This document shows positions 1-64,000 of a stretch of DNA of 64,000 nt, piece after piece. The notes under the pieces were generated by a model, which saw only the letters and a list, made by a program, of their open reading frames with translations, searched no databases and was not told the DNA's origin. This stretch comes from Bradyrhizobium sp. WBOS07 (lineage in GTDB: Bacteria > Pseudomonadota > Alphaproteobacteria > Rhizobiales > Xanthobacteraceae), in contig NZ_CP029008.1 in assembly GCF_024585165.1 (NCBI RefSeq), forward strand, positions 5,971,501-6,035,500, given 5' to 3'. Made by a program: the position numbers and the translations under genes. Positions within the stretch are counted from its first letter, which is position 1; every line of letters begins with the position of its first letter.

Positions 1-620
1 CGAACTCGCTGCCGTCCTTGCTGGCGACGCTCGGTCTGACGGAATCGCTCTCACGCGTGGTTGCCGCTGCGGTGATGGTCGTCGCGCTGATCCTGTTCGC
101 TTTCGCGCACTCCGGGTTCCGCCGCTCGCCCGGCCAGATCGCAGCGGGGACCATCGTCGGCCTCCTCGTCGCCGGCGGCTGGGTCGTCACCGGCCATCTC
201 GGCGCCGACGACTTCAATCCGATCCCGGTGACCTCCCTGACCTTCATCGCGCCGATCGCCGACAGCCTGCAATACGCCATGCTCTCGACCGGCCTGACGC
301 TGAACTTCGGCATCGCCACGGTCGCCGGCGTTTTCGCCGGCAGCCTGGTGACGGCGCTCGCAACCCGCCGCTTCAAGCTCGAAGGCTATTCCTCGCCGCG
401 CCACATGCTGCGCTCGGGCAGCGGCGCGGCGCTGATGGGGATCGGCGGCGTGATGGCGTTCGGCTGTTCGATCGGGCAGGGGCTGACCGGCATGTCGACG
501 CTCGCGCTGGGCTCGTTGGTCGCGCTCGCCGGAATCGTGCTCGGCACGACGGCGGGCCTGCGCGGCGCGCTACGGGTTCAGCCGGTAAAGGCCGCCGAAG
601 CGGGCTCGACGATCGCCTGA
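1..620 (+). CDS. YeeE/YedE family inner-membrane transporter, C-terminal part (5' end outside window)
   Basis: The frame is open from the first bases of the window, so the start lies upstream and only about 205 C-terminal residues are visible. The visible part is almost entirely hydrophobic, with several predicted membrane helices. It carries 'GCSIGQG', which matches the GC-x-IGQG signature of the YeeE/YedE (TsuA-like) family of thiosulfate or sulfur-compound permeases. Family members are paired or duplicated 10-TM proteins, so this is probably the second half of a full-length protein. A redox-related OsmC fusion and a sulfite-oxidase-like gene follow on the opposite strand, which fits a loose sulfur/redox neighbourhood, but nothing shows co-regulation. 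The substrate is inferred from family only. Confidence 0.8.
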   Translation, partial: NSLPSLLATLGLTESLSRVVAAAVMVVALILFAFAHSGFRRSPGQIAAGTIVGLLVAGGWVVTGHLGADDFNPIPVTSLTFIAPIADSLQYAMLSTGLTLNFGIATVAGVFAGSLVTALATRRFKLEGYSSPRHMLRSGSGAALMGIGGVMAFGCSIGQGLTGMSTLALGSLVALAGIVLGTTAGLRGALRVQPVKAAEAGSTIA

Positions 621-621
621 G

Positions 622-1845
622 CTAATCCACCGCCTTTGTCACGATGCGGATCTCCGACGTCAGCGTCCGGTGCACCGGACACTTGTCCGCGATCTCCATC
701 AGCTTCTTGCGCTGCTCGGCATCGAGCGCGCCGTCGATCGTGATGTCGCGTTCGATCTGGTCGAGCATGCCCTCGCGCGTGTCGCACTCCGCACAGTCCT
801 TGGCGTAGATCTTGGAGTGCTTCAGCGTGACCGTGACGCGATCGAGCGGCAGCGATTTGCGGTCGGCATAGAGGCGCATGGTCATGGAGGTGCAGGCCCC
901 GAGACCGGCAAGCAGGAAGTCGTAGGGCCCGGGGCCCGCGTCCTCGCCGCCGGCCGCGACCGGCTCGTCCGCCACCAGATGATGCGGGCCGACAATGATG
1001 CTCTGGTTGAACTTGCTCTTGCGGGTCTCCTGGACCACGACCTGCCGCGGTGCCTCGGGCAGATTCATCGCCTTCGCGGGCTTCGCGGTGTCGATGTAGC
1101 GGCCCGCCCAGGCCGCGATCACGTCGGCTGCGTAGAGCGCGTCGGCGGGTTTGCTCAGGAGATGATCGGCGTGATCGAGCGAGACGAAGCTCTTGGGATG
1201 CCTGGCAGCAACGAAGATCTTGGTGGCGTTGTCGATACCGACGGTGTCGTCGACAGGCGAGTGCATCACCAGCAGCGCCTTGTGCAGGCCGGTGATATCC
1301 CTCATCAGCTCGTGCTCCGCGATGTCCTCGAGGAATTCGCGCTTGATACGGAACGGACGTCCAGCGAGCGAGACCTGGACCTCACCCTCGGTGCGGATCT
1401 TGTCGATATGTTCCTTGAACAGACCGGTGACGTGAGCGGGATCGGATGGCGCCGCGATGGCCACAACCGCCTTGGCTTCGGGGATCTGTCCGGCGGCCGC
1501 CAGGATCGCGGCACCGCCGAGGCTGTGCCCGATCAGGATCGACGGCGCCTTGCGGACGCTACGCAGATGATCGGCCGCGTGCACGAGATCGGCGACGTTG
1601 GAGGAGAACGTCGAATTGGCGAAATCGCCTTCGCTGGAGCCGAGCCCGGTGAAGTCGAAGCGCAGCACCGCGATGCCCTTGGCGGCGAGCGCGACCGCGA
1701 TGCGCTTGGCCGCCAGCGTATCCTTGCCGCAGGTGAAGCAGTGCGCGAACAGCGCGTAGGCCGCGGGCTCGCCGTCAGGCAATTCCAGCGCGGCCGCCAG
1801 CTGATGGCCGCCTTCGCCCGTGAATTGAAAGCGTTCGGTCGGCAT
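622..1845 (-). CDS. Bifunctional alpha/beta hydrolase - OsmC domain protein
   Basis: 407 aa. The N-terminal ~255 residues form an alpha/beta hydrolase with the nucleophile elbow 'GHSLGG' (Ser108). The C-terminal ~140 residues form an OsmC/Ohr-like domain with one cysteine in 'LGACTS' and a second in 'CPVHRTL', as expected for thiol-dependent peroxidase-type OsmC proteins. This two-domain architecture is known in proteobacteria. The hydrolase substrate is unknown and the OsmC half probably acts on organic hydroperoxides in the cytoplasm. I chose the ATG at 1845 because 'GAGGGAAA' precedes it at suitable spacing. An in-frame TTG 18 bases upstream lacks that. The stop lies 1 base past the end of the convergent YeeE/YedE gene. 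The sulfite-oxidase-like gene upstream on the same strand ends 27 bases before this start, so they may be co-transcribed. Confidence 0.9.
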   Translation of the reverse strand: MPTERFQFTGEGGHQLAAALELPDGEPAAYALFAHCFTCGKDTLAAKRIAVALAAKGIAVLRFDFTGLGSSEGDFANSTFSSNVADLVHAADHLRSVRKAPSILIGHSLGGAAILAAAGQIPEAKAVVAIAAPSDPAHVTGLFKEHIDKIRTEGEVQVSLAGRPFRIKREFLEDIAEHELMRDITGLHKALLVMHSPVDDTVGIDNATKIFVAARHPKSFVSLDHADHLLSKPADALYAADVIAAWAGRYIDTAKPAKAMNLPEAPRQVVVQETRKSKFNQSIIVGPHHLVADEPVAAGGEDAGPGPYDFLLAGLGACTSMTMRLYADRKSLPLDRVTVTLKHSKIYAKDCAECDTREGMLDQIERDITIDGALDAEQRKKLMEIADKCPVHRTLTSEIRIVTKAVD

Positions 1846-1872
1846 GGCTTTCCCTCGTTCCAAATCTGAACT

Positions 1873-2535
1873 CTAATCGTCCGAATAGCGCTGCTCGGCC
1901 CAGGGATCGCCGCGGTTATGATAGCCGCGGACCTCCCAGAAGCCCGGCGCGTCGTCGGTCCGGAATTCGATGGCCTGGAGCCATTTCGCGCTCTTCCAGA
2001 AATACAGATGCGGCACGACCAGCCGCACCGGGCCGCCATGCTCCTCCGTCAGCGGCTGGCCGGACCAGCTATGGGCGAGCAGGGCATCCTCGGCGGCAAA
2101 GTCTTCCAGCGCGAGGTTGGTGGTGTAGCCGTCGTAGGAATGCAGCACAACGAAGCGCGCATCCTCGCGCGGCTGGCAGGCCGCCAGCAATTCGCGCGTG
2201 GCGAGCCCTTCCCACTCGTTGTCGTAGCGCGACCAGGTCGTGACGCAATGGATGTCGGAGGTGAACCGGGCCTGCTTCTGCGCCGCGAACTCCGCAAAAG
2301 TCCAGAACACAGGGGACTCGATTGCACCGTAGACGTCGAGCCGCCAGCGCTCGCGCGAAATCGGCGGGGTGACGCCGAGATCGAGCACCGGCCAATCCTT
2401 GGTGAGATGCTGGCCCGGCGGCAGGCGCTGGTCTTCCGGCCGCGCGATCCTGCCGGTGAGGAAGCGGCCCTCACGCGCCCATGCTTCCTTGGTGCGCGTC
2501 AATTTGCTGTCGGGCGGCTCGTTGTCGTCAGCCAT
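1873..2535 (-). CDS. Sulfite oxidase-like molybdopterin-dependent oxidoreductase
   Basis: 220 aa, the size of the single-domain cytoplasmic YuiH-type members of the sulfite oxidase/MsrP molybdoenzyme superfamily. The conserved 'HCVTTWS' contains the cysteine (Cys97) expected to ligate molybdenum. No signal peptide or Tat motif is present, so the protein is probably cytoplasmic, unlike MsrP. The C-terminal 'PHLYFWKSAKWLQ' and 'GFWEVRGYHNRGDPW' are typical of this subfamily. The physiological substrate of these small proteins is not established, so true sulfite oxidation should not be assumed. It lies 27 bases upstream of the hydrolase/OsmC gene and 36 bases downstream of the P450 gene on the same strand. 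Confidence 0.88.
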   Translation of the reverse strand: MADDNEPPDSKLTRTKEAWAREGRFLTGRIARPEDQRLPPGQHLTKDWPVLDLGVTPPISRERWRLDVYGAIESPVFWTFAEFAAQKQARFTSDIHCVTTWSRYDNEWEGLATRELLAACQPREDARFVVLHSYDGYTTNLALEDFAAEDALLAHSWSGQPLTEEHGGPVRLVVPHLYFWKSAKWLQAIEFRTDDAPGFWEVRGYHNRGDPWAEQRYSDD

Positions 2536-2571
2536 GGCCGTCCGGCCTCTCCGTTCCCGTGTCGGAAAGGC

Positions 2572-3792
2572 TTACATCGCCTTTCCGAGCAGAAATGGCA
2601 ACTGGCGGGGGCCTCGCACCGTGCCTTGCGACCACGTCACCGTGCCTGCCGGATCGAGCCGGAAGTCCGGAATGCGCTTCAGCCATTCCTCCAGCGCGAC
2701 CTGCATCTCCATACGCGCCAGGTTGGAACCGACGCAGCGGTGGATGCCGAGGCCGAAGGCGGCATGGCGGTTCTCGCGGCGGTCGATCACGACTGTGTCG
2801 GCATCCGGAAACACGTTGGGATCACGATTGGCGGCCGGGAAGGACAACAGCACCATGTTGCCCGCCTTGACCGGACAGCCCGAGATCGTCGTGTCCTTGA
2901 CCACCTCGCGGGCCATCGTCACCGGCGAATAGGCGCGCAGCAGCTCCTCCACAGCGATCGGCATCAGGCCGGGCTCGGCGATCAGCCGCTCGCGATCGGC
3001 CGGCGTCTTCGCCAGATGCCAGAGCGAGGAGCCGATCGCGCTCCAGGTGGTGTCGATGCCGGCGATCAGGAGCAGGCGCAGCGAGCCAAGGACGTGGGAA
3101 TCTTCGAGCGGATTGCCCTCCTTGTCCCTGGCGTTCATCAGGTAGGAGATGAGATCGTCGGTCGGGTCGGTCTTGCGCTTCTCGATGTGCGCGGTGAAAT
3201 AGGCGCTCATCTCCTGCACGGCCTGCAGCAGCTTGCTCTCGTCCTTGATGCCGAGCTCGAGGATCATGTGGATCCATTTGATGAAGAGATCGCTGTCGCT
3301 TTCGGGAATGCCCAGCATGTGCGCAATCGCCCGAACCGGAATGTACTTGCTGTAGCGCGCGGCGGCATCGACCTTGCCGTCGGCGATGAACCCGTCGATC
3401 AGCTCATTGCAGATCGCGCGCATCCGCGGTTCCAGCTTCTTCATCGCATCCGGCGTGAACGGCGGCAGCAGGAGCTGCTTGGCCGGCTTGTGCACGGGCG
3501 GGTCGGAGGTGATCGGCGGAGCTGCGTTCCTGGCGACTTCGGGCCGGACATCGCGCACGATGATGCGGCGCGAGGAGAAATGCTCGGTGTCGTTGGCGAT
3601 CTCGCGTACGGCCTCATAGGTCGTCGGCATGTAGCAGCCGAGGAAGCGATTCGTGTGCACGACCGGGCTCGCTGCGCGCATCTCCTCCCAGATCGGGAAC
3701 GGGTCTTCCGTCCACTGCGGATCGGTGTGATCGAAATCGTTGACCCAGTCGGTGACGGGCGGATGGGCGACAGGTTGGCTGACGTCGGACAT
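2572..3792 (-). CDS. Cytochrome P450
   Basis: 406 aa, a standard bacterial class I P450 length. The I-helix 'AGIDTT' lies at residues 244-249, the K-helix ExxR at 283-286 and the heme loop 'FGLGIHRCVG' holds the proximal ligand Cys353. It is soluble, with no membrane anchor. The ferredoxin gene directly upstream on the same strand (55-base gap) is the likely electron donor, and a TetR regulator is divergently transcribed just beyond. This regulator-ferredoxin-P450 layout is typical of inducible monooxygenase units. The ferredoxin reductase is not in the window. The substrate cannot be read from sequence. Fatty acid, terpene or xenobiotic hydroxylation are all possible. Confidence 0.95.
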   Translation of the reverse strand: MSDVSQPVAHPPVTDWVNDFDHTDPQWTEDPFPIWEEMRAASPVVHTNRFLGCYMPTTYEAVREIANDTEHFSSRRIIVRDVRPEVARNAAPPITSDPPVHKPAKQLLLPPFTPDAMKKLEPRMRAICNELIDGFIADGKVDAAARYSKYIPVRAIAHMLGIPESDSDLFIKWIHMILELGIKDESKLLQAVQEMSAYFTAHIEKRKTDPTDDLISYLMNARDKEGNPLEDSHVLGSLRLLLIAGIDTTWSAIGSSLWHLAKTPADRERLIAEPGLMPIAVEELLRAYSPVTMAREVVKDTTISGCPVKAGNMVLLSFPAANRDPNVFPDADTVVIDRRENRHAAFGLGIHRCVGSNLARMEMQVALEEWLKRIPDFRLDPAGTVTWSQGTVRGPRQLPFLLGKAM

Positions 3793-3847
3793 GACAGGGA
3801 ATCCTCGGGCTGGCGGTCGAATCGCGCGGGCACACAGGGCGCCCGTG

Positions 3848-4057
3848 CTACTCCTCGATCACGTCGATTGCGATTTCCGGGCAATTGGCTTTGGCAAGCC
3901 AGGCCTTGTCTTCGAGCCCGGGCGGGACCGTGCCGTCGCCGGCTTCGTGCGCGTTGCCAAATTCGTCGAGCTCGAAGAGTTCCGGCGCGAGCGCTTTGCA
4001 GCGCGCGTGGCCTTGGCATTTGTCGGGATCGACGTGAACCCTCAGTCGCTCTGTCAT
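3848..4057 (-). CDS. P450-associated ferredoxin, probably [3Fe-4S]
   Basis: 69 aa. Three cluster cysteines are visible: Cys14 and Cys20 in 'CQGHARC' and Cys59 in 'ANCPEIAI'. The central position of the first motif carries His17 rather than Cys. This CxxHxxC...CP arrangement is seen in small [3Fe-4S] (or atypical 4Fe-4S) ferredoxins that donate electrons to bacterial P450s. The start at 4057 is preceded by 'AAGGATG' and gives the normal N-terminus for the family. A longer open frame upstream runs into the regulatory region. It is the first gene of the ferredoxin-P450 unit. Confidence 0.9.
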   Translation of the reverse strand: MTERLRVHVDPDKCQGHARCKALAPELFELDEFGNAHEAGDGTVPPGLEDKAWLAKANCPEIAIDVIEE

Positions 4058-4122
4058 GGCGGCATCCTTGGTCGTATCCGCGCGTGGCCCGCAGGGCGGC
4101 GCATTCCTCATGTCAATTTTAT

Positions 4123-4140
4123 CCGCGGCATTTGCCGCGG
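4123..4140. promoter_or_regulatory. Perfect inverted repeat between ferredoxin-P450 and TetR genes; candidate TetR operator
   Basis: CCGCGGC-ATTT-GCCGCGG is a perfect 7-base inverted repeat with a 4-base spacer in the 157-base divergent gap. It lies 66 bases upstream of the ferredoxin start and 75 bases upstream of the TetR start. TetR regulators commonly bind palindromes between their own gene and a divergent target. An AT-rich stretch (4140-4170) next to it could hold promoter elements. Assignment as operator is inference. It could also be a small hairpin. Confidence 0.4.
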
Positions 4141-4214
4141 GCTTTAAGTTATATGCTATTACATTCGCGCCAGGCTTTCCCTGTCAAGCGCAAACTTGTA
4201 GGCTTGGCCACAAC

Positions 4215-4862
4215 ATGCGCTCTCAACTCGCCCGCAAGCCCGAAAACACCTACCATCATGGCGATCTTCGCGATGCTTTGATCAAGGCCGCGCTACGCGA
4301 GGCGGAGCAGGGCGGCGCCGAGGCGATCAGCATCAAGGCGCTGGCCAAGCAGCTCGGTGTGTCTCAGCCGGCGCCGTATCGACACTTTGCCGATCGCGAG
4401 GCGCTGCTTGCGGCCGTGACGGCGGAGGCGTTCCGGCAGCTCTGCGCGATCCTGCGCGAGGCGATGGCCGGGCCGTCGAAGCAATCTAAATTGTCACGGC
4501 TGGCACAGGCGACCCTGGATTTCGGCCTGCGCCGCAACGGCATCTACCGCCTGATGTTCGCCTCGCGCACCGTCTCCTGCGCGGCCAAGGGCAGCGAACT
4601 GCACGAAGTCACGCGCGAGACGTTCGCGCTGGTGATCGAGGCGCTGGAAGCGCCCGCCGTCGGCTATTTGCGCGAGCGGCAAGCGCTCAAGATCTGGGCG
4701 GCGCTGCACGGCGTCGTGATGCTGGCCGAGCAGGGCCTGTTCACCGGCGAGGCCGCCCACGCCACGCGCGAGGAGCTGGTCGAGGATTTCGTCAACGAGA
4801 CCAAGGCCGCGCTCGCGCTCGCGATCAGGGCCGCGCGGCGTCGAAAAGCGACGGCTGCCTAA
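4215..4862 (+). CDS. TetR/AcrR family transcriptional regulator
   Basis: 215 aa. The N-terminal TetR DNA-binding domain has a helix-turn-helix around residues 38-58 ('SIKALAKQLGVSQPAPYRHF'). The ligand-binding C-terminal half contains 'GIYRLMF', resembling the WHG-type TetR C-terminal domain. I chose the ATG at 4215. Upstream in-frame codons would push the protein through the divergent promoter region. The gene faces the ferredoxin-P450 operon, so it is likely the local repressor of that operon and of itself through the palindrome at 4123-4140. The ligand is unknown. It overlaps the stop of the convergent racemase-like gene by 4 bases. Confidence 0.9.
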   Translation: MRSQLARKPENTYHHGDLRDALIKAALREAEQGGAEAISIKALAKQLGVSQPAPYRHFADREALLAAVTAEAFRQLCAILREAMAGPSKQSKLSRLAQATLDFGLRRNGIYRLMFASRTVSCAAKGSELHEVTRETFALVIEALEAPAVGYLRERQALKIWAALHGVVMLAEQGLFTGEAAHATREELVEDFVNETKAALALAIRAARRRKATAA

Positions 4863-5509
4863 GCCTTCGCTCCCAACAGCGTCATCAGTTTGTCGACGGC
4901 GCTGTCAGGCGTGGTCACGACGGGACGGCTGGTGGCGTCAGCGACCAGCGGTGCCGTCGCCGCGATGCTGAACTGCGCCAGCGCGATGACGTCGCAATCG
5001 CGCAGGTCCTGTGACGCTTCGACGATCAGCCGGTCGTGCGTGGCGCGGTCGCCGCGGTCGAGCGCCGCCAGCGCGCCGTCGGCAAGTTTCGGAACGACCT
5101 GGACCGAGGCCGGAAACTCCGGCGGCATCGAGGCCAGCGTCGGCGGAAAGGTGGAGAGCAGGCCGATGCGCCTGCCCATCGTCACCGCGCGCTCGATCAT
5201 CGCTTCGTTCGGCTTCAGCACCGGCATCGGCGCCTGCGCGCGCGCGACCGCTTCGATGCAGGGGCCGAAGGCGGAGCAGGTGAACAGGATTCCATCCGCG
5301 CCCGTCGCCGCCGCATAATCGCCGAGTGCCAGGAAGCGCTCGGTCATGGCGTCGTTGAGCCTGGCGTCACGGGCCAGATCCGCCGACAAGCTGTCGTCGA
5401 GCAGGTTCATCAGCCGCGCCGCCGGCCACGCTTTCGCAAACGCGGCCTCGATCGGGGCGATGGAGTGCTTGAGGGCGTGGATCAGGGTGATGCGAGGGGG
5501 CGTCGTCAT
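4859..5509 (-). CDS. Aspartate/glutamate racemase superfamily protein lacking the second cysteine
   Basis: 216 aa, typical for the Asp/Glu/hydantoin racemase and arylmalonate decarboxylase superfamily. The N-terminal half has 'GILFTCSAFGPC', with Cys78 at the first catalytic position. In the C-terminal half, where two-base racemases carry the second catalytic Cys, the sequence reads 'DVIALAQFSIAA' (Gln179-Phe-Ser181), so the second cysteine is absent. This argues against a classical two-cysteine racemase. A one-cysteine decarboxylase, isomerase or lyase activity is more plausible. The reaction is unknown. It is downstream of the amidase on the same strand, separated by a repeat, suggesting a role in amide or dicarboxylate catabolism by context only. 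Confidence 0.78.
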   Translation of the reverse strand: MTTPPRITLIHALKHSIAPIEAAFAKAWPAARLMNLLDDSLSADLARDARLNDAMTERFLALGDYAAATGADGILFTCSAFGPCIEAVARAQAPMPVLKPNEAMIERAVTMGRRIGLLSTFPPTLASMPPEFPASVQVVPKLADGALAALDRGDRATHDRLIVEASQDLRDCDVIALAQFSIAATAPLVADATSRPVVTTPDSAVDKLMTLLGAKA

Positions 5510-5531
5510 GGAGCGTGACTATCTGGGTTCT

Positions 5532-5589
5532 CGTGCCCCGGCTCTGTAGCGCGCCGCCGAAGAAGCGCTGCGCTGCGTCCGGGGGCACG
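5532..5589. repeat. Intergenic palindromic repeat (CGTGCCCCGG family)
   Basis: Ends CGTGCCCC and GGGGGCACG are inverted, with a GC-rich interior 'GCGCTGCGCTGCGTCCGG'. The same interior occurs in the element at 44504-44632, so this is a dispersed repeat rather than a gene-specific hairpin. It lies between the amidase stop and the racemase-like start. Confidence 0.7.
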
Positions 5590-5594
5590 TCCGG

Positions 5595-7013
5595 CTACAT
5601 CTTCACCTTCGGATCGATCGGCGTCGTCCCGCGCAAGCTCAGAACATCCTCCAGCACCTTTGCGCCGGCGATCACTTGCGCGTCCGCGCGCGGTGCGCCG
5701 ACCACCTGCACGCCGACCGGCAGGCCGGACGCCGTGAAGCCGCAGGGCAGCGACAGCGCGGGACAGCAGGCCAGCGTGATGGCGTAGACGATGCCGAGCC
5801 ACTCGACGTAATTGTCGAATTTCTTGCCGGCGCATTCGGCGACATAGCGGTGCTCGATCGGAAAGGGCGGCACGATCGTGGTCGGCGTCAGCAGCAGATC
5901 GTAGGTCTTGAAGAACTCGACCGCGCGCTCGGTCATGCCGACGCGCTGGGCCTCGGCGCACGCGATCTGCTCCACCGTGAGCTTGAGCCCCTCCTCGATG
6001 TTCCAGATCACCTCGGGCTTGAGCAAATCGCGCTTGGTGCGCAGCAGATTGGCCTTGGTCATCGCGAAATCGAAGGCGCGCAGCACGTGGAAGCATTCAT
6101 GCGCCTCGCGCCAGTCGGGATGCGCCTCCTCGACGATGACGCCGGCCTCGGCGAAGCGTTCCGCCGCCTTCCGCGTGATTGCTTTCACTTCGGGATCAAC
6201 AGGGGTGATGCCGAGATCGGGCGAGTAGGCGATGCGCTTCGGTTTCTTGCCCGCCTGCGCCGCCGACAGGAACGAGGTCGCAGGGGCGGGCAGCGACAGC
6301 GGATCGATGGCGTAGTCGCCGCTCATGGCATCCAGCAGCAGCGCGAGATCTTCGACGTTGCGCGCCATCGGGCCCTGCACGCCGAGATTGCGATCGATGC
6401 CCGCCTTCGGCGTATGCGCGACTCGGCCGATGCTCGGCCGCATGCCGACGATGCCGCAGAAAGCGGCGGGGCTGCGCAAGCTTCCGCCCATGTCCGAGCC
6501 CTGTGCCAGCCAGGCCATGCCGGTGGCCAGGGCCACCGCCGCGCCGCCGGAGGAGCCTGCCGCGGATTTCGTCGTATCCCAGGGGTTGAGCGTCGCGCCG
6601 AACACCTCGTTGAAGGTGTTGGCACCGGCGCCGAATTCCGGCGTGTTGGACTTGGCGTAGACCACCGCGCCGTTGGCTTCGAGGTTCTCGACCATGAGGT
6701 CGGACTTGGCGGGGATGTTGTCTTTGAAGATCGGGGAGCCCTGCGTATTCAACACGCCCGCAACGTCGGTCAGATCCTTGATCGGCACCGGCAGGCCCGC
6801 GAGCAACCCCCGCGCGCCAGCGGGTTTGCGCATCAAGGCCTTGGCGTTGTCCCGCGCGCGATCGAAACACAGGGTCGGCAGCGCGTTGACCTTGCCGTCG
6901 ACTTCACTGACGCGTTTCTCCAGCACGTCCAGCAGTTCGAGCGGCGAGACGTCGCCGGAGCGCAGCTTGTCGACGACGGCGCATGCGGTTTCCCGGATCA
7001 GGTCTTGAGACAA
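5595..7013 (-). CDS. Amidase (amidase-signature family)
   Basis: 472 aa, full length for the amidase signature family. The Ser-cisSer-Lys triad is visible: Lys79 ('VPIKD'), cis-Ser154 ('AAGSSGG') and nucleophile Ser178 ('SDMGGSLR'). It hydrolyses a carboxamide to an acid and ammonia in the cytoplasm. The acyl group is not deducible. It sits with an Asp/Glu-racemase-like gene downstream and an SDR gene upstream on the same strand, separated by repeats, so co-transcription is uncertain. A second amidase of the same superfamily lies at 57684-59033. Confidence 0.93.
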   Translation of the reverse strand: MSQDLIRETACAVVDKLRSGDVSPLELLDVLEKRVSEVDGKVNALPTLCFDRARDNAKALMRKPAGARGLLAGLPVPIKDLTDVAGVLNTQGSPIFKDNIPAKSDLMVENLEANGAVVYAKSNTPEFGAGANTFNEVFGATLNPWDTTKSAAGSSGGAAVALATGMAWLAQGSDMGGSLRSPAAFCGIVGMRPSIGRVAHTPKAGIDRNLGVQGPMARNVEDLALLLDAMSGDYAIDPLSLPAPATSFLSAAQAGKKPKRIAYSPDLGITPVDPEVKAITRKAAERFAEAGVIVEEAHPDWREAHECFHVLRAFDFAMTKANLLRTKRDLLKPEVIWNIEEGLKLTVEQIACAEAQRVGMTERAVEFFKTYDLLLTPTTIVPPFPIEHRYVAECAGKKFDNYVEWLGIVYAITLACCPALSLPCGFTASGLPVGVQVVGAPRADAQVIAGAKVLEDVLSLRGTTPIDPKVKM

Positions 7014-7040
7014 TTATTTTACTCCTGTTGCTCATTGTGT

Positions 7041-7122
7041 CGTCATTGCGAGCGCAGCGAAGCAATCCAGACTGCGACCGGCGGACAAATTCCTGGATTG
7101 CTTCGCTGCGCTCGCAATGACG
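7041..7122. repeat. Palindromic repeat with perfect 30-base arms
   Basis: The left arm (7041-7070, starting CGTCATTGCGAGCGCAGCGA) and the right arm (7093-7122) are perfect reverse complements around a 22-base loop. It lies between the SDR stop and the amidase start on the same strand, so a transcript through it would form a very stable hairpin. The arm sequence is typical of the short dispersed palindromes I associate with Bradyrhizobium genomes. A single fragment ending 'CTCGCAATGACGAGG' also appears at about 19440-19454. Confidence 0.9.
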
Positions 7123-7127
7123 ATAAA

Positions 7128-7904
7128 CTAACCCCAGCCCGCGCTGATGCCGCCGTCCACCGTGTAGATCACGCCCGACGTATAGCCGGCGCGGTCCGAG
7201 GCCAGGAACGCCATGAGGTCGCCGATCTCGCGCGCATGCGCGGGGCGGCCGAGCGGCAGGCCCTTCTGGAATTCCTTGTAGCGGCTTTCGTCGCCGAACT
7301 GGTGCTTTGCCCGCGTCTTGAGCTGGGTGATGTGGCGGTCAGTGCCGACAGGGCCCGGATTGATGCCGACAACGCGGATGTTGTCGGCGAGACTCTTGCT
7401 GCCGAGCGCGCGGGTGAAGGCCATCAGCGCGGCGTTGCCGGCGCTGCCGCAGATGTAATTGGCGTCGAACTTCTCGCCTGCAGCGCCGATGTCATTGACG
7501 ATGACGCCGCTGCCCTTGGCCTTCATCTGCGCGTAGATATGCCGCGTCAGGTTGATATAGCCGAACACCTTCAATTCCCAGGCGTGGCGCCAGGCCGCCT
7601 CGTCGATCTTGTCGATCGAGCCGCCGGGGATGTCGCCGGCATTGTTGACGAGCACGTCGATGTCGGCAGCTTCCCTGGCGAGCCGTGCCACGTCCTCTTC
7701 CTTGCGCAGATCCACGATGCTCGTTGCGGCATCGATCTGGTGGGCGGCGCGCAGGCGGTCGGCCAGCGACTTCAGCGCCTCGCCGCTGCGGGCGGCGAGC
7801 AGGAGATGTGCGCCTTCCTCGGCAAACGCCTCGGCGGCGGCAGCGCCAATGCCCTTGGACGCGCCCGTAATCAGGACACGCTTGCCACGCAGATGCAGAT
7901 CCAT
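7128..7904 (-). CDS. SDR-family protein with degenerate catalytic tetrad
   Basis: 258 aa. The Rossmann fold is clear: 'TGASKGIG' (13-20) for cofactor binding and 'NNAG' (87-90). The catalytic positions are unusual. Tyr150 is present, but the lysine four residues later is Ser154 ('YICGS'). The serine about 12 residues before Tyr is replaced ('VNDIG', 137-140) and the helix-4 Asn is Lys112. A C-terminal 'VDGGISAGWG' is normal for the family. It may be a redox-inactive or mechanistically different SDR, or use other residues. The gene is divergent from the tartrate/malate dehydrogenase gene (156-base gap), with which it shares a putative regulatory region. Confidence 0.85.
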   Translation of the reverse strand: MDLHLRGKRVLITGASKGIGAAAAEAFAEEGAHLLLAARSGEALKSLADRLRAAHQIDAATSIVDLRKEEDVARLAREAADIDVLVNNAGDIPGGSIDKIDEAAWRHAWELKVFGYINLTRHIYAQMKAKGSGVIVNDIGAAGEKFDANYICGSAGNAALMAFTRALGSKSLADNIRVVGINPGPVGTDRHITQLKTRAKHQFGDESRYKEFQKGLPLGRPAHAREIGDLMAFLASDRAGYTSGVIYTVDGGISAGWG

Positions 7905-7967
7905 GAGGGTGCTCGCAGGATAGGAACAGGATCAAATCAGTAGGCGCCTGGCCGCGCCATGGTCAAC

Positions 7968-8015
7968 ATTGCAGTGCAGCGTTGCACTGCCGACGCGTTT
8001 GGTCCATTGCAGTGC
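7968..8015. promoter_or_regulatory. Three-copy operator-like cluster (CATTGCAGTGC) upstream of tartrate dehydrogenase gene
   Basis: GCAGTGCA (7971-7978) and TGCACTGC (7983-7990) form a perfect inverted repeat with a 4-base spacer. The left half-site with flank, CATTGCAGTGC (7968-7978), is repeated directly at 8005-8015. The 37-base period between the direct copies is about 3.5 helical turns. The cluster lies 46-93 bases upstream of the dehydrogenase ATG, and beyond the start of the divergent SDR gene. It looks like a binding site for a dimeric regulator. No regulator gene is adjacent, so the protein is unknown. Confidence 0.5.
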
Positions 8016-8060
8016 GGTCAAAAAGGGCGGCGGCTGCCGGACCAACCAAGGACGTTCTCG

Positions 8061-9134
8061 ATGAGCAAGAAGCAATACCGGATCGCGGTCATTCCCGGCG
8101 ACGGCATCGGCAAGGAAGTGATGCCTGAGGGCCTGCGCGTCCTGGAGGCGGCGGCGAAGAAGCACGGCGTCTCCGTGCATTTCGACCATTTCGACTTCTC
8201 GTCCTGGGACTATTACGAGAAGCACGGCCAGATGATGCCCGATGACTGGAAGGACAAGATCGGCAAGCACGATGCGATCTATTTCGGTGCGGTCGGCTGG
8301 CCGGCCAAGATTCCCGACCACGTCTCGCTATGGGGCTCGCTGATCAAGTTTCGCCGGGAGTTCGACCAGTACGTGAACCTGCGTCCGGTGCGGCTGATGC
8401 CCGGCGTGCCGTCGCCGCTGGCGGGCCGTAAGCCCGGCGACATCGATTTCTGGGTGGTGCGCGAGAACACCGAAGGCGAATATTCCTCCGTCGGCGGCCG
8501 CATGTTCCCGGACACCGACCGCGAGTTCGTGACGCAGCAGACGGTGATGACCCGCACCGGCGTCGACCGTATCCTGAAATTCGCCTTCGAGCTCGCGCAG
8601 TCGCGGCCGAAGAAACACCTGACCTCGGCGACCAAGTCCAACGGCATCTCCATCACCATGCCCTATTGGGACGAGCGCGTGGAGGCGATGGCCAAGAAGT
8701 TTCCAGGCGTGAAGTGGGACAAGTACCACATTGATATTCTCACGGCGAACTTCGTGCTGCACCCGGACTGGTTCGACGTCGTGGTCGGCTCCAACCTGTT
8801 CGGCGATATCCTGTCCGATCTCGGCCCGGCCTGCACCGGCACCATCGGCATCGCACCATCAGGCAACATCAATCCCGAGGGCGACTTCCCGTCGGTGTTC
8901 GAGCCGGTGCACGGCTCCGCGCCCGATATCGCGGGGCAGGGGATTGCGAACCCGATCGGCGCGATCTGGTCCGGCGCGATGATGCTCGAGCATCTCGGCG
9001 AGAAGGAAGCCGGCAAGTCGATCGTCGAGGCGATCGAGCGCACGCTGGCCGAACGCACGCTGCGCACCAAGGATCTTGGCGGCAATGCCGATACCACGGC
9101 GTGCGGAAAGGCCGTTGCGGATATGGTGGATTGA
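8061..9134 (+). CDS. Tartrate / D-malate dehydrogenase (TtuC/DmlA type)
   Basis: 357 aa, a beta-decarboxylating dehydrogenase of the isocitrate/isopropylmalate family. Visible are the N-terminal 'VIPGDGIGKEV', the substrate arginines in 'RREFDQYVNLRPVRL', the catalytic Lys in 'SATKSNG', the metal-binding aspartates in 'GSNLFGDILSDLG' and the NAD-binding 'EPVHGSAPDIAGQ'. The 'VNLRPVRL' and 'GWPAKIPDHVSLW' segments are characteristic of tartrate/D-malate enzymes rather than LeuB. It would oxidise tartrate or D-malate to keto acids and CO2 with NAD+, Mn2+ or Mg2+. The ATG at 8061 lines up with the family N-terminus. An upstream extension to 7959 would translate the operator-like repeats. Likely regulated through those repeats. 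Confidence 0.9.
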   Translation: MSKKQYRIAVIPGDGIGKEVMPEGLRVLEAAAKKHGVSVHFDHFDFSSWDYYEKHGQMMPDDWKDKIGKHDAIYFGAVGWPAKIPDHVSLWGSLIKFRREFDQYVNLRPVRLMPGVPSPLAGRKPGDIDFWVVRENTEGEYSSVGGRMFPDTDREFVTQQTVMTRTGVDRILKFAFELAQSRPKKHLTSATKSNGISITMPYWDERVEAMAKKFPGVKWDKYHIDILTANFVLHPDWFDVVVGSNLFGDILSDLGPACTGTIGIAPSGNINPEGDFPSVFEPVHGSAPDIAGQGIANPIGAIWSGAMMLEHLGEKEAGKSIVEAIERTLAERTLRTKDLGGNADTTACGKAVADMVD

Positions 9135-9145
9135 CGGGCGACTGT

Positions 9146-9301
9146 CCCCTCTCCCCTTGTGGGAGAGGGTGTCTCGCCGCGGAGCGGCGGACGGGTGAGG
9201 GGTCTGCCTCCGCGGGGACAGACCTGCATCACTGCACGATTGCTCGCGTGAGAATGCCTCATCCGGCGCTTCGCGCCACCTTCTCCCACAAGGGGAGAAG
9301 G
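9146..9301. repeat. Long intergenic palindromic repeat (CCCCTCTCCCCTTGTGGGAG family)
   Basis: The outer ends read CCCTCTCCCCTTGTGGGAG and CTTCTCCCACAAGGGGAGAA, with an interior containing 'GCGCTTCGCGCCACC'. It sits between the convergent tartrate dehydrogenase and Ldh-type genes, where it could also act as a bidirectional transcription-stopping hairpin. Similar sequences are widespread in Rhizobiales by my recollection. Confidence 0.75.
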
Positions 9302-9327
9302 AAGGAGCGCATTGCGGGTCGAGCCGT

Positions 9328-10401
9328 TCAGCCCACGATCTTCTCGATCGCCGCCTGGTCCAGCCCGAACTTCTTCCCGGCCTCGAGAATCTCCTGCCAG
9401 GTGGTCGGGTCGACCGGAATGCCTTCAGCGAGACGCTTCTTCTTCGTCTCGCGCTCGGGCTCGCCCGCGATTCTGACCTTGTCGACCCCAGGAGCGGGCG
9501 GCGAGCCGGTGTGCCAGGCGACGAAGCTCTCGACTTCGCGCGCGAGGTTCTCGCCGGTGCCGAGCTTGCCGGGATCGATGACGATCGAGAGCATACCGTT
9601 GAGGACGTTGTGCTTGCCGTCGGACGAACCCTTCACCACCTGACCGCCGGAGAGCGCGCCGCCGAGGATCTCGCAAACAAGCGCGAGGCCCGAGCCCTTG
9701 TGCTCGCCGAAGGGGAGGATGGCGCCATACGGCGGGATCACGGTGTAGCGCGGATTGACCGTCGCCTTGCCTTCATGATCGATGATGGTGCCGGGCTCCA
9801 GCTCGACGCCCTTGTTGTGGGCGACGCGGGTCTTGCCCTGCGCGATCCTGCTGGTGGCGAAATCCAGAACGATCGGGTCCTTGCCGCCTCGCGGGATGCC
9901 GACGCAGAACGGGTTCGTGCCGTGGCGGGCATCGCTGCCGCCCCAGGGCGCCACGATCGGGCGCGAGATCACGTTCACGAAGTGGATCGAGACCAATCCG
10001 TGCTCTATGCACTGCTCGGCCCAATGGCCGATCCGGCCGATGTGGTGCGCGTTGGAGAGTCCGACGAGGCACACGCCGTTGCGCTTGGCGCGCTCTGCCG
10101 CCAGCTCCATCGCTTCATGGCCGATCACCTGGCCGTAGCCGGTGAGGCCATCGAGCGTGAGCAGCGGACCGGTGTCGAGCACGATCTTGACGTGCTGGTT
10201 CACGGCAAGGCCGCCATTGGTGACGCTCTGGACATAGCGCGGGATCATGCCGACGCCGTGAGAGTCGTGGCCCTTGAGATTGGCTTCGACGAGATTGGTG
10301 GCCACGAGCTCGGCCTCGCGGTCGGATGATCCGCCGGCCTTGACGATGGCGTGGATGGCGCTGGTAAGCGGCCCTGCCTTGATGGTGCGATACTCGGCCA
10401 T
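9328..10401 (-). CDS. Ldh family (malate/L-lactate/ureidoglycolate-type) NAD(P)-dependent dehydrogenase
   Basis: 357 aa. It belongs to the non-classical malate/lactate dehydrogenase family (MdhC, YlbC/AllD, YiaK), recognised by 'GHDSHGV' at 44-50 and by the central 'RHGTNPFCVGIPRG' and 'EHKGSGLALVCEILGG' segments. It would oxidise a 2-hydroxy acid or ureidoglycolate-type substrate. It is the last gene of a tight three-gene operon with a 2-hydroxyacid dehydrogenase (11-base gap) and an M20 amidohydrolase. The mixture of an N-carbamoyl/allantoate-type amidohydrolase and an AllD-like dehydrogenase could point to ureide-like breakdown, but 2-hydroxyacid metabolism is equally possible. The ATG at 10401 matches the family start. 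Confidence 0.88.
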   Translation of the reverse strand: MAEYRTIKAGPLTSAIHAIVKAGGSSDREAELVATNLVEANLKGHDSHGVGMIPRYVQSVTNGGLAVNQHVKIVLDTGPLLTLDGLTGYGQVIGHEAMELAAERAKRNGVCLVGLSNAHHIGRIGHWAEQCIEHGLVSIHFVNVISRPIVAPWGGSDARHGTNPFCVGIPRGGKDPIVLDFATSRIAQGKTRVAHNKGVELEPGTIIDHEGKATVNPRYTVIPPYGAILPFGEHKGSGLALVCEILGGALSGGQVVKGSSDGKHNVLNGMLSIVIDPGKLGTGENLAREVESFVAWHTGSPPAPGVDKVRIAGEPERETKKKRLAEGIPVDPTTWQEILEAGKKFGLDQAAIEKIVG

Positions 10402-10412
10402 TGTTGTTCTTC

Positions 10413-11324
10413 TTATCCCTTCACGATCCGGCGGCAATGAACCAGCGCCGCTTCAATAAGGTTCTCGCTGGCCTCGGGCGTACGAAACGCCGAATGCGCC
10501 GACAGCGTCACGTTAGGAATTTTCGTCAGCGGATGGTCGGCGGGCAGCGGCTCGGTGTTGAAGACGTCGAGGCCGGCATGGCGGATGTGGCCCGACTTCA
10601 GCGCCTCGATCATGGCGGCCTCGTCGACGATCGCGGCACGCGCGGTGTTGACGAAGATGACGCCGGGTTTCATCTTGCCGATCTTCTCGCGCGTGATCAT
10701 GCCGCGCGTCTCGTCGTTGAGCAGCAGATGCAGCGACACGACATCGCTCTTCGCCAGCACCGTATCGAGATCGGTGAATTCGACGCTCGGATGGCTCTTA
10801 GGCGAGCGATTCCAGGCGATCACCTTCATGCCGCTGCCGGAGGCGATGCGCGCGACCTCCGCGGCGATGCCGCCGAAGCCGATCAGCCCGAGCGTCTTGC
10901 CGGTGAGCTGCATGCCGTCCTCGCGCAGCCAGTTGCCGACGCGCATCTCGCGATCCATCATCGCGATGACGCGCGCCGAGGCCCACATCAGCGCAATCGC
11001 GGCTTCGGCGACCGCGGTGTCGCCGTAGCCCTTGATCAGATGCACGGAGATGCCGAGCTCGGCGAGCTCCTCCGGGTTCATGTAGCTGCGTGCGCCGGTG
11101 CCGAGGAACACGACGTGCTTGAGGCCGGTGCACTTCTTCGCGACCTCGGTCGGCAGCGCGGTGTGATCGACGATCGCGATCTCGGCGCCGTCGAGGATTT
11201 CAGGGTATTGCTCCGGATTGATGTCGGGGTCCCGGTGGATCCGCACCTTGGGATCGCCGGGCTTCCCCAGCCGCTCCATGATCACGGCAAGGGCTTCGTT
11301 GGCGTCGACGAAAACTCCGCGCAT
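10413..11324 (-). CDS. D-isomer specific 2-hydroxyacid dehydrogenase
   Basis: 303 aa. The NAD-binding motif 'GLIGFGGIAAEVARIA' lies at ~146-161 and the catalytic residues of the family are in place: Arg229 ('NTARAAIVDE'), Glu258 ('NTEPLP') and His277 ('LSAHSAF'). It interconverts a D-2-hydroxy acid and a 2-keto acid with NAD(P)H. It lies between the M20 amidohydrolase (12-base gap) and the Ldh-type gene (11-base gap), so the three are almost certainly co-transcribed. Two stereochemically different hydroxyacid dehydrogenases in one operon suggest oxidation/reduction of a hydroxyacid through its keto form. The actual substrate is not evident. Confidence 0.92.
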   Translation of the reverse strand: MRGVFVDANEALAVIMERLGKPGDPKVRIHRDPDINPEQYPEILDGAEIAIVDHTALPTEVAKKCTGLKHVVFLGTGARSYMNPEELAELGISVHLIKGYGDTAVAEAAIALMWASARVIAMMDREMRVGNWLREDGMQLTGKTLGLIGFGGIAAEVARIASGSGMKVIAWNRSPKSHPSVEFTDLDTVLAKSDVVSLHLLLNDETRGMITREKIGKMKPGVIFVNTARAAIVDEAAMIEALKSGHIRHAGLDVFNTEPLPADHPLTKIPNVTLSAHSAFRTPEASENLIEAALVHCRRIVKG

Positions 11325-11336
11325 GGCTCTCTCCGA

Positions 11337-12587
11337 TCAGGACGCGACGCCGGCGATCGCCAGCACGGTATGCATGAGGACGTTGGTACCTGCGGCGCAA
11401 TCGCCCTGCGTGGCGTCCTCCAGCTCGTTGTGGCTGATGCCGTCCTTGCAGGGCACGAACACCATCGCCGCAGGCATCACGGTGTTGAGGTTGCAGGCGT
11501 CGTGGCCGGCGCCGGACGTGATGCGGCGCGAGGAATAGCCGAGCGTCTTCGCCGCGCTCTCCACCGCTGCGATCAGCTTGGGATCGAAATGCGTCGGCGG
11601 CTTGCGCCAGACCAGATCGATCTTCACCTCGACCTTGCGGCGGGCGCCGATCTCGGCAATCGCGGCGCGCAAATCGCGATCCAGCGCGTCCATGATCGCG
11701 CCATCCGCGCTGCGGCAATCCATGGTGAAGGCGATCTCGCCGGGAATGACGTTGCGCGAGGGGTTGGCGATCACGGCCTCGCCGATGGTGCCGACCGCCT
11801 TCGGCCCGTGCTTCTTCGCGATGGCCTCCATCGCCAGCACGATCTCCGACAATGTCGCGAGCGCATCGCGGCGCAGTGGCATCGGGGTCGAACCGGCATG
11901 GCTCTCGAAGCCAGAAATCTTGCCGTCGTACCACAGCACGCCCTGGCCGGAATCGACGACGCCGATGGTCTTGCCTTCGGCCTCCAGGATCGGGCCCTGC
12001 TCGATGTGCAATTCGACGAAGCAGCCGAGCTTCTGGAAGCCCACCGGCTTGTCGCCGCGATAGCCGATGCTGTCCAGTGCCTGGCCGACGGTGGTGCCCT
12101 CGGCATCCTTGCGCGACAAAATGTCGTCGGTGGTGAAGTCGCCGACGTAAGCGGCGGAGGCCATCATCGCAGGTGCGAAGCGCGAGCCTTCCTCATTGGT
12201 CCAGTTGACGATGCAGATCGGTGCCTCGGTCTCGATACCGGCATCGTTCAGCGTGCGGATCACTTCCAGCGCGCCGAGCGTGCCCAGGATGCCGTCATAC
12301 TTGCCGCCGGTCGGCTGGGTGTCGAGATGCGAGCCGATACCGACCGGCAGTTTCGACATGTCGCGGCCCTTGCGCAGGCCGAACTGCGAGCCGAGCGCAT
12401 CGGTGTGCACTTCGAGGCCAGCCTCCTCGCAGGCCTTGCGGAACCAGTCGCGCACCTGCTTGTCCTCGGCACTCAACGTCAGCCGCCGCACGCCGCCCTT
12501 AGCCGTCGCGCCAAATTGCGCGGTCTCGTGGATGGCGCCCCAGAGGCGGGCGGAATCGATTTGCAGGTTGGTGGCGGCACGGCTCAT
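11337..12587 (-). CDS. M20 family Zn-dependent amidohydrolase (N-carbamoyl-L-amino acid hydrolase / allantoate amidohydrolase type)
   Basis: 416 aa, the full length of the HyuC/AllC/beta-ureidopropionase group. The di-metal site is visible: His87 in 'GSHLDTQPTGG', Asp98 in 'KYDG', the Glu pair in 'NEEGSRF' (132-133), His in 'ELHIEQGP' and His in 'HNELED' near the C-terminus. It cleaves an N-carbamoyl or similar amide in the cytoplasm. First gene of the operon with two hydroxyacid dehydrogenases. AllC-like and carbamoylase functions cannot be separated from sequence alone. A palindromic repeat separates its start from the LysR gene upstream. Confidence 0.9.
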   Translation of the reverse strand: MSRAATNLQIDSARLWGAIHETAQFGATAKGGVRRLTLSAEDKQVRDWFRKACEEAGLEVHTDALGSQFGLRKGRDMSKLPVGIGSHLDTQPTGGKYDGILGTLGALEVIRTLNDAGIETEAPICIVNWTNEEGSRFAPAMMASAAYVGDFTTDDILSRKDAEGTTVGQALDSIGYRGDKPVGFQKLGCFVELHIEQGPILEAEGKTIGVVDSGQGVLWYDGKISGFESHAGSTPMPLRRDALATLSEIVLAMEAIAKKHGPKAVGTIGEAVIANPSRNVIPGEIAFTMDCRSADGAIMDALDRDLRAAIAEIGARRKVEVKIDLVWRKPPTHFDPKLIAAVESAAKTLGYSSRRITSGAGHDACNLNTVMPAAMVFVPCKDGISHNELEDATQGDCAAGTNVLMHTVLAIAGVAS

Positions 12588-12607
12588 GTGGTCAGTCCAT
12601 TTTGGCT

Positions 12608-12687
12608 GTCATTCCGGGGCGGCTCAAAGAGCCGAACCCGGAATCTCGAGATTCCGGGTCTGGTGCTGCGCACCATCCCGGAATGAC
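12608..12687. repeat. Palindromic repeat of the GTCATTCCGGGG family
   Basis: Outer ends GTCATTCCGGGG and CCCGGAATGAC are inverted. The interior contains a perfect 24-base palindrome at 12636-12659 (half-site ACCCGGAATCTC). Same family as the elements at 32419, 46435, 55850 and 59964. It lies between the LysR stop and the M20 amidohydrolase start. Confidence 0.85.
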
Positions 12688-12711
12688 GTTGAAGGTTGCC
12701 CGGCGCCTTTT

Positions 12712-13629
12712 TCAATGACGCGCCTGCGCGGGCGCGTCAACCGCGAGGCTGCTCTGCGCAATCTGCCGTGCAAGCTCGGCGACGCGCTCCACGGCAACGA
12801 CGTCGGGCGAGGCGAGCCAGCTCGCGGTGAAGGTCAGCGGCGCGATCGCCAGATCGGTGTCGAGCAGCTGCAGCCGCCCGTCGGCGAGCTCGCTCTCGAC
12901 GATGGCGTCGGGAATCACGGCGACGCCCAGCCCCTCGACCGCCATGTGGATGACGGTGGCGAGCGAGGCGGACGCATGCAGGCGGATCGGCGGCAGCTCC
13001 GGCCGGTCGAATACCTCGCGCACCACCTCGTAAGGCTTGGTCTTGCGCGGGAAAGTGATGATCGGAAACCGCGCGAGGTCGGCCGGCGTCACCGGGCCCT
13101 TGCCGAGCCCGAGCGAAGGGCTTGCAAGAAACCCGATCGGATAATCGGCAAGCACGCGGTTGTGCACGCCGGAGGCGGACAGCGGTCCCACCACGAACGC
13201 AAGCTCGATCTCCTGCGCGAGCAGGCGCGCGGTGAGGTTCGGCGTGATGTCGACCTCGATCTCCAGCGACAGGTTCGGATAGACTTGGTTGACGCTCTTC
13301 ACGAGGCGCGGCAGCCAGGTGTGCACGATGGTCTCGGCGACGCCGAGCCGCATCACGCCGCGCATCGCCGAGGCATCGCTGATCTCCGCCATCATCTGTG
13401 CGCGCAGGCCGATCAGCTTCTCCGCATAGACCATCATCTGCCGGCCGCTCGGGGTCGGTGAAGCCACGCGATGATCACGGTTGAGCAGCTTCACGCCCAT
13501 CTCGCGCTCGAGCTGGGCGATGCGCTGGGAGATCGCCGGCTGGGTGGTGTTGAGCCGTTGGGCGGCGCCGCGAAAGCTGCCAAGCTTCACCACCCACAGG
13601 AACGTCTCGATCGACCTGAAGTCCAGCAT
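12712..13629 (-). CDS. LysR family transcriptional regulator
   Basis: 305 aa, standard LysR length. The N-terminal winged HTH covers residues ~1-60 ('SFRGAAQRLNTTQPAISQRI'). The remainder is a periplasmic-binding-protein-like effector domain. It is divergent from the DUF1445 gene and the ABC transporter genes with a 119-base gap that contains a perfect 10-base-arm palindrome (13646-13666), almost certainly its own binding site. It therefore probably activates the DUF1445-ABC transporter genes in response to a small molecule and may also represses itself. Control of the amidohydrolase operon downstream is possible but unsupported. Confidence 0.93.
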   Translation of the reverse strand: MLDFRSIETFLWVVKLGSFRGAAQRLNTTQPAISQRIAQLEREMGVKLLNRDHRVASPTPSGRQMMVYAEKLIGLRAQMMAEISDASAMRGVMRLGVAETIVHTWLPRLVKSVNQVYPNLSLEIEVDITPNLTARLLAQEIELAFVVGPLSASGVHNRVLADYPIGFLASPSLGLGKGPVTPADLARFPIITFPRKTKPYEVVREVFDRPELPPIRLHASASLATVIHMAVEGLGVAVIPDAIVESELADGRLQLLDTDLAIAPLTFTASWLASPDVVAVERVAELARQIAQSSLAVDAPAQARH

Positions 13630-13645
13630 GGAAGGATTTTCCCAG

Positions 13646-13666
13646 TCGATAAATCAGATTTATCGA
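13646..13666. promoter_or_regulatory. LysR-type operator: perfect palindrome TCGATAAATC-A-GATTTATCGA
   Basis: Two perfect 10-base arms, TCGATAAATC and GATTTATCGA, flank one central base. The site starts 17 bases upstream of the LysR start codon and ends 83 bases upstream of the DUF1445 start. It includes T-N11-A spacing with dyad symmetry, as expected of LysR-type recognition sites, and is AT-rich in a high-GC background. Function is inferred from position and symmetry. Confidence 0.7.
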
Positions 13667-13748
13667 GATTGATTAAAAACGACGATTAGACTTTATAGCA
13701 CGCGTGGTGTTGGCTTGTCTTTGTCGAGTTTATGGGCAGGTCAATCAC

Positions 13749-14564
13749 ATGACTGTTTTGGTGGCAACGCAGCAAACTGAAACAACCGACATGCTGCCGA
13801 GCCGCAAGGCCCGGCTCGCTTACCGCGAGGGGCTGGTCGCCTCCACCGCCGGCGTCGCCCCCGGCTTCGTCCAGGGCAATCTGGCGATCCTGCCGGCGGA
13901 CTATGCCGGCGCCTTTCACCGCTTCTGTCAGCTCAATCCGAAACCGTGCCCGATCATCGGCATGTCCGATGTCGGCAGCCCTTTCATCCCGGCGCTCGGC
14001 GCCGAGCTCGACATCCGCACCGACGTGCCGCGCTATCGCGTCTGGCGCGATGGCGAGATCGTCGACGAGCCGACCGATGTGACCAAGTACTGGCGCGACG
14101 ATCTCGTCACCTTCGTGCTCGGCTGCTCGTTCTCGTTCGAGGAGGCGCTGCTCGACGAGGGCATGCCGATCCGCCACATCGAGCAGAACGTGCGCGTGCC
14201 GATGTACCGCACCAACATTCCTTGCGGCGAAGCCGGACCGTTCGCAGGACCCATGGTGGTGTCGATGCGCCCGTTCAAGCCGGCGGATGCGATCCGCGCG
14301 GTGCAGATCACCTCGCGCTATCCCGCCGTGCACGGCGCGCCCGTGCATCTCGGCCATCCGCATCTGATCGGCATCAAGGACATTTCCAAGCCCGACTACG
14401 GCGATCCGGTGACCGTCGCCGACGACGAGATCCCGGTGTTCTGGGCCTGCGGCGTGACCCCGCAATCGGTCATCAATGCCGCCAAGCTGCCGTTCGCGAT
14501 CACGCATTCGCCCGGCCTGATGCTGGTCACGGATCTCAAGAACAGGACCCTGGCCGTGATTTAA
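13749..14564 (+). CDS. DUF1445 / YcsI-type putative hydro-lyase (D-glutamate cyclase family)
   Basis: 271 aa, the usual size of this family, which is annotated as putative hydro-lyase and is related to D-glutamate cyclase. Recognisable segments are '[11 protein letters not shown]', '[12 protein letters not shown]', '[14 protein letters not shown]', '[14 protein letters not shown]'-like residues near 150-160 and '[12 protein letters not shown]'. The biochemical role of most members is unknown. It is the first gene behind the LysR-controlled promoter and is followed 89 bases later by the solute-binding protein of an ABC importer, so the imported compound may be its substrate or precursor. The start at 13749 was chosen as the first ATG after the operator. 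An internal ATG at codon 16 is possible. Confidence 0.85.
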
Positions 14565-14653
14565 CGGGCAGCATCTGCTGCTTCTTCGAGCTTTACCGCA
14601 TCCGTCAATCGCTTCATTCGATCATCTGAAATTCAGTCACAAAGGACCCTGCC

Positions 14654-15898
14654 ATGACGATCACTCGCCGCGACGTGTTGTTAGGTGCCACCGCCACCGC
14701 TGCCCTGGTGCCTCTCGCTGCACGAGCCCAGACGACGGAGGTCGTGATCGGCGTGATCTATCCGTTCTCCGGCGGCAGCGCGCAGCAGGGCGTCGACGCG
14801 CAGAAGGCCTACGAGACCGCGCTCGAGGTCATCAACAAGGACACCGCTTTCGATCTGCCACTGGCCAAGGGCGAAGGCCTGCCGGGCCTCGGCGGCGCCA
14901 AGGTCCGCCTCGTCTTCGCCGACCACCAGGCCGATCCGCAGAAGGGCCGCGCCGAGGCCGAGCGCCTGATCACGCAGGAGAAGGTCTGCGCCATCATCGG
15001 CACCTATCAGAGCGCGGTCGCCGTCACCGTCAGCCAGATCTGCGAGCGTTACCAGGTCCCGTTCGTCTCCGCCGACAATTCCTCGCCGAGCCTGCATCGC
15101 CGCGGCCTGAAGTACTATTTCCGCGCCGCGCCGCACGACGAGATGTACTCGGCCGCCATGTTCGACTTCTTCGATGCCATGAAGAAGAAGGGCACCAAGA
15201 TCGAGACGCTGTCGCTGTTCCACGAGGACACCATCTTCGGCACCGATTCCGGCAACGCCCAGGCCAAGATCGCCGGCGAGCGCGGCTACAAGATCGTCAC
15301 AGACATCAAGTATCGCGCCAACTCGCCCTCGCTCTCGGCCGAGGTGCAGCAGCTCAAGTCGGCGAAGGCCGACGTGCTGATGCCATCGAGCTACACCACC
15401 GACGGCATCCTTCTGGTCAAGACCATGGCCGAGCTCGGCTACAAGCCGAATGCGATCGTGGCGCAGGACGCCGGCTTCTCCGAGAAGGCGCTTTATGATG
15501 CCGTCGGCGACAAGCTCGAAGGCGTGATCTCGCGCGGCACGTTCTCGCTCGACCTCGCCCAGAAGCGCCCGATGGTCGGCAAGATCAACGACATGTTCAA
15601 AGCGAAGTCGGGCAAGGACTTCAACGACCTCACCTCGCGCCAGTTCATGGGCCTGATCATCCTCGCCGACGCCATCAGCCGCGCCAAGTCGACCGACGGC
15701 GAGAAGATCCGCGACGCGCTGGCGGCGACCGACATCCCGGGCGAGCAGACCATCATGCCATGGAAGCGCGTCAAGTTCGACGAGATGGGCCAGAACAACG
15801 ACGCCGACCCGGTGCTGCTGCAATATATCGGCGGCAAGTTCGTTACCATCTTCCCGCCGCAGGCTGCGATCGCCGAGGCGGTCTGGCCGATGAAGTGA
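14654..15898 (+). CDS. Branched-chain amino acid-type ABC transporter substrate-binding protein (Tat-exported)
   Basis: 414 aa. The N-terminus 'TRRDVLLGATATAALVPLAA' is a twin-arginine-type signal with cleavage likely after 'ARAQ' (~26). The mature part is a type I periplasmic binding fold of the LivK/HAAT group ('GVIYPFSGGSAQQG', 'VKAIIGTYQS'-like and 'FVSADNSSP' segments). In the periplasm it delivers ligand to the permeases encoded downstream. HAAT transporters import amino acids, but also amides, urea, aromatic acids and others. The context (LysR, DUF1445, nearby hydroxyacid and tetronate enzymes) does not settle the ligand. A repeat of about 95 bases separates it from the first permease gene. 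Confidence 0.92.
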   Translation: MTITRRDVLLGATATAALVPLAARAQTTEVVIGVIYPFSGGSAQQGVDAQKAYETALEVINKDTAFDLPLAKGEGLPGLGGAKVRLVFADHQADPQKGRAEAERLITQEKVCAIIGTYQSAVAVTVSQICERYQVPFVSADNSSPSLHRRGLKYYFRAAPHDEMYSAAMFDFFDAMKKKGTKIETLSLFHEDTIFGTDSGNAQAKIAGERGYKIVTDIKYRANSPSLSAEVQQLKSAKADVLMPSSYTTDGILLVKTMAELGYKPNAIVAQDAGFSEKALYDAVGDKLEGVISRGTFSLDLAQKRPMVGKINDMFKAKSGKDFNDLTSRQFMGLIILADAISRAKSTDGEKIRDALAATDIPGEQTIMPWKRVKFDEMGQNNDADPVLLQYIGGKFVTIFPPQAAIAEAVWPMK

Positions 15899-15931
15899 AC
15901 TGGGAAAGTGGGAGCTCAGTGTAGCTCCCGC

Positions 15932-16026
15932 CCTCATCCTGAGGAGCGGGCGTAGCCCGCATCTCGAAGGACGAGGGCTGGGCCATCCTTCGAGACGCGC
16001 GCTGGTGCGCGCTCCTCAGGATGAGG
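15932..16026. repeat. Palindromic repeat (CCTCATCCTGAGGAGC family) abutting the permease gene
   Basis: Perfect 16-base arms CCTCATCCTGAGGAGC (15932-15947) and its inverse (16011-16026), with shorter inner hairpins. A related copy lies at 31055-31150. It occupies the only gap inside the ABC transporter operon and runs to 22 bases before the likely start of the permease gene. A hairpin here could lower expression of the membrane genes relative to the binding protein. Confidence 0.88.
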
Positions 16027-16047
16027 ATCTATTTCGGGGGACGACTT

Positions 16048-16926
16048 TTGACAGCCCAAGCCATTATCCAAAGTCTCGCGAGCGGCCTGCTCATGGGCCT
16101 GCTCTACGGATTGATCGCAGTCGGCCTCGCGCTGATCTTCGGCCTGATGGACGTCACGAACTTCGCCCATGGCGAGTTTCTGATGATCGCGATGTATCTG
16201 TCCTTCTTCCTGTTCGCGTTCTTCGCCATCGATCCCTTGCTGTCCGCGCCATTGGTCGCTGCCGCGCTCTTCGTCTTCGGAGCGGTGATCTACTTGCTGA
16301 TTGTGCGCTTCGCCATGCGGGCCAAGGCCAATGCCGGCATGGTGCAGATCTTCACTACGTTCGGCCTTGCCATCGTCATGCGCGGCCTCGCGCAATACTT
16401 CTTCACGCCTGATTATCGCAGCATTCCGCAGTCATGGCTCGGCGGCAAGACCATCTCGATTGCCGGCATCTTCCTGCCGGAGCCGCAGCTGGTCGGCGCG
16501 CTGGTCTCGATCGCGGCCTTCGCCGGCCTCTATTTCTTCATCCATCGCACCGATTTCGGTCGCGCGATCGAAGCCACCCGCGAAGATCCCGGTGCGGTCG
16601 CGCTGGTCGGCATCGACAAGAACCGTGTCTTCGCGTTCGGCTGGGGCCTCGGCGCCGCGCTGGTCGGTCTCGCCGGCGCGATCATGGCGAGCTTCTTCTA
16701 CATCTATCCCGACGTCGGCGCGTCCTTTGCCCTGATCGCCTATGTCACCGTGGCGCTCGGCGGCTTCGGCAGCGTGTTCGGCGCCTTCGCCGGCGGCATC
16801 ATCGTCGGCCTCGTCGAAGCCACCACCGCCCTGGTGCTGCCGCCGTCGCTGAAGTCGGTCGGCATCTACGCGGTCTATCTGCTGGTCGTCTTCATCCGGC
16901 CGCGCGGCCTGTTCGGATCGATCTGA
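16048..16926 (+). CDS. livH: Branched-chain amino acid-type ABC transporter permease (LivH type)
   Basis: 292 aa from the TTG at 16048. Multiple hydrophobic helices and the family segments 'GLLYGLIAVGLALIFGLMDVTNFAHGEF' (two-part) and 'GIIVGLVEATTALV' identify the LivH subfamily. An ATG at 16021 is in frame but lies inside the right arm of the repeat. The TTG is preceded by 'CGGGGGACGAC', a good Shine-Dalgarno at 4-8 bases, and gives the normal N-terminus 'TAQAIIQSLASGLLMG'. The stop overlaps the next start by one base. The symbol denotes the family. The substrate is not shown to be a branched-chain amino acid. Confidence 0.92.
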   Translation: MTAQAIIQSLASGLLMGLLYGLIAVGLALIFGLMDVTNFAHGEFLMIAMYLSFFLFAFFAIDPLLSAPLVAAALFVFGAVIYLLIVRFAMRAKANAGMVQIFTTFGLAIVMRGLAQYFFTPDYRSIPQSWLGGKTISIAGIFLPEPQLVGALVSIAAFAGLYFFIHRTDFGRAIEATREDPGAVALVGIDKNRVFAFGWGLGAALVGLAGAIMASFFYIYPDVGASFALIAYVTVALGGFGSVFGAFAGGIIVGLVEATTALVLPPSLKSVGIYAVYLLVVFIRPRGLFGSI

Positions 16927-17905
16927 TGGACAAGGAATTTGCAGCGCGGCGCCGCCGCGACCTCATCATTGCCGCGGTGCTCGCCGCGATTGCCGCAGCG
17001 ACGCCCCTGTTCGTGAAGGATGTCGTCGTCCAGAACATCCTGATCCTGACCTTGATGTATGCGGGTCTGTCGCAGAGCTGGAACATCCTGTCCGGCTATT
17101 GCGGGCAGATCTCGCTCGGGCACGCGCTGTATTTCGGCCTGGGTGCCTACACCACCGAGCTGCTGTTCACCAAGTTCGGTGTGCTGCCCTGGTTCGGCAT
17201 GCTGGCCGGCGGCGTGGTGTCGGCGTTAATTGCGATGGGGCTCGGCTATCCCTTCTTCCGCCTGCGCGGCCATTACTTCGTGATCGCCACCATCGTCATC
17301 GCCGAAATCGGATTGCTGCTGTTCCACAATTGGGAATGGGCCGGCGCCGCGATGGGCATCACCATTCCGATCCGCGGTGACAGCTGGCTGAAATTCCAGT
17401 TCCTCCGCACCAAGCTGCCGTATTTCTATTTCGCGCTCGCGCTGTGCTGCCTCGCCTGGTTCGTGACCTGGTGGCTGGAAAACTCCAAATGGGGATTCTG
17501 GTGGCGTGCGGTGAAGGACAATCCGGAGGCTGCCGAGAGCCTCGGTGTCGACGTGTTCAATTCCAAAATGGGCGCGGCAGCGGTCTCCGCCTTCCTTGTT
17601 GCCATCGGCGGCAGCTTCTACGCCCAATTCGTCTCCTACATCGACCCTGAGAGCGTCATGGGCTTCCAGTTTTCGCTGTTGATGGCGCTGCCCGCCGTGC
17701 TCGGCGGCATCGGCACCCTGTGGGGGCCAGTGTTAGGGGCCGCCATCCTGATCCCGCTGACGGAGCTGACGCGCTTCAAGTTCGGTGGCTCGGGGCGCGG
17801 TGTCGATCTCATCGTCTACGGCACGCTGATCGTCCTGATCTCGCTGGCCTTGCCGCGGGGGCTGCTCAGCCTGTTCTCACGGCCGAAGAAGACGGGAGCC
17901 GCCCG

Positions 17906-17909
<4 letters not shown>
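16926..17909 (+). CDS. livM: Branched-chain amino acid-type ABC transporter permease (LivM type)
   Basis: 327 aa, many membrane helices. The LivM signature 'WNILSGYCGQISLGHALYFGLGAY' region (about residues 45-68) and the 'AVKDNPEAAESLGVD' cytoplasmic loop that contacts the ATPases are both present. The start ATG shares its A with the TGA of the preceding permease, and its stop overlaps the next gene by 4 bases (ATGA), showing translational coupling. Forms the inner-membrane channel with the LivH-type protein. Confidence 0.95.
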
Positions 17910-18620
<711 letters not shown>

Positions 18621-18637
<17 letters not shown>

Positions 18638-19325
18638 AGTCACGACCGCCTATCAGGGCCTGGTCGCGATCTCCGCGGTCTCGATCGAGGTCCAGAAGGG
18701 CGAGATCGTCTGCGTCGCCGGCGCCAATGGCGCCGGCAAGTCGACGCTGCTGAAATCGATCGCCGGGGCCGAGCGGCCGCGCTCGGGCAGCGTGACGTTC
18801 GACGGCAAGCAGATCAACGGCATGGCGCAGCACCACATCACGGCGACCGGCATCGCCTATGTACCGGAGAACCGCCGGCTTTTTCCGCGCCTGTCGGTGC
18901 GCGACAATCTTCGCCTCGGCAGCTATCTCTATCGCGGCGAGGCTGACCGCGAGGGACCGCTCGATCTCGTCTTCACCCTGTTTCCGCGCCTGTCCGAGCG
19001 CCTCGAGCAGCGCGCCGAGACGCTCTCCGGCGGCGAGCAGCAGATGCTCGCGATCGGCCGCGCCCTGATGACGCGCCCGCGGCTCTTGATGTTGGACGAG
19101 CCCTCGCAAGGCATCATGCCAAAACTCGTCGACGAGATTTTCCAGGCGGTCAAGCGCATCCGCGACGCCGGCATGACCGTTCTCATCGTCGAGCAGCGCA
19201 TGGCCGAGTGCCTGGAGATCGCCGACCGCGCCTACATCCTGCAGACCGGCCGCGTGCTGATGCAGGGCGCAGCAAGCGAGATCAAGGGCAATCCGGACGT
19301 GAGGAAGGCGTATCTGGGATTGTAG
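18621..19325 (+). CDS. livF: ABC transporter ATP-binding protein (LivF type)
   Basis: 234 aa. Walker A 'GANGAGKST', the signature 'LSGGEQQMLAIGRALM' and Walker B 'LLMLDEPSQGI' are intact. Overlaps the LivG-type gene by 17 bases and is the last gene of the transporter operon. With LivG having a diverged signature motif, this subunit carries the canonical LSGGE signature of the heterodimer. A palindromic repeat follows its stop by 10 bases. Confidence 0.95.
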
Positions 19326-19334
19326 TGGTGGATT

Positions 19335-19414
19335 CGTAGGGTGGGCAAAGCGAAGGGTGCCCACGCCTTTCAAAGACGTGGGCACGGCGCTGGCGCGCCT
19401 TTGCCCACCCTACG
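19335..19414. repeat. Palindromic repeat (CGTAGGGTGGGCAAAGCG family)
   Basis: Ends CGTAGGGTGGGCAAAG and CTTTGCCCACCCTACG are inverted, and inner arms GTGCCCACG / CGTGGGCAC form a second hairpin. Family copies occur at 35017, 42737, 48139 and 59735. This one lies between convergent livF-type and otnC genes. Confidence 0.9.
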
Positions 19415-19467
19415 GCACTATCGCTACGAAGTATCGAGCGCTCGCAATGACGAGGTTAGAACCGCGT

Positions 19468-20145
19468 CTAATGCCCGTCCCCATGCTCCGGCAGCGTCAC
19501 CCCGAACACCTTCACCAGATCCGCGACCTGCTCCGGCGAGAGATACCGCGGGTTCAGCCCGCGCAGCAGCAGGTACAGCTTCGCCGTCTCCTCCAGCTCC
19601 TCGGTCGCGAACACCGCGGCTTCCAGCGTGTCGCCGGCGACGACAGGGCCATGATTGGCGAGCAGCACGGATGAATATCGTCCCGCCAGTCCCTTGATTG
19701 CGTCCGCCACAGCGGGATCGCCGGGGCGGTAATAGGGCACGAGCGCGGTGGCGCCGCATTTCATCAGGTAGTACGCCGTCATCGGCGGCAGCGCGGCGCG
19801 CGGGTCGATCTCGGGCAGCATGGACAGCGCGACCGAATGGGTGGAGTGCAGGTGCACGATCGCGCGTGCGCTGCCGCGCGTGTCGTAGAGCGCCGTATGG
19901 AGCGGAACTTCCTTGGTCGGCGCATCGCCGGAGACCAGCCGGCCCTGATCGTCCAGTCGCGAGAGTTTTGCCGGATCGAGGAAGCCAAGCGAGGCGTTGG
20001 TCGGCGTCACCAGCCAGCCGCCGCCGTCCAGCCTGACGCTGATATTGCCGGAGGAGCCCGGCGTCAGCCCGCGCTCGAACAGGGATCGGCCGAACCGGCA
20101 GATCTCCTCGCGCAGCCGCGTTTCGTTGTTGTTTTCAGTCCTCAT
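19468..20145 (-). CDS. otnC: 3-oxo-tetronate 4-phosphate decarboxylase (class II aldolase family)
   Basis: 225 aa class II aldolase/adducin fold. 'GSSGNISVR' (30-38) binds phosphate, Glu79 is in 'TKEVPLH', and the metal histidines are in 'HLHSTHS' (98-104) and 'ANHGPV'. OtnC decarboxylates 3-oxo-tetronate 4-phosphate to dihydroxyacetone phosphate in L-threonate and D-erythronate catabolism (pathway known from Haemophilus, Cupriavidus and Pectobacterium work). The assignment rests on the neighbours: it is divergent from ltnD, otnI and otnK by 114 bases. The ATG at 20145 was preferred over one 9 bases upstream because 'AAAAGGG' then lies 10 bases away instead of 1. L-fuculose-phosphate aldolase is the alternative label for the family. 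Confidence 0.9.
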   Translation of the reverse strand: MRTENNNETRLREEICRFGRSLFERGLTPGSSGNISVRLDGGGWLVTPTNASLGFLDPAKLSRLDDQGRLVSGDAPTKEVPLHTALYDTRGSARAIVHLHSTHSVALSMLPEIDPRAALPPMTAYYLMKCGATALVPYYRPGDPAVADAIKGLAGRYSSVLLANHGPVVAGDTLEAAVFATEELEETAKLYLLLRGLNPRYLSPEQVADLVKVFGVTLPEHGDGH

Positions 20146-20259
20146 GGCCGTCATGCCCTTTTGTCTCACGCTTTGGCAGCGCGACCAAGCCGTGTTATCG
20201 GTTCGTCGAGCCCGCCGCAAAGGCCGGCCATCCGGGAAACGTTCGCAAGGGTTAGTTGC

Positions 20260-21177
20260 ATGTCCGCCTCCACGCCACAAAATCAGCGCATCGCCGTCAT
20301 CGGGCTCGGCTCGATGGGGTACGGCATGGCGACCTCGCTGAAGCGCGCCGGCCACTCGGTCACCGGCTGCGATGTTTCGGCTGACGCCGTGGCGCGTTTC
20401 GTGAAGGACGGCGGGACGGGGGCCAGGAGCCCGGCCGAGGCCGCCAAGGACGCCGACATCGTCGTCAGCGTCGTCGTCAATGCCGCGCAGACTGAGACGA
20501 TCCTGTTCGGCAAGGATGGCGCCGCCGAGACCATGCCGAAGGACAGCGTGTTCGTCTCCTCCGCCACCATGGACCCTGACGTGGCGCGGCGCCTTGCCAA
20601 GCAGCTCGAGGCGACGGGCCGGCATTATCTGGACGCGCCGATCTCCGGCGGGGCGCAGCGTGCCGCGCAGGGAGAGTTGACGATCCTGGCCTCCGGCAGC
20701 CCCGCTGCATTTGCGAAGGCGCGGCCCGCGCTCGATGCCATGGCGGCAAAGCTCTATGAACTCGGCGATGCCGCAGGGCAGGGCGCTGCCTTCAAGATGA
20801 TCAACCAACTGCTCGCCGGCGTGCACATCGCCGCCGCCAGCGAAGCAATCGCGTTCGCGGCCAAGCAGGGCCTCGATATCCGCAAGGTCTACGAGGTGAT
20901 CACGGCCTCCGCTGGCAATTCCTGGATGTTCGAGAACCGCATGCCGCACGTGCTCGACGGCGACTACACGCCGCGCAGCGCGGTCGAGATCTTCGTCAAG
21001 GATCTCGGCATCATCCAGGACATGGCGCGCAGTGCCCGATTCCCGGTGCCGGTCTCCGCCGCCGCGCTCCAGATGTTTCTGATGACATCAGCCGCCGGCA
21101 TGGGCCGCGACGACGATGCGTCGGTGGCGCGCATGTATGCGCAGGTGACCGGCGTGAAGCTGCCCGGCGACAAGTAA
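20260..21177 (+). CDS. ltnD: L-threonate dehydrogenase (beta-hydroxyacid dehydrogenase family)
   Basis: 305 aa. The N-terminal NAD-binding motif 'GLGSMG' lies at 15-20, the substrate motif 'DAPISGGAQRAAQG' is near 127-140 and the catalytic lysine sits in 'FKMINQLL' near 176. This is the 3-hydroxyisobutyrate/tartronate-semialdehyde dehydrogenase family. Being directly upstream of otnI and otnK and divergent from otnC identifies it as the tetronate 2-dehydrogenase (LtnD), which makes 2-oxo-tetronate. Erythronate specificity (DenD is a different fold) cannot be excluded. Spacing to otnI is 17 bases. The shared 114-base gap with otnC should hold both promoters. Confidence 0.9.
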   Translation: MSASTPQNQRIAVIGLGSMGYGMATSLKRAGHSVTGCDVSADAVARFVKDGGTGARSPAEAAKDADIVVSVVVNAAQTETILFGKDGAAETMPKDSVFVSSATMDPDVARRLAKQLEATGRHYLDAPISGGAQRAAQGELTILASGSPAAFAKARPALDAMAAKLYELGDAAGQGAAFKMINQLLAGVHIAAASEAIAFAAKQGLDIRKVYEVITASAGNSWMFENRMPHVLDGDYTPRSAVEIFVKDLGIIQDMARSARFPVPVSAAALQMFLMTSAAGMGRDDDASVARMYAQVTGVKLPGDK

Positions 21178-21194
21178 GTTTGAGGGGATTTCCA

Positions 21195-21977
21195 ATGCCG
21201 CGTTTTGCCGCCAATCTCTCGATGATGTTCACCGAGGTGCCGTTCCTCGATCGGTTCGATGCCGCTGCGCAAGCCGGCTTCACCGCGGTCGAGTTTCTCT
21301 TTCCTTACGAGCATCCCGCCGAGGCGGTCGGCGAGCGACTCAAGCGCAACGGCCTGACTCAGGCGCTGTTCAACCTGCCGCCGGGCGACTGGAATGCCGG
21401 CGAGAAGGGCTTTGCGGCGCTCCCCTCACGGTTCAACGACCTCAAGGCGAGCCTGGAGACGGCGCTGCCCTATGCCAAGGCGACCGGCGTGAAGCGCCTG
21501 CACCTGATGGCCGGCATCGCCAACCGCGGCGAACGCGTCGCGATCGAGGCGTTCTACAAATCGGTGGCATGGGCCGCGGAGTTCTTCGCCCCTCACGGCA
21601 TCGACGTCGTGATCGAGCCGATCAATGCGCGCAACGTCCCCGGCTACTTTCTCAACGATTTCGGCTTCGCCCGCGACCTGATCCAGGAGCTGAGGCTTGC
21701 GAACCTGAAGCTCCAGTTCGACATCTATCATTGCCAGATCATCCATGGCGACGTCACCATGCGGCTGCGCGAGATGATGCCGATCATCGGCCACGTCCAG
21801 ATCGCCAGCATCCCCTCGCGCAACGAGCCCGACGGCGAGGAGCTGAATTATCCGTTTCTGTTCGACGAGCTCGACCGGCTCGGTTATGCCGGCTTCGTCG
21901 GCTGCGAGTACAATCCGCGCGGCAAGACCATTGACGGGCTCGCCTGGTTCAAGCCCTACGCCGGAGTGAAGTCGTGA
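21195..21977 (+). CDS. otnI: 2-oxo-tetronate isomerase (hydroxypyruvate isomerase family)
   Basis: 260 aa TIM-barrel of the hydroxypyruvate isomerase family. Catalytic/metal glutamates are visible in 'VVIEPINAR' (Glu141) and 'CEYNPRG' near the C-terminus. It converts 2-oxo-tetronate to 3-oxo-tetronate. 'TGAGGGGATTTCCA' precedes the ATG at 21195, giving a good ribosome site. The stop overlaps the GTG start of otnK by 4 bases, so the two are translationally coupled. Presence of otnI together with an LtnD-type dehydrogenase fits the reported complete L-threonate route. Confidence 0.92.
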   Translation: MPRFAANLSMMFTEVPFLDRFDAAAQAGFTAVEFLFPYEHPAEAVGERLKRNGLTQALFNLPPGDWNAGEKGFAALPSRFNDLKASLETALPYAKATGVKRLHLMAGIANRGERVAIEAFYKSVAWAAEFFAPHGIDVVIEPINARNVPGYFLNDFGFARDLIQELRLANLKLQFDIYHCQIIHGDVTMRLREMMPIIGHVQIASIPSRNEPDGEELNYPFLFDELDRLGYAGFVGCEYNPRGKTIDGLAWFKPYAGVKS

Positions 21978-23263
21978 CACTTGCGGCAAAGCTTTCTCTC
22001 GGCTGCATCGCCGACGATTACACCGGCGCCTCCGATCTCGCCAACACGCTGACGCGCGCCGGCCTGCGCACCGTGCAGACCATCGGCGTGCCCTCGGACG
22101 ATCTGGCGTTGCCCGAGGTCGACGCCGTCGTGGTGTCGCTGAAGAGCCGTTCGATCGAGGCCGGACTTGCCGTCTCGCGCTCGCGCGCGGCGGAGAAATG
22201 GCTGCGGAGCCGCGGTGCGCGCCACGTGCTGCTCAAGATCTGCTCGACCTTCGATTCCACCGATTCAGGCAATATCGGCCCGGTGATGGACGCGTTGCGC
22301 GCCGATAGCGGCGAGGGGGCCGTTCTGGTGACGCCGGCCTTCCCGGAGACCGGCCGCACCGTCTACCAGGGCAACCTGTTCGTCGGCGCCGTGCCGCTCA
22401 ACGAGAGCCCGCTGAAGGACCATCCGCTCAACCCGATGCATGATTCAAACCTGGTGCGCGTGCTGGCGCGCCAGAGCAGGACGCAGATCGGTCTCGTCGA
22501 CCTCGCGACTGTCGCGCGCGGCGCGGATGCCGTGCGGGCGCGATTGGCCGAGCTCGGCGGCAAGAGTATCGGCGCTGCCATCATCGATGCCGTGTTCGAC
22601 CGGGACCTCGAAACCATCGGTCTCGTGGCCGCCGAACATCGCCTGTCGGTCGGGGCCTCCGGCATCGGCCTTGGACTGGCGCGAGCTCTGGTGTCGACGG
22701 GCAAGGTCAAGCGCGGTGCCGCAAGCAGCGAGTCCGGAGCTGCCGTCGGCGGGCCAGCAGCGTGTCTTGCCGGAAGCTGTTCGCAGGCCACGCTTCAGCA
22801 GATCGCGAATGCCGAACGCATCATGCCGGTGTTCCATCTCGACCAGGACCGTATTATTACGGGAGCGAGCGAAGCCGAGCGCGCGCTCGACTGGGCGAGG
22901 CCGCGACTTGCCGACGGCCCGGTGCTGATCGCCTCGAGCGCGAAGCCCGAGGAAGTCGCCGCATTGCAAGCTCGCCACGGGCGCGATGCCGCGGGCCACG
23001 CCATCGAGCGGGCCATGGCCGATATCGCGGAAAACCTCGTGAAAGCAGGGGTCCGGCGCCTCGTCGTTGCCGGCGGCGAGACATCCGGCGCGGTCGTTGA
23101 CCGCCTCGAAATCCCGGGCTTCCTCGTCGGCGCGGAGATCGCCGCGGGCGTGCCGGTGCTGCGCGCCGTCGGCGCCGAAGCAGGCGAGATGCTGCTCGCG
23201 TTGAAGTCCGGAAACTTCGGCGGCCCGGAGTTCTTCGCGGATGCGCTTAGGCTCATGCGCTGA
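21974..23263 (+). CDS. otnK: 3-oxo-tetronate 4-kinase (four-carbon acid sugar kinase, DUF1537)
   Basis: 429 aa, full length for the four-carbon acid sugar kinase family. The N-terminal substrate domain begins 'GCIADDYTGASDLANTL' (Asp pair 14-15), and the C-terminal nucleotide domain contains 'VVAGGETSGAVVDRL' and 'LKSGNFGGPEFF', the hallmark glycine loops. It phosphorylates 3-oxo-tetronate at O4 for OtnC. Start is GTG at 21974 within a GTGA overlap with otnI. Last gene of the ltnD-otnI-otnK operon. No dedicated regulator is adjacent. Confidence 0.95.
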   Translation: MTLAAKLSLGCIADDYTGASDLANTLTRAGLRTVQTIGVPSDDLALPEVDAVVVSLKSRSIEAGLAVSRSRAAEKWLRSRGARHVLLKICSTFDSTDSGNIGPVMDALRADSGEGAVLVTPAFPETGRTVYQGNLFVGAVPLNESPLKDHPLNPMHDSNLVRVLARQSRTQIGLVDLATVARGADAVRARLAELGGKSIGAAIIDAVFDRDLETIGLVAAEHRLSVGASGIGLGLARALVSTGKVKRGAASSESGAAVGGPAACLAGSCSQATLQQIANAERIMPVFHLDQDRIITGASEAERALDWARPRLADGPVLIASSAKPEEVAALQARHGRDAAGHAIERAMADIAENLVKAGVRRLVVAGGETSGAVVDRLEIPGFLVGAEIAAGVPVLRAVGAEAGEMLLALKSGNFGGPEFFADALRLMR

Positions 23264-23541
23264 GCGCAGGGCACTCCTGGCCCCTTGCTCAGTTCCTTCG
23301 GCGCCGCTGACAATTTGGGTCGGGCGCATATCGGTCTCGAGCTCGCGGGGCCGCGTCCAATTTCCGATAGGACGGTAGGAATGCGGAGCACTGCTAGGCG
23401 ATATCTCCGTAGGAGTGCGGAGTATGGCTAATGATTTCATCATAAGTCGTGATCATAAGGACTGGGCCTGAACTTCGTGCGCAACTCCGGAAGCTGTGCG
23501 CTCGATGAGCAATTGGTGCACTGGCAAGCTTGGGGTTTCTG

Positions 23542-25230
23542 ATGTCCTGGATCAATAATTTGCGTATTTCCATCAAGGTTTCTGCTGTTTTTGTCGCGAT
23601 CTGCCTGGTCATCGCCGGCAGCACCGCGGCGATCTACAATTCCCTGAGCGTGATGAGCTCGACGGCAAGAATGACCGTTCATACCTATGAAGTGCTCGAG
23701 CAGCTTTCCGGGCTCGTCACCGCCATGGTCAACCAGGAAACCGGCATTCGCGGCTATCTCGTGTCAGGCGATACCGGCTTTCTCGCCCCCTACGAGGCCG
23801 GGCAAAAGCAGTTTCAGGCGGCGGCGGCCAAGGTCGGCAGCCTGACCTCGGATAACGCGAAGCAGCAGAAACGCCTCGATCAAGTCAAGGCGTTCGCCAA
23901 CGACTGGGCGACCAACGTCGCGCAGCGCGAGATCGGACTGATGAAGGACCCGGCAACTCAGGCCAAGGCCCGCGAGCTCGAAGCATCCGGCGCCGGCAAG
24001 AAGGCCATGGATAGCTTGCGCGCCGTGGTGGAGGAGATGGACAAGGAAGAGCGATCGCTGTTGTCCGTGCGGGGCGCGGCTGCCGACGCCGCGTCCAGCA
24101 ATGGAACTCTGTCCATGCTGATCGGCGGCGTCGTCACCCTGCTGCTCTCGCTCGTGGGCGCTCTCGGCGTTGCGTTCGCGGTCACCCGCCCAATCCAGCG
24201 CATCACGACCGAGATGGAGATCCTCGCGAAGGGCGACACCTCGGTGGTCGTATCCGGAACCGAGCGCAAGGACGAGATCGGCGCGATGGCCCAGGCGGTG
24301 CAGGTATTCAAGACCAACGCCATCGAGGTCGAGCGACTGAAGGCGGAGCAGATCGAAGCGGAGCGTCGCAATGTCGAGCAGCGCAAACGTGACATGACCA
24401 GGCTTGCCGACGACTTCGAGAGCGCGGTCGGCGAGATCATCGGAACCGTGTCGTCTGCTTCGACCCAGCTCGAGGCGTCGGCCACCACGCTCACAGGAAC
24501 AGCCGAGCGCTCGCAGAGACTGGCGACCACCGTTGCCGGAGCTTCGGAGGAAGCCTCGACCAACGTGCAGTCGGTGGCCTCGGCGACCGAGGAGATGGCT
24601 TCGTCGGTCGGCGAGATCAGCCGCCAGGTGCAGGAATCGGCGCGAATGGCTGGCGATGCGGTCGGTCAGGCACGTGCCACCACCGAGCGTGTCAGCGAGC
24701 TGTCGAAGGCGGCGGCCCGCATCGGCGACGTCGTCGAGCTGATCAACACCATTGCCGGCCAGACCAATCTGCTGGCGCTGAACGCGACCATCGAGGCGGC
24801 GCGCGCGGGTGAGGCCGGTCGCGGTTTCGCCGTCGTCGCCTCCGAAGTGAAGGCCCTCGCCGAGCAGACCGCGAAGGCCACCGGCGAGATCGGTCAGCAG
24901 ATCTCCGGCATCCAGGCGGCGACCAACGAATCGGTCGGTGCGATCAAGGAGATCTCCTCGACCATCGAGCGTCTGTCGGAGATCTCGTCGGCGATTGCAG
25001 CGGCCGTCGAAGAGCAGGGCGCGGCGACCCAGGAGATCGCCCGCAACGTGCAGCAGGCCGCGCAGGGCACCCAGCAGGTCTCGTCGAACATCACCGACGT
25101 GCAGCGCGGCGCGACCGAGACCGGATCCGCCTCCTCGCAGGTGCTGTCGGCTGCGCAGATGCTGTCGAACGACTCGGGCCGGCTGAAGACCGAGGTCAGC
25201 AAGTTCCTGACCACCGTCCGCGCGGCGTAG
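23542..25230 (+). CDS. Methyl-accepting chemotaxis protein with CHASE3-type periplasmic sensor
   Basis: 562 aa. TM1 lies at ~8-30, then a periplasmic helical domain with '[14 protein letters not shown]', the hallmark of CHASE3, to about residue 180, TM2 at ~188-210, a HAMP domain ('[19 protein letters not shown]') and a cytoplasmic signalling domain whose tip reads '[20 protein letters not shown]'. No C-terminal CheR/CheB pentapeptide. The ATG at 23542 is preferred over an in-frame TTG 12 bases upstream. First of three tandem receptors whose signalling halves are nearly identical. A strong hairpin terminator follows (25253). Ligand unknown. It would signal to CheA elsewhere in the genome. Confidence 0.95.
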
Positions 25231-25252
25231 AGTCTCTGTCCGATCGAGCGGC

Positions 25253-25283
25253 GAGCGGCGCCAGAAAGCGCCGCTCGTTCCGT
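25253..25283 (+). terminator. Hairpin terminator after first chemoreceptor gene
   Basis: GAGCGGCGC (25253-25261) pairs perfectly with GCGCCGCTC (25268-25276) across a 6-base loop CAGAAA, followed by GTTCCGTCTTGCT. It lies 22 bases past the stop. The T-tract is weak, so termination may be partly Rho-dependent, but position and stem strength fit a terminator. Confidence 0.65.
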
Positions 25284-25459
25284 CTTGCTGGTAGCAGATC
25301 TCGCTCGCAGTCGCACTTCCGCGTGCCGTAGTTCTACGGTCGAGGCGTTTCATCGATGGTTAAATCGAATTTACGAGAGTGATCGGAGGGCAGGCGCACG
25401 CAGGGCGGGGCCCGATTGGAACGACTTTTTTACTGATTCCGGTTTTTTGGGGAGCGCCG

Positions 25460-27154
25460 ATGCGCAAGAATTTTCCGGTCACCGATATCGAATATCCCGT
25501 CAGCGACGAGACGCTGATCGTCTCGCGGACCGATCTCAAAGGCAAGCTCACCTACTTCAACGAGGACTTCATTGCCGCCGCCGGCTTCACGTCGGCGGAA
25601 CTGATGGGCCAGCCGCACAACATCGTTCGTCACCCCGACATGCCGCCGGAGGCGTTCGACAACCTCTGGGACACGCTGAAGGCCGGCAAGCCCTGGCTCG
25701 GCGCGGTGAAGAACCGCCGCAAGAACGGCGACTTCTACTGGGTGCTGGCGACGGCCTCTCCGATCCGCGAGAATGGCGAGGTCAAGGGCTACACCTCGAT
25801 CCGCACAAAGCTGCCGGCCGACCAGCGCAAGCTCGCCGAACAGGTCTACGCCGCGATCCGCGAGAAGAAGCCGCATGGCTATCGCATCGACGCCGGCATC
25901 ATCCGCCGCCGTTCGTGGCTGGACCGCTTCAGCGTCTTCACCGGGACGCTGAAGGCGCGCCTCGTCACGACGATGGTGCTCCAGGCGCTGTTCATGCTTG
26001 CGCTCGGCATCGGCGGCGCGCTCGCCGCCGGCGGTTCGACCAGCCTGATTTTGGCCGCGCTGGCCGTCGTCGGCGCCGCCATCGTCGGTTTCGCGGGCAT
26101 CGCGACCATGCGCGCGATCCGGGGGCCGATGCAGCAGCTCAACGAGACTTTGGTCAACATCGTGCAGGACAAGCTCGACAACCGCATCGTGATCGAGCGC
26201 GACGACGAGATCGGTGAGGCGCTGCGCAATCTCCAGACCGTGCAAACCATCGTCCGCTTCAGCCGCGACGAGGTGCAGGCGGTTCAGCGCCGTGCCGAGA
26301 TGCAGCGCAAATCCGACATGACCAAACTCGCCGACGGCTTTGAGACCGCGATCGGCGAGATCGTCGAGACCGTCTCGTCGGCCGCAACCGAGCTCGAGGC
26401 TTCGGCCTCGACGCTGTCCTCGACCGCCGGCCGGGCGCAGGAATTGGCCTCCGCGGTTGCAACCGGCTCGGAAGCAGCCTCGACCAATGTGCATTCGGTG
26501 GCGTCGGCTGCCGAAGAGATGTCGTCCTCGGTGCGCGAGATCGGCCGCCAGGTGCAGGACTCCTCCCGGATCGCGAACGAAGCCGTCAGCCAGGCTCATG
26601 CCACCACCGAGCGCGTCAGCGAATTGTCGCGGGCCGCAGCGCGGATCGGCGACGTCGTCGAGCTCATCAATGCGATCGCCGGCCAGACCAATCTGCTGGC
26701 CCTCAATGCCACGATCGAGGCGGCGCGGGCGGGTGAGGCCGGACGCGGCTTCGCGGTGGTGGCCTCCGAGGTCAAGGCGCTCGCCGAGCAGACGGCCAAG
26801 GCCACGGGCGAGATCGGACAGCAGGTCGGCGGCATTCAGGCGGCGACGCAGGATTCGGTCAGCGCGATCGGCGAGATCAGCGGCACCATCGGGCGTCTGT
26901 CGGAGATCGCTTCGGCGATCGCGGCAGCCGTGCAGCAGCAGGGTGCGGCAACCCAGGAGATCGCCCGCAACGTTCAGCAGGCCGCACAGGGCACCCAGCA
27001 GGTCTCGTCCAATGTCGGCGACGTCCAGCGCGGTGCTTCCGAAACCGGCTCGGCGTCCTCGCAGGTGCTGTCGGCGGCGCAGATGCTGTCGCGCGATTCC
27101 AATCGCCTCAAGCTCGAGGTCGGCAAGTTCCTGAACTCCGTCCGCGCCGCGTGA
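25460..27154 (+). CDS. PAS-domain (Aer-like) methyl-accepting chemotaxis protein
   Basis: 564 aa. An N-terminal cytoplasmic PAS domain (~8-115) has '[17 protein letters not shown]', the motif of FAD-binding Aer receptors, and '[11 protein letters not shown]'. Two closely spaced membrane helices (~172-220) follow with no periplasmic domain, then a HAMP-like linker and the signalling domain with tip '[20 protein letters not shown]'. It probably senses redox state or oxygen via a flavin. Second of the tandem trio, with C-terminal half almost identical to its neighbours. No CheR-tethering pentapeptide. Start ATG at 25460 after 'GGGGAGCGCCG'. Confidence 0.95.
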
Positions 27155-27189
27155 GCGGCGGATCAGCTGCGCTCGGGCATGACGGGCTG

Positions 27190-27220
27190 AAAGCTGCGAT
27201 CTCTCCGATCGCAGCTTTTT
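27190..27220 (+). terminator. Rho-independent terminator after second chemoreceptor gene
   Basis: AAAGCTGCGATC (27190-27201) and GATCGCAGCTTT (27207-27218) form a perfect 12-base stem with a 5-base loop, running into TTTTT. It lies 36 bases after the stop. This is the clearest intrinsic terminator in the window and separates the second and third receptor genes into different transcripts. Confidence 0.88.
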
Positions 27221-27249
27221 CTGCGGCTTGCGTCGCATCCGGCAATCAA

Positions 27250-27263
27250 TGATTCGATAATCA
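27250..27263. promoter_or_regulatory. Small AT-rich inverted repeat upstream of third chemoreceptor gene
   Basis: TGATT-CGAT-AATCA is a perfect 5-base inverted repeat with a 4-base spacer, in the AT-richer part of the gap that follows the terminator and 137 bases before the GTG start. It could be a regulator site or part of a promoter. Evidence is only symmetry and position. Confidence 0.25.
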
Positions 27264-27399
27264 TACGCTCTGAACAATCGCATGCAGAGGCGAGGTTCGC
27301 GACAATCTTTGATGTGAGACAATCCCAAGTTGCCAGAGCCGGCTATTGCTTTCGCAGAACTGCTCTTTTTCGGGCGGTGCTCACGAGAGGAAGCCAGCC

Positions 27400-29496
27400 G
27401 TGCACGCGCGAATTGGAACGATCCTGCCTTTGATTGTCTCGGCTCTCGCCCTGATGGGCGTGGCCGCCACCGGTTACACGGCCTATGGGGCCTATCACGA
27501 CCGACAGGAGGCGCACGCCTTCGTCGAGCTCAATGGAATATCGCAGCAGCTGCTGCTGAGCGCCGGACAATGGGCTCTCGAGCGGGGAATGACCAACGCG
27601 GCGCTGAACACGCCCGAGCCTGTCGGTGCAGACCGCCGCGCCGAAATTGGCCGGATCCGTGCCGCTTCGGGACAGGCGTTCCGGGATGCCGCGCAGCGTC
27701 TGCGCAACCTGCCTGCGATGAGATCCATCGAGCCCGGCATTGCGGAAGCCGAGCGGGCGCTTGCGGGGTTCGAGGGCCTGCGCCGGAAGGTGGACGCCGA
27801 TCTGGTCAAACCGGGGGTTGAGCGCGATCCCGCGGTCGTCAACGCGGTCGTTCCGGCCTTGACCGAGCTCATCGAGATCGCCGCCAACCGGCCGCGACTG
27901 ACTCTGGAGACGTTGACCGATGCGCCATCGCCGGCAATGACGCGGCTTGTCGGGCTTCGCCATCTCACGGCAGAGATGGCCGAGAATGCCGGCCGCGAGC
28001 GAGCCTTCCTCGCCGGCTTGATCAGCGCCCATGCGAAACTCACCGCGGACGGCATCGGCTTGGTGTCCGGATTCCGCGGTCATGTCGAGCTGGCCTGGGA
28101 GACCATCTCACCTGTGGCCCAGCGCGCCGATGTCTCGGCGGATCTTGGCCAGGCGATCAAGGACGTGGAGCAGAACTACTTCCGCACTTACGGTTCGCTG
28201 CGCGCAGATGTCATCGGGGACGGCAGGAAGGGCGAATACAGGATCTCAGGCACCGACTATATGGCGCGTGCGACGAGCGCCATCAACGCGATCCTGCAGC
28301 TTGGTCAGGCCATGGCAGCGGATGCGGATCGGGAGGCGGCGGGACTGGCGGCAAGGAGCACGACAAATCTGGCCGTCAGCGGCGGCATTCTCCTTGCGAG
28401 CGTCGCGCTCGCGTTGCTCAGCTTCTGGGTCGCGTTCTCGCGGATCTTGCGCCCGCTGTCTGCTCTGACGAGCGCCATGGGCGAACTTGCCGGCGGCAAT
28501 TTCTCCGTCGTCCTGCCCGGACTCGGCCGTAAGGACGAGATCGGCGACATGGCGCACGCGGTCGAGGTCTTCAAGGTCAAGGCCGAAGAGAAGGCTCGCA
28601 TGGAGGCGGAGGCCAAGATCGTGCAGGATCGGATTGTCGCCGAGCAGCGCAAGGCCGACATGCACCGGCTCGCCGGCGCATTCGAGACGGCCGTCGGCGA
28701 GATCATCGACACGGTGTCCTCCGCATCGACCGAGCTCGAAGCCTCGGCCGGCACGCTGAATACGACCGCCGAGCGCGCCCAGCAATTGGCGGTCGTGGTC
28801 GCGGCGGCGTCGGATGAAGCTTCCTCGAACGTTCAATCGGTCGCGTCGGCGACCGAGCAGCTCTCGTCGTCAGTCAACGAGATCAGCCGACGGGTCCAGG
28901 ATCAGGCCCGGATGGCCAACGAGGCGGTTGGCCAGGCCGGAAGAACCAACGACAGGTTCGGCGAATTGTCGCGAGCGGCCTCCAGAATTGGCGACGTCAT
29001 CGCGCTGATCGACCAGATCGCGGGACAGACCAATCTCCTGGCCCTCAACGCCACGATCGAGGCCGCGCGAGCCGGCGAGGCCGGCCGTGGCTTTGCGGTG
29101 GTCGCGTCCGAGGTGAAGGCCCTGGCCGAACAGACGGCGAAAGCCACCGGAGAAATCTCCCAGCAGATCACCGGTATTCAGGCGGCCACCCAGGATTCCG
29201 TCAGTGCAATCCGGGACATCGGCGGCTCGATCGGGCGCCTGTCGGAGATCGCCTCGGTCATCGCCGCGGCCGTCGAAGAGCAGGGCGCGGCGACGCAGGA
29301 GATCGCACGCAACGTGCAGAAAGCGGCCCAGGGAACGCAGCAAGTGTCGGCCAATGTCGGCAACGTCGAGCACGGCGCCACCGAGACCGGTTCGGCCTCG
29401 TCCCAGGTGTTGTCGGCAGCGCAGATGCTGTCGCGCGACTCCAATCGCCTCAAGCTCGAGGTCGGCAAGTTCCTGGATACGGTCCGCGCCGCCTGA
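27400..29496 (+). CDS. Methyl-accepting chemotaxis protein with large NIT-like periplasmic sensor
   Basis: 698 aa. TM1 lies at ~8-28, followed by a long (~310 residue) periplasmic helical domain with '[14 protein letters not shown]' and '[16 protein letters not shown]', which resemble the paired 'ERG' helices of NIT (nitrate/nitrite-sensing) domains. TM2 lies at ~325-350, then HAMP and a signalling domain with the same tip as its two neighbours. Start GTG at 27400 is preceded by 'GAGAGGAAGCC'. An in-frame TTG further upstream lacks a ribosome site. Third of the tandem set. NIT assignment is by pattern only. Confidence 0.92.
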
Positions 29497-29508
29497 GGTG
29501 CCCCTCGG

Positions 29509-31017
29509 CTACGCCACCCGCCACTCCGGCACCCCGTCGGCAGCCATCGCGATCTCGCCGAGCGAGCCCACCGGCGTGCGATCCATGTTGAGCAGATGGG
29601 CCAGCGTCGCGCTGTCGCTCGCCGGAATCCGTGCCAGCGTGCGCCGGTCGCCTTCCGTCTGCAGCATCACGACGCCGTGCTCCACCTCGCCGTTACGGCC
29701 ATAGAGCACCGTAAAACTCTCCACCTTGCCTTTGCCGCTGGCTTCGGTGACGAATTCCGGCACCGCGCCCTTGTTGCGGTCGGCCTCGCCTTGCACGCTG
29801 GTCTCCTGCGCCAGCGCCGCGCGCGGCGGCGCCTTCGAGACCACCAACGCGTGGTGCTTGGTGACGAAGCCGCCCTGGCCGTAGAGCAGGCCGAGCTTGG
29901 CGCCCTCACGCAAGCGCCGCACCATCGCGCAGGCCGCATGCGTCATGTAGGTGTTGAGCGGCGCGCCGAAGAAGGTGAGGCCGCCGGTCACGGTCGGCTG
30001 CACGTCGGCGGAAAGCCCGAGCGTCCGCCGCGCCATCTTGGGCACGCAGGGAAAGCAGCTGTAGAGCTCGATTGCGTCGAACCTTTTGCCGTCGCCGCCG
30101 GCGAGCTCCATCGCCGCTTTCAGCACCGCGTTCTGCGGATGGCTCTCGTAGAACTGGTCGCGCAGCAGATAATCGCGCGGCTCCTCCGCCGAGGCGCCGC
30201 CGAGCGGATAGACCAGCCTGTCCTCCGAAATCCCGGCCCCACGGGCCTTGGCAAGGCTGGTGAGCAGCAGCGCGCCGCCCATGTTGACGCTGGGATTGGC
30301 GACCATGAGCTTGTTGTAGGGCCACGCGATCAGCCGATTGTCCGCGGTCGGCGTCGTGATCTCCTCGGGTGTATAGCGCCGCTTCAGCCAGGCATTGGGA
30401 TTTTGCGCGGCGGCCTCCGAATAGCGCGACCATAGCGTACCGGATTCCGCCATCGCCTCGCGCGGCGTCTGGCCCCAATGCGCGGAGGAGGCAGCTTCGT
30501 AGAAAGGATAGACCGTCACCGGCCGGAACACGCCGAGCTTGACCGCCAAAGGCTTCTGGAACGCCGCGCCGCGCTTGGGCTCCTCGACGTCATGGGCGAA
30601 CGGCGTCCACGGCAGCTTGACGCCGGCACGCTCAGCCTTGGTCGCGGTCGACTGCGCTTCGGCGCCGCAGACGGCGGCGACCGTGCACTCACCGCGCGCG
30701 ATGCGCTTGGCGGCTTCGTGGATGTAGCGGATCGGGCTCTCGCCGCCGACCGGGCCGTAATGGCAATGCGCAGGTGTGATACCGAGGCGCTGCGCCAACA
30801 GCTGCTCGGGATCGCGATAGCGCCAGCTCAGGAAGTTGACGACGTCGAGCGACTGCACCTCGCCGAGCAGCTTTGCACCGGCATCTTGCTCGGCGCGCCG
30901 CAGCGCCTGCTCGAGCAGATCGAGCGGCTCGAGGCCGGCGCTGATCTCCTTCGGACGGTCGACGATCTCGCCGATGCCGACGATGACGGGGATGCGGTCA
31001 GGGGAAACACTCGTCAT
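29509..31017 (-). CDS. Acetyl-CoA acetyltransferase / SCP2-type thiolase-fold protein
   Basis: 502 aa with the thiolase fold in the extended version often annotated acetyl-CoA acetyltransferase. Recognisable parts are 'PVIVGIGEIVDRP' at the start, 'AKRIARGECTVAAVCGAEAQST' as two pieces near 105-125 (possible nucleophile Cys), 'MVANPSVNMGGALLLTS' and a C-terminal OB-fold-like extension of ~110 residues after 'LYGQGGFVTKHHALV'. The catalytic set of classical biosynthetic thiolases is not fully recognisable, so the reaction (thiolysis or retro-aldol type) is uncertain. Convergent with the third chemoreceptor. A repeat separates it from the nitronate-monooxygenase-like gene upstream. Confidence 0.85.
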   Translation of the reverse strand: MTSVSPDRIPVIVGIGEIVDRPKEISAGLEPLDLLEQALRRAEQDAGAKLLGEVQSLDVVNFLSWRYRDPEQLLAQRLGITPAHCHYGPVGGESPIRYIHEAAKRIARGECTVAAVCGAEAQSTATKAERAGVKLPWTPFAHDVEEPKRGAAFQKPLAVKLGVFRPVTVYPFYEAASSAHWGQTPREAMAESGTLWSRYSEAAAQNPNAWLKRRYTPEEITTPTADNRLIAWPYNKLMVANPSVNMGGALLLTSLAKARGAGISEDRLVYPLGGASAEEPRDYLLRDQFYESHPQNAVLKAAMELAGGDGKRFDAIELYSCFPCVPKMARRTLGLSADVQPTVTGGLTFFGAPLNTYMTHAACAMVRRLREGAKLGLLYGQGGFVTKHHALVVSKAPPRAALAQETSVQGEADRNKGAVPEFVTEASGKGKVESFTVLYGRNGEVEHGVVMLQTEGDRRTLARIPASDSATLAHLLNMDRTPVGSLGEIAMAADGVPEWRVA

Positions 31018-31054
31018 TGTTCTTGCTTCTTCACTCTCTCTCAGACATCTCCGA

Positions 31055-31150
31055 CCTCATCCTGAGGAGCCTGCGAAGCAGGCGTCTCGAAGGATGGGCC
31101 GCGGGCTCTGATGGTTCGAGACGGCGCTTGCGCGCCTCCTCACCATGAGG
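31055..31150. repeat. Palindromic repeat (CCTCATCCTGAGGAGC family)
   Basis: The left arm CCTCATCCTGAGGAGC (31055-31070) is identical to that of the element at 15932. The right arm (ending CCTCACCATGAGG) is slightly diverged. It separates two same-strand genes. Confidence 0.85.
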
Positions 31151-31160
31151 GTCTACACCG

Positions 31161-32294
31161 TCACTCCGCCACCAGCGCATTCATGTGCTCGACGGCTTCG
31201 GCGAACTCTTCCTTGAACTCCTGCACCACGGCGCCGGCGGACTTCACGCTGTCGATCAGGCCGACGCCCTGGCCGACGAAATAGCTGACGAGATCGCGCG
31301 CCTTGGCGTTGCCGCCTGCCGCCGCGCGGTCGATCGAGTTGAAGGCGTCGCGGCTGATGATGCTTTGCAGCGGCATCGGCAGTGCGCCCGGGCTGTCCGG
31401 CGCGCGGTCCCAGGCGTCGGTCCAGACCGAACGGAGCTGCCGCGCCGGCTTGCCGGTGCGGCCCTTGGAGCGCACCGCATCGCGCGAGGACGCCGCGATC
31501 ATCTTCTCGCGAAAAATCTCGCTGGTCTCGGACTCGACCGTCGCCAGCCACACCGAACCGGTCCAGACGCCCGCCGCGCCCATCGCCATGCAGGCCGCCA
31601 TCTGCCGGCCCGTCATGATGCCGCCGGCCGCCAGCACCGGCACGTCGCGAATGGGCTTGATCGCCTTGATCACCTCCGGCACCAGCACCATGGTCGAGAC
31701 CTCGCCGCAATGGCCGCCGGCCTCGGTGCCCTGCACCACGAGAATGTCGACGCCGGCCGCGACCTGGCGCAGCGCGTGCTCCTTGGCGCCGACGAGCGCT
31801 GCGACCGGCACCCCGTGTGTCTTGCCCATCTCAATCATCGCTTTGGGCGGGACGCCCAGCGCATTGGCGATCAGGCGGATCGGATGCTTGAAGGAGACCT
31901 CGAGCAGCTGCAGCGCGGTCTTTGCGTCGAACGGCTGCGGCTGGTCGGCCGCGACCTCCGTGCTCGTCAGCACGATATCGTATTTCTTCAGGAGATCGCG
32001 CGTGTAGTTGCGATGCTGCTGCGGCACGCGGGCTTCCAGGCTCTTCCAGGTGACGTCCTTTTCGCCTGATGTCGAGATGTTCTCCGGGATCAGCACGTCG
32101 ATGCCGTAGGGCTTGCCGTCGACATGGTCGTCGATCCATTTCAGCTCGCGTTCGAGCGTATCGGGTGTGTGCACGGTGGCACCCAGCACGCCGAAGCCGC
32201 CGGCGCGGCTGACGGCGGCGACGACGTCGCGGCAATGGCTGAAGGCCAGCAGCGGGAACTCGATTCCCAGCATGTCGCAGATCGGCGATTTCAT
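31161..32294 (-). CDS. Nitronate monooxygenase-family FMN enzyme
   Basis: 377 aa TIM barrel of the 2-nitropropane dioxygenase/nitronate monooxygenase and FabK-like family. Visible are 'AGGFGVLGA', the FMN-phosphate loops 'GTEAGGHCGE' and 'VLAAGGIMTGRQMAACMAMGA' (two pieces near 215-245), and 'GADGVWTGS'-like 'GAAGVWTGSVWL'. It oxidises nitronates or reduces/oxidises another FMN-dependent substrate, and many homologues in acyl-CoA gene regions are misannotated. Same strand as the thiolase-like gene. Length fits the family. Confidence 0.88.
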   Translation of the reverse strand: MKSPICDMLGIEFPLLAFSHCRDVVAAVSRAGGFGVLGATVHTPDTLERELKWIDDHVDGKPYGIDVLIPENISTSGEKDVTWKSLEARVPQQHRNYTRDLLKKYDIVLTSTEVAADQPQPFDAKTALQLLEVSFKHPIRLIANALGVPPKAMIEMGKTHGVPVAALVGAKEHALRQVAAGVDILVVQGTEAGGHCGEVSTMVLVPEVIKAIKPIRDVPVLAAGGIMTGRQMAACMAMGAAGVWTGSVWLATVESETSEIFREKMIAASSRDAVRSKGRTGKPARQLRSVWTDAWDRAPDSPGALPMPLQSIISRDAFNSIDRAAAGGNAKARDLVSYFVGQGVGLIDSVKSAGAVVQEFKEEFAEAVEHMNALVAE

Positions 32295-32418
32295 GGCTCT
32301 CTCCCGGCGGCCCCCGGCGTTTTCGTTCTCTGCAACGAAGCGTCAGCCGGGCGATGACATGCCGGATTCGACCATGCATCTTGTGTGTAGGCGTTGCGTT
32401 TTGCCCTCAGGCGCCACG

Positions 32419-32522
32419 GTCATTCCGGGGCTCGCCTAGCGAGAAGCCGGAATCCATTTTTCAAAGCATTCCTGGCGGAGGGATGGATTCCGGGTTCGCC
32501 CTGCGGGCGCCCCGAAATGACC
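32419..32522. repeat. Palindromic repeat of the GTCATTCCGGGG family (diverged right end)
   Basis: Starts GTCATTCCGGGGCTCGCC and ends GCGCCCCGAAATGACC, with inner arms GGAATCCAT / ATGGATTCC. It sits in the 349-base gap between the divergent nitronate-monooxygenase-like and GST genes. In the rest of that gap (32295-32418 and 32523-32643) I see only presumptive promoter sequence. Confidence 0.8.
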
Positions 32523-32643
32523 GGGAAGGGGCCTGCCATGACAAAACGTGACGTTGTCCGGCCCGGCAATGCGTTGCGATGCCCTTGCCATTCGGCATGC
32601 GCGGTCTAATTAATGCAGGCGCATCTTTCCGCCGGAGCCCCGC

Positions 32644-33519
32644 ATGACCGACGCCCCCGCCTACGTGCCGCCCAAAGTCTGGACCTGGAACAAGGAGAAT
32701 GGCGGGCAGTTCGCCAGCATCAACCGCCCCATTGCCGGTCCCACGCATGACAAGGAGCTGCCGGTCGGCAAGCATCCCCTTCAGCTCTATTCGCTGGCCA
32801 CCCCGAACGGGGTGAAGGTCACGGTGATGCTGGAAGAGCTTCTGGCGCTCGGTCACAAGGGCGCCGAATACGATGCCTGGCTGATCAAGATCGGCAACGG
32901 CGACCAGTTCGGCAGCGGCTTCGTCGACATCAACCCGAATTCCAAGATTCCGGCGCTGATGGACCGCTCGGGTCCGGAGCCGATCCGGGTGTTCGAATCC
33001 GGTTCGATCCTGTTCTATCTCGCCGAGAAGTTCGGCGCCTTCCTGCCCAAGGACGTCAAGACCCGCACCGAGGCGATGTCCTGGCTGTTCTGGCAGATGG
33101 GCAGCGCGCCCTATCTCGGCGGCGGCTTCGGCCATTTCTACGCCTACGCGCCGACCAAGATCGAATACGCCATCGACCGTTTCGCGATGGAGACCAAGCG
33201 CCAGCTCGACGTGCTCGATAGGCGCCTTGCCGACAACGAGTATCTCGCGGGCAAGGAGTATACGATCGCCGACATGGCGGTGTGGCCCTGGTACGGAGCG
33301 CTCGCCAAGGGGCTGGTCTACGGCGCCGGCGAATTCCTGTCGGTGCAGGACTACAAGAACGTCCAGCGCTGGACCGATCAGATCGCCAAGCGTCCGGCCG
33401 TGAAGCGCGGCCGCATGGTCAACCGCGTCTCGGGCGACCCCGCCAGCCAGCTCCACGAGCGGCACGACGCGAGCGATTTCGAGACCAAGACCCAGGACAA
33501 GGTCGCACCCGCGACGTAA
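32644..33519 (+). CDS. YghU-type glutathione S-transferase / disulfide-bond oxidoreductase
   Basis: 291 aa, longer than classical GSTs because of the N-terminal extension typical of YghU ('YVPPKVWTWNKENGG'). The thioredoxin-like domain starts near residue 45 with 'LATPNGVKVTVMLEE' and includes 'NPNSKIPALMDR'. The all-alpha domain contains 'KEYTIADMAVWPWYG'. E. coli YghU binds two glutathiones and has disulfide-bond reductase activity in vitro. Cytoplasmic. Start ATG at 32644 after 'CGGAGCCCC'. Stands alone, with repeats on both sides. Confidence 0.92.
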   Translation: MTDAPAYVPPKVWTWNKENGGQFASINRPIAGPTHDKELPVGKHPLQLYSLATPNGVKVTVMLEELLALGHKGAEYDAWLIKIGNGDQFGSGFVDINPNSKIPALMDRSGPEPIRVFESGSILFYLAEKFGAFLPKDVKTRTEAMSWLFWQMGSAPYLGGGFGHFYAYAPTKIEYAIDRFAMETKRQLDVLDRRLADNEYLAGKEYTIADMAVWPWYGALAKGLVYGAGEFLSVQDYKNVQRWTDQIAKRPAVKRGRMVNRVSGDPASQLHERHDASDFETKTQDKVAPAT

Positions 33520-33522
33520 CTG

Positions 33523-33626
33523 CGTAGGGCGGATTAGCGAAGCGTAATCCGCCATCCCTCGGCGATTGTTGGCGGATTACGCCCGCGGACAGCGCTTCGC
33601 GCAGCCGCGAGCTAATCCGCCCTACG
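33523..33626. repeat. Palindromic repeat (CGTAGGGCGGATTAGCG family)
   Basis: Ends CGTAGGGCGGATTAGC and GCTAATCCGCCCTACG are inverted. Inner arms GTAATCCGCC / GGCGGATTAC form another hairpin. It lies between the convergent GST and GNAT-GFA genes. Only copy of this family in the window. Confidence 0.88.
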
Positions 33627-33627
33627 A

Positions 33628-34356
33628 TCAATCCGGCAGCATCTCGCCGGAGCCGCCGAGATCGGCCGGCAGGTCGACATATTTCGGCAGGCCATCCCGG
33701 ACCGAGACCATCTTGCTCGCGTAGTTCGCATGCAGGGTCGGCTGGTGTCGGTATCCTTTCAGCAGATTGGCGTAGACGTCGATCAGCCGCATCCGCGGAT
33801 GCTCGGTCATGACGTGGCCGCCGCAGCGCTTGCAGAATTTTCGGTAGGAATGCTCGGTCTTGTTGAACGTCCCGAGCTCGGCCTCGCCCTTGGTGATGCG
33901 CACGCTGCCGGACTTCCACAAGCTGAACGCATTGATCGGCGCCGCTGACCAGGCCTGGCAGTCGGCGCAATGGCAATAGCCCGCAAACGCCGGCTTGCCT
34001 GTCACCTCGACCTCGACCGCTCCGCAGAAGCAACCGGCGCGATAGCGCGTCTCAGGTTCGGCCTGCGCATCTCCGCCATCCGCCAGGAGGTCGTTGTAGC
34101 CGGGGTCCTTGCGCATGAAATTGCGGATGAAATCGCACTCGACCGAGAGCTTGCGCCCCTGCGACCGCACTGCGTCCAGCGTGGCGCGGCCGAGCTTCGA
34201 GCCGATGCCGCGGCCGCCGAGCTCCGGCGGCACCTCGGTGTGCACCAGTGTGATCGCGCCGTCGGTCTTGCGGTAGGTGACGAAGGCGATCGCCCCGTCG
34301 ACGTCGAGCTCGAACCGCTCGCGTCCCTCGTTGTCGCGAAAGGATTCCGGCATCAT
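33628..34356 (-). CDS. GNAT (NATD1-like) - GFA domain fusion protein
   Basis: 242 aa. Residues ~10-92 form a small GNAT-like acetyltransferase of the NATD1/YjdJ type ('ELGGRGIGSKLGRATLDAV', acetyl-CoA loop 48-54). Residues ~105-235 form a GFA/CENP-V zinc fold with Cys109/Cys111 ('CFCG'), Cys128/130/133 ('CHCADC') and Cys175/178 ('CKRCGG'). The start at 34356 is supported because its ATGA overlaps the flavin reductase stop. GFA domains are linked to glutathione or formaldehyde adduct chemistry, though this is disputed. The joint role of the two domains is unknown. The linker around 93-104 is short and charged. Confidence 0.88.
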   Translation of the reverse strand: MMPESFRDNEGRERFELDVDGAIAFVTYRKTDGAITLVHTEVPPELGGRGIGSKLGRATLDAVRSQGRKLSVECDFIRNFMRKDPGYNDLLADGGDAQAEPETRYRAGCFCGAVEVEVTGKPAFAGYCHCADCQAWSAAPINAFSLWKSGSVRITKGEAELGTFNKTEHSYRKFCKRCGGHVMTEHPRMRLIDVYANLLKGYRHQPTLHANYASKMVSVRDGLPKYVDLPADLGGSGEMLPD

Positions 34357-34991
34357 CTTGCTCCCGGGTTCGACGATTTGTTTTTTGCGCCTTCCGCCGC
34401 CGGAAACACCACGCGGTCGTCGGTGCGGCAGTAGCGGTCGGCGAACATGCGGCCGATCGGATGATAGCGGTCCATGTGCACCCGCATCGCCTCGTCGTCC
34501 CACAGCTCGTCGCGGATGTGGAAGTGGAGGCCTTCGCCCATGATCAGTTTGCGATCGTCGTTGACGTCGATCAGCTTCCAGAGCTTGCACTCCATCGCCC
34601 AGGGCGTGTCGGCGAGCCGCGGCACGGCGATGCTGGTGGATGGCGCGAGCTTGAGGCCGAGGTAGTCGGGCTCGCCGATGTCAGGAGGAAAGTCGCCGCT
34701 GCTCTCGTGCATTGCACGCGCCAGCGGCTCGTCGGCGATATTGACCACGAATTCGCCGGTGCGCTGGATGTTGAGGAAGGTGTCCTTGTCCTCTCCATCA
34801 GGCTTGCGGTTGGCCGCGAACATGCAGAGCGGCGGATCCTCGCAGAAGGCATTGAAGAAGCTGAATGGGGCCGCGTTGACGATTCCGGTCGGTCCGATCG
34901 TCGTCACCCAGGCGATCGGCCGCGGCAGGATGAAGGAGGTCAGCACCTTGTAGCGCTCGCGTGGCGTCAGCTCGCTGGCGGCGTAGTCCAT
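34353..34991 (-). CDS. Flavin reductase-like (FMN-binding split barrel) protein
   Basis: 212 aa, flavin-reductase-like split-barrel family. Recognised by 'RYKVLTSFILPRPIAWVTT' followed by 'AAPFSFFNAFCEDPPL' (FMN-phosphate contacts) and 'GEFVVNIAD'. It probably binds FMN and acts as an NAD(P)H:flavin oxidoreductase or an FMN-dependent enzyme in the cytoplasm. The ATG at 34991 aligns with the family start 'DYAASELTPRERYK'. Its stop overlaps the GNAT-GFA fusion start by ATGA, so both are made from one message, suggesting related oxidative or carbonyl chemistry. Confidence 0.88.
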   Translation of the reverse strand: MDYAASELTPRERYKVLTSFILPRPIAWVTTIGPTGIVNAAPFSFFNAFCEDPPLCMFAANRKPDGEDKDTFLNIQRTGEFVVNIADEPLARAMHESSGDFPPDIGEPDYLGLKLAPSTSIAVPRLADTPWAMECKLWKLIDVNDDRKLIMGEGLHFHIRDELWDDEAMRVHMDRYHPIGRMFADRYCRTDDRVVFPAAEGAKNKSSNPGAR

Positions 34992-35016
34992 GGTGGCTCC
35001 TGCTGGAAAAGACTCT

Positions 35017-35101
35017 CGTGGGGTGGGCAAAGCGACAGCGTGCCCACCACCTTCTGATGGTGGGCACGGCGCGCGAAGTGCGCGCCTTTGCCCACCCTAC
35101 G
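35017..35101. repeat. Palindromic repeat (GTGGGGTGGGCAAAGCG variant of the CGTAGGGTGGGC family)
   Basis: Ends CGTGGGGTGGGCAAAG and CTTTGCCCACCCTACG, inner arms GTGCCCACCA / TGGTGGGCAC. Lies between the flavin reductase start and the acyl-CoA dehydrogenase stop on the same strand. Confidence 0.88.
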
Positions 35102-35119
35102 ACTACGGCATCTCGTCGA

Positions 35120-36397
35120 TCACGCCATGCTCAGCTCGTGGCGTCCCACCACCATCCAATGCACCTCGTCCGGACCGTCGGCAAAGCGCAAATGGCGCAC
35201 GTCCTGGTACATCTCGGCGAGCGGCGTCCAGTGCGAGATGCCGGTGGCGCCGTGCATCTGGATCGCCTGGTCGATGATCCTGCAGGCGCGCTCCGGCACC
35301 ATGGCCTTGACCATGGAGACCCAGACGCGGGCCTCCTTGTTGCCGAGCACGTCCATCGCCTTGGCGGCCTTCAGCACCATCAGCCGCATCGCCTCGATCT
35401 CGCAGCGCGCCTGGGCGATGATCTGCATGTTGCCGCCGAGATGGGCGATCTTCTTGCCGAAGGCCTCGCGCGTGAGTCCCCGCTGCACCATCAGATCGAG
35501 CGCCTTCTCGGCCTTGCCGATGGTGCGCATGCAGTGATGGATACGCCCCGGTCCGAGGCGGAGCTGCGAGATCTCGAAGCCGCGGCCCTCGCCGAGCAGC
35601 ATGTTCTTCTTCGGCACGCGCACATTGTTGAAGCGCATGTGCATGTGGCCGCGCGGGGCGTGGTCCTGGCCGAACACGTACATCGGGCCGAGCACCTCGA
35701 CGCCGGGCGTGTCGCGCGGCACCAGGATTTGCGACTGCTGCTTGCTCGGCGCCGCATCCGGGTTGGTCTTCACCATCACGATGAGGATCTTGCAGCGGGG
35801 ATCGCCGACACCCGAGATGTAGTATTTCTCGCCGTTGATGACCCATTCGTCGCCGACGAGCTTGGCGGTGGTCGAGATATTCTTGGCGTCGGAGGAGGCG
35901 ACGTTCGGCTCGGTCATGACATAGGCCGAGCGGATCTCACCGTTGAGCAGCGGCTTCAGCCACTTCTCCTTTTGCTCCTTGGTGCCGACGCGCTCCAGCA
36001 CCTCCATGTTACCGGTGTCGGGCGCCGAGCAGTTCATGGTCTCGGAGGCCAGCGGGCTCTTGCCGAGCTCGGCCGCGATATAGGCGTAGTCGAGATTCTT
36101 CAGGCCCTGGCCGGTCTCGTCGTCGGGCAGGAAGAAGTTCCAGAGGCCCTCCTGCTTGGCCTTGTTCTTGGCCTTCTCCAGCACCTCGAGCTGCTTCGGC
36201 GTGAAGCTCCAGCGATCTTCCTTGCCCTCGCCGGCCTTGGCGAACTCGATCGACATCGGCTCGACGGTGTCGCGGATGAATTTCTTGACATGATCGTAGA
36301 GCGGCCGGACCTGCTCCGACATCCTGAGGTCGTTGAGCTCGTCGCCGGGATTGAGGGTGTAGTTGGTGGTGCGGGGAATGTAAGTGTGTTTTGTCAT
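35120..36397 (-). CDS. Acyl-CoA dehydrogenase, ACAD11/LvaC-like subgroup
   Basis: 425 aa FAD-dependent acyl-CoA dehydrogenase. Family motifs 'AYVMTEPNVASSDAKN' (FAD/substrate) and 'GRIHHCMRTIGKAEKAL' are visible, and the C-terminal 'RFADGPDEVH' segment replaces the usual 'YEGT' motif. The 'ADGPDEVH' form is what I recall from the dehydrogenase domain of ACAD10/ACAD11 and from LvaC of Pseudomonas. In those systems the dehydrogenase acts after a kinase has phosphorylated a 4-hydroxyacyl-CoA. A stand-alone kinase of that type lies 2.5 kb away (38921), so this enzyme may process phosphorylated hydroxyacyl-CoA rather than do ordinary beta-oxidation. Subgroup call is by motif memory. Confidence 0.92.
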   Translation of the reverse strand: MTKHTYIPRTTNYTLNPGDELNDLRMSEQVRPLYDHVKKFIRDTVEPMSIEFAKAGEGKEDRWSFTPKQLEVLEKAKNKAKQEGLWNFFLPDDETGQGLKNLDYAYIAAELGKSPLASETMNCSAPDTGNMEVLERVGTKEQKEKWLKPLLNGEIRSAYVMTEPNVASSDAKNISTTAKLVGDEWVINGEKYYISGVGDPRCKILIVMVKTNPDAAPSKQQSQILVPRDTPGVEVLGPMYVFGQDHAPRGHMHMRFNNVRVPKKNMLLGEGRGFEISQLRLGPGRIHHCMRTIGKAEKALDLMVQRGLTREAFGKKIAHLGGNMQIIAQARCEIEAMRLMVLKAAKAMDVLGNKEARVWVSMVKAMVPERACRIIDQAIQMHGATGISHWTPLAEMYQDVRHLRFADGPDEVHWMVVGRHELSMA

Positions 36398-36576
36398 TGT
36401 TCCTCCCGGGGACGCTGAGATCGTTCTGGTGGCAGAATAGTGCCAGCACGGTCAAAGTGCGAGCGCGCATTTTTTCGCGCGAAGCCCTGCCACGCGATGG
36501 AATATCGCGAGGGCGTTTGAAATGTTGTTTGAATGGGGGCGACGCGAGTTGGCACACCAGCGTCACACTCTGCGCC

Positions 36577-36675
36577 GTCATCGCCCGCGCAGGCGGGCGA
36601 TCCAGTACTCCGAGACGGCAGGGGTTGAACCGAGAAGCTGCGGCATACTGGATCCCCGCCTTCGCGGGGAATGAC
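36577..36675. repeat. Palindromic repeat (GTCATCGCCCGCGCAGGCGG family)
   Basis: Starts GTCATCGCCCGCGCAGGCGG and ends CCTTCGCGGGGAATGAC, with inner arms GATCCAGTA / TACTGGATC. A close relative lies at 40309-40409. Occupies the gap between the acyl-CoA dehydrogenase start and the VOC gene stop. The rest of the 292-base gap shows nothing else I can name. Confidence 0.85.
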
Positions 36676-36689
36676 AGCATCCTGAGCGA

Positions 36690-37070
36690 TCAGCTCGGCA
36701 TCCGATGCATCGCGCAGATCTTGTTGCCGTCGAGGTCGCGCAGGTAAGCCAGATAGAGCTTGCCGCCGGGGCCCTGGCGCACGCCGGGCGGATCCTCGAT
36801 CGAGGTCCCGCCGGCTGCGACGCCTGCCGCGTGCCATTTGTCGACCTGCTCCGGCGAATTGGCGGCAAAGCCGATGGTGCCGCCATTCGCGCATGTCGCG
36901 GGCTCGCCGTTGATCGGCTTCGACACCGAGAACACGCCGGTCTTGGTGATGTAGAAGATGCGATGGCCGTCGACCCTGGCCGGCCGGACCTCGAGCGTGC
37001 TCAGCAGATTGTCGTAGAACGTCTTGGCCTTGTCGAGATCGTTGGTGCCGATCATGATGTGCGAGAACAT
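36690..37070 (-). CDS. VOC (glyoxalase/bleomycin-resistance fold) family protein
   Basis: 126 aa single VOC module pair. 'MFSHIMIGTNDLDKAKTFY' is the classic N-terminal beta-alpha with a metal-binding His4, and 'GGKLYLAYLRDLDGNKICAM' is the second half with residues for the C-terminal metal-ligand strand. Members include glyoxalase I, dioxygenases and metal-binding proteins of unknown function. Nothing narrows it here. Same strand as the SDR upstream and the acyl-CoA dehydrogenase downstream, both separated by repeats. Confidence 0.9.
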   Translation of the reverse strand: MFSHIMIGTNDLDKAKTFYDNLLSTLEVRPARVDGHRIFYITKTGVFSVSKPINGEPATCANGGTIGFAANSPEQVDKWHAAGVAAGGTSIEDPPGVRQGPGGKLYLAYLRDLDGNKICAMHRMPS

Positions 37071-37089
37071 TTGCCCATTCCCTGTCTTT

Positions 37090-37170
37090 GTAGCCCGGAT
37101 GGAGCGAAGCGAAATCCGGGTCTTTGTTATTTTGGCAGTCCCGGATTGTGCTTCGCTCCATCCGGGCTAC
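37090..37170. repeat. Palindromic repeat (GTAGCCCGGATGGAGCG family)
   Basis: Ends GTAGCCCGGATGGAGCGAAG and CTTCGCTCCATCCGGGCTAC are perfectly inverted, and inner ATCCGGG / CCCGGAT adds to the stem. Lies between the SDR stop and the VOC start. Confidence 0.9.
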
Positions 37171-37176
37171 GAAACC

Positions 37177-37956
37177 TCAAAACGCCGTATAGCCGCCGTC
37201 GATCACGAACGTGTCGGCGGTGTGATACGATGACGCCTTGCTCATCAGATAGACGGCGATGCCGCCGAAATCGGATGCTTCGCCGAACCGCCGCATCGGA
37301 ATGCGGGGCATCACATTGGCGACGAATTTCTCGTTGGCCATGAGACCTGATGTCATGTCGCTCTTGATCCAGCCGGGCAGGATCGCGTTCGCGGTGACGC
37401 CGTGGCGGGCGAGCTCGACGCCGAGGGCGCGCACCAGCGCGTTGATCGCGGCCTTGGTCGCGGCGTAATGCTCGTTGCGCGCGGTGCCGAAGATCGAGGC
37501 CAGACTCGAGGTCGCAACCAGCCGGCCGAAGGCATCGCCGGAATTGGCGCGCTCGGTCATGTGCTTTGCCGCGGCCTGAAACGCGTGGAACACGCCGTCC
37601 AGATTGGTCGCGAACATCGTGCGCCATTCCTCCTCGGTGCGTTCGATGAAGGAGCGTCGGCCGCCACCGCCGATGCCGGCATTGGCGAAGCAGCCGTCGA
37701 CCCGGCCGAACGTGTCGAGCGTCGCCTTCATCGCGGCATTGACCGAGGCCGGATCGCTGACGTCGCAGACGCGGGTGTCGACCTTGCCTGAGAGCTCGGC
37801 CATGCTGGCGGCAGCGGCCTTGTTCTTGTCGGGGTTGCGGCCCCAGATCGAGACGTTGCAGCCCTGGCCGGCGAGCGCTTGCGCGATGCCGAGGCCGATC
37901 CCGCCATTGCCGCCGGTGATCACGGCGACGCGGCCGCTGAGGTCGAAAATGTTCAT
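37177..37956 (-). CDS. SDR family oxidoreductase
   Basis: 259 aa classical SDR. 'TGGNGGIG' (14-21) binds the cofactor, 'ANAG' replaces NNAG (91-94), and the catalytic Ser151, Tyr164 and Lys168 ('HYAATK') are intact. The C-terminal 'VIDGGYTAF' is typical. The ATG at 37956 fits the family N-terminus. An upstream extension exists but has no ribosome site. It is divergent from the crotonase-kinase-DUF6285 operon (179-base gap). By position it could be the keto-acyl-CoA reductase that supplies the kinase with a hydroxyacyl-CoA, as LvaD does, but sequence alone does not show this. Confidence 0.92.
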   Translation of the reverse strand: MNIFDLSGRVAVITGGNGGIGLGIAQALAGQGCNVSIWGRNPDKNKAAAASMAELSGKVDTRVCDVSDPASVNAAMKATLDTFGRVDGCFANAGIGGGGRRSFIERTEEEWRTMFATNLDGVFHAFQAAAKHMTERANSGDAFGRLVATSSLASIFGTARNEHYAATKAAINALVRALGVELARHGVTANAILPGWIKSDMTSGLMANEKFVANVMPRIPMRRFGEASDFGGIAVYLMSKASSYHTADTFVIDGGYTAF

Positions 37957-38135
37957 GGCGCGTTTCCTTTTTTTGACAAGGCTGCTCAACATGCGGACGA
38001 TCAGCCGCTGCGCGCAAGATTGCTTGCCATGCTCTGATCACCATGGACAAGACCGCGCCAAAAATCAAATATGCGCCCCGGCAAAACAAATTCCGGTCTG
38101 CGAAACTGGCGCAGGCCGCAACTGGCGAGGACACC

Positions 38136-38924
38136 ATGCAGTTCAAACACGTCACGCTCGATTTCGATGGCTCGGTCGCGATCCTCAAGCTCGACCATCA
38201 GGAGGTGATGAACGCGGTCTCCGTGGACATGCTGGGCGGCCTTGCCGAAGCGCTCGATGCGATCGAGGAGAAGAAGGACGAGGTGCGCTGCGTGGTGCTG
38301 ACCGGCGCGGGTCGGGCGTTCTGCACCGGCGCCAACCTGCAAGGGCGCAACAACCAGTCGAAGAAGACCAAGGCCGGCATGACGCTGGAGACCGGCTTTC
38401 ACCCCTTCCTGCGTCGCATCCGCAATCTGCACTGCCCGATCGTCACCGCGGTCAACGGCCCGGCGGCCGGCGCCGGCATGAGCTTTGCGCTGCTCGGCGA
38501 CATGATTCTGTGCGCACGTTCCTCCTACTTTCTCCAGGCGTTCCGGCGCATCGGGCTCGTGCCGGATTGCGGCTCGACCTGGCTGTTGCCGCGCCTGGTC
38601 GGCCGGGCGCGTTCGATCGAATTGTCGCTGATGGGCGAGCGGCTGCCGGCCGAGAAGGCGCTGGAATGGGGCCTCGTCAACCGCGTCTACGACGACGGCG
38701 TGCTGATGGAGGAAGCGATGAAGCTCGCGCGCGAACTCGCCAGCGGACCGACCGTGGCGCTGTCGCTGATCCGCAAGCTCTATTGGGACAGCCCCGAAAA
38801 TTCCTTCGAGGACCAGCTCAATCTCGAGTTCCAGTGCCAGCTGCGCGCCGGCGACACCCAGGATTTCCGCGAGGGCGTCGGCGCGTTCCTGGAGAAGCGG
38901 CCCGCGCAGTTCAAAGGCAAATGA
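38136..38924 (+). CDS. Enoyl-CoA hydratase/isomerase, PaaG-like subgroup
   Basis: 262 aa crotonase fold. The oxyanion-hole segments are 'GRAFCTGANLQ' and 'NGPAAGAGMSFALLGD'. The active-site strand reads 'RIGLVPDCGSTWLLPRLVG'. The 'VPDCG-TWLLPR' signature with Asp in place of the hydratase Glu is that of PaaG-type delta-isomerases, and the first hydratase Glu is also missing (Phe). It probably shifts a double bond in an enoyl-CoA or oxepin-CoA-type substrate. The ATG at 38136 follows 'GGCGAGGAC'. The stop overlaps the next gene by ATGA, coupling it to the kinase. Confidence 0.9.
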   Translation: MQFKHVTLDFDGSVAILKLDHQEVMNAVSVDMLGGLAEALDAIEEKKDEVRCVVLTGAGRAFCTGANLQGRNNQSKKTKAGMTLETGFHPFLRRIRNLHCPIVTAVNGPAAGAGMSFALLGDMILCARSSYFLQAFRRIGLVPDCGSTWLLPRLVGRARSIELSLMGERLPAEKALEWGLVNRVYDDGVLMEEAMKLARELASGPTVALSLIRKLYWDSPENSFEDQLNLEFQCQLRAGDTQDFREGVGAFLEKRPAQFKGK

Positions 38925-39907
38925 TCGAGGCGGAACTTTCGCGCAGCGTCAAGCGCTGGTGCCCGGGCGCGACCGGCGTCACGGGCGCGGCAAAGTTGTC
39001 CGGCGGCGCCAGCCAGGAAACCTGGCGTTTCGACATCACCCATCCCGATGGCGTGATCGGCGCGATCCTGCGCCGTTCGCCGAAGGGCTATGGCGCGGCG
39101 CCGACCCGCGCGGCGGGCCTTGCCGCGGAGGCGCAGCTGATGCAGCTCGCCTTCGAGGCCGGCGTGCCGTCGCCGCGCGTGCTGCACGTGCTCGTGGCGG
39201 AGGACGACCTTGGCACCGGCTTCATCATGCAAAGGGTCGAGGGCGAGACCATTGCACGCAAGATCCTGCGCGATGACGAGTTCGCCTCGGCACGGCCGCT
39301 GCTGGCGCGGCAGATCGGCGGCATCCTTGCGGGCCTCCACAGGCTGCCAAAGGACAAGCTGCCGGAGCTGCGCAGCCGCGGCGCGACGCAGGAGATCGCC
39401 GAGTTCGAGCGCGACTATCGCAGCCTGAACTGGCCCAAGCCCGTGTTCGAGCTGGCGCTGCGCTGGCTGCGCGACCACGATCCCGGCCCGTCCGGCGAGA
39501 CCACGCTGGTGCACGGCGACTTCCGCAACGGCAATCTCATCATCGGCGCCGACGGCGTGCGTGCCGTGCTGGACTGGGAGCTCGCCCATCTCGGCGACCC
39601 CATGGAGGATCTCGGCTGGGTCTGCGTCAACTCCTGGCGCTTCGGCGAGATCGACAAGCCCGTCGGCGGTTTTGGTTCGCGCGAGGAGCTGTTCGCCGGC
39701 TACGAGGCTGCGGGCCGCAAGGTCGATCCGGCGCGTGTGAAGTTCTGGGAGGTGATGGGCACGCTGCGCTGGGGCATCATGTGCGGCGGCATGATGCAGC
39801 GGTTCCGCGAGGGGCCCGACCATTCGATGGAGCGCGCCATGATCGGCCGCCGCGCCAGCGAGACCGAGATCGATCTGTTGCGGCTCCTGGCGCCGCGCGG
39901 GAGCTGA
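38921..39907 (+). CDS. APH-fold phosphotransferase, LvaA/ACAD10-11 kinase-like (putative hydroxyacyl-CoA kinase)
   Basis: 328 aa aminoglycoside-phosphotransferase/choline-kinase fold. The catalytic loop is 'HGDFRNGNLI' (His198, Asp200), the metal-binding 'DWE' is at 218-220 and 'GFIMQRVEGET' forms the hinge. Not an antibiotic-resistance gene by context: it is translationally coupled (ATGA) to a crotonase, followed 3 bases later by a DUF6285 gene, and near an ACAD11-like dehydrogenase. The same trio occurs as lvaA-lvaB-lvaC in P. putida, where LvaA with LvaB phosphorylates 4-hydroxyvaleryl-CoA. I infer that this protein phosphorylates a hydroxyacyl-CoA in the cytoplasm. The chain length is unknown. 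Confidence 0.88.
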   Translation: MIEAELSRSVKRWCPGATGVTGAAKLSGGASQETWRFDITHPDGVIGAILRRSPKGYGAAPTRAAGLAAEAQLMQLAFEAGVPSPRVLHVLVAEDDLGTGFIMQRVEGETIARKILRDDEFASARPLLARQIGGILAGLHRLPKDKLPELRSRGATQEIAEFERDYRSLNWPKPVFELALRWLRDHDPGPSGETTLVHGDFRNGNLIIGADGVRAVLDWELAHLGDPMEDLGWVCVNSWRFGEIDKPVGGFGSREELFAGYEAAGRKVDPARVKFWEVMGTLRWGIMCGGMMQRFREGPDHSMERAMIGRRASETEIDLLRLLAPRGS

Positions 39908-39910
39908 CAC

Positions 39911-40288
39911 ATGCAGGACGAGCCGACCCCGATCGAGCTGACCAAGTCGGTCGCCGATTTCCTCCGCAACGACATCACGCCGCTGATCTCCGGCCACCAG
40001 GCCTTCAAGCTGCGCGTCGCCATCAATATCCTCGATCTCGTGACGCGGCAGCTGACGCGTGAGGAGCGCAGCAATGCCGCGGAAGTCGAACGGCTGCGCG
40101 CGCTGCTCGGCGAGGACGGTTCGGTCACCGAGCTCAATCGCGCGCTGGCCGAGCGAATTGCGAAAGGCGAGATCGATCTGGCAACCCCAGGCCTTGCCGA
40201 GCATCTGTGGGCGACCACGATGGACAAGCTCGCCGTCGATCAGCCGAACTATGCATCGTACAAGCGGGAGCTGGGACGGGGCGGGTAG
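39911..40288 (+). CDS. DUF6285 small protein, LvaB-like kinase partner
   Basis: 125 aa, mostly helical and acidic-basic mixed, with no signal or membrane segment. 'FLRNDITPLISGHQAFKLRVAINILDLV' (two pieces, ~20-45) and the C-terminal 'AEHLWATTMDKLAVDQPNY' match what I know of DUF6285. Such proteins sit next to APH-type kinases and acyl-CoA dehydrogenases. In the levulinate pathway LvaB is needed for or enhances LvaA activity. It starts 3 bases after the kinase stop, so co-expression and a stable complex with it are likely. No catalytic residues are recognisable. Confidence 0.82.
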   Translation: MQDEPTPIELTKSVADFLRNDITPLISGHQAFKLRVAINILDLVTRQLTREERSNAAEVERLRALLGEDGSVTELNRALAERIAKGEIDLATPGLAEHLWATTMDKLAVDQPNYASYKRELGRGG

Positions 40289-40308
40289 CCGTCACCCCTT
40301 CCTCCGCT

Positions 40309-40409
40309 GTCATCGCCCGCGAAGGCGGGCGATCCAGTATTCCAGACACGGCAGTAACGTACGGAGATGCCGCGGCGTACTGGATGCCCCGGTCAAGCCG
40401 GGGCATGAC
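40309..40409. repeat. Palindromic repeat (GTCATCGCCCGCGAAGGCGG family)
   Basis: Begins GTCATCGCCCGCGAAGGCGG and ends CAAGCCGGGGCATGAC, with inner arms GATCCAGTA / TACTGGATG. Partner of 36577-36675, and its right end matches the ends of the element at 53557. Lies between convergent DUF6285 and enoyl-CoA hydratase genes. Confidence 0.85.
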
Positions 40410-40452
40410 ACCGGTTATGTTGGACGTCTCGCGCGACGAACGGAGCGTCTCC

Positions 40453-41232
40453 TTACTTCCCCACCCATTTCGGCGGGCGCTTCTCCGAAAATGCCTTCGG
40501 GCCTTCGATGTAGTCCTGCGAGGCCACCATCGCCTGCACCGCCGGGTAGTCCCGCTGCTCGGCGATCGCCTGCTCCAGCGAGACGCTGAGGCCTTTCTGA
40601 ATCGCCTGCTTGGACGCCCGGATCGACATCGGCGAGTTCTTGCCGATCATCTCCGCCCAGCGCAGCGCGGCCGAAAGCGCCTCGCCCTGTGGCACCACCT
40701 CGTTGACGAAGCCGAGCTCGAAGCCTTCCCTGGCGCTGACATGGCGCGCGGTGAGGATCATGCCCATGGCGCGCTTGAGGCCGATCTGCCGCGGCAGCCG
40801 ATGCAGGCCGCCAGCGAGCGCGGCAAGACCGACGCGCGGCTCGGGCAGGGCGAAGGTGGCGTTCTCCGAGGCGATGATGAGGTCGCAGGCCAGCGCGATC
40901 TCGAAGCCGCCGCCCATGGCAACGCCGTTCACCGCCGCGATAACAGGCTTGTCGCAGTCGAATCGCGCCGTGAGGCCGGCAAAGCCGCCCTTGTCCCAGC
41001 CGCGCTTGCCGCCGGCCGCCTGCCATTTCAGATCGTTGCCGGCGCAGAACGCCTTGTCGCCGCTGCCGGTGACGATCGCGATCCACTGCTCGGGATCTCC
41101 AGAGAAATCGTCGAACACCTTTTGCAGCTCGAAATGCGCATCGGTGTGCAGCGCGTTGTAGACCTCGGGCCGCGACAGCGTCACGATCGTGATCGGTCCC
41201 TTGCGTTCCACCTTGGAAAATTTCAGCTCCAT
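40453..41232 (-). CDS. Enoyl-CoA hydratase/isomerase family protein
   Basis: 259 aa crotonase fold. Oxyanion-hole segments 'DKAFCAGNDLKWQ' and 'NGVAMGGGFEIALACDLI' are present. One acidic residue is kept in 'FALPEPRVGL' (hydratase Glu144 position), but the second reads 'ALAGGLHRL' with no Glu, so a carnitinyl-CoA dehydratase-like or isomerase activity fits better than full hydratase. The C-terminal 'EGPKAFSEKRPPKWVGK' is typical. Divergent from the acyl-CoA dehydrogenase gene at 41447 (214-base gap), which probably shares regulation. Confidence 0.9.
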   Translation of the reverse strand: MELKFSKVERKGPITIVTLSRPEVYNALHTDAHFELQKVFDDFSGDPEQWIAIVTGSGDKAFCAGNDLKWQAAGGKRGWDKGGFAGLTARFDCDKPVIAAVNGVAMGGGFEIALACDLIIASENATFALPEPRVGLAALAGGLHRLPRQIGLKRAMGMILTARHVSAREGFELGFVNEVVPQGEALSAALRWAEMIGKNSPMSIRASKQAIQKGLSVSLEQAIAEQRDYPAVQAMVASQDYIEGPKAFSEKRPPKWVGK

Positions 41233-41446
41233 CCCGTGCTCCCTGCATTTTCTTCCGAAGGAAAATTGGCGTCATCCTACCGCGCCTCAGTGCCCGGGCA
41301 CCATCGAATTGCGCTGGTGCGCCTTGCGTAGCCGTCACGTCTCGCCTTGCTTGACTTGCACGCGCTCTTCTCCGCTTAATCGCGCGAAGCAAGAATGCGC
41401 CCAGCGCCTTAACGCAAAACGATAAAATCAATCCGGGAGAGAACCT

Positions 41447-42721
41447 GTGGATTTCTCATTGCCTGCCGATCTCGTCGCCTATCTCGCAGAGCTCGACCGC
41501 TTCATCGCGCGCGAGATCAAGCCGCTGGAGGAAGCCGACGACAACATCCGCTTCTTCGATCATCGCCGCGAATGGGCGCGCACCGATTTCGAGAATGGCG
41601 GCCTGCCGCGGCACGAATGGGAAGCGCTGCTGCGCAAGGCCAAGGATCTCGCCGACGCCGCCGGCCATCTGCGCTTTCCGGTGCCGAGGCAATATGGCGG
41701 CAAGGACGGCTCCAACCTCTGGATGGCCGTGATCCGCGAGCATTTCGCCGCCAAGGGCCTCGGCCTACACAACGACCTCCAGAACGAGCACTCCATCGTC
41801 GGCAACTTTCCCGTCGTCACCATGCTCGACCGCTACGGCCGCGACGACCAGAAGGCGATGATCGACGGCTCGATCAAGGGCAAGTACCGCATCACCTTCG
41901 GCCTGACCGAGCCGCATCACGGCTCGGATGCGACGCACATGGAGACGCGCGCAGTGCCCGCCACGCGCGACAACGTCAAGGGCTGGATCATCAACGGCGA
42001 GAAGATGTGGACCACCGGCATGCATGTCGCGACGCACTGCGCGCTGTTCGCGCGCACGTCCGGCAATGACGGCGATGCCCGCGGCATCACCTGCTTCCTG
42101 GTGCCGGCCAAGAGCCCGGGCGTGAAGGTCGAGGAGTACATGTGGACCTTCAACATGCCGACCGATCATCCGCGCGTCAGCTTTACCGACGTGTTCGTGC
42201 CCGAAGATGCGCTGTTCGGCGAGGTCGGCCGCGGCCTCTCACTGGCGCAATGCTTCGTGCACCAGAACCGCATCCGCCAGGCGGCGAGCTCGCTCGGCGC
42301 CGCCGTCTACTGCATCAACGAGAGCGTCAAGTACGCGCGCGAGCGGAAACCATTCGGCCGTGCGCTGGCGGAAAACCAGGCGATCCAGTTCCCGCTGGTC
42401 GAGCTCGCCACGCAGGCCGAGATGCTGCGGCTTCTGATCCGCAAGACCGCCTGGGAGATGGACCAGCTCACCGAGGAGCAGATCGAGCGCACGCTCTCCG
42501 ACCGCGTCTCGATGTGCAACTACTGGGCAAACCGCCTCTGCTGCGAATCTGCGGACCGCGCCATGCAGGTCCACGGCGGCATGGGCTATTCACGCCACAA
42601 GCCGTTTGAGCACATCTACCGCCACCACCGCCGCTACCGCATCACCGAAGGCAGCGAGGAAATCCAGATGCGCAAAGTGGCGGGATTCCTGTTCGGCTAT
42701 ATGGGGCCGGGGAAGCATTGA
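41447..42721 (+). CDS. Acyl-CoA dehydrogenase
   Basis: 424 aa acyl-CoA dehydrogenase with a GTG start at 41447 preceded by 'CGGGAGAG'. FAD-binding 'FGLTEPHHGSDATHMET' and 'GWIINGEKMWTTGMH' are present. The C-terminal catalytic segment reads 'YRITEGSEEIQMRKVAGF', a variant of the usual 'YEGT-EIQ' motif. Compared with the dehydrogenase at 35120, this one has the standard 'EG-EEIQ' form and is more likely to act directly on acyl-CoA. Followed by a repeat and then the convergent AMP-ligase gene. Confidence 0.94.
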   Translation: MDFSLPADLVAYLAELDRFIAREIKPLEEADDNIRFFDHRREWARTDFENGGLPRHEWEALLRKAKDLADAAGHLRFPVPRQYGGKDGSNLWMAVIREHFAAKGLGLHNDLQNEHSIVGNFPVVTMLDRYGRDDQKAMIDGSIKGKYRITFGLTEPHHGSDATHMETRAVPATRDNVKGWIINGEKMWTTGMHVATHCALFARTSGNDGDARGITCFLVPAKSPGVKVEEYMWTFNMPTDHPRVSFTDVFVPEDALFGEVGRGLSLAQCFVHQNRIRQAASSLGAAVYCINESVKYARERKPFGRALAENQAIQFPLVELATQAEMLRLLIRKTAWEMDQLTEEQIERTLSDRVSMCNYWANRLCCESADRAMQVHGGMGYSRHKPFEHIYRHHRRYRITEGSEEIQMRKVAGFLFGYMGPGKH

Positions 42722-42736
42722 GGCTTGCACCGCTCT

Positions 42737-42828
42737 CGTAGGGTGGGCAAAGCGAAGCGTGCCCACGATCGCCTGGACGCGGAAACAGATCGTGGGCACG
42801 GCGCAAACGCGCCTTTGCCCACCCTACG
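42737..42828. repeat. Palindromic repeat (CGTAGGGTGGGCAAAGCG family)
   Basis: Ends CGTAGGGTGGGCAAAGCG and CGCCTTTGCCCACCCTACG, inner arms GTGCCCACGATC / GATCGTGGGCAC. Between convergent acyl-CoA dehydrogenase and ligase genes. Confidence 0.9.
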
Positions 42829-42838
42829 GCACCGCGGA

Positions 42839-44416
42839 TCAATTCACCCGCCGATCCTTCCCCGCCCAGTACGGCTCGCGCAATTGCCGCCGCAGAATCT
42901 TGCCGGAGGGATTCCTCGGCAGCGCCGGCAGGAACTCGACGCTCTTCGGCGTTTTGTAGCCGGCGATGCGCGTCCGGGTGAAGTTGATGATGTCGGTGGC
43001 GGTCGCTTGCTTGCCGGGCTTCATCACCACCACTGCCTTTACCGCCTCGCCCCATTTGTCGTCGGGCACGCCGATCACGGCGGCCTCGGCGACATCAGGG
43101 TGATCGCACAGCGCGCTCTCGACCTCGGCCGGGTAGATGTTCTCGCCGCCGGAGATGATCATGTCCTTGATGCGATCATGGATGTAGAGGTAGCCGTCCT
43201 CGTCCATGTAGCCGGCATCCCCCGTGCGCAGCCAGCCGTCGCTGCGCAGCGTCGCGGCAGTTGCCTCCGGCAGGTTCCAGTAGCCGGCCATATTGGAGCC
43301 CGAGCGCGTCGCGATCTCGCCGACCTCACGCGGCGGCAGGGGCTTGCCGTCCACGTCCAGGATCGCGATCTCGACGCCCGGCAGCGCCTTGCCGGCCGAG
43401 CGCATCCGCTCCAGTCCCTCGACGTGGTCCTCCGGCGGCAGCGCGACGATGGTTCCCGTCGTCTCCGTCATGCCATAGAGCTGCACGAAGCCGCATTTGA
43501 AGACCTCGATGCACTCCTTCAGCAGCGCCGCGGGAATCGGCGAGGCGCCGTACAGCATGTATTTCAGCCTGGAGAAATCAACCGTCCTGGCGCGCGGCTG
43601 CCGCACCACGAACTGCATCGCCGCCGGCACCATGAACAGTTTCGTGATGCCGCTGTGCTCGAAGAAGTCCAAAACCTTGGTCGGATCGAACTCGCGTGCG
43701 ATCACACCGCGGGCGCCGTGATAGAGGCCCATCACGCCCCAGCCTGAGCCGCCGATGTGGAACACCGGCATTGCCACCAGCGAGACGTCATCGTGCGACC
43801 ACCGGTTCCACTCCGGCTTGTCCTCGGCGTTGCCGGATTGCACCAGGTTGAGGAAGTTGGCGTGGCTCAGCATCGCGCCCTTGGGCTTGCCTGTCGTGCC
43901 CGACGTGTAGAGCTGGATTGCGATGTCTTTTGGGTCGATCAGCAGCTTCGGATCGTCGCCGCTCTGCGCATCGCGCCAAGGAGTGAAGTCCTGCCATTCC
44001 GGCGCGCCGCCCTCGGTGGTGATGATGGTGCGCACGCCGGGAATCTGGTCCCTGATCTGGCGGACGAGCGTGATGAACTCCGGTCCCACGAACAGCACCG
44101 GCGCCTTGCAATCTTCGACGATGAAGGCGACCTCGGGCCCGGCGAGCCGCCAGTTCACCGGCGCCATCACGACGCCGGCTTTCATCGCGCCCATCAGCAG
44201 CTCGAAATAGAAGTCGCTGTTCTTGCCGAGATAGGCGATGCGATCGCCGCGTCTGACGCCCATCGCAATCAGGGCGTTGGCGACCTTGTTGGTCTTGATA
44301 TCGAATTCGGCAAAGCTGGTGAGGCGGCCTTCGAATTCGTAGGCGATCGCGTTGCCGCGGCTCCTGGCGCGCTCGCGCACCATGTCGGCGAGGTTCGCCA
44401 ATGGCTGAGTGGACAT
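42839..44416 (-). CDS. AMP-forming acyl-CoA ligase
   Basis: 525 aa, full-length ANL superfamily. Motif A5-like P-loop 'YTSGTTGKPKGAMLSHANF' lies near 178, 'QLYGMTETTG' in the middle, then 'GWLRTGDAGYMDEDGYLYIHD' (A7) and 'SGKILRRQLREPYW' with the catalytic Lys near the C-terminus. It activates a carboxylic acid to an acyl-CoA. Long-chain, medium-chain and levulinate-like substrates are all possible. The ATG at 44416 after 'GGGAGCAAC' matches the family N-terminus 'PLANLADMVRERA'. Same strand as the DECR-like SDR upstream. Confidence 0.94.
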   Translation of the reverse strand: MSTQPLANLADMVRERARSRGNAIAYEFEGRLTSFAEFDIKTNKVANALIAMGVRRGDRIAYLGKNSDFYFELLMGAMKAGVVMAPVNWRLAGPEVAFIVEDCKAPVLFVGPEFITLVRQIRDQIPGVRTIITTEGGAPEWQDFTPWRDAQSGDDPKLLIDPKDIAIQLYTSGTTGKPKGAMLSHANFLNLVQSGNAEDKPEWNRWSHDDVSLVAMPVFHIGGSGWGVMGLYHGARGVIAREFDPTKVLDFFEHSGITKLFMVPAAMQFVVRQPRARTVDFSRLKYMLYGASPIPAALLKECIEVFKCGFVQLYGMTETTGTIVALPPEDHVEGLERMRSAGKALPGVEIAILDVDGKPLPPREVGEIATRSGSNMAGYWNLPEATAATLRSDGWLRTGDAGYMDEDGYLYIHDRIKDMIISGGENIYPAEVESALCDHPDVAEAAVIGVPDDKWGEAVKAVVVMKPGKQATATDIINFTRTRIAGYKTPKSVEFLPALPRNPSGKILRRQLREPYWAGKDRRVN

Positions 44417-44503
44417 GTTGCTCCCGTGATGTCTTTTCTTATGCGGGGAGTGTGAAGTCATCCGCGGGTGAAGACAAGATGGGCGGAGCGCAGTTGTGGC
44501 TTC

Positions 44504-44632
44504 GTGTCCCGGACGCGGCGCAGCACGAAAGTGATGCGCCGCTGAGCCGGGACCCAGCATGCAGCGAGATGGGTCCCGGCTCTGCAGCGCACCACGCCGC
44601 AAGTGCGGCGCGCTGCGCTGCGTCCGGGGCAC
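44504..44632. repeat. Palindromic repeat (GTGTCCCGGACGC family)
   Basis: Ends GTGTCCCGGACGCGGCGCAG and CTGCGCTGCGTCCGGGGCAC are inverted, and inner arms GAGCCGGGACCCA / TGGGTCCCGGCTC form a second stem. The right end matches the element at 5532-5589. Between two same-strand genes. Confidence 0.85.
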
Positions 44633-44639
44633 AAGAGCA

Positions 44640-45512
44640 TCATCCCCGCTTGGCGCGGTCCTTCTCGTTCTGCGCCATGATGCTCTCGCGCGCGGTCTTC
44701 CAGTCGTCGTCGCTCCAGTCGCGGAGCTGGTAGAAATTGCCGCCCATGGCGAGCGCCTGGGCGCCGTCCATCGCGATGGTCTCACCGTTGATCCAGTCGC
44801 AGCCGCCGGAGATCAGGAACACGGCAAGGTTCTGCAATTCCTCCATGGTGCCGACGCGGCCCATCGGGTTCAACGCCTTGGTGCGCGCGCCGGCCTCGTC
44901 GCCGGGCTTGATGCGCTTGCTCATGCCCTCGGTCGGGATCTCGCCCGGCGCGATGGTGTTGAGGCGGATGCCGTAGCGGCCCCATTCGGTGGCGAGCGAC
45001 ATCGTCATGGCGTGGATCGCCGATTTGCTCATCGCCGACGGCACCACGTAAGGCGAGCCGTTGCGCACCCAGGTCACCGTGATCGAGACGACGTTGCCCG
45101 GCTGCTTGTCCGCGATCCAGCGCTTGCCGACCGCATGGGTCACGTAGAACGTGCCGTGCATGACGATGTTGGCGACCGCGTCGAAGCCGCGCGGCGACAG
45201 CTCCTCGGTGCGCGAGATGAAATTGCCGGCGGCGTTGTTGATGAGATCGGTGAGACCGCCGTCGCGAAAGATGTTCTCCACCATCTCGTCGACCGCGAGC
45301 GCGTTGCGGATGTCGACGCCGTGGCTGGTGACGCGGCCGCCGTACTCGGCCATCAACTCGGTCGCGGTCTCGTCGCACACGATCTTGCGCCGGCCGCAGA
45401 TGTGCACTTCGGCGCCGAGCTGGAGGAAGCGCGCCGCCATCGACTTGCCGAGACCGGTGCCGCCGCCGGTCACGAGAATGCGCCGGCCGGCCAGAAGATT
45501 TTCCTTGAACAT
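44640..45512 (-). CDS. SDR oxidoreductase, 2,4-dienoyl-CoA reductase-like
   Basis: 290 aa. 'TGGGTGLG' (15-22) and 'NNAAGNF' (92-98) match the SDR-type 2,4-dienoyl-CoA reductases (DECR), and 'SPYVVPSAMSK' supplies Tyr155 and a Ser159-x3-Lys163 pair as in DECR instead of a plain YxxxK. It would reduce dienoyl-CoA with NADPH for breakdown of unsaturated acids. Divergent from a crotonase gene at 45619 (106-base gap containing an AT-rich stretch 'GTTAATTGGTCGATTGACTA' that could hold a promoter or operator). Same strand as the acyl-CoA ligase. Confidence 0.85.
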   Translation of the reverse strand: MFKENLLAGRRILVTGGGTGLGKSMAARFLQLGAEVHICGRRKIVCDETATELMAEYGGRVTSHGVDIRNALAVDEMVENIFRDGGLTDLINNAAGNFISRTEELSPRGFDAVANIVMHGTFYVTHAVGKRWIADKQPGNVVSITVTWVRNGSPYVVPSAMSKSAIHAMTMSLATEWGRYGIRLNTIAPGEIPTEGMSKRIKPGDEAGARTKALNPMGRVGTMEELQNLAVFLISGGCDWINGETIAMDGAQALAMGGNFYQLRDWSDDDWKTARESIMAQNEKDRAKRG

Positions 45513-45618
45513 GGCTGTTTCCCCCGTAGGGATTGTCAGTTAATTGGTCGATTGACTAAATCCGGCTGCCAGCGTCCTGTAAAGCGGCAACCGGTCAAGA
45601 ACAGGGGAGAATTCGTCC

Positions 45619-46428
45619 ATGGAAGAGCGCGTCTCGATCTCGATCTCGGAAGGCGTCGCCGACGTGCGCCTGGTGCGCGCCGACAAGATGAACGCGCTGG
45701 ATCAGGCCATGTTCGAGGCGCTCGTCGCCGCAACCGAGCGGCTTTCGAAGGAGAAAAGCCTGCGCGCCGTCGTGCTCTCCGGCGAGGGCCGCGCCTTCTG
45801 CGCCGGGCTCGACATGGGGCGTTTTGCCGCCATGAAGGAGAAGGGCGGCAACGGAATTCCGGGTGGCGAAAATCGCGATCTCACCAAGCGCACGCACGGC
45901 CAGGCGAACTTTGCGCAACAGGCGGTGTGGGGCTGGCGCCAGCTTCCCGTGCCTGTGATCGCGGCCGTGCACGGCGTTGCCTTCGGCGGCGGCTTCCAGC
46001 TCTCGCTCGGCGCCGACATGCGCTTTCTGTCGGCGGATGCGCGGATGTCGATCATGGAGATCAAATGGGGCCTCGTGCCCGACATGGCGGGCACGCCGAT
46101 CCTGGCGAGCCTCGTGCGCGACGACATCCTGCGCGATCTCACCTATACCGGCCGCATCTTCTCCGCGCAGGAAGCAATGACATACGGCCTCGCCACGCGC
46201 ATCTGCGATGATCCGCGTGCGGCGGCGCTCGAGGCCGCGCGCGAGATCGCGGGAAAAAGCCCCGACGCGATCCGCGCCGCCAAGCGGATGCTGAACAATC
46301 TCTCGGTCGATCCTGGTTCGGCGCTGCTCGCCGAGTCCGTCGAGCAGCAGAAGCTGATCGGCAGCCCGAACCAGACCGAAGCGGTCCGCGCCAACATCGA
46401 GAAGCGCGCGCCGAAGTTTGCGGATTAG
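45619..46428 (+). CDS. Crotonase / enoyl-CoA hydratase family protein
   Basis: 269 aa crotonase fold, with 'GRAFCAGLDMG' and 'HGVAFGGGFQLSLGAD' oxyanion-hole segments and 'SIMEIKWGLVPDMAG', which keeps a Glu at the first catalytic position and Asp at the second. Start 'MEERVSISISEGVADVRL' at 45619. Divergent from the DECR-like SDR and followed, after a repeat, by a second acyl-CoA ligase on the same strand, so it likely belongs to the same acyl-CoA degradation set. Confidence 0.92.
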   Translation: MEERVSISISEGVADVRLVRADKMNALDQAMFEALVAATERLSKEKSLRAVVLSGEGRAFCAGLDMGRFAAMKEKGGNGIPGGENRDLTKRTHGQANFAQQAVWGWRQLPVPVIAAVHGVAFGGGFQLSLGADMRFLSADARMSIMEIKWGLVPDMAGTPILASLVRDDILRDLTYTGRIFSAQEAMTYGLATRICDDPRAAALEAAREIAGKSPDAIRAAKRMLNNLSVDPGSALLAESVEQQKLIGSPNQTEAVRANIEKRAPKFAD

Positions 46429-46434
46429 CTTACT

Positions 46435-46532
46435 GTCATTCCGGGGCGATGCGCAGCATCGAGCCCGGAATCCATAACCACGATCGTGAGTATGGATTCC
46501 GGGCCTGCGCCTACGGCGCATCCCGGAATGAC
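46435..46532. repeat. Palindromic repeat of the GTCATTCCGGGG family
   Basis: Starts GTCATTCCGGGGCGATGCG and ends GCGCATCCCGGAATGAC, core arms CCCGGAATCCATA / TATGGATTCCGGG. The core, including the loop 'ACCACGATCG', is nearly identical to that at 55850-55946 and 59964-60062. Between two co-oriented genes. Confidence 0.92.
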
Positions 46533-46585
46533 GAGCGAGCTTGTGCCCTGACTGTTCAACCCGACGAAAGATCGGAAAAACAACA

Positions 46586-48130
46586 ATGAGCGAAACGTCT
46601 GACTTCCTCGGCATCGTCTCCGGCGACCGCCGACGCACCCACACCGACGTCGCCGTCCGCGCCGACCGCATCGCCTCCGGCCTCGCCAAGCTCGGCGTCC
46701 GTCCGGGCGATTGCGTCTGCATGCTGATGCGCAACGACATCGCGTTCCTGGAGGCTGCCTACGCCGCGATGCGCCTCGGTGCCTATGGCGTGCCGATCAA
46801 CTGGCACTTCAAGCCGGAGGAGATCAACTACATCCTGAACGACACCGGCACATCCGTGCTGATCGGACATGCCGACATGCTGCACGCCCTGCGCGATGCG
46901 ATTCCGAAAGGCGTTACCGTGCTCAGCGTGCCGACCCCGCCGGAGATCCTGTCCAGCTACAAGATCGATCCCGATCATCTGAGGACGCCGGACTTCGCGA
47001 TCGATTTCGAATCCTGGCTCGCGCAGCACCCGCCCTATGACGGCCCGCTCGTGCCGCAGCCGATGAACATGATCTACACGTCAGGCACGACCGGTCATCC
47101 CAAGGGCGTCCGGCGCAACGCGCCGACGCCGGAGCAGCAGGCGGCCGGCGAGCGCATGCGCGCGATGATCTACGGGCTCAAGCCCGGCGCGCGTGCGCTG
47201 CTGCCGGGCCCGCTCTATCATTCCGCGCCGAACTCCTTCGGCATCCGCGCCGGCAAGCTCGGCGGCGCGTTGGTGCTGATGCCGCGTTTCGAAGCCGAGG
47301 AGTTTCTCGAAGCGATCGAGCGCTACCAAATCGACACCATCTTCATGGTGCCGACCATGTTCATCCGCCTGATGAAGCTGCCGGAGGCGGTCCGCAACAA
47401 ATACGACGTCTCCTCGCTGCGCCACGTCATCCACGCCGCCGCGCCGTGCCCGGCCGACGTCAAGCGCGCCATGATCGAATGGTGGGGGCCGGTGATCTAC
47501 GAGTTCTACGGCTCGACCGAATCCAGCGCCGTCACCTTTGCGACCTCGGAGGATGCGCTGAAGAAGCCCGGCACGGTCGGCAGGATCTCGCCCGGCGCTG
47601 AGCTGCGCTTCCTCGGTGAGGACGGCCGCGTGCTCGGCACGGGCGAGATCGGCGAGATCTACTCCCGCATGGCGGAACTGGCCGATTTCACCTACCACAA
47701 CAAGCCGGAGAAGCGGGCCGAGATCGACCGCGACGGCTTCATCACCTCCGGCGATGTCGGCTATATTGACGAGGACGGCTACGTCTTCATCTGCGACCGC
47801 AAGCGCGACATGGTGATCTCGGGCGGCGTCAACATCTATCCGGCGGAGATCGAATCCGTACTACACGCCGTATCAGGCGTGCACGATTGCGCCGTGTTCG
47901 GCATCCCCGATGCCGAGTTCGGCGAGGCGCTGATGGCCGTGGTCGAGCCGCAAGCCGGCGTCACGCTCGACGCGTCCGATGTCCGCGCCGCGCTGAGGTC
48001 GCATCTGGCCGACTACAAGGTGCCGAAGCACATCGAGATCCGCTCCGGCCTGCCGCGCGAAGACTCGGGAAAAATCTTCAAGCGCCGCCTGCGCGATCCC
48101 TATTGGGAGCAGGCAGGCCGGAAAATTTAA
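46586..48130 (+). CDS. AMP-forming acyl-CoA synthetase
   Basis: 514 aa ANL-family ligase. Motifs are 'YTSGTTGHPKGVRRN' near 165, 'EFYGSTESSAVTF', 'GYIDEDGYVFICDRKRDMVISG' (two pieces) and 'SGKIFKRRLRDPYWEQ' with the catalytic Lys. The N-terminus is short ('MSETSDFLGIVSGDRRR'). The ATG at 46586 is preceded by 'CGGAAAAACAACA', a weak ribosome site. Flanked by two crotonase genes on the same strand, each separated by a repeat. Likely activates a carboxylate for the hydratases. Substrate unknown. Confidence 0.92.
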   Translation: MSETSDFLGIVSGDRRRTHTDVAVRADRIASGLAKLGVRPGDCVCMLMRNDIAFLEAAYAAMRLGAYGVPINWHFKPEEINYILNDTGTSVLIGHADMLHALRDAIPKGVTVLSVPTPPEILSSYKIDPDHLRTPDFAIDFESWLAQHPPYDGPLVPQPMNMIYTSGTTGHPKGVRRNAPTPEQQAAGERMRAMIYGLKPGARALLPGPLYHSAPNSFGIRAGKLGGALVLMPRFEAEEFLEAIERYQIDTIFMVPTMFIRLMKLPEAVRNKYDVSSLRHVIHAAAPCPADVKRAMIEWWGPVIYEFYGSTESSAVTFATSEDALKKPGTVGRISPGAELRFLGEDGRVLGTGEIGEIYSRMAELADFTYHNKPEKRAEIDRDGFITSGDVGYIDEDGYVFICDRKRDMVISGGVNIYPAEIESVLHAVSGVHDCAVFGIPDAEFGEALMAVVEPQAGVTLDASDVRAALRSHLADYKVPKHIEIRSGLPREDSGKIFKRRLRDPYWEQAGRKI

Positions 48131-48138
48131 GGCGGTGC

Positions 48139-48230
48139 GGTAGGATGGGCAAAGCGAAGCGTGCCCACGAATTCTTGCTTATGGAGACAGATCGTGGGCA
48201 CGGCGCAAGAGCGCCTTTGCCCACCCTACG
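48139..48230. repeat. Palindromic repeat (CGTAGGRTGGGCAAAGCG family)
   Basis: Left end GGTAGGATGGGCAAAGCG, right end CGCCTTTGCCCACCCTACG, inner arms CGTGCCCACGA / TCGTGGGCACG. Between acyl-CoA synthetase stop and enoyl-CoA hydratase start. Confidence 0.9.
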
Positions 48231-48251
48231 AGACAAGCGATAAGGAAAGAA

Positions 48252-49046
48252 ATGACCGACGCCGCCAACGAAGTCCTCTACACAATCGCCGATCACATCG
48301 CGACCATCACGCTCAACGCGCCGGAGCGCATGAACACCATCTCCGGCCCGATGCTGAACGATCTGGCGCGGCTGCTGACCGAAGCCAACGAGGACAAGAA
48401 CGTCCGGGTCGTGATCCTCACCGGCAAGGGCAGGGCGTTCTGCGCCGGGCTTGATCTCCGCAAGGAGCGTGACGGCAACGGCCTCAGCGCCGCGTCCTCG
48501 CCGACCACGATCAACCTCCGCAACACGCCGCCGACGGTGCTACAAGCGATGGACAAGCCGACCATCTGCGCCGTCAACGGCGGCGCCGCCGGCTACGGCA
48601 TGGACACCGCGCTCGGCTGCGACATCCGCATCATGGCGGAATCGTCGAAGCTCGCCGCCGCCTTCGTCAAGCGCGGCGTGGTGCCGGAATCCGGCGGCAC
48701 CTGGCTGCTGCCACGCATGCTCGGCTGGGCCAGGGCCTCCGAGCTGATCTTCACCGGCCGCACGCTAAGCGCCCGCGAGTGCCTGGAATGGGGCCTCGCC
48801 AACGAAGTCGTGCCGGATGCCGAGCTGATGAATCGCGCCATGGCCGTCGCGCGCGAGATCGCCGCCAATGCGCCGCTCGCGGTGCAAGCCTCGAAGCGCA
48901 TGATGCGGATGGGCCTGAACGAGAACTTCTCCGACCACGTCCACCACGTCTATCTCCAGCTCCTGCCGCTGTTCAAAACGCAGGACATGGCCGAAGGCAT
49001 GAAAGCGTTCATGGAGAAGCGCGAGCCGAGATTCGAAGGGCGGTAG
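48252..49046 (+). CDS. Enoyl-CoA hydratase family protein
   Basis: 264 aa crotonase fold. 'GRAFCAGLDLR' and 'NGGAAGYGMDTALGCDI' form the oxyanion hole and 'RGVVPESGGTWLLPRMLG' has the hydratase-type Glu at the second acidic position, while the first is not acidic ('AFVKRG'). Probably an enoyl-CoA hydratase or isomerase of the PaaB/PaaG-like group. 'AAGGAAAGAA' precedes the ATG at 48252. Last gene of this acyl-CoA run. Confidence 0.92.
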   Translation: MTDAANEVLYTIADHIATITLNAPERMNTISGPMLNDLARLLTEANEDKNVRVVILTGKGRAFCAGLDLRKERDGNGLSAASSPTTINLRNTPPTVLQAMDKPTICAVNGGAAGYGMDTALGCDIRIMAESSKLAAAFVKRGVVPESGGTWLLPRMLGWARASELIFTGRTLSARECLEWGLANEVVPDAELMNRAMAVAREIAANAPLAVQASKRMMRMGLNENFSDHVHHVYLQLLPLFKTQDMAEGMKAFMEKREPRFEGR

Positions 49047-49124
49047 CCGGTTGTGCCAGGGGGCATCATAGCGGAGACAAATTCCGATCCTATATAAGCG
49101 GGACCACTGACCCTGGATCTTGCC

Positions 49125-49529
49125 ATGACCCCCGTCTCCATGCTCCTCAACATCCTCTGGATCCTCTTCGGCGGCGCCTGGATGGCGTTCGGCTGGGTGA
49201 TCGCCGCGGTCATCATGGCCATCACCATCATCGGGCTGCCCTGGGCGCGGGCGGCGTTCAACATCGCCGTCTACACGCTGCTGCCGTTCGGCTCGCGGGC
49301 CGTCAACCGCTACGACGTCACCGGCGTCGAGGATATCGGCACCGGCCCGCTCGGGGTGATCGGCAACATCATCTGGTTCGTGCTCGCCGGCTGGTGGCTG
49401 GCGCTCGGCCACTTGTTGACCGCACTGGCGCTCGCGATCACCATCATCGGCATCCCTTTCGCATGGGCCCATCTCAAGCTCGCCGGCATCGCGCTGTGGC
49501 CGATCGGCAAGGTGATCGTGCCGGCTTGA
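49125..49529 (+). CDS. YccF domain inner-membrane protein
   Basis: 134 aa with four hydrophobic segments arranged as two YccF repeats: 'NILWILFGGAWMAFGW...ITIIGLPWARAAF' and 'NIIWFVLAGWWLALGH...ITIIGIPFAWAHL'. The internal duplication is characteristic of YccF proteins, an inner-membrane family of unknown function. Start at 49125, 78 bases after the hydratase stop. No functional link with neighbours is evident. Confidence 0.92.
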   Translation: MTPVSMLLNILWILFGGAWMAFGWVIAAVIMAITIIGLPWARAAFNIAVYTLLPFGSRAVNRYDVTGVEDIGTGPLGVIGNIIWFVLAGWWLALGHLLTALALAITIIGIPFAWAHLKLAGIALWPIGKVIVPA

Positions 49530-49537
49530 GGCCAACG

Positions 49538-49607
49538 CGTAGGATGGGTAGAGCGCGAGCGAAACCCATCAAGCCGTCCGGCGATGGCGAAAAATGATGG
49601 GTTTCGC
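49538..49607. repeat. Palindromic repeat (GCGAAACCCATCA family)
   Basis: GCGAAACCCATCA (49559-49571) and TGATGGGTTTCGC (49595-49607) are perfect 13-base arms. The left flank CGTAGGATGGGTAGAGCG resembles the GTAGGGTGGGC family. Lies between YccF and the small membrane protein. A methionine codon at 49584 sits inside its loop. Confidence 0.85.
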
Positions 49608-49628
49608 TTGGAAGGTTCACCGGCCACA

Positions 49629-49931
49629 ATGCGACTGATTTTGCACCTGCTCGCTGGCTTGATTTGCGCGCTGGGCATGATTGCAATCGGTGTTGTCGCT
49701 CACGGAGCGATCAACCCGGTTTTCCTGGTTGTTTGGACGCCGGCAACATGGCTGGTTCGTCTGTCGAACGTGCTCTGTCCGCCGATGGGCGTGAGATGTT
49801 TTCTGGGGTCGGTCAGCCAAGGCGCTCATCACCTTTGGTTCGGGCTCTGCCTCCTTGGCTTCTGGTGGATTGTCATGTCGTGCGCGGTCTGGCCTCTCCT
49901 CCGCCAGCGCCGATCGTCTTCCAAAGCCTAG
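49629..49931 (+). CDS. Small hypothetical membrane protein
   Basis: 100 aa from ATG 49629, chosen because an upstream ATG at 49584 lies in the repeat. Two or three hydrophobic segments are predicted ('LILHLLAGLICALGMIAIGV', about 3-22, 'INPVFLVVWTPATWLV' and 'LWFGLCLLGFWWIVMSCAVW' near 75-94), and the tail is basic ('LRQRRSSSKA'). I do not recognise a family. Codon use is somewhat less GC-rich than its neighbours (e.g. 'TTGATTTGCGCG', 'ATTGCAATCGGTGTT'), suggesting either a lowly expressed or acquired gene, or a non-gene. No partner nearby. Confidence 0.45.
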   Translation: MRLILHLLAGLICALGMIAIGVVAHGAINPVFLVVWTPATWLVRLSNVLCPPMGVRCFLGSVSQGAHHLWFGLCLLGFWWIVMSCAVWPLLRQRRSSSKA

Positions 49932-50055
49932 CACGGACCTGATGCCGGGCCGCCGTCCGCCCCCAATCCCTCGCGTTGCCCGACGGCAAAACACGCGACA
50001 TGCAGGTCAAGGCACGTCTCGCAAAATATTCCGATTGACCGAAATCTCTACTTCG

Positions 50056-50600
50056 GTTAAACCGCATCCATCCCAGCCCGCCAAAGGGGCGTTTCGCGAT
50101 CGTCACGAACCGCAGGCCGGGATGCGATGGACGCGGTAGCGCCGGCGCGTGAGGTGGTGGCAGGGCGGGCGACCCCCGTGAGCCATCGCGATCCGCGGCA
50201 CGACACGGCGCGGTCAAAGCGTTTCGTCTTGGCGTTGGGGGCGAGCACGCGCGAGCCTCCGGCTGTCCGGGACGGGACGTCCGCGTACGGCAAAAGCGTG
50301 TGGTCCTGGCGCCCGGGGTCTGTGCGTCAAGGCTTGCGGCGGTGAGGCGGCCCGACCGGGTGCGCACACCAGTTAACTGCAAGGCGACGGGGGCAATAGT
50401 GCATCGCTCCCCGGGGAGAGCGCGCCATAAGCCGTAACACCATTGCGCAGGGAAGGCCGGGCGACCGGCAACACCTGTGGTCAACCCCGCGTGCGTTCTT
50501 CGCGTGCGGACCCTGGGTGCCAGCCGGCGCCCGGCCTTCCCTGCGCCCTTTGTTCTCGACGAGGGCGAAACGGACAGCAAAGCTCGGGCAAAACATGCCG
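50056..50600. repeat. Structured gene-free region upstream of ppc; dispersed repeat family or non-coding RNA candidate
   Basis: In the 805-base gap 49932-50736 I find no convincing gene. From about 50056 to 50600 there are ordered inverted repeats. An imperfect pair lies at 50061-50078 / 50115-50137 (ACCGCATCC..., GG-CGCGGT). A palindrome CCCCGGGG lies near 50409-50416 within CGCTCCCCGGGGAGAGCG. A perfect 19-base stem runs from GCGCAGGGAAGGCCGGGCG (50445-50463) to its inverse (50528-50546), closing a 64-base loop with inner pairing. Open frames here are Arg/Pro/Ser-rich and look spurious. From memory, closely similar stretches recur in Bradyrhizobium genomes. I cannot verify that here. Flanks 49932-50055 and 50601-50736 hold no clear signals. 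Confidence 0.55.
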
Positions 50601-50736
50601 CGAGATCGTGAAGGCGTGTTTGGCGATGAATGTCCACCGTGTGCGCCGCCACCAACTTCACCTTGCACTGCGGTAGAAAAATATCGCACACTTGCCAGGC
50701 CGGGCAGCCAAGCGAGCTCGAACCAAGGAGCGAGCC

Positions 50737-53529
50737 ATGTCCCTCCAGACCGCACCATCCGACGGCACCGATCGCGCCAACCGGCCTGACGACGTCCAGG
50801 TCACGGAAGCCGAGGCGCGGCTGCGGGACGACATCCGCCTGCTCGGGCGCATCCTCGGCGACACCGTGCGCGACCAGGAGGGCGCCGACTTGTTCGATCT
50901 GGTCGAGCGCATCCGCCAGACCTCGATCCGGTTTCACCGCGACGAGGACCGGCTCGCCCGCCGCGAGCTCGAGCAGATCCTCGACAGCATGTCGACGTCG
51001 GAAACGGTGCGAATCGTCCGCGCCTTCAGCTATTTCTCCCACCTCGCCAATATCGCCGAGGACCAGAATAACATCCGCCAGATGCGTGCCCGCAGCGCCA
51101 ATGGCGGCGGCTCCGGCGTGCTGGCGGAAACGCTCGCCCACGCCAAGGCGGCGGGTATCAGCGCCGACGGCTTGCGCGACTTTTTCAAGACCGCCCTGGT
51201 CAGCCCCGTCCTGACTGCGCATCCGACCGAGGTCCGCCGCAAGAGCACCATGGACCGCGAGATGGAGGTCGCGCACCTGCTCGACCGCCGCGAGCGCGTG
51301 GCGCTGACCGCAGAGGAGGCGGAAGCCAGCGACGAGCAGCTCCGCCGCGAGGTGCTGACGCTGTGGCAGACCAATCTCTTGCGACGGACCAAGCTCACCG
51401 TGCTCGACGAGGTCGCCAACGGCCTATCGTTCTACGACTACACCTTCCTGCGCGAGGTGCCGCGGCTGATCAACGCGCTGGAGGACCGGCTGGAGCAGGG
51501 CGGCGAGCAGGCCGCCGGCGAACTCGCCTCGTTCCTGCGCATGGGCAGCTGGATCGGCGGCGACCGCGACGGCAATCCCTTCGTCACCGCCGACGTGATG
51601 CGCGGCACGCTGCGGCTGCAGTCGAGCCGGGTGATGCAGTTCTATCTGGAAGAGCTGCACGTGCTCGGCTCGGAATTGTCGATCGCGGCGCATCTTGCCG
51701 ACGTCTCGGAGGAGCTGCGCAACCTGGCGGAACGTTCGCCGGACACCTCGCCGCATCGGAGCGGCGAGCCTTATCGCCTCGCGGTCTCAGGCATCTATGC
51801 GCGCCTGACCGCGACGGCCGAGAAGCTCGAGGTCGAGATCACGCGCCGGCCGGTCGGCAAGGGTGCGCCTTACACCAGCGTCAAGGAGCTGCAGGCCGAT
51901 CTCGACGTGCTGCACCGCTCGCTGATCTCCAACAACGCCCGCGTCATCGCCCGCGGCCGGCTGCGGCTGCTCCGCCGCGCGGTGGACTGTTTCGGGTTCC
52001 ACCTCGCCCGGCTCGATATCCGCCAGAACTCGGCGGTGCACGAGCGCACCATCGCCGAGCTGATGGATGCCGCCAATCCCGGCATGTCCTATCTCGCGCT
52101 CGGCGAGGAGGCGCGCATCTCGCTGCTGACGAACGAGTTGCGCTCGACGCGCGCGCTGGTGTCGCCCTTCGTCAAGTACAGCGACGAGACCATGGGCGAG
52201 CTCAACGTGTTCCATGCCGCCGCGGAAGCGCACGCGAAGTTCGGCTCGGACGCCATTCCCCAATGCATCATCTCGATGTGCAAGGGCATGTCCGACATGC
52301 TCGAGGTGGCCGTGCTCTTGAAGGAGGTCGGCCTCGTTCACCCCTCCGGCCGCAGCGCCATCAACATCGTGCCGCTGTTCGAGACCATCGAGGATCTGCA
52401 GGCCTCGTCCGGCATCATGGACCGCATGCTGTCGCTGCACGATTACCGGCGTCTCGTCGACAGCCGCGGCAGCGTACAGGAGGTCATGCTCGGCTATTCG
52501 GACTCGAACAAGGACGGCGGCTTCGTCACCTCGGGCTGGGAGCTCTACAAGGCCGAGATCAATCTCGTCGAAGTGTTCGAGCGCCATCACGTGCGCTTGC
52601 GCCTGTTTCACGGCCGCGGCGGCTCGGTTGGCCGCGGCGGCGGGCCGAGTTACGACGCCATCATCGCGCAGCCCGGCGGCGCGGTGAACGGCCAGATCCG
52701 CATCACCGAGCAGGGCGAGATCATCTCGTCGAAATATTCCAACGCCGAAGTCGGCCGTAACAATCTGGAGATCCTCGCCGCCGCAACGCTGGAGGCCAGC
52801 CTGCTGCATCCGCGCCGGAGCGCGCCGCGCCGCGAATATCTGACCGCGATGGACGAGTTGTCGAACCTCGCCTTCAAGGCCTATCGCGGTCTCGTCTACG
52901 AAACCGAGGGCTTCGTCGATTACTTCTGGTCATCGACCGTCATCAACGAGATCGCGACGCTGAACATCGGCAGCCGCCCGGCCTCGCGCAAGAAGACCCG
53001 GGCGATCGAGGATCTACGCGCTATTCCCTGGGTGTTCTCCTGGGCGCAGTGCCGGCTGATGCTGCCGGGCTGGTACGGTTTTGGCAGCGCGGTCGAGCAG
53101 TGGATCGCCGCGCATCCCGACAAGGGCATGCCGTTCCTGAAAGAGCTCTACCGGGAATGGCCGTTCTTTCGCATGCTGCTGTCGAACATGGACATGGTGC
53201 TGGCGAAGAGCTCGATCGCGATCGCCTCGCGCTATGCCGAGCTCGTGCCCGACGAGTCCTTGCGGGAGAAGATCTTCGGCCGCATCCGCCGCGAATGGCA
53301 CGCCTCGATCGAGAGCCTGCTCGATATCATGGGTCAGGATCGCTTGCTTCAAAGCAACCCGCTGCTGGAGCGATCGGTCCGCCACCGCTTCCCCTATCTT
53401 GACCCGCTCAACCACGTGCAGGTTGAGCTCCTGAAGGAGCACCGCGCGCAGAACCCGGACGAGCAGGTGCTGCGGGGCATTCAGCTGACGATCAACGGGA
53501 TTTCGGCGGGGTTGCGAAATACGGGGTAG
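50737..53529 (+). CDS. ppc: Phosphoenolpyruvate carboxylase
   Basis: 930 aa, close to the usual bacterial length. It carboxylates PEP with bicarbonate to oxaloacetate, replenishing the TCA cycle. The diagnostic sites are intact: '[13 protein letters not shown]' with catalytic His162, '[10 protein letters not shown]' (~585-594), and the glycine-rich '[14 protein letters not shown]' (~624-637). It ends '[10 protein letters not shown]', the normal C-terminus. The ATG at 50737 is preceded by 'AAGGAGCGAGCC'. An in-frame extension upstream lacks a ribosome site. No plant-type N-terminal phosphorylation serine is seen. The long structured upstream region is unusual for this gene. Confidence 0.98.
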
Positions 53530-53556
53530 GGTGATTGCCGTCGCCAAATCCTCAGC

Positions 53557-53642
53557 CGTCATGCCCGGGCTTGTCCCGGCCATCCACGTCCTACCCCGCA
53601 GCACCAAGAACGTGGATGCCCGGGACAAGCCCGGGCATGACG
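53557..53642. repeat. Palindromic repeat with perfect 23-base arms (CGTCATGCCCGGGCTTGTCC)
   Basis: Arms 53557-53579 and 53620-53642 are perfectly inverted, and CATCCACGT / ACGTGGATG extends the stem inside. Between convergent ppc and lactonase-like genes. A strong hairpin here could terminate both transcripts. Confidence 0.92.
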
Positions 53643-53659
53643 AGGAGAGAGCGTACGCC

Positions 53660-54772
53660 TCAACAGAAGTGCGCGCCCTGCGTCTCCACATAGACCGCAT
53701 AGAGCGATTGGCTCGCGGTCATGAACAGGCGGTTGCGCTTCTTGCCACCGAAGCAGACGTTGGCACAGGTCTCCGGCAACAGGATCTGCCCGATCCGCGC
53801 CCCGTCGCTCGGTGCGAACACCTGCACGCCGTCGTAGCCGGGACCGACCCAGCCGGCGCCGACCCAGATGTTGCCCTCGGTGTCGACGCGCAGGCCGTCG
53901 GGGAAGCCCGATTTGCCGTCGAGCTTCATGTCGATCAGCTTCTTCGGGTTCGACAGCTTCGCTCCGTCGATGTCGTAAGACCACACCACATTCTCCGCTT
54001 GCGGATAATGCGTAACCCCGGTGTCACAGACATAGAGCTTCTTGTAATCGTGGCTGAATGCGATGCCGTTCGGTTTGAACGGCTCGTCCGCGACCTTCGC
54101 GACCTGCCCGGTCTGGGTGTCGAGGCGATAGACGGCTTCCTTCTGATGCGGCTGCGGCGAGCCGGTCTTGGCAAGCTTGCCTTCATAGATGCTGATCGCG
54201 CCATAGCCGGGATCGGTGAACCAGATCGCCTTGTCGTTGGGATGCACGACCATGTCGTTCGGCCCATTGAGCGGCTTGCCATTGGCCTGCTCCGCCAGCG
54301 TCGTCAACGAGCCGTCATGCTCAAAGCGGACGAGGCGGGTGCGCTCGGCGGTGAGCTGACGCCCCTCGGTATCGAACGAGTTGCCGTTCGACTCGTTCGA
54401 GGGCTTGCGGAACTGCTCGGAGATGTGGCCGTCGTCATCGAGATAACGGAGTTGCCGGTTGGCGGGGATGTCGCTCCAGACCAGATATTGACCCTGCGCA
54501 TTCCACGCCGGCCCTTCCGCCCAAAGGCAGCCGGTGTAGAGCCGCTTGATCGCGGTGTTGCCGACCTTGGCCTTGAAGCGCTTGGGGTCGATCACGACGA
54601 TGTCGGGGTCGGGATAGCGCTGCGGCTCGGCATTGGCGCCGAAGTCGCGGGCATCGGCCTGTGATGCCAGGACGGTCGAGGTGGCGAGTGCCGCCGCGCC
54701 CTTGAGGAGCGTGCGGCGGCCAAGGCCGCCGCCGACAATCGTGTCGTCGGAGTTGGTCAGTATTCTTGTCAT
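53660..54772 (-). CDS. SMP-30/gluconolactonase/LRE-like protein, Tat-exported
   Basis: 370 aa. The N-terminal 'GLGRRTLLKGAAALATSTVL' is a twin-arginine signal with likely cleavage after 'ADA' (~42), so the mature protein is periplasmic. The mature part is a six-bladed propeller of the SMP-30/gluconolactonase type: 'CLWAEGPAWNAQGQYLVWSD', 'NGPNDMVVHPNDKAIWFTDPGYG', 'KPNGIAFSHDYKKLYVCDTG' and 'GFPDGLRVDTEGNIWVG' supply the metal-binding Glu, Asn and Asp residues. It should hydrolyse a lactone or similar ester. Possible sugar-acid lactones would feed hydroxyacid or tetronate routes elsewhere in the window, but there is no direct link. Confidence 0.92.
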   Translation of the reverse strand: MTRILTNSDDTIVGGGLGRRTLLKGAAALATSTVLASQADARDFGANAEPQRYPDPDIVVIDPKRFKAKVGNTAIKRLYTGCLWAEGPAWNAQGQYLVWSDIPANRQLRYLDDDGHISEQFRKPSNESNGNSFDTEGRQLTAERTRLVRFEHDGSLTTLAEQANGKPLNGPNDMVVHPNDKAIWFTDPGYGAISIYEGKLAKTGSPQPHQKEAVYRLDTQTGQVAKVADEPFKPNGIAFSHDYKKLYVCDTGVTHYPQAENVVWSYDIDGAKLSNPKKLIDMKLDGKSGFPDGLRVDTEGNIWVGAGWVGPGYDGVQVFAPSDGARIGQILLPETCANVCFGGKKRNRLFMTASQSLYAVYVETQGAHFC

Positions 54773-54901
54773 GGTTTCCTCCCAAAGTTCGTTGGAAGGC
54801 CACCATCCGCCCGTATTCGGGCGTAAACCGGGGCGATCTCTGGCTAAGACAACCAGAGATCGCAGGGCAGGGATGCCGGAAATGCGGCTCGACGAAACTC
54901 C

Positions 54902-55816
54902 TTACACCGGATCCCAGGTGAAGATGTCGGCGGAGCGGTCGAGCTTGTAGAACGAGCCCTTCAGCGCCGGCATGCCGTGTTCGGCGATCGATTGCGGCGT
55001 CCAGCCCTCGCTCCGCTGCACCGAGCGGATCGGCCGGTTTTGGCTGAACAGGAAGATTTCGTTCATGCGCACGCCGAAGATCTGCCCGGTGACGTCCTTG
55101 GCGGAATCGCCGAGCAGATAGCCGCAGAGCGGGGCGATCTTCTCCGGGCCCATCTGCTTGATCTTCTCGACGCGCGCCTTCTCGGCCTCGGTCTCGGTCG
55201 GGATGGTGCCGATCATGCGCGTCCAGGCGAACGGCGAGACGCAGTTGGAGCGGACGTTGAAGCGGCCCATGTCGAGCGCGATCGACTTGGAGAGCCCGAC
55301 GATGCCGAGCTTGGCCGCGGCGTAGTTCGCTTGTCCAAAATTGCCAATCAGGCCCGAGGTCGAGGTGAAGTGCACGAAGGAGCCGCTCTCCTGCTCGCGG
55401 AAGATCCGCGCCGCGGCGTGGCTGACATAGAACGAGCCCATCAGATGCACCTTGATGACGGCCTCGAACGCCTCCACGCTCATCTTGTGGAAGATCATGT
55501 CGCGCAGGATGCCGGCATTGTTGACGACGCCGTCGAGCCGGCCGAAAGCATCCGTCGCCGTCTTCACGATCTTGCTCGCCGGAATCGCTTCCGCGACGCT
55601 CTCGAAGTTCGCAACGGCCGTGCCGCCGCGCTTCTTGATCTCCTCGACCACCTCCTCGGCGGGCGCCGCGTTCGAGCCGGCGCCGTCGGACGCTCCGCCG
55701 GGGTCGTTAACCACGACCTTGGCGCCTTCGCCGGCGCACAGCAGCGCGATCTCGCGCCCGATGCCGCGGCCTGCGCCGGTGACGATGATGACCTTGTCCT
55801 GCAGTGATTTGCTCAT
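54902..55816 (-). CDS. SDR oxidoreductase, MFE-2 hydroxyacyl-CoA dehydrogenase-like
   Basis: 304 aa. 'TGAGRGIG' (13-20), 'VNDPGG' and 'NNAGILRD' are typical of the (3R)-hydroxyacyl-CoA dehydrogenase domain of peroxisomal multifunctional enzyme 2. Catalytic Ser152/154, Tyr165 and Lys169 ('NYAAAK') are intact. The C-terminal ~60 residues after 'VTGQIFGVRMNEIFLF' form an extension that in MFE-2 relatives precedes a hydratase domain, absent here. It probably oxidises a hydroxyacyl-CoA. Same strand as the thiolase-DUF35 pair upstream, suggesting a joint degradation step. Confidence 0.9.
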   Translation of the reverse strand: MSKSLQDKVIIVTGAGRGIGREIALLCAGEGAKVVVNDPGGASDGAGSNAAPAEEVVEEIKKRGGTAVANFESVAEAIPASKIVKTATDAFGRLDGVVNNAGILRDMIFHKMSVEAFEAVIKVHLMGSFYVSHAAARIFREQESGSFVHFTSTSGLIGNFGQANYAAAKLGIVGLSKSIALDMGRFNVRSNCVSPFAWTRMIGTIPTETEAEKARVEKIKQMGPEKIAPLCGYLLGDSAKDVTGQIFGVRMNEIFLFSQNRPIRSVQRSEGWTPQSIAEHGMPALKGSFYKLDRSADIFTWDPV

Positions 55817-55849
55817 GTGGGCTCTCCGCTATGCGTTCCAAATTCCGCC

Positions 55850-55946
55850 GTCATTCCGGATGCGCCGAAGGCGCAAGCCCGGAATCCATAACCACGATCG
55901 GGAGTATGGATTCCGGGCTCGTCGCTTTGCGACGCCCCGGAATGAC
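55850..55946. repeat. Palindromic repeat of the GTCATTCCGGGG family
   Basis: Starts GTCATTCCGGATGCGCCGA, ends GACGCCCCGGAATGAC, core arms CCCGGAATCCATA / TATGGATTCCGGG with loop ACCACGATCGGGAG. Nearly identical core to 46435-46532. Between the SDR start and the thiolase stop. Confidence 0.92.
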
Positions 55947-55952
55947 AGCCAG

Positions 55953-57092
55953 TTACCGCTCGTTCGTAAACACGATCGTGCCACTTGCCGCGAACATGCC
56001 GCCGACGCCGTGGCACACCGATATCTTCGCGTTGGCTACCTGCGCCGGCGCAATACCGCGCATCTGCCGCACGCTCTCTTGCAGCGCGTACATGCCGTAC
56101 ATGCCCGAATGCATGTAGCTCAATCCGCCGCCATTGGTGTTGAGCGGCAGCTTGCCGCCGGGCCGCGTGTTGCCGTCGGCGATGAACTGGCCGGTCTCTT
56201 CGTACGGCATGAAGCCGAGGTCGCCGAGGCCGAACAGCGGCAAATGCGCGAACGCATCATAGATCATGAGATGGTCGACGTCCTCATGCGCGATGCCGGC
56301 CTCCTTGAAGGCCAGCGGCCCCGCGGTCTTGAACGCGCGCGAGGAGTTGAAGGTCTCCATCTGGCTGACCATCGGCGTCTCCACGCTCTCGCCGGTACCC
56401 ATGATATAGACGGGCTTCCGCGGAAAATCCTTGGCGCGGTCGGCCGAGGTCAGGATCAGCGCGCCGCCGCCGTCGGTGACGAGGCAGCATTGCAGCAGAC
56501 GGAACGGGTAGGCGATCATGCGCGAATTCAGGACGTCGGCGACCGTGATCGGGTCCTTCATCATCGCACGCGGATTCTTCGCCGCCCATTCCCGCTGCAC
56601 CACCGCCACCGAGGCAAGCTGCTCGTGCGTGATGCCATAGGTCTTCATGAAGCGCAGCACGGGAATCGGGAACATGCTGGGCGGCCCATAGACGCCGTAG
56701 GGCGCCTCGAACTGGCCGTTGAGGCTGTCCGCTGGTGTCGAGCGCGGCAGTTTGCCGATCATCGACTTGCCGCTCTCGGCATGGGTGATCAGCACGGTCT
56801 TGCATAGGCCGGCCTCGATCGCGGCAGCGGCATGGCGGACGTGCAGCATGAAGGAGCAGCCGCCGACGGAGGTGCCGTCGACCCAGGTCGGCTTGATGCC
56901 GAGATAGTGGCAGACCTGCTGCGGCGTCTCGACCGCGGTGGCGAAGCCGTCGATGTCGGAGAGCTTCAGCCCGGCATCCGCGATGGCGTTGAGCGCGGCA
57001 TCCGCGTGCAGCTGCAGCTGCGAGGCGTTCGGGATTACCCCGAGCTCGGTGGTCTCGGCCGCGCCGACGACGGCAACCTGGTTCCTGCGCAT
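55953..57092 (-). CDS. Thiolase-like (SCPx/Ltp-type) acyl-CoA protein
   Basis: 379 aa thiolase fold of the SCP-x/Ltp type. Start 'MRRNQVAVVGAAETTELG', putative nucleophile Cys in 'GTSVGGCSFMLHV', histidines in 'DAFAHLPLF', 'TNGGGLSYMHSGMYG' and 'CHGVGGMFAASGTIVF' (C-terminal Cys/His). It is 3 bases downstream of a DUF35 OB-fold gene. Thiolase-like proteins with DUF35 partners include the Ltp2-type aldolases that cleave steroid side-chain thioesters, so it may be a thiolase or a retro-aldolase. Classification between these needs a structure-based alignment. Confidence 0.88.
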   Translation of the reverse strand: MRRNQVAVVGAAETTELGVIPNASQLQLHADAALNAIADAGLKLSDIDGFATAVETPQQVCHYLGIKPTWVDGTSVGGCSFMLHVRHAAAAIEAGLCKTVLITHAESGKSMIGKLPRSTPADSLNGQFEAPYGVYGPPSMFPIPVLRFMKTYGITHEQLASVAVVQREWAAKNPRAMMKDPITVADVLNSRMIAYPFRLLQCCLVTDGGGALILTSADRAKDFPRKPVYIMGTGESVETPMVSQMETFNSSRAFKTAGPLAFKEAGIAHEDVDHLMIYDAFAHLPLFGLGDLGFMPYEETGQFIADGNTRPGGKLPLNTNGGGLSYMHSGMYGMYALQESVRQMRGIAPAQVANAKISVCHGVGGMFAASGTIVFTNER

Positions 57093-57095
57093 GGC

Positions 57096-57509
57096 CTACC
57101 CCTTCGCCGGACGGAAGACGGGAAGGGTGATCTTGTCGTCGAGCGCCTGGAAGGCGACCTCGAGCTTCATGTCGAGCTCGAGCGCTTCGGGAGTCTGCGG
57201 GCAGTCGATGATGTTGCTCATCATCCGCGGGCCCTCGTCGAGCTCGACCACGGCGATCGCGTAAGGCGGCGTGAAGCCGGGCGCAGCGGGACGGTGGTTG
57301 ATCACGTAGCTGTAGAGGAAGCCCTTGCCGCTCGCCTTGAAGATGCTGACCTTGCGTGAGGCGCAGGACGGGCAGAACGGGCGCGGCGGGAAGTAGACAT
57401 GCGCGCAGGCGTCGCAGCGCTGCAGGCGTAATTCGCCGGCTTTGGTGCCGTCCCAGAAATGCTGGGTCTCCGGCGTCGGTTTCGGTCGCGCGCGCTGCGG
57501 TTCGGCCAT
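57096..57509 (-). CDS. DUF35 zinc-ribbon OB-fold protein
   Basis: 137 aa. The N-terminal rubredoxin-like zinc ribbon has 'RCDACAHVYFPPRPFCPSC' with Cys32, 35, 46 and 49, followed by an OB fold ('GKGFLYSYVINHRPAAPGF', 'PYAIAVVELDEGPRMMSN'). These proteins bind acyl-CoA ligands and pair with thiolase-like proteins. Its stop is only 3 bases before the downstream thiolase start, so they are surely co-expressed and likely form a complex. Start ATG 57509 follows 'GGAGGAGCCGCCA', a strong ribosome site. Confidence 0.93.
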   Translation of the reverse strand: MAEPQRARPKPTPETQHFWDGTKAGELRLQRCDACAHVYFPPRPFCPSCASRKVSIFKASGKGFLYSYVINHRPAAPGFTPPYAIAVVELDEGPRMMSNIIDCPQTPEALELDMKLEVAFQALDDKITLPVFRPAKG

Positions 57510-57683
57510 TTGGCGGCTCCTCCAAGACGGGCTTGGCGCCCGCCTGTTTCGATCTTGATGCGACAATCGACCATGGTGCGTCAACGGTCCAGCAATACGC
57601 ATGCATGCCATCATGCGCACAATGCTTGTGTCGAACTGAGCCAGCGCTATAGATTGCGCGCGCCAATATTCCGTGAGACAGAC

Positions 57684-59033
57684 ATGCCCGATTTTCCGAC
57701 ACTGGCGAAGCTCGCCGAGGACCTCGAAAGCGGCCGCACCACCGCTCGCAAGCTGGTCGAGGCGTGTATCGCCAGGATCGCCGATCCCGCAGGCGAAGGC
57801 CAGCGCACCTTTCTCCATGTCGACAAGGACGCCGCGCTCGCGGCTGCGGACGCGATGGACGGCCTGCGCAAGGTGAAGGCCGCGCCGTCGCGCTATGCCG
57901 GCATCCCGGTCTCGATCAAGGATCTCTTCGACATCAAGGGCCAGGTGACGCGCGCCGGCTCCCGCGCCCTCGACGATTCCCCGCCGGCCGAGCAGGACGC
58001 GGCGACGGTGGCGCGGCTGCGCAGGGCCGGCTTCGTCGTGATCGGCCGCACCAACATGACCGAGTTCGCCTATTCCGGCATCGGCATCAATCCGCATTAT
58101 GGTACGCCGAAGGGGGCCTGGAACCGGACCGACGGGCACGTGCCCGGCGGCTCCTCCTCGGGCGCGGCAGTGTCCGTGCTCGACGGCATGGCGCATGGCG
58201 CGCTCGGCACCGACACCGGCGGCTCCTGCCGGATTCCGGCGGCCTATAACGGCATCGTCGGCTACAAGCCGACGCAGCGCCGCGTGCCGCTCGACGGCTC
58301 GGTGCCGCTGTCGTTCTCGCTCGACAGCATCGGGCCGCTGGCGCGATCGGTCAGCTGCTGTGCCATTCTCGATGCCGTGCTCGCAAACGAGCCAATCGCC
58401 GCGCTGAAGCCGCGTCCCGTGAAGGGCATGCGGCTGGCGGTGCCGACCACGATCGCGCTCGATGATCTCGACGCGGCGGTCGCCGAGACCTTCGAGCGCG
58501 CGCTGACATCGCTGGCCGATCACGGCGCCATCATCGAGCGCATCGAGATGGCCGAATTCCAAGAGATAGGCCCGATGAACGCCAAGGGCGGCTTTGCCGC
58601 GTCCGAGAGCTACGCCTGGCATCGCTATCTCATCACGGCCAAGGGCGACGTCTACGACCCCCGCGTCTCCGTCCGCATCATGCGCGGCGAGGCGCAGAGC
58701 GCGGCCGACTACATCGATCTCGTCAACGAGCGTCGCTCGCTGATTGCCCGCGTCAACGCGCGCATCGCGCCCTATGACGCGCTGGTGCTGCCGACCACCG
58801 CGAACACGCCGCCGAAGATCGCCGATCTCGCCGACGACAAGGCGTTCACCACCCAGAACCTGCGCGCGCTGCGCAACTGCACCCTGATCAACATGATCGA
58901 CGGCTGCGCCATCTCGATCCCTGCGCATCGCCAGGGCGACGTTCCGGTCGGCCTGATGCTGGCGGGCGTGGGCGGGTCGGACCGCCGTATCTTCGAACTT
59001 GCCGCCGGCATGGAGGCCGTCATTCGTGTTTGA
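57684..59033 (+). CDS. Amidase (amidase-signature family)
   Basis: 449 aa amidase signature enzyme. Lys79 ('VSIKD'), cis-Ser157 ('PGGSSSG') and nucleophile Ser181 ('TDTGGSCR') form the triad. Start ATG at 57684. An upstream open frame reaches into the divergent DUF35 promoter region and is not credible. Its last 8 bases overlap the GTG start of the DUF2848 gene, so the two are translationally coupled. It hydrolyses an amide of unknown identity. It is similar in fold to, but not a close copy of, the amidase at 5595. Confidence 0.93.
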   Translation: MPDFPTLAKLAEDLESGRTTARKLVEACIARIADPAGEGQRTFLHVDKDAALAAADAMDGLRKVKAAPSRYAGIPVSIKDLFDIKGQVTRAGSRALDDSPPAEQDAATVARLRRAGFVVIGRTNMTEFAYSGIGINPHYGTPKGAWNRTDGHVPGGSSSGAAVSVLDGMAHGALGTDTGGSCRIPAAYNGIVGYKPTQRRVPLDGSVPLSFSLDSIGPLARSVSCCAILDAVLANEPIAALKPRPVKGMRLAVPTTIALDDLDAAVAETFERALTSLADHGAIIERIEMAEFQEIGPMNAKGGFAASESYAWHRYLITAKGDVYDPRVSVRIMRGEAQSAADYIDLVNERRSLIARVNARIAPYDALVLPTTANTPPKIADLADDKAFTTQNLRALRNCTLINMIDGCAISIPAHRQGDVPVGLMLAGVGGSDRRIFELAAGMEAVIRV

Positions 59034-59712
59034 TCTCACTTTCACCGTCGACGCCCGGGGCACCACCACGCCGTTGACGCTGCCGATCGACCAGATGGTC
59101 ATCGCCGGCTGGACCGGCCGCGATCCGGTCGCGCGCGACAAGCACATCAAAGAGCTGCAGGAGATGGGCATCGCTCCGCCGGCCTCGACCCCGATCTACT
59201 ACCGCGCCTCGGCGCGGCGGCTGACCCAGGACGACAGCATCGAATGCACCGGCGGCGATTCCAGCGGCGAGGTCGAGTTCGTGCTGATCGGCTGGCAGGG
59301 CCGCATCTTCGTCGGTTGCGGTTCCGACCACACCGACCGCAAGGTCGAGGCCTATAACGTCACGGTGTCCAAGCAGATGTGCGACAAGCCGATCGCCTCC
59401 ACGCTGTGGGAGCTGGAGGACGTCATCGGCCACTGGGACAAGATGATCCTGCGGTCCTACGCCACCATCAAGGGCGAGCGCGTGCTCTACCAGGAGGGCA
59501 CGCTGGACGCGATGCTGCCGGTCAAGGACCTCATCGCGCGCGGCTTTGATGGCGGCAAGTTCCCCGACGGCTGCGCCATGTTCGGCGGCACCTTCGCCGC
59601 CAAGGGCGGCATCCGCCCGGCGGAGCGGTTCGACTTTGAGCTTGAAGATCCCGTGCTGAAGCGCACGATCAGGCACGGCTATGAGGTGGCGACGCTGCCT
59701 GTGAGGGGCTAG
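59026..59712 (+). CDS. DUF2848 protein
   Basis: 228 aa, the usual DUF2848 length. GTG start at 59026 inside the end of the amidase gene. The sequence is a beta-rich fold with 'GWTGRDPVARDKHIKEL' near the N-terminus, 'YNVTVSKQMCDKPIAS' and the C-terminal 'FPDGCAMFGGTFAAKGGI', which resemble the fumarylacetoacetate-hydrolase-like fold that I associate with this family. Function unknown. The coupling to an amidase suggests it acts on the amidase product or substrate. Its 3' end (59656-59720) is duplicated downstream at 59851-59915. Confidence 0.9.
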   Translation: MFDLTFTVDARGTTTPLTLPIDQMVIAGWTGRDPVARDKHIKELQEMGIAPPASTPIYYRASARRLTQDDSIECTGGDSSGEVEFVLIGWQGRIFVGCGSDHTDRKVEAYNVTVSKQMCDKPIASTLWELEDVIGHWDKMILRSYATIKGERVLYQEGTLDAMLPVKDLIARGFDGGKFPDGCAMFGGTFAAKGGIRPAERFDFELEDPVLKRTIRHGYEVATLPVRG

Positions 59713-59734
59713 GTCGCGCCATAAACGGCGGTCT

Positions 59735-59847
59735 CGTAGGGTGGGCAAAGCGACTTGTCCGCCATAGCTCGAAGAGCGACGGCGGAAGCGTGCCCACGTC
59801 TTGCGAAAACGTGGGCACGGCGCAAGGGCGCCTTTGCCCACCCTACG
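59735..59847. repeat. Long variant of the CGTAGGGTGGGCAAAGCG palindromic repeat
   Basis: Ends CGTAGGGTGGGCAAAGCG and CGCCTTTGCCCACCCTACG with inner arms GTGCCCACGTC/GACGTGGGCAC-type pairing (CGTGCCCACGT and ACGTGGGCACG). It carries an extra ~25-base segment containing CGAAGAGCG not seen in other copies. Sits between the two copies of the DUF2848 gene tail. Confidence 0.85.
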
Positions 59848-59850
59848 AAA

Positions 59851-59915
59851 CTGAAGCACACGATCGGGCACGGCTATGAGGTGGTGACGCTGCCGGTGAG
59901 GGGCTAGGTCGCGCC
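59851..59915 (+). repeat. Diverged direct duplicate of the DUF2848 gene 3' end
   Basis: 65 bases starting CTGAAGCACACGATCGGGCA match 59656-59720 at 61 of 65 positions, including the stop codon and 8 bases past it. The copy begins 3 bases after the palindromic repeat ends, so the element is flanked by two copies of the same gene tail. It has no start codon and cannot encode a protein by itself. Confidence 0.92.
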
Positions 59916-59963
59916 CGGAAATCGGGTGGTTGTCGCGAGTGCGATCTGCCATACCCCACTCCC

Positions 59964-60062
59964 GTCATTCCGGGGCGCGACGAAGTCGCGAGCCCGGAAT
60001 CCATAGCCACAATCGGGAGTATGGATTCCGGGCTCGCGCCAAGAGGCGCGCCCCGGAATGAC
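59964..60062. repeat. Palindromic repeat of the GTCATTCCGGGG family
   Basis: Starts GTCATTCCGGGGCGCGACG, ends GGCGCGCCCCGGAATGAC, core arms CCCGGAATCCATA / TATGGATTCCGGG, loop GCCACAATCGGGAG. Ends 19 bases before the Oxygenase-NA-type gene, so its hairpin is close to that gene's ribosome site. Confidence 0.92.
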
Positions 60063-60081
60063 GGATGGATAGGATATCGCC

Positions 60082-60825
60082 ATGGCAATCGCGAAACGTG
60101 CTCCCGTCTATGACGCGGTCGACCTCGCCGCCCACGTCGGCACCCTCGACTGGCCGCAGATCACCGCCGAGCTCGATTCCCAGGGCTGCGCCGTCCTGAA
60201 GGGCCTGCTCACGCCCGATCAATGCCGCGGCATCGCCGCGCTCTATCCCGATGACGCGCACTTTCGCAGCCGCATCGTCATGGGCCGTCACGGCTTCGGC
60301 CGCGGCGAGTATAAATACTTTTCGTATCCGCTGCCCGATCTGATCGCGCAATTGCGGCCGGCGCTGTACGCACATCTTCAAGCCGTCGCCAATCGCTGGA
60401 ACGAGGCGATGGGGATCGACATCCGCTATCCCGGTGACCATGCGGCCTTTCTGAAGCGTTGCCATGAGGCCGGACAGGCGCGGCCGACACCGCTGCTGCT
60501 GCAATACGAAGCCGGCGACTACAATTGCCTGCACCAGGACCTCTATGGCGAGCGCGTGTTCCCGCTCCAGGTCGCGATCCTGCTCTCCGAGCCGAACCGC
60601 GATTTCACCGGCGGCGAGTTCGTGCTGACCGAGCAGCGCCCGCGCATGCAGTCGCGCGCCGAGGTCGTGCCGCTGGCGCAGGGCGATGCGGTCGCCTTCG
60701 CCGTGCACCATCGCCCGGTGCAGGGGACGCGCGGCATCTATCGCGTTAATCTGCGCCATGGTGTCAGCCGGATCAGGTCCGGCCAACGCCACACGTTGGG
60801 TGTGATCTTTCATGATGCGAAATGA
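60082..60825 (+). CDS. 2OG-Fe(II) dioxygenase of the Oxygenase-NA type
   Basis: 247 aa. The iron ligands are His151 and Asp153 in 'CLHQDLYG', with 'FPLQVAILLSEP', 'DFTGGEFVLTEQRPRMQS' and 'YRVNLRHGVSRIRSGQRHTLG' (distal His226 and the 2-oxoglutarate Arg) following. This pattern matches the Oxygenase-NA family, predicted by others to act on nucleic acids. It would hydroxylate or demethylate a base using 2-oxoglutarate and O2. It ends at TGA 60823-60825 and alkB begins three codons later in the same frame, so the two are surely in one operon. Function beyond family is inference. Confidence 0.88.
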   Translation: MAIAKRAPVYDAVDLAAHVGTLDWPQITAELDSQGCAVLKGLLTPDQCRGIAALYPDDAHFRSRIVMGRHGFGRGEYKYFSYPLPDLIAQLRPALYAHLQAVANRWNEAMGIDIRYPGDHAAFLKRCHEAGQARPTPLLLQYEAGDYNCLHQDLYGERVFPLQVAILLSEPNRDFTGGEFVLTEQRPRMQSRAEVVPLAQGDAVAFAVHHRPVQGTRGIYRVNLRHGVSRIRSGQRHTLGVIFHDAK

Positions 60826-60834
60826 GCGCAGGCA

Positions 60835-61488
60835 TTGACGTCTGATCTGTTCGACAGCGTCGCCGAGGCGCAGCCGTCGCGCGAGGAGATCGCCGACGGC
60901 GCCGTGTTGTTGCGCGGCTTCGTCACGCCGATCGAGAGCGAGCTGATCGACGCCGTGCGCGCCATCGTGGCGCAATCCCCGTTCCGCCGGATGACCACGC
61001 CCGGTGGCCACCTGATGTCGGTGGCGATGACCAATTGCGGCGAGCGTGGCTGGATCACCGATCACACCGGCTACCGCTATGATCCCGTCGATCCACGCAC
61101 CGGCGCGCCCTGGCCGGCGATGCCGCCTGTCTTCCGGGATCTCGCCCGCCGCGCGGCGGAGCAGGGCGGTTTTGCCGGCTTCGCGCCCGATGCCTGCCTC
61201 GTCAACCGCTATGAGCCCGGCACCCGATTATCGCTGCATCAGGACAAGGACGAGCTGGACTATTCGGCGCCGATCGTCTCGGTCTCGCTCGGCCTGCCCG
61301 CGACTTTCCTGTTCGGTGGAATGGCGCGCAGCGACAAGCCGCGGCGTTTCCGGCTTGTCCACGGCGACGTCGTGGTCTGGGGCGGGCCGAGCAGGCTCGC
61401 CTATCACGGCGTGGCGCCGCTCGCCGAGGGCGAGCACGCGCTGCTCGGACGGCGGCGGATCAATCTGACCTTCCGCAAGGTGCTCTGA
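60835..61488 (+). CDS. alkB: AlkB, DNA oxidative demethylase
   Basis: 217 aa. Strong match to E. coli AlkB along its length: 'SPFRRMTTPGGHLMSVAMTNCG', 'HQDKDELD' (His135, Asp137), 'HGDVVVWGGPSRLAYHG' (His191) and 'RRINLTFR' with the 2-oxoglutarate-binding Args 208 and 214. It removes methyl and etheno lesions from single-stranded DNA/RNA by oxidation. No ATG is available: the frame is closed by the stop of the preceding gene at 60823-60825, so the only credible start is TTG at 60835, giving 'TSDLFD' like the E. coli 'LDLFAD' N-terminus. The ribosome site is weak, so translation is probably coupled to the upstream dioxygenase. Confidence 0.95.
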   Translation: MTSDLFDSVAEAQPSREEIADGAVLLRGFVTPIESELIDAVRAIVAQSPFRRMTTPGGHLMSVAMTNCGERGWITDHTGYRYDPVDPRTGAPWPAMPPVFRDLARRAAEQGGFAGFAPDACLVNRYEPGTRLSLHQDKDELDYSAPIVSVSLGLPATFLFGGMARSDKPRRFRLVHGDVVVWGGPSRLAYHGVAPLAEGEHALLGRRRINLTFRKVL

Positions 61489-61542
61489 GCCATTCCCAAG
61501 AGGCGTCGCTGTCGTCTAAGCTTCCGCCAGGGGGGCGGCGAC

Positions 61543-62787
61543 ATGACGACTGCACAGGTCTCGAGCGGGGCGAGCACGAGCGCATCGCGCACCGGGGTCT
61601 ATCTGGCCGTGCTGCAACTCGTGTTCACGCTGGGCTGGACGACCTATGTCGTCTATCTGCCGAAGCTCGCCGCCGAGGTCGGCATCGCGCCATCAGCCGT
61701 GATCCTCATCCTGATGCTGGACCAGGCGATCTTCACCATCGCCGATACCGCGATGGGGATCGCAGCCGACAGGCTCGCCCCCGTCGTCGGCAGGCTCGGC
61801 CTGTTCGTCGGTGTGCTGGCGGCGATCTCTTGTGCCGCCTTCGTCGCGCTGCCCTTCGTCGCCGGCATCGGTGCCGGCGCACAGGTCTGGTTCATCGTGC
61901 TGATCGTCATCTGGTCAATCGCATCGTCCGCGCTGCGCGCTCCGCCGCTGACCTTGCTCGGCAAATACCGCGCCAACCCGCAGGTGCCGTTCCTCGCGGC
62001 ATTGGCCATGCTGGGCTATGGCATCGCGGGCGCGGTCTCGCCCTATCTCGGCGTCGTGCTGCGCGAGCACGATGCGCGGCTGCCGTTCGTGATCTCGAGC
62101 GTGGTGCTGCTGTTGACGGCGCTCGGCCTGTCCCGCATCGAGCATGACGTGGCGGGCGATACCGCGCCGCCGAAGCCGGACGAGGCGGCAAAACCGCTCG
62201 GCCTCGTCCCGGTCGCCTTCATCGTCGCCATGGTCGCGCTCGCCCTCGGCTACCAGCTGCACTTCGCCGTGAACAGCGCGCCGTCCTACTTGCGGTTCGC
62301 CGCCCCCGGTGAATTGCAATGGCTGATGCCGGTGTTCTGGATCGGCTTCAACATTGCGATGTTTCCGGCGAGCATCGTCGTCAGGCATCGCGGCGGCCTG
62401 ATCGTGATGGGCGCCGCCGGATTGCTCGGCGCGGCCGCGGTCGTGGCGGCGGAGCTTGCCGGCAGTCTCAACACGCTGATCGCGGCGCAGTTTCTCGCCG
62501 GTGCCGCCTGGGGCTGCATGCTCATGAGCGCGGTCTCGGCGGCGCTCGCGATCGGCTCGACCGGCGCGGAAGGCAAGGTCACGGGGCTGGTCTTCTCCGC
62601 GCTCGCGCTCGGCACGTTTGCGCGCATGGCGGCCGTCGCCGGCGGTTTGCAGAAGATGCCCGAATATGCCCCGCTGCTGCACTGGACGCCGGTCGCCTGC
62701 TGGTCGGTTGCAGGCGCCGGCCTGCTGGTGATCGCAGCGGCGCGACTACAGGGCCGGTCCGGTCTCAAGGCTTCGGCGGGTGGATGA
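61543..62787 (+). CDS. MFS transporter
   Basis: 414 aa, about 12 predicted membrane helices split into two halves by a polar loop near residues 195-215 ('HDVAGDTAPPKPDEAAK'). The N-terminus before helix 1 is short ('TTAQVSSGASTSASRTGVYL'). No substrate motif is recognisable. 'CCAGGGGGGCGGCGAC' precedes the ATG at 61543. Separated from alkB by 54 bases on the same strand, and its 3' end overlaps the convergent thiamine-diphosphate enzyme gene by 23 bases. Drug efflux or organic-acid transport are equally possible. Confidence 0.9.
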   Translation: MTTAQVSSGASTSASRTGVYLAVLQLVFTLGWTTYVVYLPKLAAEVGIAPSAVILILMLDQAIFTIADTAMGIAADRLAPVVGRLGLFVGVLAAISCAAFVALPFVAGIGAGAQVWFIVLIVIWSIASSALRAPPLTLLGKYRANPQVPFLAALAMLGYGIAGAVSPYLGVVLREHDARLPFVISSVVLLLTALGLSRIEHDVAGDTAPPKPDEAAKPLGLVPVAFIVAMVALALGYQLHFAVNSAPSYLRFAAPGELQWLMPVFWIGFNIAMFPASIVVRHRGGLIVMGAAGLLGAAAVVAAELAGSLNTLIAAQFLAGAAWGCMLMSAVSAALAIGSTGAEGKVTGLVFSALALGTFARMAAVAGGLQKMPEYAPLLHWTPVACWSVAGAGLLVIAAARLQGRSGLKASAGG

Positions 62788-64000
62788 ACGCCCAGGGACT
62801 GACTTCCGAATCCCGCGGCACTTCCACCGAGATCAGATACGGTCCGCTGTGGCTGAGCGCCTTCTCCAGCACGGACTTGAACTGATCCGGCGCGGTGACG
62901 CGCGCAGCCGCGACGCCGAACGACTCCGCGAGCTTGACGAAATCCGGATTGACGAGATCGGAAGCCACCACGCGGCCGTCGAAGCGTTCGCGCTGGTCGC
63001 GGCGGACATTGCCGTAGGCGTTGTTGTTGAACACCAGCGTCACGACGCCGATGTTGAACTGCACGGCCGTGGCAAGCTCCTGCACGCCGAACATGAAGCC
63101 GCCGTCGCCGGTGATGGCGACCACGGGCTTGTCGGGATTGGCGACCTTGGCACCAAGCGCGGTCGGAAAGCCCGAGCCGAGCGTGCCCTGGTAGCCCGAG
63201 GTGATGAAGGTGCGCGGCTGGTAGACCGGAAAACCGTACCAGGAGGCGAAACCGACCTGAGACAATTCGTCGGTCACGATCGCATTCGCCGGCAGCACCT
63301 CGCGCAGGATGTCGAGATATGCCATCTGCGGCTGGATGCGCTGAATCTCCGCTTGCGCGGCCGCGGTGGCCTCGCGGATCGCCTCCCGCCGGCCGCGGGT
63401 GCGCGCATAGCCGGCCTTTTTCACCGCCGTGACGAGATCTGCCGTACCGGCCCTGGCGTCGGCAACGATCGACGCATCGGACGTGACCCGGCGCATCTCG
63501 ACCGGGTCGATATCGATGCGGATGGATTTGAGCCCGCTCGGCTGATAGGGCCAGCGGAAGCCGGATGCCGGCAGCTCGGCGCGGGTGCCGATTGCGATCA
63601 TCAAGTCGGTTGCCGGCCAGAGCTTGTAGGCCGCGGCCATGGTCAGGCCGAGCTCGTGCGCGTTGGAGACGATGCCCCGCCCGCTGCGGAAGGCGACGAC
63701 GGGCGCATCGATCATCTCGGCGAGCTCGAGGATCTCCTTGCCGGCCTCGATCGCGCCGCTGCCGACGAAGATCATCGGCGCCTTGCTGGCCTTGATCAGC
63801 GCGGCCGCCTGCTTCACCAGATCGGGGTCGGGTTGCGGGGCGGGCAGCGGCTCGAGCACCTGCGCAGCGCCGGTGTCCGCGCGCTGGGTGAAGACGTCCC
63901 AAGGCATCTCGACCGAGGCGGGGCCGCGCCGCCCGGACATCATCTCCTGGAACGCGCGCGCCACGATTGTCGGCGCGTTGTCGGGATATTCGATCCGGTC
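62765..64000 (-). CDS. Thiamine-diphosphate-dependent enzyme (acetolactate-synthase large-subunit-like), C-terminal part
   Basis: About 411 C-terminal residues are visible and the frame is open to the window edge, so the N-terminal Pyr domain with the activating Glu lies outside. The central domain ('APMIFVGSGAIEAGKEILEL') and the C-terminal ThDP/Mg domain with 'GDGGFMFGVQELATAVQ' followed by 'NNNAYGN' identify the acetolactate synthase/benzoylformate decarboxylase/oxalyl-CoA decarboxylase superfamily. The substrate is unknown. A biosynthetic acetolactate synthase is unlikely without a regulatory subunit nearby. Convergent overlap of 23 bases with the MFS gene. Confidence 0.9.
   Translation of the reverse strand, partial: DRIEYPDNAPTIVARAFQEMMSGRRGPASVEMPWDVFTQRADTGAAQVLEPLPAPQPDPDLVKQAAALIKASKAPMIFVGSGAIEAGKEILELAEMIDAPVVAFRSGRGIVSNAHELGLTMAAAYKLWPATDLMIAIGTRAELPASGFRWPYQPSGLKSIRIDIDPVEMRRVTSDASIVADARAGTADLVTAVKKAGYARTRGRREAIREATAAAQAEIQRIQPQMAYLDILREVLPANAIVTDELSQVGFASWYGFPVYQPRTFITSGYQGTLGSGFPTALGAKVANPDKPVVAITGDGGFMFGVQELATAVQFNIGVVTLVFNNNAYGNVRRDQRERFDGRVVASDLVNPDFVKLAESFGVAAARVTAPDQFKSVLEKALSHSGPYLISVEVPRDSEVSPWAFIHPPKP

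Follow-up and report, generated by a model that had tools for sequence, protein, structure and literature searches.

The removal of a hydroxyl group from an acid by way of its phosphorylation is known for levulinate, in the lva operon (LvaA-LvaE) of Pseudomonas putida, where LvaB is the accessory protein of the hydroxyacyl-CoA kinase, and for the 4-hydroxy acids of mammals; in ACAD11, mutation showed that the phosphate-binding residues are important (PMC12440821). The identity of LvaC to ACAD10 and ACAD11 is printed as 62/56% in PMC11342911, a figure at odds with our own comparison, in which the dehydrogenase of the lva operon shows 31-33% identity to proteins of the ACAD11 clade.

The locus described here lies in a 64,000-nucleotide stretch of Bradyrhizobium DNA (hereafter, the window), for which an original prediction had proposed a kinase-dependent system for the degradation of hydroxyacyl-CoA built from the same parts as Lva. 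The genes named in that prediction are all intact open reading frames at the positions given, and Pfam places the dehydrogenase at 35120, the SDR, the crotonase, the kinase and the DUF6285 protein in the corresponding families. The core of the locus includes an APH-fold kinase (38921..39907, plus strand; Pfam APH, 4e-36) and a DUF6285 protein (39911..40288, plus strand); the predicted ATGA overlap of the kinase start with the end of a crotonase gene (38043..38924, plus strand), at 38921-38924, and the 3-base spacing before the DUF6285 gene can both be read directly in the sequence. The description of this crotonase as PaaG-like is loose: it scores 272 bits with the PaaG model, below the cut-off of 345, and 487 bits with the NCBIfam model PRK05981, above the cut-off of 351, the latter match starting near 38136. 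Among 23 genomes encoding relatives of the crotonase at E 1e-70, 18 possess a kinase of the window type. Upstream, on the minus strand, are an acyl-CoA dehydrogenase that we denote ACADa (35120..36397), a VOC/glyoxalase-fold protein (36690..37070; Pfam, 1.8e-7) and an SDR (37177..37992; Pfam adh_short_C2, 2.8e-59), a candidate hydroxy/keto-acyl-CoA oxidoreductase for which the 25 NCBIfam models listed all score below their cut-offs. A second crotonase (40453..41232, minus strand; Pfam ECH_1, 4.7e-62) separates the DUF6285 gene from a second dehydrogenase, ACADb, and lies on the strand opposite to both; further along is another SDR (44640..45512, minus strand), nearest to 2,4-dienoyl-CoA reductase, although below the cut-off (PRK07677, 234 bits against 318). 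Both predicted acyl-CoA ligases were recovered. The first, AMP-forming (42839..44422, minus strand, with the start at 44422 chosen by us, the longest reading frame extending to 44785), is confirmed by the Pfam AMP-binding domain and a PRK06187 score above the cut-off, and is 49% identical to the ligase that precedes the kinase in Sulfitobacter (L005), whereas the second (46541..48130, plus strand) is identified solely by its 53-54% identity to plasmid-borne ligases of Cupriavidus (L007) and Variovorax (L006), whose genes lie immediately before that of the kinase.

The kinase retains the catalytic sequences HGDFRNGN and LDWE, with the HxD...N and DWE motifs intact. Phylogenetic analysis clearly separated the DUF6285-linked kinases, including LvaA, from the ACAD10/11-type kinases with full support (100/100; 51 versus 20 rows), as the predicted relationship to LvaA implied; within the former group, a second tree, which agreed with this separation, placed LvaA itself in a subgroup distinct from that of the window kinase (96/98). 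The kinase does not qualify as an APH(3') aminoglycoside phosphotransferase, for which it scores 31 bits with the curated NCBIfam model (cut-off, 205). The small protein belongs, as predicted, to the DUF6285 family (PF19802, 4e-33; 114 bits against a gathering score of 28.1). The same family occupies the LvaB position in two loci, one of them from P. putida KH-21-134 (L144) and the other denoted L145, which, pooled, encode nine proteins in the lva order (sigma54/PrpR_N regulator, APH, DUF6285, ACAD, SDR, AMP-ligase, DUF485 and SSF), so LvaB appears to be a member of the DUF6285 family, and the window kinase is accompanied by a partner of the LvaB type, as in these two loci. This association is widespread: in named records, a DUF6285 gene adjoins the kinase in 67 of 80 LvaA-like loci, and in several genomes, representing both kinase subgroups, the two proteins are fused. 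A structure model of one such natural fusion folds as a single unit (pLDDT 94, pTM 0.92). Judging from the sequences, the kinase and the DUF6285 protein are homologues of LvaA and LvaB, which would tie a domain of unknown function to a known accessory of hydroxyacyl-CoA kinases.

The notion of the same parts as Lva does not hold for the dehydrogenases. ACADa falls outside the LvaC clade, and it is ACADb (41447..42721, plus strand) that accompanies the kinase from genome to genome, an enzyme that lies outside the region covered by the original prediction and was missed there. By the measure of gene content, this dehydrogenase of an unrecognised type, which we count with the kinase and DUF6285 as the core of the locus, is the most faithful partner of the kinase. 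ACADb and the window-type kinase are present in the identical 25 of 299 Pseudomonadota genomes, in 10 of which they are apparently unlinked. In a second sample that overlaps the first, 38 of 39 genomes with ACADb encode the kinase; the exceptions are one genome with ACADb and no kinase (G521) and two with the kinase and no ACADb (G467 and G565). ACADb is absent from 26 of the 64 genomes in this sample that contain any kinase match at E 1e-25, most of which have weaker matches that we take to be kinases of other subgroups. ACADb adjoins the kinase in various genomes, including some with fused kinases, and in three haloarchaea and in Nocardia it is grouped with a kinase and a small protein; in QY30, no kinase lies near ACADb. 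The small protein of the haloarchaea falls outside PF19802 and bears a weak resemblance to DUF6285 (hhalign probability, 9.6%). ACADb has glutamate in the catalytic position, together with RIRQAA and FVHQNRIRQAAS; it contains neither the Asp/Arg/HCMR signature nor the known phosphate-binding residues, and the solved structures most closely related to it are those of ordinary dehydrogenases. In two trees, it forms a clade of its own, the sister group of the aspartate-containing eliminases (98/91 and 98/93).

ACADa contains the catalytic aspartate, the upstream arginine and the HCMR helix (RLGPGRIHHCMR) as well as the predicted ADGPDEVH motif, its best solved relatives are ACAD11 (8v3u, 2e-116), and the R/HCMR residues are common to ACADa and all 64 aspartate-containing rows of the dehydrogenase alignment. 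Given these residues, ACADa is likely to be a phosphate eliminase. Thus, the proposal of an Lva/ACAD11-type enzyme stands with respect to the eliminase residues but not to membership in the LvaC clade, the tree placing ACADa in the ACAD11 clade. ACADa could be the sole eliminase of a reordered Lva-like set comprising the kinase, the DUF6285 protein, ACADa, an SDR and a ligase, with ACADb being an ordinary beta-oxidation dehydrogenase that happens to be nearby. Compatible with this scenario, apart from the complete eliminase signature, are the short distance between ACADa and DUF6285, about 8 kb at most in all 8 sampled genomes of the genus, the presence of ACADa-like genes (70% or more) in 16 of 25 genomes with the window-type kinase compared to 2 of 274 others, and the related kinases that elsewhere adjoin Asp/HCMR enzymes instead (two cases in G457, L284; G565, L276; G467, L275; Nonomuraea, L295) or an aspartate enzyme with HSMR (G443, L286). 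Yet an ACADa-like gene is missing in 9 of the 25 kinase genomes, and none of 13 ACADa-like loci from outside Bradyrhizobium has a DUF6285-type kinase in the surrounding stretch that was read (0/13), although in G140 and G168 one is located on the ACADa contig, about 16 kb and 30 kb away. Moreover, G235 encodes the kinase, the SDR and ACADb but not ACADa, and the only ACAD11-clade gene found there adjoins an ACAD10-type kinase; three genomes retain the kinase module while the sole ACAD11-clade gene found adjoins a different kinase. The scenario also leaves the co-inheritance of ACADb unexplained, and we regard it as rather unlikely. An ACAD11-clade gene is nevertheless present in all 25 kinase genomes (and in 86 of 274 others), so an aspartate enzyme could act in trans.

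Conversely, ACADb might be the only partner of the kinase, as its co-inheritance and the haloarchaeal and Nocardia gene groups would suggest, with ACADa serving another pathway or an ACAD10-type kinase (contig positions 3259744-3260802), part of an ACAD10/11-like kinase and dehydrogenase pair located elsewhere in the same genome (3259744-3262349), and with the neighbourhood in Bradyrhizobium being coincidental. A Sulfitobacter plasmid stretch, in which a relative of ACADa is accompanied by SDRs and, three genes after it, a VOC protein (38%) but not by a kinase, fits this possibility. The consistent proximity of ACADa to the kinase within the genus does not, and neither does Sulfitobacter L005, where an LvaC-like aspartate enzyme forms one cluster with the kinase and ACADb; we consider this possibility improbable. 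On balance, we lean towards an LvaAB-type kinase pair that works with two kinds of dehydrogenase partners, ACADa and ACADb, both encoded in this locus. Somewhat more tentatively, phospho-acyl-CoA chemistry may have in ACADb a second kind of partner, independent of the first: a dehydrogenase of the glutamate type that lacks the HCMR pocket and acts on what the kinase and LvaB-like pair produces, in bacteria and archaea, the aspartate eliminases (LvaC, ACAD10 and ACAD11) having diverged from its side.

From family memberships, residues, co-inheritance and fusions, we infer a phosphorylation, a type of substrate, an order of steps and a reaction for ACADb. The ligases would form the CoA ester of a hydroxy acid, and the kinase would phosphorylate the hydroxyl of the CoA-bound acid, with the DUF6285 protein as its small partner, presumably as necessary as LvaB. 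The hydroxyl oxygen would leave as phosphate, allowing the acid to enter beta-oxidation: ACADa may eliminate the phosphate in the ACAD11 manner, whereas ACADb may oxidise the phosphorylated acyl-CoA, or its product, through the ordinary Glu/ETF route, an oxidation that would drive or complete the loss of phosphate with no need for the HCMR pocket. The crotonases, SDRs and thiolase would complete the chain. That the kinase instead targets a free (tertiary) alcohol, like 25-hydroxy steroid kinase, with another lyase removing the phosphate, seems very improbable: the sequence match is weak (1.2e-5), the window kinase is surrounded by acyl-CoA ligases and dehydrogenases, and the literature on the steroid enzyme, to the extent available to us, names no small partner protein.

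If the two-partner scheme is correct, phosphorylation-driven removal of hydroxyls from acids is predicted to extend far beyond levulinate and mammalian 4-hydroxy acids and to reach haloarchaea, and the ACADb family will have to be explained by phospho-acyl-CoA chemistry despite the missing active-site residues. Among known systems, 25-hydroxy steroid kinase of Sterolibacterium denitrificans resembles the window kinase in being APH-like and in phosphorylating a hydroxyl so that it can leave as phosphate, the role predicted here, but it is distant in sequence, acts on a steroid alcohol and depends on an unknown lyase. The ACAD10/ACAD11 fusions are closer with respect to ACADa, in which D753, R626, H634 and R637 all have equivalents; the window kinase, however, is paired with DUF6285 and is not of the ACAD10/11 type. 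The analogy with levulinate degradation holds in part: similar chemistry is likely, but the system differs, combining an ACAD11-clade eliminase with the glutamate-type ACADb, neither of the two belonging to the LvaC clade, and including additional crotonases and genes on both strands. In common with the lva operon, the locus has an APH kinase followed by DUF6285, with a dehydrogenase-fold partner, an SDR and a ligase nearby, and the two kinases, although in separate subgroups, cluster together against the ACAD10/11 type.

The window (positions 5971501-6035500 of one single 6.73 Mb contig) holds two acyl-CoA dehydrogenases, ACADa and ACADb, able to serve the APH-fold kinase and its DUF6285 (PF19802) neighbor and, of the two, it is ACADb that is tied to this kinase lineage. 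ORF and family scans found all genes of the original prediction intact, with the predicted boundaries, including the kinase (38921-39907, plus strand), DUF6285 (39911-40288, plus), the adjacent crotonase (38043-38924, plus) and ACADa, of the ACAD11 clade (35120-36397, minus); the window sequence also bears out the ATGA overlap between the stop codon of the crotonase and the start codon of the kinase, and the 3-base gap between the kinase stop and the DUF6285 start. ACADb (41447-42721), absent from that prediction, lies on the same strand as the kinase, 1.2 kb past DUF6285, from which it is separated by one opposite-strand crotonase. At 29509-32294 are two genes that we label putative thiolase-like and putative nitronate-monooxygenase-like, and relatives of this pair (71% and 87%) accompany the kinase module in genome G235 (locus L045). 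Elsewhere in the same genome, an ACAD10/11-like kinase adjoins an ACAD11-clade dehydrogenase (contig 3259744-3262349; L009 9744-12349), and two further ACAD11-clade genes occur at contig 6553920 and 6062751.

The two dehydrogenases differ at the active site. For ACAD11, PMC12440821 gives D753 as the catalytic residue and places R626, H634 and R637, substitution of which abolished activity, at the phosphate. At the aligned positions, ACADa contains RLGPGRIHHCMR and ADGPDEVH, so that the equivalents of all four residues are kept, and R together with HCMR is present in all 64 Asp rows of the dehydrogenase alignment (one protein entered twice); an enzyme from locus L286, read after the alignment, has HSMR. 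ACADb contains FVHQNRIRQAAS and YRITEGSEEIQ, with Glu replacing Asp and, of the ACAD11 residues, only the general Arg631 kept. The signature FVH[QE]NRIRQAAS is found in 22/22 ACADb rows of the same alignment; in homologs found later (three haloarchaeal, Nocardia, L281 and L296) the Glu motif and RIRQAA are conserved throughout, whereas FVH is sometimes lost. In a tree of 60 dehydrogenases, 16 of them other dehydrogenases of the window's genome, ACADb formed its own clade (100/100), as did the Asp enzymes (100/98), and the two jointly made up one side of a branch (98/91, and 98/93 in a second set of 54 rows). Counting against this grouping, the best solved relatives of ACADb in phmmer searches are ordinary dehydrogenases; that of LvaC, the dehydrogenase of the levulinate (lva) operon, is ACAD11.

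PF19802 is present in 8 of 149 genomes of a Pseudomonas-like genus, and in loci L143-L147 the DUF6285 place is surrounded by a kinase, preceded by a divergent long ORF, a dehydrogenase with DGPSEVH, an SDR and a ligase. Domain scans of nine lva-type proteins (seven from L145, two from L144) gave the combined DNA order sigma54/PrpR_N regulator, APH, DUF6285, ACAD, SDR, AMP-ligase, DUF485 and SSF permease, in agreement with the set of lva genes that PMC6692424 describes. Because these two loci show the lva gene set with DUF6285, and L144 is from Pseudomonas putida (strain KH-21-134), the small partner LvaB is a PF19802 member, on the basis of gene order and species rather than KT2440's own sequence. 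Among 80 LvaA-like loci of named records, DUF6285 is adjacent in 67 and an HCMR dehydrogenase is present in 75 (some of the 13 and 5 exceptions are on short contigs), and ACADb in none. PMC11342911 prints the identity of LvaC to ACAD10/11 as 62/56%, whereas the lva-operon dehydrogenase analyzed here shares 31-33% identity with the ACAD11-clade protein of the genome; either that paper used a different protein in its comparison or the lva loci here differ from that of KT2440. Two loci (L287 8997-11489 and L288 9005-11518) encode DUF6285-type kinases as tandem pairs followed by one single DUF6285 gene. Plasmid pHB8b of Thermus thermophilus HB8 (L294 6805-9932) carries, consecutively, an LvaC-like dehydrogenase, kinase, DUF6285 and a histidine phosphatase; the lva cluster of P. 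citronellolis, according to PMC6692424, includes a histidine phosphatase, with no lvaB found there.

Among 299 Pseudomonadota genomes, 32 contain PF19802, eight with a kinase assigned to the LvaA type (six from wide loci; G070 and G133 from likeness to their genus-mate G159) and the remaining 24 of the window type. ACADb, called at E 1e-120 or better with the five best candidates scored per genome, is present in 25 of the 299, namely, these 24 and G247, the locus of which contains a fused kinase overlooked by the PF19802 search. All 25 window-type kinase genomes thus have ACADb, versus 0/274 others, G247 having been put on the kinase side by reading its locus and the 274 others judged without such reading; shared ancestry inflates these counts, and the Fisher values ignore kinship. 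The pattern recurs in several families and does not reflect mere linkage, given that in 10 of the 25 genomes (G075, G187, G211, G140, G231, G134, G269, G255, G297 and G295) the coordinates place ACADb >0.6 Mb away from DUF6285 or on another contig. With five candidates per genome, an ACADa-like gene (70% identity or more) was found in 16/25 kinase genomes versus 2/274 others, and any ACAD11-clade gene (E 1e-80) in 25/25 versus 86/274. In a second sample of 241 Alphaproteobacteria, with four ACADb genomes common to both samples, the kinase was matched at E 1e-25 or better in 38 of the 39 genomes with ACADb and in 26 that lack it; at E 1e-60 or better, the kinase is found in 39 genomes, 37 of them with ACADb.

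In the loci read, ACADb adjoins the kinase or its DUF6285, or lies one gene off (L039, L044, L045, L057-L059, L231, Sulfitobacter L005, L280-L283, and L060-L064, the five Bradyrhizobium loci read wide). Relatives of ACADb are carried by 12 plasmid records (E 1e-100), and in Nocardia farcinica one occurs together with DUF6285 and kinase; no kinase was found near that of Rhodobacteraceae QY30 in the 15 kb read. The relatives in Halomarina, Haloterrigena and Natrinema are accompanied by an APH kinase (29-32%) and by a 157-159-residue protein that reached no Pfam cut-off. These haloarchaeal kinase and small-protein genes next to ACADb (L291 8287-9830, L292 8283-9820, L290 5343-6882) adjoin, in L291 and L292, hydantoinase/oxoprolinase genes and LLM-class oxidoreductases, with an acetone carboxylase subunit gene also nearby in L291; one of 115 database relatives of the small protein is listed with a Pfam domain. 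Exclusive pairing of kinase and ACADb is disfavored: Asp/HCMR enzymes neighbor related kinases (L275; L276, one SDR between; L284, twice; Nonomuraea L295) and T. thermophilus HB8 combines an LvaC-like enzyme with the kinase; the HSMR-bearing Asp enzyme of L286 is likewise next to a related kinase. Among 13 ACADa-like loci outside Bradyrhizobium, the stretches read contained no DUF6285-type kinase and, in one case, an ACAD10-type kinase; in G140 and G168, the kinase lies about 16 and 30 kb from the ACADa-like gene on the same contig. G235, G087 and G183 have ACADb as well as the window-type kinase, yet in each the sole ACAD11-clade gene found adjoins an ACAD10-type kinase. In the six other ACADa-less kinase genomes, such a kinase is near some of the ACAD11-clade loci read and not others.

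The kinase-DUF6285 pair, then, is a homolog of LvaAB and, by family logic, would phosphorylate a hydroxyacyl-CoA, the chemistry of ACAD10/11 being covered in PMC11342911 and PMC12440821. ACADa would serve the pair via the known mechanism, and ACADb via another, putative one; in Bradyrhizobium, we hold that both take part, with ACADb as the general partner. The ligases, crotonases and dienoyl-CoA-reductase-like SDR agree with an acid degraded after activation, and nothing found in this analysis supports levulinate itself as the substrate. DUF6285 is named in no paper of the open literature searched, a search outside which most subscription papers lie, and we do not claim it as undescribed.
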